From an uncultured Bacteroidales bacterium (GTDB lineage: Bacteria > Bacteroidota > Bacteroidia > Bacteroidales > Bacteroidaceae), in the NCBI GenBank assembly GCA_902792555.1, contig CADAZW010000005.1, positions 1 through 35,046 on the forward strand: a stretch of 35,046 nucleotides of DNA, written 5' to 3'. The notes under the pieces were generated by a model. That model worked only from the letters and a program-made list of their open reading frames with translations, did not search any database and had not been told where the DNA came from. The position numbers were made by a program, and so were the translations under genes. Positions 1 to 35,046 of the stretch are shown here, piece by piece (the stretch's first letter is position 1; each line of letters begins with the position of its first letter).

Positions 1-2
1 CC

Positions 3-365
3 GGTACCGCAGCCCACGGCGCCAACGTATTCTTCATCTCCATCACCAACCCCGACAACAAGGCCTTCAAGGAGAAGGAGGGTGCCGTCGTTACCGTTTT
101 CTTCGACGGCAGCGAGCTGGCTGACGGCGACTACGTAGTGAAGATGACCTCTTCACTGGCCGTAGGTACCGACGCCAAGTCCTACAAGGCAGCCGACATG
201 GACGCCAAGTTCAGCATCAAGGACGGTAAGGTGACCGCCGTTGCAGCCCTCACCGCTGAGGCCGTTGCAGCCGGCAAGGCTGTCTACACCGTTGACGGCA
301 AGAAGGTAGCTGCTCCTGCAAAGGGTCAGATCTACGTTGTTGACGGCAAAGTTGTTAAATTCTAA
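3..365 (+). CDS. C-terminal part of a secreted protein with a Prevotella-type sorting tail (5' end outside window)
   Basis: The reading frame is open from the first bases to the TAA at 363-365, so only about the last 120 residues are visible. The last residues (YTVDGKKV, then GQIYVVDGKVVKF) resemble the short C-terminal tail found on many exported Prevotella proteins, which fits type IX secretion or surface anchoring. The preceding segment is rich in Ala, Gly, Asp and Lys and looks like a small beta-sandwich or carbohydrate-module end. No catalytic motif is visible, so the function of the whole protein cannot be given. An ATG at 138 is internal and is not the start. The frame and strand are secure. 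The sorting-tail reading is inference. Confidence 0.75.
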   Translation, partial: GTAAHGANVFFISITNPDNKAFKEKEGAVVTVFFDGSELADGDYVVKMTSSLAVGTDAKSYKAADMDAKFSIKDGKVTAVAALTAEAVAAGKAVYTVDGKKVAAPAKGQIYVVDGKVVKF

Positions 366-366
366 C

Positions 367-443
367 AACTTCGCGAACTTTTGCAGCGCTTGTCGCTGCG
401 CAGCAGCGGTGCGCGAAAAGCAAAAGTGAGAGCGAAGCGGCAA
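367..443. repeat. Nested imperfect inverted repeat just after the first gene
   Basis: CTTCGC and AACTTTTGC on the left are matched by GCAAAAGT and GCGAAG on the right, around an inner GCAGCG/CGCTGC hairpin. The right end carries the 16-mer GAGAGCGAAGCGGCAA (428-443), found again at 32827-32842 in another gap. It may fold into a long imperfect hairpin downstream of the stop codon. Function is unknown. Confidence 0.5.
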
Positions 444-512
444 GGCTGTGAAGTTCTAAGAGATCCCCTCTTATCCCCCTAAAGGGGGAGGAAGGGACAC
501 TCCAATACGATT

Positions 513-550
513 TCGGGAGGCGCAATTGTTTGCGCCTCCCGATTGTTTGC
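513..550 (+). terminator. Rho-independent-type terminator
   Basis: A perfect 12-bp stem (TCGGGAGGCGCA at 513-524, TGCGCCTCCCGA at 531-542) closes a 6-base loop and is followed by a short T-rich stretch. It lies about 150 bases after the first gene's stop codon and probably ends that transcript. Confidence 0.75.
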
Positions 551-640
551 TATAATTATCTTTTCTCTGTTCTCTGTTATCTATTCTCTGTTATATATTC
601 TCCTTTCTCTGTTCCCTTTTCCCTATTTGTGCCGCCAACA
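541..640. repeat. Pyrimidine-rich degenerate repeat tract
   Basis: The motif TTCTCTGTT(AT/CT) recurs several times in a C/T-rich stretch. It looks like the low-complexity filler common in Bacteroidales gaps. No gene or promoter can be defended inside it. Confidence 0.45.
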
Positions 641-725
641 ACACTTCTTCTATTCTAGAGGAGGGAAAGGATTTCCTCCCTTTTCATCGGGAAAATCGCC
701 AGGCAGAAAACCCGTTTCGTAAAGT

Positions 726-933
726 CAAAATCTAATCGCGTATGGATTATTTATTATTGCGTAAGAATATTCTTTTATCGCGAAGAAAAGAAATTTAATC
801 GCGTCGAGCCGAAATCTAATCGCGCCGAAATCAAATCTAATCGCGCCGAAACTGACCACTTCCTCGCGATTATTTTTTTCCTTCTCGCAATTAAAAAAAT
901 TCTCTTCGCGGAAAATTCTTCTATCCTCGCGAA
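726..933. repeat. 21-base-period CGCG array, copy 1
   Basis: Five-base cores (TCGCG or TTGCG) start at 736, 757, 778, 799, 820 and 841, exactly 21 bases apart. The better-conserved units read roughly CCGAA..AAATCTAATCGCG. After TAATCGCG (838-845) come 19 bases and then its reverse complement CGCGATTA (865-872). To the right, CGC continues at 865, 886, 907 and 928, again every 21 bases, in AT-rich sequence. The array lies in the gap between the first gene (+) and the antiporter gene (-), whose 3' ends face each other. The minus frame is open through it, but 21 is a multiple of three, so this is expected. See copies at 22320 and 34271. Confidence 0.85.
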
Positions 934-1069
934 AATTTTTCTTAAGCCCACATTCCCTGGCTTTATGTCCACGTTAAACATCTTAAAGTAAACGGCAAGA
1001 AAAAGGCACAAATGACTTTGGCCATTAAAAATTGCCTACTTATTAGTGTTCCGCCCTTACCACACAATT

Positions 1070-2035
1070 CTATGCCACAACGGTATAGGCGATATAGGAT
1101 ATATATATGGACAGGAGGACGGCGCCCTCCCAGCGCTCAAGGGTGCGGCGAGTGAACATAAAGAACCATAGCAGGGCAGCCAGTCCGCCCATGAGAAGAT
1201 AGTCATAGAAGAAGCCTACATCGGCATTATGGATAGGACAGATAACTGCGGGCAGGCCGATGCCAAACAGAACATTGAAGGTGACGGAACCTACGATATT
1301 GCCAATAGCCATGTCCTGCTGACCCTTGCGGGCTGCTATGACGGAGGCAAAAAGCTCAGGGAAACTGGTGCCGACGGCTACGATGGTAAGTCCTATTATT
1401 CTCTCCATATCCTTGGGGTCAGCTCCAACGGCCTCGCCTATCTCGCGAGCTATGCCGGAAGCGCCATGAACGAGCAGATTGGAGCCGCCTACCAACAGAC
1501 CAAGTGCGAAGAGTGCAATGAGAATGGCTTTCCACAGAGCCATAACGGGCTCTGATTTCTCTTCGTTGGATTCGGCTTTTTTGGTAAGTCGACGCGAACG
1601 ACGCACCTCCCACGAAACGAACAGAATGAGGATGGTCACGCCGATGATACCTGCCAAGCGACCAATGGTACCGGTCATACCCACGCCAACCAACAGCCAG
1701 CAGGCTGCAATCATCATGGGAAGGTCAACCTTGAGAGTAAAAGTCTTGGAAACGCACGGTATAATGAGGGCTGTGACGCCGAGAATCATGCCGATATTGG
1801 CTATGTTGGAACCCACGACATTGCCCACGCTGATGCCGGGACTGTCAGCAAGGGCAGCCTGCAGGCTGACGAATAGCTCGGGGGCACTAGTGCCGAACCC
1901 AATAACGGTAAGGCCGATTACCATAGGACTAAGCTTGGCCTTCTTGGCAATGGCCACAGCTCCGTCAACGAGCCAGTCGCCACCCTTAATGAGCAGCACA
2001 AAACCTAGGAGAACGAATAGGATGTTGAGTAACAT
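1070..2035 (-). CDS. Sodium/calcium exchanger family membrane protein (YrbG-like)
   Basis: The 321-residue protein is an inner-membrane cation:calcium antiporter of the CaCA superfamily, which exchanges Ca2+ for Na+ or H+. The two inverted alpha repeats that form the ion site are clear: GFGTSAPEL at residues 46-54 with GNVVGSNIAN at 71-80, and VGTSFPEL at 221-228 with GNIVGS at 245-250. Around ten hydrophobic segments flank a charged cytoplasmic loop at about 143-163. Length matches the bacterial YrbG group (about 320-330). The ATG at 2035 begins a hydrophobic N-terminus directly and lies 62 bases after a good -7 box. The ion actually carried cannot be read from sequence. Confidence 0.92.
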   Translation of the reverse strand: MLLNILFVLLGFVLLIKGGDWLVDGAVAIAKKAKLSPMVIGLTVIGFGTSAPELFVSLQAALADSPGISVGNVVGSNIANIGMILGVTALIIPCVSKTFTLKVDLPMMIAACWLLVGVGMTGTIGRLAGIIGVTILILFVSWEVRRSRRLTKKAESNEEKSEPVMALWKAILIALFALGLLVGGSNLLVHGASGIAREIGEAVGADPKDMERIIGLTIVAVGTSFPELFASVIAARKGQQDMAIGNIVGSVTFNVLFGIGLPAVICPIHNADVGFFYDYLLMGGLAALLWFFMFTRRTLERWEGAVLLSIYISYIAYTVVA

Positions 2036-2096
2036 CTTGTATTATTTAAACTTTATTGCCGGATCCAATTGTGGATACTGTTGGAAATTGGAGGTG

Positions 2097-2128
2097 CAAA
2101 GATACTCTGTCTGAAGAATTGGTGCAAG
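2097..2128 (-). promoter_or_regulatory. Bacteroidota-type promoter for the antiporter gene
   Basis: On the minus strand a -7 box TAtcTTTG (2104-2097) is preceded, 20 bases upstream, by CTTG (2128-2125), one mismatch from the -33 consensus TTTG. It lies between the upstream gene's stop and the antiporter ATG. Confidence 0.55.
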
Positions 2129-2179
2129 GACCAAGGCATTACAATATTATTACAGATAAAGACAAAAGACTTCCATGGA

Positions 2180-3412
2180 TTAGCCGAAGAAAAGATAGCA
2201 GACAAAGATGGCAGCTACTATTCCGATGAGGTCGGCAAGAAGGCCACAGACGACGGCGTGGCGCGTCTTGCTGATACCGACGGCGCCGAAATAGACGGCC
2301 AGGATGTAGAAAGTAGTGTCGGTGCTGCCCTGGAAGATACAACTGAGGCGACCGATGAAGGAATCGGCGCCGAAGGCGTTCATGGCATCGACCATCATGC
2401 CCCGGGCTCCGCTGCCGGAGAGAGGCTTCATGAGCGCGGTGGGCAGGGCGCCTACCCAGTCGGTAGCCATACCTATAAACTCAAAGGCTTTCTGCAGACC
2501 GAGAATAAGCCAGTCCATAGCGCCAGAGGCACGGAATACGCCGATTGCCACGAGCATCGCTACAAGGTAGGGAATTATTCGCACAGCGGTCTGAAATCCC
2601 TCCTTGGCTCCCTCTACGAAGGCATCATATACATTAATTTTCTTTCTTACGCCAGAGAAAAGGAAAATCATAATGATGAGCATGAGCAGGAGGTTGGCGC
2701 CCATAGTGGTGACAGAGTTAAGAGAATCCTTATCCATCTGGGTGAAAGCCCACACGATGGCCGCCACAGCCACGCAAGCTCCGCCGAGGGTTAGCAGCAG
2801 AGTGCGGTTGAAGAGGTTAATCTTCTGATAGATGGAGGTAATAATAACACCACCAAGAGTGGCTGCGAAAGTGGCTATGAGAATGGGTAGGAAGACATCA
2901 GTAGGCTGAGCAGCCCCCATCTGGGCACGATAGACGAGAATGGAGATAGGCACGATGGTGAGACCGCTGGTGTTGAGCACAAGAAACATGATCATGGGAT
3001 TGGTGGCGGTGTCCTTCTTGGGATTAAGGCTTTGTAGGCCCTCCATTGTCTTGAGACCCAATGGGGTGGCGGCATTGTCAAGACCGAGCATATTAGCCGA
3101 GATATTCATGAACATGTTTCCGAAAACGGGATGATTCTTGGGAATGTCGGGGAAGAGCTTGACCATGACAGGACTGAGAACACGGGCCAAGGCATTGATG
3201 AGGCCGCCACGCTCGCCAATCTTCATGATGCCGAGCCAGAGCGACAGCACACCGGTAAGACCAAGACTGAGCTCGAAGGCCGTCTTGGCGGTATCAAAGG
3301 TAGAGTCCATGATGGCGGGGAAGACCTCCATGTCGCCCATGAAGAGCAGTTTGACCAGACCTATCAGAAAAGCTATTGCAAAGAATGCAATCCAAATGTA
3401 ATTGAGTACCAT
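2180..3412 (-). CDS. Fused SpmA/SpmB-type nucleoside-recognition (Gate) domain membrane protein
   Basis: This 410-residue membrane protein looks like a fusion of the two spore-maturation proteins SpmA (about residues 1-200) and SpmB (about 215-410), each with a nucleoside-recognition/Gate domain. The SpmA half has the conserved asparagine-rich stretch NISANMLGLDNAATPLG and, further on, FLVLNTSG. The SpmB half has the matching SGARGMMVDAMNAFG and FQGSTDTTFYILAVYFG. Non-sporulating Bacteroidota commonly carry such a fusion. The family is probably a transporter, but its substrate is not established. The ATG at 3412 opens a hydrophobic segment. A separate -7 box near 3500 suggests its own transcript. 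Gene product class is confident, role is not. Confidence 0.88.
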   Translation of the reverse strand: MVLNYIWIAFFAIAFLIGLVKLLFMGDMEVFPAIMDSTFDTAKTAFELSLGLTGVLSLWLGIMKIGERGGLINALARVLSPVMVKLFPDIPKNHPVFGNMFMNISANMLGLDNAATPLGLKTMEGLQSLNPKKDTATNPMIMFLVLNTSGLTIVPISILVYRAQMGAAQPTDVFLPILIATFAATLGGVIITSIYQKINLFNRTLLLTLGGACVAVAAIVWAFTQMDKDSLNSVTTMGANLLLMLIIMIFLFSGVRKKINVYDAFVEGAKEGFQTAVRIIPYLVAMLVAIGVFRASGAMDWLILGLQKAFEFIGMATDWVGALPTALMKPLSGSGARGMMVDAMNAFGADSFIGRLSCIFQGSTDTTFYILAVYFGAVGISKTRHAVVCGLLADLIGIVAAIFVCYLFFG

Positions 3413-3497
3413 CCTTTATGTTCTATTTTTGATTTTATTGCCATTCCGGCAATCTCTCGATGACTGCGGCATGACTGCTTCCGATGTATACAAAATG

Positions 3498-3505
3498 CAA
3501 AAGTA
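3498..3505 (-). promoter_or_regulatory. Probable -7 promoter box for the SpmA/B gene
   Basis: The minus strand reads TActTTTG (3505-3498), matching the Bacteroidota -7 consensus, about 90 bases upstream of the ATG at 3412 and just past the preceding stop codon. No clear -33 TTTG is seen at the right distance. Confidence 0.4.
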
Positions 3506-3509
3506 CGAA

Positions 3510-4730
3510 TTAATTAACAATTAAAGTAGTGTTGTCGGAATTTTTGGCCACCTTGCGGCATTTTATCAACAGATGGGAGCCGTCGACTGCAGTAGTGGCA
3601 AAGAGGTAGAGGTCGCCACCCTCACGCAGTTTGAGCCGCTTGCGGAGTTCTGCAACAGAGGCAGGGAAATTGCGCACGGTGATATTAGCCTGTTGCACGC
3701 CTGAAAGCAGTCGGTGAATATCAGACTTGCCGAAGCCGCCCCATTCTATTATCCTAAAGATGCGACCGGGGAAAGTAGGGCAAAGCTGAGTGGAGGTGAA
3801 GAGATTGCTGGAGGGATGAAGTTTGAGAAGTCCGCAGCGAGCAGCTACAGCATCTTGCACGCCGGCTTTGAGTAGCGAAGCATTTGGCTCATAAAGAAAA
3901 GCGCCCATTTCATCGAGATATTTGGGTTGGGTGGTCCATGCCTTATGAGCCAGGCAGGAGACAGGGATATCGTCAGTGTCAAGATTGACGCAAAAGATAT
4001 GCAACGGACTATCGACAGCAGAGAGCACAAGTAGTAGTTCGCGGCACTCGCCCCTGACACTTACGACATGAACCTCGTTGACATGATTCAGCCGGCGCAA
4101 AGCCATGTGGATATCAAGCATAGGTGACAGCTTGAGCAACACGAGAGACGAATAAGCAAGGAGATCAGACTGCATGGCGGAAACATCGGGCACACAGTGC
4201 TCGATGGCCACAGTCTTGCGCCCCACACCATCGCGACGAGCGGGGTCAAGGAAGAGCAACGAATAGCGACGAAAGAGCCAAGCACCGTCGGAGGCGGAAT
4301 CAGCATTGATCACCTCGGCATGAGGGATACCCAGAAGAGGAAAATTGTGAGAGACTATGCGACAGAGATCAGGCTGCTGCTCAAAATAGTATGAATGAGT
4401 AAAGAGAGGCGCCAGGTAGGAAAAATCTACGCCAAAGCCGCCGGTGAGGTCGGCCATCGACACCCTTTCGGCTGCAGCAGGCAAGAGACGCTCCACAAGC
4501 TGGCGCTTATAGAGAGCTGTGGCCTGGCTGGAACACTGCTCCATAGAGAGGCGCGGCGGATAGAACAGTCCCTCTATCTGTGCCCATAAGGGCAGCTTGC
4601 GCTTGGCAAGTTGACGACCCTCTATCTGCTGCAGACACCATCGGGCATCAACACCCTCAGGCATCGGGGCCAGCGCCAGTCGACTCACATCATCGTCCAA
4701 GTGGGCGGCTATATATTCTTCGTTGGTCAT
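3510..4730 (-). CDS. THUMP-like domain, SAM-dependent class I methyltransferase
   Basis: The 406-residue protein resembles the Bacteroidota methyltransferases annotated with a C-terminal THUMP-like domain, probably acting on RNA. The SAM-binding motif DLTGGFGVDF is at residues 94-103. An LDPARRD motif at 161-167 takes the place of the D-P-P-R type catalytic loop of related tRNA and rRNA methyltransferases. The N-terminal ~80 residues form a charged helical domain, and the C-terminal ~90 residues are the THUMP-like part (LRKRLKLREGGDLYLFATT). It has its own strong promoter at 4831-4862, divergent from rmuC. Target nucleotide and substrate RNA are unknown. Confidence 0.82.
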   Translation of the reverse strand: MTNEEYIAAHLDDDVSRLALAPMPEGVDARWCLQQIEGRQLAKRKLPLWAQIEGLFYPPRLSMEQCSSQATALYKRQLVERLLPAAAERVSMADLTGGFGVDFSYLAPLFTHSYYFEQQPDLCRIVSHNFPLLGIPHAEVINADSASDGAWLFRRYSLLFLDPARRDGVGRKTVAIEHCVPDVSAMQSDLLAYSSLVLLKLSPMLDIHMALRRLNHVNEVHVVSVRGECRELLLVLSAVDSPLHIFCVNLDTDDIPVSCLAHKAWTTQPKYLDEMGAFLYEPNASLLKAGVQDAVAARCGLLKLHPSSNLFTSTQLCPTFPGRIFRIIEWGGFGKSDIHRLLSGVQQANITVRNFPASVAELRKRLKLREGGDLYLFATTAVDGSHLLIKCRKVAKNSDNTTLIVN

Positions 4731-4830
4731 GAGACTCTTTGTGTTTGAAACGTGAAAATAAAATCACTTCCTACGATAAAAAAACACACGCTGCACATTG
4801 GCTACTATCTTAACAGTCTGCACTCGAACG

Positions 4831-4862
4831 CAAATTTACCTGTTTTTAAGCGAATATTCAAA
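4831..4862 (-). promoter_or_regulatory. Consensus Bacteroidota promoter for the methyltransferase gene
   Basis: The minus strand carries TTTG (4862-4859), a 20-base spacer and TAaaTTTG (4838-4831), a full match to both Bacteroidota sigma-ABfr elements. It implies a leader of roughly 95 bases before the ATG at 4730. Confidence 0.75.
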
Positions 4863-4897
4863 GGCTCGATTTATTTCTGCTGAAAAAAGGGGATTTA

Positions 4898-4930
4898 TTT
4901 GCATTTCTATTACAAAATAGACTATTTTTG
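4898..4930 (+). promoter_or_regulatory. Consensus Bacteroidota promoter for rmuC
   Basis: TTTG at 4898-4901, a 21-base spacer and TAttTTTG at 4923-4930 match both consensus elements. The rmuC ATG at 4950 is only 20 bases beyond the -7 box, so the leader is very short. The promoter is divergent from that at 4831-4862, about 35 bases away. Confidence 0.8.
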
Positions 4931-4949
4931 CATACAAATTTAATTCATA

Positions 4950-6209
4950 ATGATTACAACGATTCTCCTTACACTGGCCGGCCTTGCCATCGGGGCAGTG
5001 ATAGCCGCCATGGCATGCAACAACAGAATTTCGCAACTGAAATACCAAAACGGGGTGCTTAAAACAAAACTTGACAATGCCTATCAGCGCACCGACGAAC
5101 TCAACGCCCTGCATGCCACCGAACTAGAACGTCTGAGAAAAGACCAAAAGGAACAACTAGAGCAGCAGCTGGCCTTGATGAAGGAGCAGATCAACAGCTC
5201 ATCGGAAGAGATTCTGCACAAGCGGCAGCAGCAGCTGGAGACCACAAGCCGGCAGGCTCTTCTGAAAATTGTGGACCCTCTGCAAACGGAACTAAAGCGT
5301 ATGCAGGAGATAGTGGACAAGGCCACCCTGGAACATTCCAACAGTATGTCACGCCTTGACTCGGCTATTAAGTCGAACATTATGCAGGTCAAAGACGTTG
5401 GTGAGAAGGCTGACCGACTGGCTCAGGCCCTATCTGGTGAAAGTAAGACCCAAGGTGATTTCGGCGAGCTGCGCCTGAAACAGCTACTAGACGATATGGG
5501 ATTTGAGGAAGGGCTGCAATATGAGCAGCAGGTAACGCTACGCGATGAACGTGACCATGCAATTACCGACAGCGACGGTCACCGCCTGCAACCCGACGTG
5601 ATACTACACTTCCCCGAAAAGCGCGACATAATCATTGACTCAAAAGTATCGCTGACAGCCTTCAAAGACTACTACGCCGCTGACGACGAGCAGCAACGCA
5701 AGGAAGCCATGAAACGACACGTAGGATCGGTGCGCAAACACATAGACGAGCTGGCACGCAAGGATTACTCTAAATACCTATGCGGCAACAAACTAGACTT
5801 CGTGATTATGTACGTTTTTAGTGAGAGCGCATTGCAGTTAGCTCTGTCGGCAGAGCCTCAGCTATACAAGGAAGCATATGAGAAACACGTGATTCTCTGC
5901 GGAAGCAATAATCTCTACGCCTTGCTACGAGTGTTGGAAACGAGCTGGAAGCAAATGCAGCAAGTAGAAAATCATCAGAAAATATTTGATGCCGCCAACA
6001 TCATAGTAGAAAGAGTGCAGGTTTTTGCGGAGCGATTTCAGCGGGTGGAAGACTGCCTTGCTTCCACCCAAAAGGCCATTGACGAAGTAAAGCGCAGCAC
6101 ATCCAACAGCGGACAGAGCATAGTAGTGGCCGCCAATAAACTGGTGAAAATCGGCGCTTCGGAAAGCAAGCGCCACAAAGCCCTACCTAAAGACTCCACT
6201 GCACAGTAG
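4950..6209 (+). CDS. rmuC: DNA recombination protein RmuC
   Basis: This is a 419-residue RmuC-family protein. The family limits certain DNA rearrangements such as inversions between short repeats, and its core resembles restriction-endonuclease-like folds. Residues 1-20 form an N-terminal membrane anchor. Residues about 25-150 are a Gln/Glu/Lys-rich coiled coil. The RmuC core follows, with GDFGELRLKQLLDDMGF (about 169-185), LQPDVILHFPEKRDIIIDSK and FVIMYVFSESAL. The family's usual domain order and length are kept. It is transcribed alone from a consensus promoter. Its 3' end lies 8 bases from the convergent gene at 6218-6676, so the two share a terminator region. Confidence 0.95.
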   Translation: MITTILLTLAGLAIGAVIAAMACNNRISQLKYQNGVLKTKLDNAYQRTDELNALHATELERLRKDQKEQLEQQLALMKEQINSSSEEILHKRQQQLETTSRQALLKIVDPLQTELKRMQEIVDKATLEHSNSMSRLDSAIKSNIMQVKDVGEKADRLAQALSGESKTQGDFGELRLKQLLDDMGFEEGLQYEQQVTLRDERDHAITDSDGHRLQPDVILHFPEKRDIIIDSKVSLTAFKDYYAADDEQQRKEAMKRHVGSVRKHIDELARKDYSKYLCGNKLDFVIMYVFSESALQLALSAEPQLYKEAYEKHVILCGSNNLYALLRVLETSWKQMQQVENHQKIFDAANIIVERVQVFAERFQRVEDCLASTQKAIDEVKRSTSNSGQSIVVAANKLVKIGASESKRHKALPKDSTAQ

Positions 6210-6217
6210 GGAGTCGT

Positions 6218-6676
6218 CTATTTCCTACCAAAGAGGCGAGAGATCCACTTTATATTGTCAATCCACTGAATGATAGGACCAATGACAGGCACCACCCGGA
6301 GACCGCCATATTTGAGTTGGCGCACCTCGTCGGGCAGGGCCTGCATGGCTGCGGTATGGAGTTCGCGCTTGACCATCGACTCCATGTGGTCTTGTGCTGC
6401 ACTTTGGGCAGCTGCTGCCTGAAGGTCCTCTACCTGCTCGTCAGTGGTCTTGCCGTCAGTCATGAAATATTTGGCATAACGGGCCAGTAGGTCATTGTAC
6501 TGCTGGCTTAGCGGACTGGCAGCGAGCTGCTGCTCGAAGGTGCCCTGGTCGGCACATCCTGAGGCCAGCTGCTCCAACTGGGCAAACAGGGCATCGGCCT
6601 CAGTCGCCCCCTCGGCGGGGAGACGATAATTGTCTAACACTTGCTTGCGAGCAACAAGCCACGGATGTGTTTCCAT
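6218..6676 (-). CDS. Conserved-looking protein of unknown function downstream of xerD
   Basis: I do not recognise this 152-residue protein. It is mostly helical by composition, rich in Ala, Gln, Leu and Glu, and has no signal peptide. Near the C-terminus is a hydrophobic, proline-containing stretch (VVPVIGPIIQWI, about residues 128-139) followed by an aromatic/basic tail (KWISRLFGRK), which could associate with a membrane. The gene starts 27 bases after the xerD stop codon on the same strand, so the two are probably co-transcribed. The open frame, compact spacing and codon use like the neighbours support a real gene. Function is open. Confidence 0.7.
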   Translation of the reverse strand: METHPWLVARKQVLDNYRLPAEGATEADALFAQLEQLASGCADQGTFEQQLAASPLSQQYNDLLARYAKYFMTDGKTTDEQVEDLQAAAAQSAAQDHMESMVKRELHTAAMQALPDEVRQLKYGGLRVVPVIGPIIQWIDNIKWISRLFGRK

Positions 6677-6703
6677 ATATGTATTCTTTTTAGGGTGATT
6701 ATT

Positions 6704-7717
6704 TTAATGGCTGCTCTGGCCGCCATGGTGCATATTACGTGGGTGGTGGAGAAGTATCTCCTCACGCAGTCGTGACCGGTCGATGTGGGTATAGATCTCG
6801 GTGGTAGCAATGCTCTCATGGCCGAGCATGGCCTGAATGGCACGCAGGTTAGCCCCGCCCTCCAACAGATGGGTGGCAAAGGAGTGGCGCAGAGTGTGAG
6901 GGGAGATATTTTTTTGGATGCCAGCCTTGGCAGCCAACTCTTTGATAAGGTGGAAAACCATGATACGCCCTATATTGCGCGTGCCGCGCCTGACAGTGAT
7001 AAAGACAAAGTCCTGATACTCGGGCGGTATCTGCCACTGGTTACGGTTGAGAAAATAGAGATGCAGCTCCTTGATGGCCTTTGGTGAGATGGGCACCAGT
7101 CGCTCCTTGGAGCCCTTGCCCTTAACCTTGATGAAGCCCTCCTCCAGATAGAGATCAGAAATCTTAAGGTTGCAGAGTTCACTGACACGCAGGCCGCAAC
7201 TATAGAGCACCTCTATCATTGCCCTGTTGCGCTGGCCTTCCTTGGTATCGAGGCGTATGGCTGCGATGAGAGCGTCTATCTCCTCCACGCTGAGCACCTC
7301 GGGCAAATGGATACCTAGTTTGGGCGAGACTAGCAGTTCGCTGGGGTCAGAGTCGATGCGCCCTGTCATGATGAGAAACCTACAGAAAGCCCTGATCCCA
7401 GAGAGGATCCTGCTCTGTGAACGGGCATCGAGGCCTATGTCGAAGAGGCCAGCTGCAAAGGCATGGAGTTGCTCAATGGTCATCTGCAGGGGCTCCACAT
7501 CCTCAGCGGCAAGGAAGGAGAGGAGCTTGTCAAGGTCGCGCATATAGGCATCGAGAGTGTTGGGCGAGAGGCCGCGCTCCAGCCGCAAGTATATGTAATA
7601 AGGGCGCACCAACTCGCGCTGCCATCGCTGCCATCTGGCGCTGCGTTGGAACAGTGAAACATCAATATTTTGCTCCTCAATGAGGTCCATATGATTTTTT
7701 CTTCCTAATTTCGCCAC
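6704..7717 (-). CDS. xerD: Site-specific tyrosine recombinase XerD
   Basis: XerD, with XerC, resolves chromosome dimers at the dif site at division. All catalytic residues are visible in the 337-residue frame: Arg177 (CGLRVSEL), Lys201 (KGKGSKER), His274 and Arg277 (HTLRHSF), His300 (LGH) and the nucleophile Tyr309 (EIYTHI). The N-terminal SAM-like core-binding domain spans about residues 30-125. The frame is some 30 residues longer than typical XerD. A second ATG at 7690 (residue 10) would shorten it and is a reasonable alternative start. The housekeeping neighbourhood and absence of att-like repeats argue for the chromosomal XerD rather than a phage integrase. Confidence 0.93.
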   Translation of the reverse strand: MAKLGRKNHMDLIEEQNIDVSLFQRSARWQRWQRELVRPYYIYLRLERGLSPNTLDAYMRDLDKLLSFLAAEDVEPLQMTIEQLHAFAAGLFDIGLDARSQSRILSGIRAFCRFLIMTGRIDSDPSELLVSPKLGIHLPEVLSVEEIDALIAAIRLDTKEGQRNRAMIEVLYSCGLRVSELCNLKISDLYLEEGFIKVKGKGSKERLVPISPKAIKELHLYFLNRNQWQIPPEYQDFVFITVRRGTRNIGRIMVFHLIKELAAKAGIQKNISPHTLRHSFATHLLEGGANLRAIQAMLGHESIATTEIYTHIDRSRLREEILLHHPRNMHHGGQSSH

Positions 7718-7801
7718 GAAATTACTAAGAAATTAGGAATAAGGTATTATTTGATATTTGAAAATTGACTTTTGATATTTAAAAATTATTGCTACTAACT
7801 T

Positions 7802-8221
7802 ATGAGAATACAGATTATCAACGGCCCCAACCTTAACCTACTAGGGGTGAGAGAACCCGATGTGTACGGAAGCACTGGATTTGAAACCTATCTAGCCAAC
7901 CTGCGCAAGCAGTATCCGCAAGCAGAGATAGAATACTTTCAAAGCAACGTGGAAGGAACTTTGGTAGACAAGATACACGAAGTGGGCTTTTCCTTCGATG
8001 GAATCGTACTAAACGCGGGAGCCTACACCCACACCTCGTTGGCTCTGCTGGATGCCATCAAGGCCGTAAGCACACCGGTAATAGAAGTGCATATCTCCAA
8101 TGTGCACCAAAGAGAGGCTTTTCGCCACCACTCGATGATCTCCGCCGGCTGCAAGGGAGTGATATGTGGATTTGGATTGGATTCCTACCGGCTGGCCATT
8201 GAGGCCTTCCTCCACTCGTGA
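7802..8221 (+). CDS. aroQ: 3-dehydroquinate dehydratase, type II
   Basis: The enzyme converts 3-dehydroquinate to 3-dehydroshikimate in the shikimate pathway for aromatic amino acids. At 139 residues it has normal type II length. The N-terminal signature IINGPNLNLLG is followed by the catalytic Tyr22 (DVYG). Asn71 and the THTSLAL segment, His97 in EVHISN and Arg108 in REAFRHH complete the active site. The TGA stop (8219-8221) overlaps the ATG of the next gene by one base, so the two are translationally coupled. No consensus promoter is obvious in the AT-rich gap with xerD, which is divergent. Confidence 0.95.
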   Translation: MRIQIINGPNLNLLGVREPDVYGSTGFETYLANLRKQYPQAEIEYFQSNVEGTLVDKIHEVGFSFDGIVLNAGAYTHTSLALLDAIKAVSTPVIEVHISNVHQREAFRHHSMISAGCKGVICGFGLDSYRLAIEAFLHS

Positions 8222-8850
8222 TGCAAGATCTGACCACCTACATAGAGCAGCACATAGACAGGGAGCATCCCTATCTGCACCGGCTGTGGCGCGCCACCAA
8301 CCTTTACCAGGTAAGGGGGCACATGGCCTCAGGCCATCTGCAGGGGATACTGCTAAGAATGCTAGTAGAGATGATTCAACCCCGCCGGGTGCTGGAGATA
8401 GGCACCTTTACAGGATACTCGGCGCTGAGCATAGCCTCGGGATTGAAAGAAGGAGCCATCATCGATACCTATGAGATAAACGACGAGCTGGAAAGCTTTA
8501 CTCGCCGCAATATTGAGGAGTCACCTTGGGCCGACAAGGTGAGGCTGCACATTGGCGATGTGCTGCAAATACTGAAAGGGCAGGCGCCAACCTATGACCT
8601 TATTTTTATAGACGGCAACAAGCGCCAATACTGCGAATACTACACCTTGGCACTCAATCTACTCTACCCTCGTGGGTACATACTGGCCGACAACACCCTG
8701 TGGGACGGCCACATCACCGACCCCGCTTATGATCACGATGAGCAAACACAAGGAATTCGCCTTTTCAACGAAGAGATTGCCCATAACGAAAAGGTAGAGA
8801 AAGTTATCATCCCTCTGCGCGATGGTCTGACATTAATAAGGAAGAAATAA
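8221..8850 (+). CDS. O-methyltransferase (class I, SAM-dependent, COG4122 type)
   Basis: The roughly 209-residue protein matches the small O-methyltransferases related to catechol/caffeoyl-CoA O-methyltransferases. The SAM-binding motif I (VLEIGTFTGYSAL) lies near residues 59-71. The metal-binding acidic motif (DLIFIDGNK) and the later LADNTLWDG (second metal-ligand Asp-Asn) are both kept. The ATG at 8221 overlaps the aroQ stop codon. A GTG at 8218 is an alternative that would add one residue. The natural acceptor is unknown. Linkage to aroQ could mean an aromatic substrate, but that is only inference. A strong hairpin with T-run at 8930-8967 follows. Confidence 0.88.
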   Translation: MQDLTTYIEQHIDREHPYLHRLWRATNLYQVRGHMASGHLQGILLRMLVEMIQPRRVLEIGTFTGYSALSIASGLKEGAIIDTYEINDELESFTRRNIEESPWADKVRLHIGDVLQILKGQAPTYDLIFIDGNKRQYCEYYTLALNLLYPRGYILADNTLWDGHITDPAYDHDEQTQGIRLFNEEIAHNEKVEKVIIPLRDGLTLIRKK

Positions 8851-8927
8851 CGGTGTGCTTTTTTGCCCAAGAATCATAGATTAAACGATTTTGTGCCGCA
8901 AAATGCGACATAATCATATTTATTTAT

Positions 8928-8935
8928 TACCTTTG
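8928..8935 (+). promoter_or_regulatory. -7 promoter box for leuS
   Basis: TAccTTTG matches the Bacteroidota -7 consensus 57 bases upstream of the leuS ATG. The same octamer precedes the thioesterase gene (20574) and deoC (minus strand, 27531). No good TTTG is seen at the -33 spacing. The box overlaps the left arm of the hairpin at 8930-8957. Confidence 0.55.
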
Positions 8936-8967
8936 TCCGTTAAATAGCGAACAAAGGCTCTTTTTTT
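8930..8967 (+). terminator. Terminator hairpin between the methyltransferase and leuS
   Basis: CCTTTGT at 8930-8936 pairs with ACAAAGG at 8951-8957. Pairing continues inward past one mismatch (CG with CG, then a wobble and T-A) to a 4-base loop. Two bases on comes a run of Ts at 8959-8967. This looks like the end of the aroQ-methyltransferase transcript. Its left arm doubles as part of the leuS -7 box. Confidence 0.6.
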
Positions 8968-8991
8968 GTAAAAACAAAACAGACAATACTG

Positions 8992-11829
8992 ATGGACTAC
9001 AATTTTCAGGAGATTGAAAAGAAATGGCAACAGCGGTGGAGAGAACGCAAAACTTACCGCGTTGTGGAGGACAAGAACAAGAAGAAGTTCTATGTGTTAA
9101 ACATGTTTCCCTACCCCAGCGGCGCAGGTCTGCATGTGGGGCATCCGCTAGGCTACATAGCAAGCGACATCTATGCCCGCTACAAGCGCCAAAAAGGATA
9201 TAATGTGCTGAACCCCATGGGCTACGATGCCTATGGCCTGCCCGCAGAGCAATATGCCATACAGACTGGCCAGCACCCCGAGAAAACAACTTTCCAAAAT
9301 ATAGACCGCTACCGCGAACAGCTAGACAAAATAGGATTCTGCTTCGACTGGGACCGCGAAGTGCGCACCTGCACCCCCGACTACTACCACTGGACACAGT
9401 GGGCCTTCCAGAAGATGTATAACTCCTTCTTCTGCCTGAAAAGTCAGAAGGCACATCCTATAGAGGAACTTATTAAACATCTAAACGCCCACGGCACCGA
9501 AGGATTGGAGGTCGCCCAGACCGAGCAGCTAGACCTGACCGCCACCCAGTGGCAGCAAATGTCGGAGAAAGAGCAGAGCGACGTACTGATGAACTACCGC
9601 TTGGCCTTCCTTGGCGAAACAATGGTCAACTGGTGCCCCAAACTGGGCACTGTGCTGGCTAACGACGAAGTGGTTGACGGAGTGAGCATAAGAGGCGGCT
9701 ACCCTGTAGAGCAGAAAAAGATGCGCCAATGGTGTCTGAGAGTAAGTGCCTATGCCCAGCGACTGCTAGACGGCCTCGACACCATAGACTGGAGCGACTC
9801 CATCAAAGAAACCCAACGCAACTGGATAGGCCGCTCTGAGGGTGCAGAGGTGAATTTCAAAATAGCAGATTCCAACGAAGAATTTACCATCTTCACCACT
9901 CGCGCCGACACAATGTTTGGTGTGACATTCATGGTGCTAGCTCCCGAGAGCGAACTAGTAGAGAAGGTGACTACAACCGAGCAGAAAGACGAAGTGGAGA
10001 AATATCTTACCTACGTAAAGGGCCGTACCGAGCGCGAACGCCAAATAGACCATAAGGTAACGGGCGTATTCTCCGGCTCCTATGCCATCAACCCCTTTAC
10101 CGGCGAAAAGAACCCCATCTGGATAAGCGAATATGTGCTAGCCGGCTATGGCACCGGTGCAATAATGGCAGTGCCTGCCCATGACAGCCGCGACTACGCC
10201 TTTGCCAAGCACTTCGGTCTACCCATCGTCCCCCTGATTGAGGGTGCGGATGTGAGCGAAGAGAGCTACGATGCCAAAGAGGGCATTGTATGTAACTCAC
10301 CGGCAGCGGGCAAAGAACCCTACTGCGACCTCGTGCTCAACGGCCTGACCGTGAAGGAGGCCATACAGGCCACTAAGATGTATGTGAAGGAGCATAGTCT
10401 GGGCCGCGTGAAAGTCAACTACCGCCTAAGAGACGCCATCTTCAGCCGCCAGCGATACTGGGGCGAACCGTTCCCCGTATACTATAAGAACGGCATACCG
10501 AAGATGGTGCCCGAAGAGTGTTTGCCCGTAGAGTTGCCCGAGGTGGAGAATTTCCTGCCCACTGAGACGGGCGAACCGCCATTAGGCAACGCACAGATAT
10601 GGGCATGGGATGAAACACAACACAAAATTGTGGATAAAGCCCTCATTGACGAGAAAACCGTTTTCCCGCTAGAACTTTACACCATGCCTGGCTTTGCCGG
10701 TTCCTCCGCTTATTACTTGCGCTATATGGACCCACACAACGACAAGGCACTAGTAAGCAAAGAAGCCGATGAATACTGGCAGAATGTTGACCTCTATGTG
10801 GGAGGTTCAGAGCATGCCACCGGCCACCTGATTTACAGCCGATACTGGAACAAATTCCTCTTCGACTACGGCTACAGCTGCAAGGAAGAACCTTTCCAAA
10901 AACTTATCAACCAGGGCATGATACAGGGACGCAGCAACTTTGTATATCGCATAAAGGACAGCAATACCTTTGTGTCAAATGGTCTGAAGGATAAATACGA
11001 AACCACTCCCATCCACGTGGATGTGAACATTGTGAACAATGACCTGCTGGACCTTGAAGCCTTCAAGGCATGGAGGCCCGAATACAATGATGCAGAGTTT
11101 GTGCTAGAGGATGGCAAATACATATGCGGCTGGGCTATAGAAAAGATGTCGAAGAGCATGTTTAACGTAGTGAACCCCGACTATATAGTAGAGCGATACG
11201 GCGCCGACACATTGAGACTCTACGAAATGTTTCTCGGCCCCATCAATCAGTCGAAGCCTTGGGATAGCAACGGCATTGACGGTTGCTTCCGTTTCCTGCG
11301 TAAGGTATGGGGGCTCTTTTACAGCCGCGACGGCCAGCTGTTGGTTAGCAACAGCGAACCCAGCAAGGAAAGTCTCAAGAGCATCAACAAACTTATCCAG
11401 AAGGTAAGCCAAGACATAGAGAATTTCTCCTACAATACCGCTATCAGTGCCTTCATGATTTGCGTGGGCGAGCTGGCCCAACAGAAATGCAGCGCCAAGG
11501 CTGTGCTAGAGCCGTTAGTAGAACTGCTGGCACCGTTTGCTCCGCATCTATGCGAGGAACTGTGGGAAGTGCTGGGCCACCAAACTACCGTATGCGACTC
11601 ACCTTGGCCAGAAGTGGACGAGCAGCACCTGAAAGAGGATACTGAGACACTGAGCATTTCCTTCAATGGCAAGACACGCTTTACCCTTGACTTTGCACCC
11701 GACGCTAGCAAGGAAGACATTGAGAAGGCTGCCCTTGAAGCCGAGGCAACTGCCCGCTATACCGAGGGCAAGCAGATTGTCAAGGTGATAGTAGTGCCCC
11801 ACCGCATTGTGAATATCGTGCTGAAGTAA
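8992..11829 (+). CDS. leuS: Leucyl-tRNA synthetase
   Basis: The enzyme charges tRNA-Leu. The 945-residue class I synthetase has the HIGH-type motif HVGH at residues 48-51 within [12 protein letters not shown]. The CP1 editing domain spans about 230-420 ([12 protein letters not shown] and the later [19 protein letters not shown]). The KMSKS loop is intact at 718-722, followed by the anticodon-binding and C-terminal domains. Length is slightly above the 860-940 usual range, consistent with Bacteroidota forms. It is first in a five-gene same-strand run (leuS, yitT-like, rdgB, porZ, tyrS) with gaps of about 10-45 bases, suggesting one operon. Confidence 0.97.
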
Positions 11830-11864
11830 TCCCCTTTACTCCTTACTCCTAATACCTCACCACC

Positions 11865-12755
11865 ATGGATCTAATGAAACCTCAATTCCGCCACATTGCC
11901 CACGACATCAGTCTGATGTCAATAGGTATAATAATGTACGCCATCGGATTCACGCTCTTCCAGCTGCCGTACCATATCACTCCTGGTGCAACGACGGGTT
12001 TGGCTGCAATCGTCTTCTACATCTGCGGCCTGCCTGTAACCGTCACCTATTTCCTTATCAACATCGTGTTGCTGATTGTGGCCCTCAAGATTCTGGGCTT
12101 CAAGTTTATGACCAACACCATCTACGGTATCGCCTTCATGACCTTTGTATTGTGGGCCATCCCCGCATGGTTTGGCGATGAGAGCGGTATGCTGCCCCAG
12201 GTGCTGGGCGAACAAGACATGTTTATGGCATGCATCATCGGCGCCATCATTGAGGGCATCGGCCTCGGTCTGGTGTTTTTGGGCAACGGCAGCACCGGCG
12301 GCACTGACATCGTGGGAGCAGTGGTCAATCACTACCGCGACATTAGCATCGGGCAGGGCATTATGATTGCCGACCTGCTGATTATCTCCAGCAGCTTCCT
12401 GGTATTCCATGAAGTAAGACTGCTCATCTACGGCTACTGCACGCTGTTCATAGAAGTTATGATGATTGACTACGTGATGAACCGCGACCGTCAGTCGGTG
12501 CAGTTCTTCATCTTCTCCGAGAAATATGATGAAATAGCTGCCGAGATAGCCAAGACAGGGCGCGGCGTTACGGTGCTCGACGGTCAGGGTTGGTACACCA
12601 AGCAGCATCATAAGGTGCTCGTGGTGCTGGCTCGCCGCAGGGAAAGTCCATTTATCTTCCGCGTCATCAAGACTATCGACCCCAACGCCTTCGTTTCGCA
12701 GAGTAAGGTAGTGGGAGTTTTCGGCAACGGATTCGACCGCATCAAAGGAAAGTAA
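11865..12755 (+). CDS. YitT family membrane protein (DUF161 + DUF2179)
   Basis: The 296-residue protein has an N-terminal integral membrane domain of five or six helices (about residues 10-205). It includes the conserved [14 protein letters not shown] region and [14 protein letters not shown] soluble C-terminal DUF2179 domain follows (about 215-290, with [15 protein letters not shown] and [11 protein letters not shown]). These are the hallmarks of the YitT family, common in Bacteroidota and Firmicutes; the transported compound is not known. The ATG at 11865 was chosen over the one at 11874 because it is the first in frame. The gap after leuS is 35 bases and includes a purine/pyrimidine-biased tract. 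Confidence 0.9.
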
Positions 12756-12756
12756 A

Positions 12757-12783
12757 ATAAATAAGCGCTTCGCGCGTTATTAT
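12757..12783. other. Small hairpin between the YitT-family gene and rdgB
   Basis: AATAAGCGC and GCGCGTTATT face each other across a 3-base turn, an imperfect stem without a following T-run. It is more likely an intra-operon RNA structure or attenuator than a full terminator. Confidence 0.35.
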
Positions 12784-12798
12784 AATGTACGGAAAGAA

Positions 12799-13374
12799 AT
12801 GGACAAAATCGTCTTCGCCACTAACAACGAGCATAAACTACGTGAGATTCGCGCCATTATCCACGATGGAACCGAGGTTTTAAGCCTTGCCGACATAGGC
12901 TGCCATGCAGATATCCCCGAGACGGCCGACACCCTTGAGGGCAATGCCCTGATAAAGGCTCACTTCGTTTATGACAACTACGGCTACGACTGCTTTGCCG
13001 ACGACACAGGACTAGAGGTGGAAGCCCTCGACGGAGCTCCCGGTGTACACACCGCACGCTATGCAGGCGATAACCAGGACTCGCAGGCCAACATGCGTAA
13101 ACTGCTGCAGGAGATGAAGGGCAAGGACAACCGAAATGCACGCTTCCGCACAGCCATCGCCCTGTTACAGGGCGGCGAGGAGCACCTCTTCAGCGGTGAA
13201 GTGAGCGGCACCATAACCACAGAGCCGTTGGGCAACAAAGGCTTCGGCTATGACCCTGTATTCATTCCAGAAGATACCGGCCTGACTTTCGCACAACTGG
13301 GCGAAGATGTCAAGAATCATATCAGCCACCGTGCACGTGCCGTAGCTAAACTGACAGAATTTCTGAATAAATAA
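12799..13374 (+). CDS. rdgB: Non-canonical purine NTP pyrophosphatase (RdgB/HAM1)
   Basis: The enzyme hydrolyses dITP, ITP and XTP to monophosphates, keeping deaminated purines out of DNA and RNA. The 191-residue length is normal for the family. The nucleotide-binding motif TNNEHK is at residues 8-13, the metal-binding [17 protein letters not shown] at 67-82, GFGYDPVF at 148-155 and the SHRARA motif at 176-181. It sits 43 bases after the YitT-family gene and 9 bases before porZ, on the same strand. Confidence 0.95.
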
Positions 13375-13383
13375 CACATAGCC

Positions 13384-15699
13384 ATGAGAAAGAAGATAAC
13401 ATATCTGGCCCTGGCCATAATGCTGCCGCTGGCAACCATAGCTCGCGACTGGAATTCCTATATCTCCTATCACGATGTGACCAAGACGCTGCCTGTCAAC
13501 GGCAAGGTTTATGCCCTGGGCAGCAACGGACTGTTCTCTTATGTCTTTGGCGATAACAAAGTGCAGACTTACTCCAAGTCAACCGGACTGAGCAGCACCA
13601 CCATCACCCATATGGCCTACTGCGAAGATCTGGAGGAACTGGTGCTCGTCTATGACGACTACAACATCGACATCCTCGACATCCACGACAGCATAATCAA
13701 CCTGCCTGAGTACAAAAACTCATCCTACACGGATAAGACCATCAATGACCTCACCGTTTCCGGGGAGAAAGCCTTCCTCTCCACCAACTTCGGCATAGTG
13801 GAAATCAACCTGCGCAAAGCCGAGTTTACCAATACATACGAGATAGGCATGACTGTGCGCTGCGCCCTGAGCGACGGCGACTATATCTACGCTCTTGGTC
13901 CCGATGGCATCTATGCCGGTGATTATTCCAAGAACCTGCTGGAGAAAAGCAATTGGAGTCGCAAGACTAACAACTACATGCATAAGCTTATTTCCTACAA
14001 CAATAAGATTTATGCCCTCAACACTCGCAACGGTTTGTTTTCTCTTAACACAGACAATTTCCAGACCAATAAACTGATTGACGGCCCCTTGAGCTTCTGC
14101 TCCACTTGCGGCACCGCCCTCGTGCTGTGCAACCCCACCACCATCAACATAATGGGCAGCGACGAAAAAGTCCACTCTTTCGAGAAGAATAACGATTTTG
14201 CCGACCTTGCCCTCGACGGCACCCACCTGTGGGCAGCACGCCGCGAGCTCGGCCTGCAGGCCCTGAGCATAGCAGCTGACAGCCTCGGCAATGATTCACT
14301 GGTGGCAGCCAGCGGCTCAATAGTGCCCAACAGCCCGGTGCGCAACCTCTTCGACAATATACGCCTCACCGACAACAACCGCCTGCTGGTGGCCGGCGGA
14401 GCCCTCAACTATAGCGGCCAGACCTCTTTCCCTGGCACCGTCATGACATTTGAGAACGGAAAATGGACCAACTTCAGCGAAGACAGCATCGCCATAAAGA
14501 CAGGGGTTGTCTATCGCAACATCACCTCGATGGCAGAAGACCCCAAAGACTCTACCCACCACTTCGCCTCCTCCTCAGTTGGCGGACTCTATGAATATCG
14601 CAACGGGCAATTCGTCAACCTCTACAACAACGACAATTCGCCCATCACCAGCATCTATCCCTCACGTTCCTCCTATAAGGAGTACAATCGTCTTACTGGC
14701 GCAACCTACGACCCCAAAGGCAACCTGTGGGTATTTAACAACCAGGTGGACACCATCATCCGCGTAATGAAACCCGACCACACCTGGGAAAGTTTCTACT
14801 ATGAAAAACTCAAGGGAAGCCCTACCTTCGACCACTACCTCTTTGACGACCGCGGATGGGTATGGATGACCCATCGGCGCTGGGCTGGCACATATCAGGC
14901 TGGTATTGCCTGCCTCAACTACAATGGCACCCTAAGCAACAAGGCAGATGATCAATTTAACCTCTGTACCACTTTCACCGACCAAAACGGCACCACTACC
15001 CAGCTGAGCCTGCTCTATCACTTTGCTCTCGACCACGACGGCAAACTATGGATAGGCACAGACCAGGGAGTGTTTGTGCTGGAAGACCCCACCACAATCT
15101 TCAACACAAAACAAACTTTCCGCCGACCCCTCATTCCGCGCAATGACGGCACCAACTATGCCGACTACCTGCTTGACGGAGTGCCGGTAAAGTGCATCGT
15201 GGTGGATGGTGCCAACCGCAAATGGATGGGCACAACCAACAACGGACTTTATCTAGTGTCGGAAGACGGACTGGAAATTCTCGAACATTTCACTGCCGAA
15301 AACTCACCCCTGCTATCCAACACCATCCTGTCGCTGGCGCTACGTCCTGACAACGGACTTCTGATGATAGGCACCGACAAAGGCCTCAACTCATATCGCG
15401 GCGATGCCACTGAGCCTGCCGAAAAACTCAAGGAGAGCAATATCAAGGTCTTTCCAAACCCTGTAAGGCCTGACTTTGACGGCAAGATACGCATCACAGG
15501 ATTTACTGCCGATAGCGATATCAAGATTACCACCACCTCCGGCTTGCTCGTGGCTCAAGGCACCTCCCTAGGCGGCACATTCATCTGGGATGGCCGCAAC
15601 AAGGCTGGCGACAGAGTGGCCACAGGCATCTATCTGGTCATTGCCAGCGATGCCGATGCCAAGGACGGAGTAGTCGCAAAGATTCTGATGGTCAAATAA
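13384..15699 (+). CDS. porZ: PorZ-like type IX secretion system beta-propeller protein
   Basis: PorZ is a surface component of the type IX secretion attachment complex that brings anionic lipopolysaccharide to the sortase PorU in Porphyromonas gingivalis. This 771-residue protein has a signal peptide (about residues 1-20). Two propeller regions follow, built of repeats such as NGLFSYVFGDNKVQTYSK and LWIGTDQGVFVLED. The protein ends in a C-terminal sorting-type domain (KVFPNPVRPDFDGKIRI through GIYLVIASD and the final KILMVK). Length and order match PorZ (about 770-780). Two-component-regulator-type propeller repeats alone could belong to other proteins, but no kinase or DNA-binding domain is present. 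It lies 9 bases after rdgB and 30 before tyrS. Confidence 0.82.
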   Translation: MRKKITYLALAIMLPLATIARDWNSYISYHDVTKTLPVNGKVYALGSNGLFSYVFGDNKVQTYSKSTGLSSTTITHMAYCEDLEELVLVYDDYNIDILDIHDSIINLPEYKNSSYTDKTINDLTVSGEKAFLSTNFGIVEINLRKAEFTNTYEIGMTVRCALSDGDYIYALGPDGIYAGDYSKNLLEKSNWSRKTNNYMHKLISYNNKIYALNTRNGLFSLNTDNFQTNKLIDGPLSFCSTCGTALVLCNPTTINIMGSDEKVHSFEKNNDFADLALDGTHLWAARRELGLQALSIAADSLGNDSLVAASGSIVPNSPVRNLFDNIRLTDNNRLLVAGGALNYSGQTSFPGTVMTFENGKWTNFSEDSIAIKTGVVYRNITSMAEDPKDSTHHFASSSVGGLYEYRNGQFVNLYNNDNSPITSIYPSRSSYKEYNRLTGATYDPKGNLWVFNNQVDTIIRVMKPDHTWESFYYEKLKGSPTFDHYLFDDRGWVWMTHRRWAGTYQAGIACLNYNGTLSNKADDQFNLCTTFTDQNGTTTQLSLLYHFALDHDGKLWIGTDQGVFVLEDPTTIFNTKQTFRRPLIPRNDGTNYADYLLDGVPVKCIVVDGANRKWMGTTNNGLYLVSEDGLEILEHFTAENSPLLSNTILSLALRPDNGLLMIGTDKGLNSYRGDATEPAEKLKESNIKVFPNPVRPDFDGKIRITGFTADSDIKITTTSGLLVAQGTSLGGTFIWDGRNKAGDRVATGIYLVIASDADAKDGVVAKILMVK

Positions 15700-15729
15700 A
15701 AATAGCACTTATAAAAAACTAATTATTCG

Positions 15730-17019
15730 ATGAACTTTGTAGAAGAACTTAAATGGAGAGGTATGCTCCACCAGATTATGCCGGGCACTGAAGAACAGCT
15801 TGCCAAGGAAGTAACCACCGCATACGTGGGCATAGACCCAACTGCCGATAGCCTGCATATCGGTCACCTTTGCGGTGTTATGATGTTACGCCACTTCCAG
15901 CGCTGCGGCCATAAGCCGCTGGCATTGATCGGTGGTGCCACTGGTATGATTGGCGACCCTTCAGGCAAGAGCCAGGAGCGCAACCTGCTAGACGAGGCTA
16001 CCCTGCGCCACAATGTGGAGTGCATCAAGAAGCAACTGGGCCGCTTCCTCGACTTTGAGAGCGATGCGCCCAACCGCGCCGAGCTGGTTAACAACTATGA
16101 TTGGATGAAGGATTATACCTTCCTCGACTTCGCCCGCGAAGTGGGTAAGCATATTACCGTCAACTATATGATGGCCAAGGATTCCGTGCAGCGTCGGCTC
16201 AACGGAGAAGCCAGCGACGGATTGAGCTTCACTGAGTTTACTTACCAGCTGCTTCAAGGCTACGACTTCCTGTATCTTAATACCCACCGCAACTGCAAAT
16301 TGCAAATGGGCGGTTCCGACCAATGGGGCAACATCACCACCGGCACCGAGCTCATTCGTCGCACCACCGGTGGCGAGGCCTATGCCCTGACATGCCCGCT
16401 CATCACCAAGAGCGACGGTCGCAAGTTTGGCAAGACAGAAAGTGGCAATGTCTGGCTCGATGCCAACCGCACTACCCCCTACAAATTCTATCAGTTCTGG
16501 CTTAACGTAACCGACGAGGATGCCGAGCGCTACATCAAAATATTCACCTCGCTCGACAAGGAGGAGATAGACGCCCTTATCACCGAGCATCGCGCCGACC
16601 CAGGCCGCCGCATACTGCAGAAGCGGTTGGGCGAAGAGGTTACCACCATGGTGCATGGCCGTGAAGCCTACGACACCGCAGTGGAAGCCAGCAACCTACT
16701 CTTCGGCAAGGCAACCAAGGAAAGCCTGCTCCATCTGGATGAGGCTACCCTGCTGAGCGTGTTTGAAGGAGTGCCTAAATATGAACTGGAGAAGACCGTC
16801 ATTCTCAGCACCAAAGCTCCTGACCTGCTGGCTGAAACCACCGACTGCTTCCCCTCCAAGGGCGAATTCCGCAAGATGGTCAAGGGCGGAGGCGTAAGCA
16901 TAAATAAGGAAAAGATTGCCGACACGGAGTATGCCTTCAGCGAGACCGACCTCATCGGCGGCAAATATATTCTCGTACAAAAGGGCAAGAAGAATTACTA
17001 CCTTATTATTGCCAAATAA
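15730..17019 (+). CDS. tyrS: Tyrosyl-tRNA synthetase
   Basis: The enzyme charges tRNA-Tyr. The 429-residue class I enzyme carries HIGH at residues 43-46 ([12 protein letters not shown]). The tyrosine-binding region QLLQGYDF and [10 protein letters not shown] are present, and KFGKT (232-236) is the usual KMSKS variant of TyrRS. The C-terminal S4 RNA-binding domain is present ([17 protein letters not shown]). It is last in the five-gene run, and a clear terminator follows at 17046-17079. Confidence 0.97.
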
Positions 17020-17045
17020 GGAACTCCACTCAAAAGTCACAATAT

Positions 17046-17079
17046 AATCCCCCAGGCGCTTTTGCTTGGGGGATTTTCT
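17046..17079. terminator. Bidirectional terminator between tyrS and the C10 protease gene
   Basis: A 12-bp stem (17046-17057 with 17064-17075, one G-T wobble) around a 6-base loop is followed by TTTTC on the plus strand. AT-rich sequence on the other side would also serve the convergent protease gene. Confidence 0.8.
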
Positions 17080-17108
17080 ATTATTGCTGTCCTCCAATGC
17101 AAAGAGAA

Positions 17109-20100
17109 CTATCTGACCATAACCTTACGCATCCTGCCGTCAGCGTAGCGCACAATGTTTATACCTTTCTGCAAAGCATTGAGGCGCTGGCCATTGAGGG
17201 AGTATATCTGCACTTCTTCATTGCAAACCACAAATCCGGCAACACCCGTTACATAGGCATTGACCTCTACATTGTGGGCAGGCATAGTAGCAGGAATATC
17301 CTCCCAAGCATAGAAGAAGTCATCGTCCTCAGGGTCTTCTTCGGGAGTAATTGTAGCACCATAGTCTAAGGTAACGATCTTGTAAACACTGCCGTCAAGC
17401 ATGTAGGTAAGGGTGTACTGATTGACGGTAAAATAAGCCTCATATTCCACGTCGGCATCGGGCATCGTGGCAGCCACACCGGTCCAACCGCTGAAAGTAT
17501 AGCCTTCCTTGGTCGGTGCCTCGGGCACAACGATGGCTGCACCATAGCTCAATATGGCGGTGCTGAAAACATTGCCGTCAACCTTGAAGGTAACAGTATG
17601 CGGATTGTCAGCAAACGTGCCGGTAACAGTCACATCGTGAGCTGGCATAGTGGCAGGAATAGTACTCCAGCCGCTAAAGACAAAGCCAGTCTTTGTCGGA
17701 GCCTCAGCAGGAGTGATGGCAGCGCCGTAGTCAAGAGTCTCTGTCTTATATTCTGCCCCGTCAACCAAGTATTTCAGCGTATATTGATTGACCTTATACT
17801 GCGCAGTGTACTCCACATCCCTGGCAGGCACCGTGGCATCTACCTCGCCCCAGCCTTGGAAGGTGTAGCCCTCTTTGGCAGGACCTGCCGGCGCAGTGAT
17901 GGCAGAGCCGTAGTCCTGCTTCTGTTCGCTAACCACATTACCGTCAGCAACAAACCTGACTGTGTACTGATTGATATTGAACAGCGCCGTACATACCAGG
18001 TCATGGGCCGGCATTGTCTCTTCATAACCATCCCATCCCGCAAAGGTATAACCTTCCTTGCTCGGCGATTTAGGGTTTAGGATGATGGAGCCATAGTCGG
18101 TATCCATCTCAAGGGTAACCTTACCGTCCACCACGAAGGAGAGATGATAGCTGTTTGCCTTATATTGCGCAGTGTATTCCACATCCCTGGCAGGCACCGT
18201 GGCATCTACCTCGCCCCAGCCTTGGAAGGTGTAACCTTCCCTTACGGGACCTGCCGGCACCGTGATGGCAGAGCCGTAGTTCAGCCTCGTTTCGCTGACT
18301 ACCTCATCGTTGGCAACAAACCTGACCACATACTGATTGATGGTATAATTGCCTGTAATGTCAATATTGTTGATTGGCATCACGTCCGGCACACCATCCC
18401 AGCCGCTGAAGGTATATCCCTCCTTCTCTGGGGCTTCTGGCTCCTCTATGCGGTCGCCTACCACTATGTCCTTCTGACTCACAACCGCTCCATCGACAAA
18501 GAAGGTCGCCTTTGAATACACCGGATCTAAAGAAACGGTATTGTCCTTCAGCCATATGCGCGTGGAGCCGTCAGGATCAAAGCCGGTGATATAGCCGCCT
18601 TCAAGGATGTACTTCTTCACCTTACCCCACTGCTCGTAGCCGCTCTGCTGAGCGCCAAGCCAAATGCGATAAACTCCGTCAGCAATGCCGTCAGGCAGAT
18701 TGCCAGAGAAATTGTCAGTACGCGAATAGTAGGAATACTGCCCAAGCCCTGAGACAGCCTTGGTAGAGCCAAAGGCTGCAATCCTGTTGTTCTTGTCGTC
18801 GGTAAGCAGCATTTGCAGGGTACCGGAGAACTCTCTTTCTGTCGTGTTCATCACGTCAGTGGCAGCAAGGCTTACAGAGCGAGTGCCAGACGATGTAACC
18901 GCGATTATGCTTGATGCAAGGGAGGGGCTGTAGGCCGTCGGATCGTTTTCGATATATATATTTGGTGAACTGCCGGTAACAATCGCCACGTCTACACTGG
19001 CGCCGCTGGCACGGGCATAGCATTTCAGTATGTATGTGCCAGAGGTCATGCCTTCGGGGAAATTGCAGTCGACAGTGAAGCTATAGTCCATACCGCTCTT
19101 GAGCGTCAGGTCGGGAATGGTGCTGACGACATAGGCATTGTTGGACTCATCTACCAAGGCCAGCCTGAGAGATCCCACAAAATCATCAATATTGCCTACA
19201 CAAAGGTCTATAACAGTAGCTGCCAGCGACTCTCCCTCGTGCACCCTCACGCTGGTGGTGCTTGGCTCGATGGCTTTAGCCTGTATTGTCAGCAGGCGGT
19301 CCTGTGTCCCATTGTCGGGCTGTATGCCCACTATGGCACAGATGTCCTCCGACAGCGTATTATCTGCTATGCCGTCATAGCATAAGTCGGGCATCATATA
19401 GTAGCCGTCGAATTCACCGCCCCATCCCCAGTTGACATAATAATAGGGGTCTTCACCGTCATTGACCGTGTATCCATGGATTATAAACATGTGACCGGCA
19501 TTACCCTTGGTGTGGGCTGACATAATCATCGGGCGCCTGGCCTTAAGCTCTTTGGTGAGAGCTTTGTGCCAGTCGTCTGCTGTCATACTCTCGCGCTTGA
19601 TGATGGCCATGTCCTTGTCGTAGCCATAATACTTGTGCAGGCCTGCCATTACGTCCTTCTGGAAGGAGCCGCTCTCCACATCATAATCCATATCTACCGC
19701 CACTCCGCAGCCGTAGAACAGTTCAGAAATGGCCGCCACCTCTTCGTCGGCGTTGTCAATAGGCGAATAGGTGTCTTTCATGAGGTCCCACTGCAGGGGG
19801 TGGGTATCATAATTCCAGCTCTGGCTGAGCCCATGTGTCTCAGTCGTGTAGGAGTGGGAACCCTTGCCTTTGGCGGGATTGCGGTAATAGTACATACACT
19901 GTGCCATGGCCGTGGCTCCGCATCCGGTAACGGCCTTTACGCCTGGCTTATACTCGGGGCACAGCTCGTTGTATGGCTTGCCCTGGCCCCATTGGGTGGT
20001 AAGGAATGGCGCCACGCTCTCTGTTGCACCCACCACGCCTTTGTCTTCTGCACCGGCATAGGTCCTGCTCCTCGCCCCGAGGGTGGAATATTCCTTCTCG

Positions 20101-20447
20101 TATAGGCTTAGCCATTCCCTTAAATTGTCAGGCATATTGTCTGCGTCAAAGTCGACGGCCGTACTGTAGGCCAGCACTGGAGTCATCCTCTCGTCGCCCG
20201 ACACAATAACAAAACCCTTGCCCGTGCCAGAACTGAATATATAGTACGGCTCATTGCCCACGGCTGCCGGCGCTTGGGTGCCGGCAAACATCTTGCTCTT
20301 GGCGCTGCCGACTATATTTCCCACGGGCGACTGTGCAACAATCTCCATCACTTGGCCCATGCTGCGCTGCTGCGCCATAGAGCCTTGCGGATAGGTCAAG
20401 AAAAAGACCATAGCCGCCAATGCTACTGTTAATCTCGCTCTTACCAT
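17109..20447 (-). CDS. Secreted C10 family (streptopain/SpeB-like) cysteine protease with InlB repeats
   Basis: The 1112-residue protein has a signal peptide (about residues 1-25), then an inhibitory propeptide of the Spi_C10 type (to about 140), then a papain-fold catalytic domain. Cys176 in TGCGATAMAQ, His319 in AGHMFIIHGY and Asn339-Trp340 in YYYVNWGWGG match the SpeB active site. Gln152 may form the oxyanion hole. After a beta-sandwich linker (about 385-640) come seven InlB/Listeria-Bacteroides-type repeats of about 61 residues (646-1068, GYTFxGW signature). The end (IYSLNGQRL to KVMVR) is a type IX-like tail. Such enzymes (interpain, periodontain) degrade host proteins. The start ATG at 20447 leads straight into the signal peptide. 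Host targets are unknown. Confidence 0.92.
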   Translation of the reverse strand: MVRARLTVALAAMVFFLTYPQGSMAQQRSMGQVMEIVAQSPVGNIVGSAKSKMFAGTQAPAAVGNEPYYIFSSGTGKGFVIVSGDERMTPVLAYSTAVDFDADNMPDNLREWLSLYEKEYSTLGARSRTYAGAEDKGVVGATESVAPFLTTQWGQGKPYNELCPEYKPGVKAVTGCGATAMAQCMYYYRNPAKGKGSHSYTTETHGLSQSWNYDTHPLQWDLMKDTYSPIDNADEEVAAISELFYGCGVAVDMDYDVESGSFQKDVMAGLHKYYGYDKDMAIIKRESMTADDWHKALTKELKARRPMIMSAHTKGNAGHMFIIHGYTVNDGEDPYYYVNWGWGGEFDGYYMMPDLCYDGIADNTLSEDICAIVGIQPDNGTQDRLLTIQAKAIEPSTTSVRVHEGESLAATVIDLCVGNIDDFVGSLRLALVDESNNAYVVSTIPDLTLKSGMDYSFTVDCNFPEGMTSGTYILKCYARASGASVDVAIVTGSSPNIYIENDPTAYSPSLASSIIAVTSSGTRSVSLAATDVMNTTEREFSGTLQMLLTDDKNNRIAAFGSTKAVSGLGQYSYYSRTDNFSGNLPDGIADGVYRIWLGAQQSGYEQWGKVKKYILEGGYITGFDPDGSTRIWLKDNTVSLDPVYSKATFFVDGAVVSQKDIVVGDRIEEPEAPEKEGYTFSGWDGVPDVMPINNIDITGNYTINQYVVRFVANDEVVSETRLNYGSAITVPAGPVREGYTFQGWGEVDATVPARDVEYTAQYKANSYHLSFVVDGKVTLEMDTDYGSIILNPKSPSKEGYTFAGWDGYEETMPAHDLVCTALFNINQYTVRFVADGNVVSEQKQDYGSAITAPAGPAKEGYTFQGWGEVDATVPARDVEYTAQYKVNQYTLKYLVDGAEYKTETLDYGAAITPAEAPTKTGFVFSGWSTIPATMPAHDVTVTGTFADNPHTVTFKVDGNVFSTAILSYGAAIVVPEAPTKEGYTFSGWTGVAATMPDADVEYEAYFTVNQYTLTYMLDGSVYKIVTLDYGATITPEEDPEDDDFFYAWEDIPATMPAHNVEVNAYVTGVAGFVVCNEEVQIYSLNGQRLNALQKGINIVRYADGRMRKVMVR
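17244..18512 (-). repeat. Seven tandem InlB B-type repeats in the protease gene
   Basis: Protein units of about 61 residues (183 bases) each run Y-x3-F-x2-DG ... YG ... P-x2-P-x-K-x-GYTFxGW ... MPA-x-D. Units 2 and 4 are almost identical at DNA level, for example over about 65 bases from 17804 and from 18170, exactly 366 bases (two units) apart. The last unit is degenerate (DDFFYAW). Confidence 0.85.
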
Positions 20448-20573
20448 AATTATATGTTTTTATGAGTGCGAAGATAGACAAATTTTACAACGCACCCAAC
20501 AAAAAAAGACGATAAACATACAACTTGTAGCAAAAAACCGCTCCGCAGCAACGGATTTCACAAACAAACGTGC

Positions 20574-20581
20574 TACCTTTG
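20574..20581 (+). promoter_or_regulatory. -7 promoter box for the thioesterase/dprA genes
   Basis: TAccTTTG lies 23 bases before the ATG at 20605, so the leader is very short. The -33 region has only a weak match. Confidence 0.5.
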
Positions 20582-20604
20582 CGCCAAATAAATAACTCTC
20601 CCCC

Positions 20605-20997
20605 ATGAAAGACTACATTTTTAAACTGCAACTGACCGTCAGAGACTACGAGTGCGATGTGGAGGGCATCGTCAACAATGCCAATTACCTGCACTACATG
20701 GAGCACACACGCCATCAATTTCTGCTGAGCAAGGGCATCAGCTTCATCGAACTCCACAAGCGCGGCATCGATGCCGTGGTGGCCCGCGTTACCATGCAGC
20801 TCAAGGCGTCGCTCACCCCCGACACCGACTTCGTCAGCTGCCTCAATGTCTATAAGGAGGGGCCCAAATATGTCTTCCTTCAGGACATCTATCGCCTGCC
20901 CGACGAGAAACTATGCGTCCGCGGCAAGATAGAGACCGTGGCCCGCATCGACGGCAAACTCGGCGACTCACCTGAGCTGGAAGCGATGTTTGAGTAG
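20605..20997 (+). CDS. Acyl-CoA thioesterase, 4HBT hot-dog fold (YbgC type)
   Basis: The 130-residue protein is a single hot-dog domain that hydrolyses acyl-CoA or related thioesters. The signature DVEGIVNNANYLHYMEHTR starts at residue 18, where the Asp matches the catalytic Asp of the 4-hydroxybenzoyl-CoA thioesterase/YbgC group. The usual YbgC motif has Gly-Val-Val-Tyr-His, here Gly-Ile-Val-Asn-Asn, as in many Bacteroidota members. Length is typical. The start is fixed by the promoter box at 20574. dprA follows after 73 bases on the same strand. Physiological substrate is unknown. Confidence 0.88.
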   Translation: MKDYIFKLQLTVRDYECDVEGIVNNANYLHYMEHTRHQFLLSKGISFIELHKRGIDAVVARVTMQLKASLTPDTDFVSCLNVYKEGPKYVFLQDIYRLPDEKLCVRGKIETVARIDGKLGDSPELEAMFE

Positions 20998-21070
20998 GGG
21001 AAAGGGGTAAATTCCGACTCTCTTTCCATTTCTTTTCCCAAATTTGCCCAATCAATAGAAAAATATCAGC

Positions 21071-22186
21071 ATGACTCCCAGTGAGCAGATAAGTTGCATA
21101 GCGCTGTCCATCATGTTTCGCACCCGCGGCCGCCAGCTGCTGGAGCTCTATCGCCACGCAGGCTCAGCCGCAGCCATAGTGAGCCATGCCGACAATCTGC
21201 AGGCCATTGTCCCCGACCTCAATCCCCAGGCTTTTCTTATCGATGAAACCGCGCTTTCTGAAGCCCTTCGTCGTGCCGAAGGCGAGGTCGAGTTTGCCCA
21301 AAAGCACGATATCAGCATACTCACCCCCACCGATGCCGCCTACCCCACCCGCCTGCTCAACGTATGCCCCGACGCGCCACTGGCCCTCTTCTACCGAGGC
21401 AACGCCGACCTCAACGCCGTCCACACCCTGGCAGTGGTGGGCACGCGCCGCAGCACTCAGTACGGCCTCGACATGGTAAACGCCATCTGCAACGACCTGG
21501 CAGCCTTCTTCCCCGACCTGCTGATAGTCAGCGGACTGGCCTACGGCACCGATATCAACGCCCATCGCGCCGCGCTGGACAACAATCTGCCCACCGTGGG
21601 AGTGCTAGCCCACGGGCTCGACACCATCTATCCGGCCCTACACAGCAACACCGCAGCCCGCATGGTCAACCGCGGGGGACTCATCACCGAATACCCCACC
21701 CTGACCCGACCCGACGGCCTGAACTTCCTCCACCGCAACCGCATCATCGCCGGCATAGCCGAGGCCACACTGGTAGTAGAGAGCCGCGAGCGCGGAGGAT
21801 CGCTTACCACAGCCCGACTGGCCAACGAGTACAGCCTCACCGTCATGGCATGCCCCGGCAGAGCCACCGACCAGACATCGGTGGGCTGCAACCGACTCAT
21901 ACAGACCAACAGCGCAGCCCTCGTCACCAGCGCTGCCGACGTAGTACGCACCGTGGGGTGGCAGGTGCCCAAGCAGACTGCAGCTCCCCTACCCTCAATG
22001 TTTGACGAAGAGCTCAATGCCGAAGAGCGAATAGTTTTCAACACCCTTACCGATGAGCCCCGCCACTTCAGCTACATCGTCAGCATCAGCGGCCTGCCCG
22101 TTCCCACCGTGCTGTCCGTCCTCTCCGAACTGGAGTTCCGCGGCCTCGCCCGCCAGCTCCCCGGCTCCAACTGGCGCAAACTCTAA
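21071..22186 (+). CDS. dprA: DNA-processing protein DprA
   Basis: DprA binds single-stranded DNA taken up in transformation and loads RecA. It is also widespread in species not known to be competent. The 371-residue protein has an N-terminal helical SAM-like part (1-75). The Rossmann-like core follows, with VVGTRRSTQYG (122-132), SGLAYGTDINAH (154-165), GVLAHGLDTIYP and RERGGSLTTARLA. A C-terminal winged-helix domain covers about 315-371. All hallmark motifs are present. The gene ends 350 bases before the convergent prenyl-synthase gene, with a repeat array and terminator between. Confidence 0.95.
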   Translation: MTPSEQISCIALSIMFRTRGRQLLELYRHAGSAAAIVSHADNLQAIVPDLNPQAFLIDETALSEALRRAEGEVEFAQKHDISILTPTDAAYPTRLLNVCPDAPLALFYRGNADLNAVHTLAVVGTRRSTQYGLDMVNAICNDLAAFFPDLLIVSGLAYGTDINAHRAALDNNLPTVGVLAHGLDTIYPALHSNTAARMVNRGGLITEYPTLTRPDGLNFLHRNRIIAGIAEATLVVESRERGGSLTTARLANEYSLTVMACPGRATDQTSVGCNRLIQTNSAALVTSAADVVRTVGWQVPKQTAAPLPSMFDEELNAEERIVFNTLTDEPRHFSYIVSISGLPVPTVLSVLSELEFRGLARQLPGSNWRKL

Positions 22187-22319
22187 CGCTGAAAGCCGAG
22201 GCTTCGCGAAGGCTCTATCAGTGGTCGGCGATGTCGGGCTGACAAAAAAGAGCCTGAGAGTGTAACGGCAAAGAAATTACCGGAAAACCGATTGCCAGTA
22301 ATTATTTGAGCGGAGCCGA

Positions 22320-22458
22320 AAACTTTTAGCGCAGAGCCGGAATCTAAACGCGTTGATTTGAAATCTAAACGCGTGCTCATGAATTATGAGCACGCGTTTA
22401 AATCGTACCTGCTCGCAGTTTGTTTGTGGGAGATCGCGTTATTTTCTACTACCCTCGC
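22320..22458. repeat. 21-base-period CGCG array, copy 2
   Basis: Left units have cores at 22327, 22348 and 22369 (21 apart), the better two reading AATCTAAACGCG. TAAACGCG (22366-22373) is followed by exactly 19 bases and then its reverse complement CGCGTTTA (22393-22400). Here the spacer is itself inverted, so the full stem reaches 15 bp (22366-22380 with 22386-22400). To the right CGC continues at 22393, 22414, 22435 and 22456 with 21-base phase. The core differs from copies 1 and 3 (TAATCGCG), and the inverted partner differs to match. The gap is between convergent dprA and the prenyl-synthase gene. Upstream, 22187-22260 holds only the small palindrome CTTCGCGAAG. Confidence 0.8.
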
Positions 22459-22468
22459 AGTATGAAAC

Positions 22469-22508
22469 AACGCCCACGCTATTTATTGATTAGCGTGGGC
22501 GTTCTTTT
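22469..22508. terminator. Bidirectional terminator between dprA and the prenyl-synthase gene
   Basis: A perfect 13-bp stem (AACGCCCACGCTA 22469-22481 with 22491-22503) and a 9-base loop are followed by CTTTTT on the plus strand. It directly abuts the right end of array copy 2. Confidence 0.85.
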
Positions 22509-22536
22509 TATGCAATTTTGTTTATATGTTTTGCCG

Positions 22537-23508
22537 TCAGTTTGTGCGTTCGCTCACGAAGTCGATGTAGAGGCTGAGTGCCTGCTTTATCTCGGGGTTG
22601 CGGAAGTTGGCGATGAGGGTCTTGGCCTCGAGGGAGAGGCGCTCCATCTGATCGTTGGCATAGCTGATGCCGCCCTGCTCTTTGGTGGCGCGGACGAGAG
22701 TGGCTATCTCGTCGGCGGTAGCAGTGCCGGCACGCACCTTAGCAGCGATGGCCAGGAGGGCCTCATCGTTGGTGCTGTTGAGGGTATAGAGTACCGGCAG
22801 GGTTAGCTTGCCCTCGAGCATGTCATTGCCGGAGGGCTTGCCGGTGTCATTGTCGTAATAGTCGAAGATGTCGTCGCGTATCTGGAAGCAGAGACCAATG
22901 ATGTCGCCGAGGCGGTCCATCTGGCTCACGGCATCGTCGTCGGCGCCGGAGGAGATGGCTCCGATACGGGTGGCAGCGGAGAAGAGCGAGGCCGTCTTGA
23001 GGCGTATGATATGATAGTATTTCTCCTCGCTGAAATCGGTGTTTTGCGTGTTGAAGAGCTGCAGGAGCTCGCCCTCGCTGAGCTGCTTGCCGAGCAGTGA
23101 GACATTGTTGACGATATTGATGTCGCCGCTGAGGGCTGCACTGTCGAGAGCCGAGGAGAGCAGATAGTCGCCGGCGAGCACGGCGGTCTTGTTGCCGTAG
23201 ATGGAGCGCACGGATGGGCGACCGCGGCGCATGTCACTCTCATCGACGATGTCGTCATGCACGAGGGATGCATTGTGCAGCAGCTCCAGGGTGAGGGCAG
23301 CGCGGTAGGCGGCCATGCTGACCTCGCCCCACTCCCTGGCCACGAGCATGAGGAGGATGGGGCGCATGAGCTTGCCCTTGCGCTCGGCTATGCTCTGGCA
23401 GATGCGACCCAGCAGACCGTCGGCCTCGTTCATGGTCTGGTCGAAAAGCTGGCCGAATCGCTCCAGCTCAGCCTCAATAGGTTGGCGTATAATTGAAAGT
23501 TTGTCCAC
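22537..23508 (-). CDS. Long-chain trans-polyprenyl diphosphate synthase
   Basis: The 323-residue enzyme extends an allylic diphosphate with isopentenyl diphosphate to make the side chain of menaquinone. The first Asp-rich motif DDIVD is at residues 85-89, followed by RRGRPS. The second, QIRDDIFDY, is at about 214-222. The residue five positions before the first motif is Ala80, a small side chain that usually leaves room for long (about C40) products. This points to octaprenyl- or heptaprenyl-type rather than farnesyl diphosphate synthase. The exact chain length cannot be read from sequence. Transcribed alone, divergent from polA. Confidence 0.9.
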   Translation of the reverse strand: MDKLSIIRQPIEAELERFGQLFDQTMNEADGLLGRICQSIAERKGKLMRPILLMLVAREWGEVSMAAYRAALTLELLHNASLVHDDIVDESDMRRGRPSVRSIYGNKTAVLAGDYLLSSALDSAALSGDINIVNNVSLLGKQLSEGELLQLFNTQNTDFSEEKYYHIIRLKTASLFSAATRIGAISSGADDDAVSQMDRLGDIIGLCFQIRDDIFDYYDNDTGKPSGNDMLEGKLTLPVLYTLNSTNDEALLAIAAKVRAGTATADEIATLVRATKEQGGISYANDQMERLSLEAKTLIANFRNPEIKQALSLYIDFVSERTN

Positions 23509-23527
23509 GGCTGAATGCTTTTGTGAG

Positions 23528-23535
23528 CAAATTTA
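23528..23535 (-). promoter_or_regulatory. Probable -7 box for the prenyl-synthase gene
   Basis: The minus strand reads TAaaTTTG (23535-23528), matching the Bacteroidota -7 box 19 bases before the ATG at 23508. The -33 element is not convincing. Confidence 0.45.
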
Positions 23536-23599
23536 GCAATAAATCGGCGGTTGAAGTCGCAATAATTGCGTAATTTTACCGACAAAATTTGCAAGCGAT

Positions 23600-26422
23600 A
23601 TGGAAAAACTTTTTCTCTTAGATGCTTACGCGCTGATTTATAGGGCTTACTACGCACTGATAAGCAATCCGCGCATAAACTCAAAAAAACAGAACACCTC
23701 CGCCATCTTCGGCTTCGTCAACACGCTGGAGGAGATACTGCACAAGGAGCAGCCCACCCACATAGCCGTGGCCTTCGACCCCAAGGGCGGCACCTTCCGC
23801 CATGAGGTCTATCCCGAGTATAAGGCACAGCGCGAGGAGACGCCGGAGGACATACGCTTCAGCGTGCCGGTGATAAAGGATATCCTGCGCGCGTACAATA
23901 TCCCTATACTGGAGGTGCCCGGCTATGAGGCTGACGACGTAATCGGCACCATAGCCCTGCAGGCCGGCCAGCGCGGCATACTGACATACATGATGACGCC
24001 TGACAAGGACTACGGCCAGCTGGTGAGAGACAATGTGCTGATATATAAACCCGGCCACGGCAACAAGCCCGCCGAGAAGATGGGGCCCGCCGAGGTGTGC
24101 GCCAAGTATGGCATCAAGAGCCCCAGCCAGGTAATCGACATACTCGGGCTGATGGGCGATGCCGTCGACAATGTGCCGGGCTGCCCGGGCGTGGGCGAGA
24201 AGACAGCCTGCACCCTGATGCAGTCCTACGACTCGATAGAGGAAATCTACGAAGACCCCTCCAGGGTGAAGGGCAAGCTGCGCGAGAAGATTGAGGCCAA
24301 CAAGGAGCAGGTGCTCTTCTCCAAGTTCCTGGTCAAGATAAAGACCGACGTGCCCATCGACTTCGACAGCGAAGCGCTGCGCCGCAAGGAACCCGACAAG
24401 GAGAAACTGCGCGAGATTTTCAAGGACCTGGAGTTCTACTCGCTCATCAAGAAGGTGGTGGACGACTCCCCCACTCCATCACAAAATAATAAAGCCCAAA
24501 CATCAAATCTCAAGGCTCAGTCCTCCAAACCCAAGAGAGGCGAGCCAATTCAACTCGATTTGTTTGCCTCAGATTCGGACGACTGGTCAGCTGAACCCGT
24601 AGAAGCGCAGGATTTTGCGCCGCAAACGTCAAATATCGACTGCCAAGTGATTGAAGATGAGGGCAAACAGGCAAAAAAACTGGCCGAAATTTTTTGCAGG
24701 GAAAAGTTCGCTTTTAGCGTCGCAGGCACCTCCACCAGCGCTATTGAGTCAAAAATGTGCGGCCTGGCCCTGCGACTGGACAACGGCGAGCAAATCTACC
24801 TCAACCTGGGCGAAAACTTCAAGGAGCACGGACAGGTGTATGCCTGGGTCAAGGCCTTGTTTGAAAATGAGAGCACCGAGAAACTGTGCCACGACCTCAA
24901 GCCGCAGGCACAGATGCTCCGCAAGGCCGGCATCGGAATAAAGGGCAAAATCTTCGACACGATGCTCGCCCACTATGTGCTGCAGCCCGAACTGCAGCAC
25001 GGCCTCTTCCAACTGGCCGAGCACTACCTCGGCATGCCGCTGATGGACATAGCCCAAGTGTTTGGCGAAAACTGGAAGACCAACCAAGACTGCCGCAAGG
25101 TAAATAGCGCGGTTTTATCGGAGTATTTCGCCCGTCAACTGGAGGCCGTCTACCAGCTCGCTCCCCTACTCCACCGCAAGCTGGAGGACGACAATGTGCT
25201 ACCCTTCTACACCCAGACGGAGGTGCCGCTGGCCTTGGTGCTGGGCGATATGGAGCTGACCGGCGTAAGGATAAACATCGACTCGCTGCAAGAGACCTCC
25301 CAGCTCTTCACCGCGCGAATGAATGAATATGAGGCACAGGCGCATGAGCTGAGCGGAGTAAATTTCAACATTTCATCGCCGAAACAGGTGGGCGAGGTAC
25401 TCTTTGAACGACTACAGCTCAGCGACAAGGCAAAAAAGACCAAGACCGGCCAGTATGTAACGAGCGAAGAGGTGCTGGAAACCCTGCGCCAGGACAGCCC
25501 CGTGGTGGACAATATCCTCAAGTACCGCGCTATGAAGAAGCTGCTCGGCACCTATGTGGACGCACTGCCCAAGCTGATCAACCCCCAAACCGGACATATC
25601 CATTCATCCTTCAACCAAGCCGTTACCGCCACGGGGCGCCTCTCGTCGAGCGACCCCAATCTGCAGAATATCCCGGTGCGCGGCGACGACGGCAAGGAGA
25701 TACGCAAGGCCTTCATACCGGAAGAAGGCCAACTCTTTTTCTCCGCCGACTATTCGCAGATTGAGCTGCGAGTGATGGCCCATCTCTCCGGCGACGAGCA
25801 CATGATTGACGCCTTCATGCAGGGTAACGATGTGCACGCCGCCACAGCAGCCAAGATCTTCCACAAGCAGTTGGAGGAGGTAACCTCCGACGAGCGCCGC
25901 AAGGCCAAGACCGCCAACTTCGGCATTATGTACGGCATCTCGGCCTTCGGCCTGGCACAGCGCATGGGCGTTAGCCGCACCGAGGCCAAAGAACTCATTG
26001 AAGGCTACTTCAGCACCTACACTGGCATCCGCGATTTCATTGAGAACACAAAGGAGCAGGCAAAAAACAGCGGTTTCATCGAGACGATTTTCCATCGCCG
26101 ACGCTATATCCCCGACATCAACTCCCACAACGCCGTGGTACGCGGCTATGCAGAGCGCAACGCCGTGAATGCACCCATACAGGGCTCCGCCTCCGACATC
26201 ATCAAGATTGCCATGGTCAACATCTTCCGCCGATTTGAGGAAGAAAACATAAGATCGAAAATGATCCTGCAAGTGCACGACGAACTCAACTTCAGCGTTT
26301 TCCCCGATGAGAAGGCGAAAGTTGAGCAGATTGTGAAACACGAAATGGAGCACGCCTGCGAGCTCAAGGTACCGCTGCTGGCCGACTGCGGATGGGGCAA
26401 CAACTGGCTCGAGGCCCACTGA
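23600..26422 (+). CDS. polA: DNA polymerase I with an apparently inactive proofreading domain
   Basis: Pol I fills gaps in repair and removes Okazaki primers. In this 940-residue protein the 5' nuclease domain (about 1-290, with VAFDPKGGTFRHE and YEADDVIGT) is intact. So are the polymerase motifs: A (DYSQIELRVMAHLSGDE), B (RRKAKTANFGIMYG) and C (QVHDELNF). The 3'-5' exonuclease fold is recognisable (FDTMLAHYVL, QLAEHYLGM), but its metal ligands are gone. The usual DTE is SVA at 373-375, the Asp after QNLKY is Gln436 (HDLKPQ), and the Asp of YAAEDAD is Gln513 (YFARQL). The linker at about 295-350 is long and low in complexity. Proofreading loss is known in other Pol I lineages such as Taq. Confidence 0.95.
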   Translation: MEKLFLLDAYALIYRAYYALISNPRINSKKQNTSAIFGFVNTLEEILHKEQPTHIAVAFDPKGGTFRHEVYPEYKAQREETPEDIRFSVPVIKDILRAYNIPILEVPGYEADDVIGTIALQAGQRGILTYMMTPDKDYGQLVRDNVLIYKPGHGNKPAEKMGPAEVCAKYGIKSPSQVIDILGLMGDAVDNVPGCPGVGEKTACTLMQSYDSIEEIYEDPSRVKGKLREKIEANKEQVLFSKFLVKIKTDVPIDFDSEALRRKEPDKEKLREIFKDLEFYSLIKKVVDDSPTPSQNNKAQTSNLKAQSSKPKRGEPIQLDLFASDSDDWSAEPVEAQDFAPQTSNIDCQVIEDEGKQAKKLAEIFCREKFAFSVAGTSTSAIESKMCGLALRLDNGEQIYLNLGENFKEHGQVYAWVKALFENESTEKLCHDLKPQAQMLRKAGIGIKGKIFDTMLAHYVLQPELQHGLFQLAEHYLGMPLMDIAQVFGENWKTNQDCRKVNSAVLSEYFARQLEAVYQLAPLLHRKLEDDNVLPFYTQTEVPLALVLGDMELTGVRINIDSLQETSQLFTARMNEYEAQAHELSGVNFNISSPKQVGEVLFERLQLSDKAKKTKTGQYVTSEEVLETLRQDSPVVDNILKYRAMKKLLGTYVDALPKLINPQTGHIHSSFNQAVTATGRLSSSDPNLQNIPVRGDDGKEIRKAFIPEEGQLFFSADYSQIELRVMAHLSGDEHMIDAFMQGNDVHAATAAKIFHKQLEEVTSDERRKAKTANFGIMYGISAFGLAQRMGVSRTEAKELIEGYFSTYTGIRDFIENTKEQAKNSGFIETIFHRRRYIPDINSHNAVVRGYAERNAVNAPIQGSASDIIKIAMVNIFRRFEEENIRSKMILQVHDELNFSVFPDEKAKVEQIVKHEMEHACELKVPLLADCGWGNNWLEAH

Positions 26423-26445
26423 TTACACCTTGTTTATACATACAC

Positions 26446-26477
26446 CAACAGCCGCAAAACATTCTTTGCGGCTGTTG
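26446..26477. terminator. Bidirectional terminator between polA and deoC
   Basis: A perfect 13-bp stem (CAACAGCCGCAAA 26446-26458 with 26465-26477) closes a 6-base loop. It lies 24 bases after the polA stop and 51 before the deoC stop on the other strand. Confidence 0.8.
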
Positions 26478-26527
26478 TGTTTGCGCAAGGGCCCCTACCC
26501 TATCGCCGGATTAAGGGCCTGGCATTA

Positions 26528-27502
26528 TTAAAAGACCTGGACTTTCTTCCCGATGATTTCGGACAAAATATTGTTAGCGAGGCCGCTGGCGCCAATGCGG
26601 AAGAGGCGGGTGTTGAGCCACTCGTCGCCCAGCACCTCCTTGACAATGGTGTAATACTTAACAGCATCCTCGCAGGAGCGCACGCCACCGGCTATCTTAA
26701 TGCCAATGGCGGTGCCGGTCTGCTCGTAGTACTCCTTGATTGTCTTGCACATGATATAAACCGCGGCAGGTGTGGCTCCGGGCTCAATCTTGCCGGTGCT
26801 GGTCTTGATATAGTCTGCTCCGCTGAAGATGGCAAGGATGGCCGCTTTCTTAATGTTTACCGCCGACTGCAGCGCACCTGTCTCAAGGATAATCTTGAGC
26901 GGCACATCCTGACCGCAGGCCAGTTTAATCTCGTCAATCTCATTATATATGGTGTCGTAATCCTCGGCAAGGAAGAATCCAACGGGCAGAACAGCGTCTA
27001 TCTCGGTGGCACCGTCTTTTACGGCAAGCGCCGTCTCCACCGTCTTGAGCTCGGGGAAAGTCTGGCTGGAGGGAAAACCTCCGCAAACGGTGCTGATTTC
27101 CATGTCCTCAACCTCCAGACTATTGCTGACGATGCTGACAAAGCGCGGATAGACGCATATGCCGGCAGGGTGGGGCAGAGCAGGGTTGTCGTTGACAAAA
27201 CTATTAATGCGCTCCACCATCTGAAGGATATTATCCTCATTATCAGTTACCTTAAGCGACGTCAACTCAATAGTGCCCAGCAGGAAACGCAGCACTTCGC
27301 TGGTATTGTTCTCTGCCTGATGACGGGCAAGGAGCGTCTTCACCTCCTCTTGCACAATCTCGTCATGTAGATGGAGGTCAAACCTGCTGAAAGCCTGCTC
27401 ATAGCGCGATTTCAGCTGCTCATGGCTACCGTGGTCGTGGTCAAGATGGTCGTGACCGTGATGACAGTGCTCATGGTGATGATTACTATGATCTGTGTTC
27501 AT
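26528..27502 (-). CDS. deoC: Deoxyribose-phosphate aldolase with a His-rich N-terminal extension
   Basis: DERA cleaves 2-deoxyribose 5-phosphate to glyceraldehyde 3-phosphate and acetaldehyde in deoxynucleoside breakdown. From the ATG at 27502 the protein has 324 residues. Schiff-base Lys233 lies in YIKTSTGK, with the proton-relay Lys203 (PLKIILETG) and Asp169 (TEIDAVLP). The first 29 residues are extraordinary, with 12 His and one Cys and many Asp/Glu, like metal-binding tails of HypB or ZIP proteins. The frame extends eight codons upstream to a TTG at 27526, but this lies inside the -7 promoter box, so the ATG at 27502 was chosen. The catalytic assignment is secure. The role of the His tail is inference. 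Confidence 0.93.
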   Translation of the reverse strand: MNTDHSNHHHEHCHHGHDHLDHDHGSHEQLKSRYEQAFSRFDLHLHDEIVQEEVKTLLARHQAENNTSEVLRFLLGTIELTSLKVTDNEDNILQMVERINSFVNDNPALPHPAGICVYPRFVSIVSNSLEVEDMEISTVCGGFPSSQTFPELKTVETALAVKDGATEIDAVLPVGFFLAEDYDTIYNEIDEIKLACGQDVPLKIILETGALQSAVNIKKAAILAIFSGADYIKTSTGKIEPGATPAAVYIMCKTIKEYYEQTGTAIGIKIAGGVRSCEDAVKYYTIVKEVLGDEWLNTRLFRIGASGLANNILSEIIGKKVQVF

Positions 27503-27523
27503 ATCTATATTGTGTTTAGGATG

Positions 27524-27555
27524 CAAAGGTAAACTATTTTTGCGAATTCTGCAAC
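27524..27555 (-). promoter_or_regulatory. Promoter for deoC, which fixes its start codon
   Basis: The minus strand carries GTTG (27555-27552), a 20-base spacer and TAccTTTG (27531-27524). The first element is one mismatch from the -33 TTTG. Transcription should begin near 27517, so translation must start downstream, at 27502. Confidence 0.6.
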
Positions 27556-27556
27556 C

Positions 27557-28009
27557 TTATTCCTTATTATGAGTGTCCATGCAGATGGTGACGGGACCGT
27601 CGTTGACCAGCGCCACCTGCATATCTGCGCCAAAATCACCGGTTCCAACGGGGTGGCCAAGCTCACGCGACATGGCAGCGCAAAAACTCTCGTAGAGCGG
27701 AATGGAGATATCGTGCTTTGCAGCCCTGATATACGACGGACGATTACCCTTCTTGTAGGAAGCCATGAGAGTAAACTGACTTACAACAATAATGTCGCCG
27801 CCCACATCAAGCACAGAGCGATTCATTACACCGTCGGCATCATCAAAAACACGCAGCAGCGCTATCTTCTTGACAAGCCACTCAACATCCTCCTGGCTAT
27901 CCGCCTCCTCGATGCCAAGGAGCACCAAGAGTCCGGCACCTATGCGCGATTTGACTGCTCCGTCAATCGTTACGCTCGCTTCTTTCACCCTCTGAATGAC
28001 AACTCTCAT
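27557..28009 (-). CDS. dtd: D-aminoacyl-tRNA deacylase
   Basis: The enzyme removes D-amino acids (and glycine mischarged on tRNA-Ala) from tRNA. From the ATG at 28009 the 150-residue length is exactly that of the family. The start MRVVIQRVKEASV is the family N-terminus. SQFTLMAS (77-84) and the cross-subunit Gly-cisPro motif NDGPVT (136-141) are both present. A longer frame reaching 28099 would run into the uvrC 3' end and is rejected. The gene begins 34 bases after the uvrC stop on the same strand and probably shares its transcript. Confidence 0.95.
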   Translation of the reverse strand: MRVVIQRVKEASVTIDGAVKSRIGAGLLVLLGIEEADSQEDVEWLVKKIALLRVFDDADGVMNRSVLDVGGDIIVVSQFTLMASYKKGNRPSYIRAAKHDISIPLYESFCAAMSRELGHPVGTGDFGADMQVALVNDGPVTICMDTHNKE

Positions 28010-28043
28010 TGATAAAAAGATTAAATTTCTGATTTTTAGTTGT

Positions 28044-29873
28044 TTAATTCTCCTTTTGGTGCAACTCGCGCCATATCTTCTCGCCTTTCTTGGCCCCAAG
28101 GAGGCTCTGGAGTTCGAAAAGGTCGGCGTCCTTGATGCGCTTAAGAGTCTTGAAGGTCTTGATTAGCAATTCCTTAGTCGTCTTTCCCACGCCTGGTATA
28201 TCATCGAGCTCCGACTTGGTCTGCCGCTTTGTGCGCTTAGCCTTGTGGAACGAGATTGCATAGCGGTGAACCTCGTCCTGCATGGCAGTGAGCACCTTGA
28301 ATAGCTCCGAGCTTTGCTTTAGTCCTATAACGATGGGCGGAAAACCGAAAAGGAGTTCGTTAGTCCGGTGGTGATTGTCCTTAGCCAGTCCGGCGATAGG
28401 AATCTGCAAGCGGAGCTCATCTTCCACCACCTTTCGCACACACTCCATTTGGCCTCGGCCTCCATCAGTGATAATCAGGTCGGGTAGGGGAGTATTCTCC
28501 TCGATGAAACGGCTATATCTGCGTCTCACCACTTCCTGCATGGAGGCATAATCATCGGGGCCGTCAACGGTCTTAATGATATATTTGCGATAATCCTGCC
28601 GCGAAGGACGCATTTTCTTATAGACAACACAGCCAGCCACCGCGTCCTGACCCTGGAGGTTGGAGTTATCAAAAAGTTCGATAGTAACGGGCAGTTTTGT
28701 CAAGTGGAGAGCATCCTTCAGCTCGCTCATGAGACGAGTCTGTCGCTGTTCGGGGTTAAGATATTCGCTACGCTTGAGCTTATCGACTTTATACTGCTGC
28801 ACATTACGAAGCGAAAGGTCGAGCAGGATACGTTTGTCTCCCTTTTGCGGCACCGTTACAGCAATGCCCTCAATCGGGACTTCCAAGTCAAAAGGCACGA
28901 CAATTTCCTTGAATTCAACGCCGAATCTGCGGCCCATCTCCATAATGCCAAAGCGGAGCAAGTCTTCGTCGGCCTCCTCTATTTTCTTCTCTATCTCAAA
29001 AGTGTAGGCAATAGTTGTGGCGCCTTCTACTATATGCAGATAGTTAATAATTCCCTTTTTTTCGTCAGAAAGGATGTTGAAGACATCGATGTTGCCAATA
29101 GTGTTGCTTACCACTTCGCTCTTGGCTTGGAACTTTGTGAGGAGATCATAGCGCACCTTCAGTTCCTGCGCCTCCTCAAACCGCTGCTCGGCAGCAAGGT
29201 CCATCATCCTGGCCTTTAGGCGCTCCTTTACCTCGCGGGTATGCCCTTTGAGCAGCAAACGGCATTCGGCTATGTTTTGCTGATAGTCTTCCTTCGTCTG
29301 CCTGCCAACGCAGCATCCGCGACATTTCTTGATATGGTAGCTCAGGCAGAGTTTATATTTGTTGTGCTTTACCCCGTCCTCAGTCATCACGGTTCGGCAA
29401 CTCCTTATCTTATATATGTCCCGGATAAGCTCAAGGATGTTGTACATCGTCGCCGTGTGGCTATAAGGCCCAAAATACTCAGCCCCCTTCGCCTGCTTAT
29501 TGCGTGTGCTGAAGATACGGGGGTAATCCTCCTTGGTGAGGCAGATATAGGGATAGCTTTTGTCATCCTTAAGCAGAATGTTGTAATGCGGCTGAAATCG
29601 CTTGATGAGAGAATTCTCCAGCAGCAGCGCGTCTTGCTCAGTGGCAACATTGATATACTTTATATCCCTTATCTTGCTGACAAGGATAGCCGTCTTACGA
29701 TTCTGCTCCTTGGTGAAATAGCTGCTAACGCGGCGCTTAAGATTCTTGGCCTTTCCCACATAGATTATCTCCCCGTGCTCATCATAGTATTGATAGCTGC
29801 CGGGGCCTTCAGGCATATTGCTGATAATGTTCTTCAGCTTTGCCGCCAAGATATCTTTTTCTTCCTTGGTCAT
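28044..29873 (-). CDS. uvrC: Excinuclease ABC subunit C
   Basis: UvrC makes both incisions in nucleotide-excision repair. The 609-residue protein has the N-terminal GIY-YIG nuclease domain (GSYQYYD at 25-31 and IIYVGKAKNLKRR, Tyr and Arg kept; the Ile of GIY is Ser). The Cys-rich segment follows (CLSYHIKKCRGCCVG), then the UVR domain (EQRFEEAQELKVRYDLL) that contacts UvrB. The RNase H-like nuclease domain (ELFDNSNLQGQDAVAG, LIITDGGRGQ) and a C-terminal tandem helix-hairpin-helix (LDDIPGVGKTTKELL) complete it. All expected parts are present. The parS site lies in the 60-base gap upstream. Confidence 0.96.
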   Translation of the reverse strand: MTKEEKDILAAKLKNIISNMPEGPGSYQYYDEHGEIIYVGKAKNLKRRVSSYFTKEQNRKTAILVSKIRDIKYINVATEQDALLLENSLIKRFQPHYNILLKDDKSYPYICLTKEDYPRIFSTRNKQAKGAEYFGPYSHTATMYNILELIRDIYKIRSCRTVMTEDGVKHNKYKLCLSYHIKKCRGCCVGRQTKEDYQQNIAECRLLLKGHTREVKERLKARMMDLAAEQRFEEAQELKVRYDLLTKFQAKSEVVSNTIGNIDVFNILSDEKKGIINYLHIVEGATTIAYTFEIEKKIEEADEDLLRFGIMEMGRRFGVEFKEIVVPFDLEVPIEGIAVTVPQKGDKRILLDLSLRNVQQYKVDKLKRSEYLNPEQRQTRLMSELKDALHLTKLPVTIELFDNSNLQGQDAVAGCVVYKKMRPSRQDYRKYIIKTVDGPDDYASMQEVVRRRYSRFIEENTPLPDLIITDGGRGQMECVRKVVEDELRLQIPIAGLAKDNHHRTNELLFGFPPIVIGLKQSSELFKVLTAMQDEVHRYAISFHKAKRTKRQTKSELDDIPGVGKTTKELLIKTFKTLKRIKDADLFELQSLLGAKKGEKIWRELHQKEN

Positions 29874-29906
29874 TCAGCTATTTTTGAGGACGTGAAACGC
29901 GCGAGA

Positions 29907-29922
29907 TGTTCCACGTGAAACA
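29907..29922. promoter_or_regulatory. parS centromere-like site
   Basis: TGTTCCACGTGAAACA differs at one position from the perfect palindrome TGTTTCACGTGAAACA bound by ParB in most bacteria, and fits the degenerate form TGTTNCACGTGAAACA. A separate half-site CGTGAAAC occurs 23 bases to the left (29891-29898). The site lies between mnmG and uvrC. parS sites beside mnmG (gidA) near the origin are classical. Confidence 0.85.
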
Positions 29923-29933
29923 TCGGTTTTGTT

Positions 29934-31805
29934 TCATCGGTGCATCAGCACCAAAAGTACATTTATGTCGCTCGGACTTACTCCGGGAATTCGCGATGCC
30001 TGACCCAGAGTTTCGGGGTTAAACTTGATAAGCTTTTGCCTTCCTTCGGTGGAGATTTGGGTTATGCCGGCATAGTCAAAGCAACCCCTGATGCGGATAG
30101 CCTCGAGACGGTGCATCTTTTGCGCCTCTTGCTGCTCACGGCGGATATAGCCTTCATACTTAATGGCTATCTCGGCAGACTCCAAAACCTCGTCCTTGGC
30201 AACAGAAACATTGCTGATTGCTTCACTAAGAGGGGGAACCTCGACAGCAACAGACGCAAGAGTTACGTCGGGGCGGCTGATGACAGTGCTAAGCTTGCAT
30301 GCCGCAGAGACAGGATTGCTGCCCACGGAGGCAAGACTGTTGTCCAGCTCACCAGGCTTAACGACATAATTGCTGCATAAGTTAACGATGTAGGCAATGT
30401 CATCCTGCTTGCGGCAAAAATCCGTATAACGCTGATTGTCTATCAGACCCAGACTGTGTCCATAGGCTGTAAGACGGGCATCTGCATTGTCCTGCCGCAG
30501 CAAGATGCGATACTCTGCCCGTGAGGTAAACATGCGGTAGGGCTCGTCAACGCCCTTGGTGGTGAGGTCGTCAATCAGCACTCCGATATAACTCTCATCA
30601 CGCTTCATGACGAAGGGTTCCTTGCCCTCCAGCTTGAGCGAGGCATTGATGCCTGCCACGAGTCCCTGACCGGCAGCCTCCTCATAACCGGTAGTGCCAT
30701 TGACCTGTCCGGCCAAAAAGAGACCCTCTATTTTCTTAGACTCCAGCGTGTTTTCAAGCTCGGTAGGGTCGAAGAAATCATATTCTATAGCATACCCCGG
30801 ACGGAAAATCCGAGCATTCTCAAAGCCGGGAATTTTTCTTACGCTCTCAAGCTGTATCTCCAAAGGCAAACTGGAAGAGAATCCATTGAGATACAGCATA
30901 TTGGTGTCAACGCCCTCCGGTTCAAGGAAGAGCGGATGATGGTCGCGGTCAGGGAAGGTATGGAGCTTGGTCTCGATACTGGGACAATAGCGCGGACCTA
31001 TACTCTGAATCTGCCCGTTATAGAGGGGTGAGTCGCTGAGACCGCTACGCAATACAGCGTGGGCCGCCTCATTGGTATTGCAAATCCAACAAGGAATCTG
31101 GGGCAACTGACGCGGCTTGCTGACGAAAGAAAAACGGTGCCAGCCGCTGTCGCCGTCCTGGCGTGTGAGTCGTGAGAAATCGACGGTGCGAGAATCAAGG
31201 CGCATCGGGGTGCCAGTCTTCATGCGTGCCACACTGATGCCGTGCTTGGCTATCGACTCGGAGAAATGCAAGCTGGCAGGCTCAGAGATGCGTCCGCCAG
31301 GCACCTTAACACGGCCTAAGTGCATCAATCCATTGAGGAATGTGCCGGCTGTGACAATAACGCATTTAGCACGAAACTCATTGCCCCACAGGGTCTTAAC
31401 TCCTACAGCCTTGCCGTCCTCCACCAGCAGCTCCACCGCCTGGTCTTGCCAGAGGGTGAGGTTGTCGGTATTCTCGAGGACGCACCGCCACTCAGCACTG
31501 AAGCGTTGCCTGTCGCACTGGGCACGGGGGCTCCACATGGCTGGCCCTTTAGACAGATTAAGCATACGAAACTGGATGGCAGTGCGGTCAGTAATCTGTC
31601 CCGTCATTCCGCCAAGCGCGTCTATCTCCCTGACTATCTGTCCTTTGGCAATGCCCCCAATGGCAGGGTTGCAACTCATCTGGGCTATCTTCTCCATATC
31701 CATGGTGATAAGGCATACCTGCGCGCCCCTCAAGGCAGCAGCGCGTGCAGCCTCGCAGCCTGCATGGCCTGCGCCAATCACAAGAATGTCGAAGGAGAAA
31801 AACAT
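29934..31805 (-). CDS. mnmG: tRNA uridine-5-carboxymethylaminomethyl synthesis enzyme MnmG (GidA)
   Basis: With MnmE, this FAD enzyme modifies the wobble uridine of several tRNAs. The 623-residue length is normal. The FAD-binding Rossmann motif GAGHAG is at residues 11-16. The GidA signatures NPAIGGIAKGQIVREIDALGG and GPAMWSPRAQCDR are present, as is the cysteine-containing CWICNTNEAAH region. The C-terminal helical domain (YEGYIRREQQEAQKM) that contacts MnmE and tRNA is complete, ending with the usual GVSPSDINVLLVLM. lgt lies upstream on the same strand. Confidence 0.97.
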   Translation of the reverse strand: MFFSFDILVIGAGHAGCEAARAAALRGAQVCLITMDMEKIAQMSCNPAIGGIAKGQIVREIDALGGMTGQITDRTAIQFRMLNLSKGPAMWSPRAQCDRQRFSAEWRCVLENTDNLTLWQDQAVELLVEDGKAVGVKTLWGNEFRAKCVIVTAGTFLNGLMHLGRVKVPGGRISEPASLHFSESIAKHGISVARMKTGTPMRLDSRTVDFSRLTRQDGDSGWHRFSFVSKPRQLPQIPCWICNTNEAAHAVLRSGLSDSPLYNGQIQSIGPRYCPSIETKLHTFPDRDHHPLFLEPEGVDTNMLYLNGFSSSLPLEIQLESVRKIPGFENARIFRPGYAIEYDFFDPTELENTLESKKIEGLFLAGQVNGTTGYEEAAGQGLVAGINASLKLEGKEPFVMKRDESYIGVLIDDLTTKGVDEPYRMFTSRAEYRILLRQDNADARLTAYGHSLGLIDNQRYTDFCRKQDDIAYIVNLCSNYVVKPGELDNSLASVGSNPVSAACKLSTVISRPDVTLASVAVEVPPLSEAISNVSVAKDEVLESAEIAIKYEGYIRREQQEAQKMHRLEAIRIRGCFDYAGITQISTEGRQKLIKFNPETLGQASRIPGVSPSDINVLLVLMHR

Positions 31806-31806
31806 T

Positions 31807-31868
31807 GTTTAGGAGTAAGGAGTAAGGAGATTAGGAGTAAAGAATTAGGAATGAGAAATTAGGAGAGA
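31807..31868. repeat. Purine-rich TTAGGAGTAAGGAG repeat tract
   Basis: Several degenerate copies of TTAGGAGTAAGGAG and AATTAGGA fill the gap between mnmG and lgt. The same motif occurs in the lgt-ychF gap, near 7730, and in inverted orientation after leuS (about 11838-11857). Confidence 0.6.
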
Positions 31869-31871
31869 GAG

Positions 31872-32708
31872 TTAATTCTTCTCGCCCAAGCGCTTGCAGA
31901 GTTTCCCCTTGCACAGGCAGTAAACGCCAATGGCAATCAAAGGCAGGCTCAGCAACTGACCCATATTGAGCAGCATGGAGCTTTCGTAGGACTCTTGGTT
32001 TTCTTTTAGAAATTCTATAAGGAAACGGAAGGTGAAGATGGAGGTAAGGCAAAGGCCAAAGAAGAATCCTTTGCCGACCGCAGCCTTCATCTTCTTGTAA
32101 ATCAAAATGGTAACCACGAATAACAGCGCATAGAAAAGCGCCTCGTAAAGCTGTGCCGGGTGGCGGGCAAAATTCTCGCCGTTCTTGGTAAAGATGAATC
32201 CCCACGGCATGTCGGTGGGGTTGCCAACAATCTCTGAGTTCATAAGGTTGCCCAGTCTTACAAAGGCGGCACTGAGGGGTGCCAGCACTCCCATATTGTC
32301 CAGCACCCTCATGATATTAACCTTATACTTGCGACTATAGAGCCATATGGCGGCCATCATGCCCAGCACCCCGCCATGGCTGGCCAGCCCTTCGTAGCCC
32401 ACCAGGTGCCAGGAGCCCATGGCGTCGCGCTTGATAGGTAGCACCATCTCGATGGGGTGGGAGAGCCAGTAGGCCGGCTCGTAGAAAAGGCAGTGGCCCA
32501 GGCGTGCTCCGATGAGGACACCCAGGAAGATATAGAAGAACAGTGGGTCAAACTTATCCTTACCCAGCTTCTGATCCTTGTAGAGCCACGCCATTATCAT
32601 GTAGCCGCTGAGGAAGGCCATTGCCCAGCACAGGCCATACCATCTGACATCAAATCCGAAAAGCGAGAATGCCACGGGGTCGGGATTCCAGGAGATATAT
32701 GCTAACAT
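31872..32708 (-). CDS. lgt: Phosphatidylglycerol-prolipoprotein diacylglyceryl transferase
   Basis: Lgt attaches diacylglycerol to the lipobox cysteine of prolipoproteins in the inner membrane. The 278-residue protein has about seven membrane segments. The family motifs are GHCLFYEPAYW at 71-81, the catalytic His region ASHGGVLG at 109-116, RLGNLMNSEIVGNPTD at 151-166 and RHPAQLYEA at 182-190. The canonical GRxxNFxNxE motif appears as RLGNLMNSE, a common Bacteroidota form. The gene lies upstream of mnmG. No clear promoter box is seen in the repeat-filled gap before it. Confidence 0.95.
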   Translation of the reverse strand: MLAYISWNPDPVAFSLFGFDVRWYGLCWAMAFLSGYMIMAWLYKDQKLGKDKFDPLFFYIFLGVLIGARLGHCLFYEPAYWLSHPIEMVLPIKRDAMGSWHLVGYEGLASHGGVLGMMAAIWLYSRKYKVNIMRVLDNMGVLAPLSAAFVRLGNLMNSEIVGNPTDMPWGFIFTKNGENFARHPAQLYEALFYALLFVVTILIYKKMKAAVGKGFFFGLCLTSIFTFRFLIEFLKENQESYESSMLLNMGQLLSLPLIAIGVYCLCKGKLCKRLGEKN

Positions 32709-32868
32709 TATGAGGAATTAGGAGTGAGAAATTAGAAATTAGGAATTAGAAATTAGGAATGCCGCAGGCATCGCGAGCAGTTCGCCTGTGGTCGCGCCAC
32801 GGCGCGGGCTGGCATAAAAGAGCTGCGAGAGCGAAGCGGCAATGAGGAGTTAGGAGTGAGGACTTAGG
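32709..32868. repeat. Repeat-filled gap between lgt and ychF
   Basis: The first part (to about 32758) is AATTAGGA/AGGAGTGAG purine repeats. A GC-rich block with several short inverted repeats follows (CAGGC/GCCTG). It ends in the 16-mer GAGAGCGAAGCGGCAA (32827-32842), shared with 428-443, then another AGGAGTTAGGAGTGAGG stretch. No gene is visible. Confidence 0.55.
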
Positions 32869-33980
32869 CTACACATTGAAGCGGAAGTGCATTATGTCGC
32901 CATCCTGCACCACGTAATCCTTGCCCTCAATGCCCAGCTTGCCAGCCTCGCGCACTGCTGCCTCGCTACCATATTTTATATAGTCGTCATACTTGATTAC
33001 CTCTGCGCGTATGAAGCCTTTCTCGAAGTCGGTATGTATCACGCCGGCGCACTGCGGAGCCTTCCATCCCTTGCGGTAGGTCCACGCCTTCACCTCCATG
33101 GGCCCGGCGGTAATGAACGTCTCCAGATTGAGCAGTCCATAGGCGGCCTTGATCAGGCGGTTGCATCCCGACTCCTGCAGCCCTGCGTCCTCCAGAAACA
33201 TCTGTCGCTCCTCGGGAGTTTCCAGTTCGGCAATATCCGCCTCCGTCTTGGCGGCGACGACCAGCACCTCTGCGTTTTCGTCCTTCACTGCCTCTCTCAC
33301 CCGCTCCACGTACTCATTGCCCGTGGCGGCATGAGCCTCATCCACATTGCAGACGTAAAGGACGGGCTTCATGGTCAGCAGGAAGAGGTTGCGGGCAGCC
33401 AGCTGCTGCTCCTTGCTATCGAAGGCCACGCTGCGTGCCGACCTGCCCTGGCCGAGAGCCTCCTTGTAGGCTGTCAGCACCTCGTATTCCACCTTGGCAT
33501 TTTTGTCTTTGCCTTCCTGTGCTATCTTCCAATCTTCTCGACGCGGCGTATGCGGTTCTCCACCGTCTCCAGGTCTTTTATCTGTAGCTCGGCGTCGATA
33601 ATCTCCTTGTCGCGCACGGGGTCAACGCTGCCGTCCACGTGCACCACGTTGTCGTCGTCAAAACAGCGCAGCACGTGCAGTATGGCGTCGGTCTCGCGGA
33701 TGTTGGCCAGGAACTGGTTGCCCAGTCCCTCTCCCTTGCTGGCGCCCTTCACCAGTCCCGCGATGTCGACAATCTCCACCGTAGCCGGCACCACTCGCCC
33801 CGGGTGGACAATCTCGGCCAGCCTGTTAAGCCGCTCGTCGGGCACGGTTATCACGCCCACATTAGGCTCGATGGTGCAGAACGGGAAGTTGGCAGCCTGC
33901 GCCTTAGCGTTGCTCAGGCAGTTGAAAAGGGTCGATTTGCCCACATTGGGCAAGCCGACAATTCCGCATTGCATACTCAT
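32869..33980 (-). pseudogene. ychF: Redox-regulated GTPase/ATPase YchF, frameshifted by an apparent 8-base duplication
   Basis: YchF (Obg-like ATPase, ribosome-associated) is universal and about 363-367 residues long. Here its sequence is split in two frames. The N-terminal 152 residues (33980 to stop at 33522) carry the P-loop [11 protein letters not shown] and [14 protein letters not shown]. The last 207 or so codons (up to about 33492) carry NVDEAHAA and the TGS-like domain (KAPQCAGVIHTDFEKGFIRAE in family form, ending DGDIMHFRFNV). The junction holds ATCTTC twice, 8 bases apart (33524 and 33532). Removing 8 bases gives an uninterrupted 367-residue protein reading [18 protein letters not shown]. 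The cause could be a real mutation or a sequence/assembly error. Confidence 0.9.
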
Positions 33981-34058
33981 AATTTTTATTTACAATTTTA
34001 CAAATTACTATTTACAATTTCTTTACGATTGATTTTCACTTCTCTTTTTGTTTGTCTG

Positions 34059-34091
34059 CAAAAATACTCTTTTATCGCGACATACTGCAAT
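34059..34091 (-). promoter_or_regulatory. Promoter for ychF
   Basis: The minus strand has ATTG (34091-34088), 21 bases, then TAttTTTG (34066-34059). The -7 box is a full match and the -33 box has one mismatch. The ATG at 33980 lies about 70 bases past the likely start of transcription, so the promoter of the broken gene is intact. Confidence 0.6.
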
Positions 34092-34124
34092 ATTATCAGG
34101 ATTTTTTGTTCACTTATCCGATAA

Positions 34125-34265
34125 TTGGGCGCATCTTTGCTGCAGAATAATAACCGCCAGCAGTATGAAGACAGTCCATCGGGAGGGGCTGGGGATAGGC
34201 TCATCAACGGCCAACTGCCCCCCGGCATCTATATCCACCGCGGCAGGAAGGTCGTAGTCAGATAG
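34125..34265 (+). pseudogene. Remnant of a secreted-protein C-terminal tail
   Basis: One plus-strand frame, open only from 34125 to the TAG at 34263-34265, ends in RLINGQLPPGIYIHRGRKVVVR. This is the sorting-type tail of exported Prevotella proteins (compare GIYIRNDKKVIIK at the window end). There is no plausible ATG, signal peptide or upstream domain; a stop at 34122 closes the frame. It is best read as the surviving 3' end of a deleted gene, next to array copy 3. It might instead be a chance product of tail recombination. Confidence 0.6.
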
Positions 34266-34270
34266 CAAAG

Positions 34271-34550
34271 ACGCGACAGAATTGATGCTGAGCCTGCCGA
34301 AGCTTGTGCTGAGCCCGTCGAAGCAAAATCTAATCGCGCCGAACCGAAATCTAATCGCGCCGAACCGAAATCTAATCGCGCCGAAGTTAAATCTAATCGC
34401 GCCGAAGTCAAAACTAATCGCGCCGAAACTGAACACCTCCGCGCGATTAAAAAAATTCTTCGCGCAGTTATTTCAATTGTCTGCGCAATTATTTCTATTG
34501 TCTTCGCGGTTTTTTCAATTATCCGCGAAGTCTGCGTTAACTTCCGCAAA
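34271..34550. repeat. 21-base-period CGCG array, copy 3 (longest)
   Basis: CGC occurs at 34337, 34358, 34379, 34400, 34421, 34442, 34463, 34484 and 34505, nine times running at exactly 21 bases. Left units read CCGAA.C.AAATCTAATCGCG. TAATCGCG (34415-34422), 19 bases, then CGCGATTA (34442-34449) marks the turn. The spacer (GCCGAAACTGA.CAC.TCC) is almost the same as in copy 1. Further left, two units share GCTGAGCC.G.CGAAGC (34287 and 34308, also 21 apart). Both strands stay open across the array in some frame. It lies between the remnant (+) and the small gene (-), again a convergent gap. Confidence 0.85.
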
Positions 34551-34591
34551 CTCTGCATAACTTTATCGAAGTGAAAACCATCCCCCTTCTT

Positions 34592-34617
34592 GCGTGCAAT
34601 TATTTTGCACGCTTTTT
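34592..34617 (+). terminator. Terminator hairpin after array copy 3
   Basis: An 8-bp stem (GCGTGCAA 34592-34599 with TTGCACGC 34605-34612) is followed by TTTTT. It would stop transcription coming rightward through the array. Confidence 0.65.
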
Positions 34618-34653
34618 CTTGGCCTTCTCCCTTTTTCGATTGTGCAGCTCGCA

Positions 34654-34694
34654 GAAAAAACAAAAGCGGAGGCTTCCATGGAAACCTCCGCTTT
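34654..34694 (-). terminator. Terminator for the small acidic-protein gene
   Basis: A 10-bp outer stem (34663-34672 with 34685-34694) and a 4-bp inner stem (TTCC/GGAA) are followed, on the minus strand, by TGTTTTTTC. It lies 36 bases after the stop codon at 34731. Confidence 0.8.
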
Positions 34695-34730
34695 ATGCTT
34701 GGGGAAAAGGTATCTGATTATCTTGCGTCC

Positions 34731-34883
34731 TTATAGCAAGTCGCCGAAATCTTCCACCGTTTCGTCTTCTTCATCATCATAAATATCTATCTCATCGGGT
34801 TTCGGCGAAGTGACAGTGAAGAGCGTACCCTGAGTGGGCAGTGCCACTGCCTCAATTATAGGTTTGATATATTCTTTTTTCAT
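34731..34883 (-). CDS. Small acidic protein, 50 residues, KPxIExV N-terminus
   Basis: The frame starts with ATG at 34883 and ends with TAA (34731-34733). The product begins MKKEYIKPIIEAVALP and ends in a very acidic stretch (DIYDDEEDETVEDFGDLL). Small proteins starting MKK.YIKP..EVV are very common in Bacteroidales; their role is not established to my knowledge. Some resemble secreted or processed peptides, but no signal peptide is evident here. The gene starts 27 bases after the stop of the secreted protein gene upstream on the same strand, and a strong terminator follows, so the two probably form an operon. Too short for most gene callers. Confidence 0.7.
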   Translation of the reverse strand: MKKEYIKPIIEAVALPTQGTLFTVTSPKPDEIDIYDDEEDETVEDFGDLL

Positions 34884-34910
34884 TGTTGCAATCTGTTTTT
34901 GGAGTACACA

Positions 34911-35045
34911 TTATTTAATTATCACTTTCTTGTCGTTGCGGATATAAATACCCTTGGCCGTAGGCTGGGCAAGGAGCTTCACTCCGCTGAGAGTGTACCA
35001 GCTCTGCTCTTCTGCGGCATCGTTGCTCTCAACGCTTGCCACCCG
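34911..35045 (-). CDS. C-terminal end of a secreted protein with a sorting-type tail (5' end outside window)
   Basis: Only the last 44 codons are visible, ending at the TAA at 34911-34913. The sequence WYTLSGVKLLAQPTAKGIYI, followed by RNDKKVIIK, is the classic Prevotella C-terminal tail (W/Y-x-L-x-G-x-x-L, then P-x-x-x-GIYI-x-N-x-K-K-V). Such tails are found on surface and exported proteins and fit type IX secretion. The body of the protein, and so its function, lies beyond the window. The small acidic-protein gene follows on the same strand. Confidence 0.8.
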   Translation of the reverse strand, partial: RVASVESNDAAEEQSWYTLSGVKLLAQPTAKGIYIRNDKKVIIK

Positions 35046-35046
35046 T

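What the first reader, a model, noticed from the sequence alone, without database searches (positions are those of the whole stretch)
34271..34550. A three-copy intergenic element with strict 21-base phasing and a fixed 19-base inverted turn
Seen directly: three gaps (726-933, 22320-22458, 34271-34550) hold arrays in which a CGC/CGCG core returns every 21 bases, nine times without a slip in this copy. All share the same plan. Direct units end in TAATCGCG (or TAAACGCG), then come 19 bases, then the exact reverse complement of that 8-mer, then more 21-base units of a different, AT-rich kind. The spacing 8+19+8 is identical in all three although the sequences have diverged. This is not a simple slippage repeat and not a CRISPR array. 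I know of no named family with this plan.
Basis: seen in the sequence. Interest (0 to 1): 0.88.

Follow-up and report, generated by a model that had tools for sequence, protein, structure and literature searches.

The report
Head-to-head 21-base intergenic repeat arrays
Between the genes of this bacterium lie dozens of short DNA arrays built from a 21-base unit that runs inward from both sides to a small hairpin; sampled relatives carry arrays of other sequences with nearly the same 21-22 base step, about two turns of the DNA helix, so the step length may matter more than the letters.

Summary
The plan TAAWCGCG, 19 bases, CGCGWTTA occurs at 48 places in this genome (reversed-pattern control 0), not three. 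Among 399 family genomes searched it is dense only here and in one sister species. The 19-base turn is the inside of a hairpin formed where two units meet head to head: its inner pairs covary, and 18-base versions exist. Same-strand exact cores lie 21 bases apart in 135 of 145 neighbouring pairs. The element is enriched between convergent genes, but is no more conserved than flanking DNA, shares no terminal repeats and does not look coding. Best reading: a dispersed, fast-turning intergenic minisatellite whose centre is a hairpin that sometimes resembles a terminator. The unexpected result lies outside the finding: in stretches from 24 genera, complex noncoding tandem arrays of mostly unrelated sequence have a 21- or 22-bp unit in 45 of 64 cases, with none at 25-31 bp. 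That two-helical-turn rule, if it holds, is the interesting part; its cause is unknown.

The parts
733..837 (+). copy 1, left arm: TAATCGCG cores at 733, 796, 817 (733 to 796 is 63 = 3x21)
838..872 (+). copy 1, hairpin turn (8+19+8)
873..935 (-). copy 1, right arm: inverted T-rich units, cores at 886, 907, 928
   Evidence: sequence; right-arm consensus
22324..22365 (+). copy 2, left arm: TTTTAGCG (22324) and TAAACGCG (22345) units; too short and diverged to be called by the array finder
22366..22400 (+). copy 2, hairpin turn TAAACGCG-19-CGCGTTTA; 16-bp stem, 3-nt loop
34289..34330 (+). copy 3, two in-phase 21-bp units of the TGAGCC type; the second ends in CGAAGCAAAATC like the main unit
34331..34414 (+). 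copy 3, four TAATCGCG units before the turn, exact 21-bp step
34415..34449 (+). copy 3, hairpin turn
34450..34530 (-). copy 3, right arm: cores at 34463, 34484, 34505, T-rich spacers

Best explanation
A family of intergenic minisatellites specific to a pair of sister species. The unit is 21 bp (TAATCGCG + 13 bp). Units run inward from both sides and meet head to head, so that the heads of the two innermost units pair into a 35-nt hairpin (shown by sequence and covariation). Arrays grow and shrink by whole units through slippage or unequal exchange, and unit variants are copied between the arms (inferred from sister-species differences and covariation). They persist where extra DNA does little harm: long gaps downstream of genes, above all between convergent genes (context shown, reason inferred). 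The hairpin plus T-rich right arm can serve as a weak intrinsic terminator at some loci (inferred). The 21-bp length follows a family-wide preference for units of about two helical turns, cause unknown.
For: 48 turns genome-wide, control 0; same-strand exact-core spacings 21:135, 22:7, 63:3. Whole-unit differences from G139 at L081/L129 and L026/L139 (2 of 10 pairs aligned). Inner five pairs of the turn: 20 cells changed on both sides against 8.3 +- 2.0 in shuffles, 0 of 500 as high. Convergent/codirectional/divergent 20/18/3 for the 41 of 48 elements with both neighbours called; background gaps 8/45/11 (Fisher p 8e-5 for convergent). Orthologous identity of array arms 0.912 against 0.902 for other noncoding and 0.914 for coding: no sign of strong constraint. 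Unrelated 21-bp arrays sit in the same gaps in relatives: behind dprA in G139, upstream of ychF in G181, G096 and G260. Period 21/22 in 45 of 64 complex noncoding arrays of the family.
Against: How about fifty copies spread without terminal repeats or a found transposase is unexplained. Convergent enrichment could mean selection for a role, not mere tolerance. Covariation of the hairpin could also mean selection for pairing. The 21/22 preference across unrelated units is not predicted by plain slippage.
Confidence: 0.5

Rival explanations
1. Selected transcription terminators or boundary elements: the hairpin with the T-rich right arm ends transcripts, in both directions between convergent genes; extra units insulate.
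For: Convergent enrichment. The turn meets a TransTerm-like rule in 14 of 33 sense and 8 of 28 antisense cases; any terminator call after 12 of 82 background genes. Of eight turns folded, seven have z of -2.5 or lower and the eighth, L043, -2.29.
Against: The turn qualifies at fewer than half of the loci. The elements were chosen for a hairpin, so the comparison is biased. Another terminator-like hairpin lies between stop codon and turn in 8 of 33 sense and 6 of 28 antisense cases, and window copy 2 has a stronger one 105 bases after the start of the turn. The whole copy-3 element folds little better than shuffles (z -1.47, 18 of 200 as good). Conservation is at flank level.
Confidence: 0.2
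2. A phased binding array: a protein binds each unit, and 21 bp puts all copies on one face of the helix (nucleoid, segregation or loop function).
For: Near-strict step; 21-22 bp found across unrelated units and genera; several other unit families have palindromic cores.
Against: No protein was identified or searched for. Many different unit families in one genome would need many proteins. Arrays are no more conserved than flanks. Presence and content differ between sister species.
Confidence: 0.15
3. A miniature mobile element of the BrickBuilt or REP kind.
For: Dispersed intergenic copies; same order as the BrickBuilt host; the arrays of L063 and L068 have no counterpart at the orthologous place in G139.
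Against: No shared flank: the commonest 12-mer is in 5 of 48 left and 3 of 48 right flanks. No Y1 transposase found in G000 or G139 (both incomplete). Other transposases and target duplications were not tested.
Confidence: 0.12
4. Coding heptapeptide repeat (21 bp = 7 codons).
For: Open frames run through copy 3 on both strands.
Against: Over a 119-base core the best frame is open in only 36 of 48 elements, and two frames of the opposite strand in 33 and 26; no Pfam match for two such frames of copy 3; 22-bp arrays in other genera.
Confidence: 0.02

Closest known systems
BrickBuilt MITE/minisatellite of Porphyromonas gingivalis (PMC4596501; abstract, section 5 and part 1 of 2 of section 7 read)
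   Same: Bacteroidales; intergenic tandem arrays of a 23-nt unit, 19 places in strain ATCC 33277; imperfect units; limited host range; the paper also mentions 22- and 41-nt repeats in that species.
   Different: BrickBuilt has leader and tail segments with IS5-like terminal inverted repeats in some copies and reported bidirectional promoter activity; here no shared flanks, a head-to-head layout with a central hairpin, a 21-bp unit.
REP/BIME elements of enterobacteria (recalled, no paper opened)
   Same: Extragenic, palindromic, alternating orientation, mostly at 3' ends, many copies.
   Different: No RAYT-type transposase found in G000 or G139; unit 21 bp with near-exact step; no sequence relation tested.
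Heptamer short tandem repeats (STRR) of cyanobacteria (recalled, no paper opened)
   Same: Intergenic tandem arrays.
   Different: Seven-base units; here a complex 21-mer without an inner 7-base repeat. G000 also has separate low-complexity arrays of 14-bp best period.

Membership tests
BrickBuilt-like MITE | tandem direct-repeat array, intergenic, dispersed | tested here: met
BrickBuilt-like MITE | leader and tail with terminal inverted repeats | tested here: not met
   no 12-mer in more than 5 of 48 left or 3 of 48 right flanks (160 bases each)
BrickBuilt-like MITE | target-site duplication | not tested
   no clean empty site was seen in the gaps looked at; duplications were not searched for
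REP/BIME with RAYT | Y1 transposase in the genome | tested here: not met
   PF01797 none in G000 (81% complete) or G139 (86%); 4 of 19 genus genomes have it
REP/BIME with RAYT | hairpin-forming extragenic repeat at 3' ends | tested here: met
CRISPR array | near-identical repeats with variable spacers of similar length | tested here: not met
   units are contiguous without spacers; cas genes not searched for
Known RNA family (Rfam 15) | match at gathering score | tested here: not met
   0 matches in the window

The most novel reading that the evidence does not exclude
Noncoding tandem arrays of the family Bacteroidaceae obey a helical-turn rule: units are 21-22 bp (two turns; more rarely 32-34 and 42-44) whatever their sequence. 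Unrelated arrays replace one another in the same gaps while the step stays. This would point to an array-making enzyme or a coating protein that measures two turns of DNA, a bacterial counterpart of satellite DNA in which length is kept and sequence is not.
Probability: 0.3. Interest if true: 0.85.

Novelty: new variant of a known kind. Interest (0 to 1): 0.55.

Why it matters
Bacterial intergenic minisatellites are usually read as slippage products whose unit length is arbitrary. If the two-turn step holds across a whole family of bacteria, it names a measurable constraint and a searchable cause. For the element itself, it gives two sister species a set of length-variable loci and possible gene-end hairpins, and several turns lie within about 350 bases of a contig end (C39, C56, C69, C102), so such arrays may break assemblies.

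Tried and rejected
RAYT-driven spread: no Y1 transposase found in G000 or G139. MITE ends: no shared flanks. Coding. One long RNA hairpin over the whole element: z -1.47. Plasmid or phage origin: no match to copy 3. Rfam: none in the window. Stronger conservation than flanks: not found (11 pairs given, 9 aligned through the array, with single values from 0.75 to 0.98 for arms). A TAnnTTTG box (-7 of Bacteroides promoters, recalled) occurs on the reverse strand of some units, but by the repeat spacing the upstream TTTG lies 13 or 34 bases away, not about 20 (read by eye, no call); not pursued. The reversed-pattern control is of no use because CGCG and GCGC both occur in such arrays; the reversed control also hits a few other genomes, so single hits there are chance level. 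Literature: eight searches, mostly judged from listings, gave the BrickBuilt paper as the only close one, and one search lists two more papers that mention it (not opened); passages of PMC9426551 report noncoding deletions at intergenic tandem repeats in Planctomycetota. The library lacks most subscription papers, so nothing is claimed about print as a whole.

Weak points of the period survey: stretches are samples of very unequal size (1.4 to 100 kb per genus outside the focal genus); the window with its 3 arrays is among the G000 stretches; coding arrays and low-complexity arrays (inner period up to 10 bp above 55%) were set aside before the count (low-complexity: 31 in G000, 2 in G139, 5 in other same-genus genomes, 0 in the first set of other genera; 3 in the second). 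The share at 21/22 is 14 of 16 (G000), 11 of 16 (G139), 5 of 10 (six other same-genus genomes) and 15 of 22 (other genera). By a hexamer gene finder 4 of the 51 arrays at 21, 22 or 42-44 lie in a called gene. The non-Bacteroidales control (418 kb) had 13 complex arrays, none at 21/22, but 11 of them sit on the palindrome that brought the loci in, so only two are independent: it cannot show that the rule is special to this family.

Full report
What is there. Each of the three gaps holds the described plan. The pattern TAAWCGCG-N19-CGCGWTTA occurs at 48 places in the window's genome G000 (2.29 Mb, 145 contigs, 81% complete), with 0 for the reversed pattern. TAATCGCG-N13-TAATCGCG gives 88 forward and 64 reverse matches, control 0. 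All 48 places were extracted and oriented so that the arm with more cores is on the left.

Anatomy. The left unit is TAATCGCG followed by 13 bases such as CCGAAATCAAATC; the right arm, read on the opposite strand, is the same kind of unit with an A-rich spacer (consensus). Two innermost units meet head to head: 13 + 9 + 13 bases = 35. The outer eight pairs were imposed by the search, but the inner five were not. These carry 20 two-sided changes against 8.3 +- 2.0 in shuffles (0 of 500), and every slid control is lower; one of the five, columns 23-39, is unpaired in 36 of 48 sequences and another, 26-36, in 21. The 19-base turn is therefore mostly the inside of a hairpin. In G139 five of 20 places have 18 bases, among them one with a 15-bp stem and a 4-base loop (read off). 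Covariation may reflect copying between the arms as well as selection for pairing; the data do not separate these.

Strictness. In the fetched G000 loci, exact cores on one strand within 64 bases are 21 apart in 135 of 145 cases, 22 in 7 and 63 in 3. With one mismatch allowed, 156 of 199 are at 21, 16 at 42, 6 at 63, 14 at 22, and 7 at other distances. Exact-core turns are 19 in 45 and 18 in 5 (all). Of 48 elements 37 have two to four further left units; 24 have no recognisable second right core under the rule used.

Distribution. With spacers of 10-30, the turn occurs in 6 of 399 genomes of the family: 53 in G000, 16 in G139 (same genus), one or two in four others, where the reversed control also scores in a few genomes. 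G139 is the MAG RUG13363 by identical coordinates (inference; that RUG means rumen is recalled). In the named collection 12 of 70 stretches are RUG13363; the other 58 hold one place each, many in Nostoc and related cyanobacteria; records of the window's own genome may be left out there. The direct-repeat pattern is in 1 of 99 genomes of a phylum sample, the window's own.

Other arrays with the same step. A sequence-blind pattern (three CGCG, 21 apart) is found in 11 of 19 same-genus genomes, often in arrays with other units, although some matches look coding or single. At orthologous gaps, 16 genomes looked at in each case: within 520 bases behind dprA, G139 has two other arrays of 21 bp and no other genome has one called; the window's own copy 2 is too short to be called by the same rule. 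Upstream of ychF, 21-bp arrays are called in G000, G181, G096 and G260 with unrelated units, and not in G139.

Period survey. To remove the search bias I took stretches by contig number and fixed coordinates, and scored every period from 10 to 60 in noncoding DNA. Complex arrays numbered 64: 27 of 21 bp, 18 of 22 bp, 6 of 42-44, 6 of 32-34, 2 of 53, and 5 others (18, 18, 24, 56, 57). They fall into 52 unit families, 33 of them at 21 or 22. Outside the focal genus 15 of 22 arrays are 21 or 22 bp, in 9 of the 23 other genera sampled (genus labels). In three dinucleotide resamplings of the noncoding DNA no complex array was found. The helical clustering (R 0.78-0.84 for repeats of 10.3-11 bp) is carried mostly by the 21/22 class; the longer periods alone are too few, and 42-44 may be doubled 21-22.

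Gene context. Of 48 elements 41 had both neighbours called by a simple hexamer gene finder: 20 convergent, 18 codirectional, 3 divergent; background gaps of at least 100 bp were 8, 45 and 11 (Fisher p 8e-5 for convergent, 0.24 for divergent). For 21/22/42-44-bp arrays of all unit families in the unbiased stretches of G000 and G139 the counts are 8, 4 and 6 against 15, 83 and 23 (p 0.0025 for convergent; several share a gap), and in all other genomes 4, 8 and 6 against 61, 245 and 93 (p 0.50). So the convergent bias is seen in this sister pair, not across the family.

Function. The turn qualifies as terminator-like in 14 of 33 sense and 8 of 28 antisense cases; any terminator was called behind 12 of 82 background genes. 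Since the elements were picked for a hairpin, this is weak support. Identity between orthologous arrays of G000 and G139 is 0.912 for the arms (1127 of 1236) and 0.930 for the turn (291 of 313), against 0.902 for other noncoding (3978 of 4408) and 0.914 for coding sequence (23316 of 25516); 11 pairs were given, two did not align through the array. That speaks against strong purifying selection. Of ten pairs aligned over the array, two differ inside it by exactly one 21-bp unit (L081/L129, L026/L139), one differs by 21 bases in a neighbouring short repeat (L062/L128), one has another repeat inserted (L078/L135), and several align poorly on one side. L063 and L068 of G000 have no such array at the orthologous place in G139.

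Verdict. A new, well delimited family of intergenic arrays that behaves like a minisatellite; closest to BrickBuilt, but without its terminal repeats. Its head-to-head plan and hairpin are distinctive. The broader two-turn step is the part that would surprise a specialist, and it rests on a sample that should be repeated at full scale.

Noticed in passing
window 32869-33492 and 33522-33980 (-): ychF is split into two open frames (GTPase part and C-terminal part); the 15 best matches in relatives each have one open frame of 368-423 aa. Frameshift or assembly error.
   Followed up: partly
window 17109-20447 (-): Peptidase C10 with Spi inhibitor domain and six Listeria-Bacteroides repeat stretches.
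   Followed up: no
L217:5839-5943, L219:18289-18371, L223:15179-15282, L224:9003-9086: A second G000 family: TTCTTAGCTAAGAA-type palindromes every 22 bp; three of four lie in the middle of long divergent gaps.
   Followed up: partly
L032, L054, L064, L070, L073, L074, L050 near the arrays: Blocks 'TTTTTTTAGTG' + locus-specific iterated words + inverted copy + 'CACTAAAG...': flanks alike, inner words different from locus to locus, like fast-changing recognition sites (read off).
   Followed up: no
L031, L054, L055, L073, L074, L050 beside arrays; also inside the array of L135: A companion repeat with a GTCGCGCTGCAAGCGCGGTCCGAC hairpin, once found inserted between units.
   Followed up: no
window 34286-34330; L223:76-138; L046, L053, L063, L067, L068: TGAGCCYGTCGAAGCAAAATC and TAAAAGCCTTGAAACGAAATC units share the 3' linker of the TAATCGCG unit and, in the window, the first keeps its 21-bp phase: cores look swapped on a common linker.
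   Followed up: partly
window 650-735 and L077 left flank: The sequence left of copy 1 recurs at another locus, so some flank was copied with the array.
   Followed up: no
L145, L149, L154, L166, L183, L199 and others (Nostoc and relatives): Palindrome GACGCGATTAATCGCGTC in direct repeats every 33 bp, about three helical turns (found through the search pattern).
   Followed up: no
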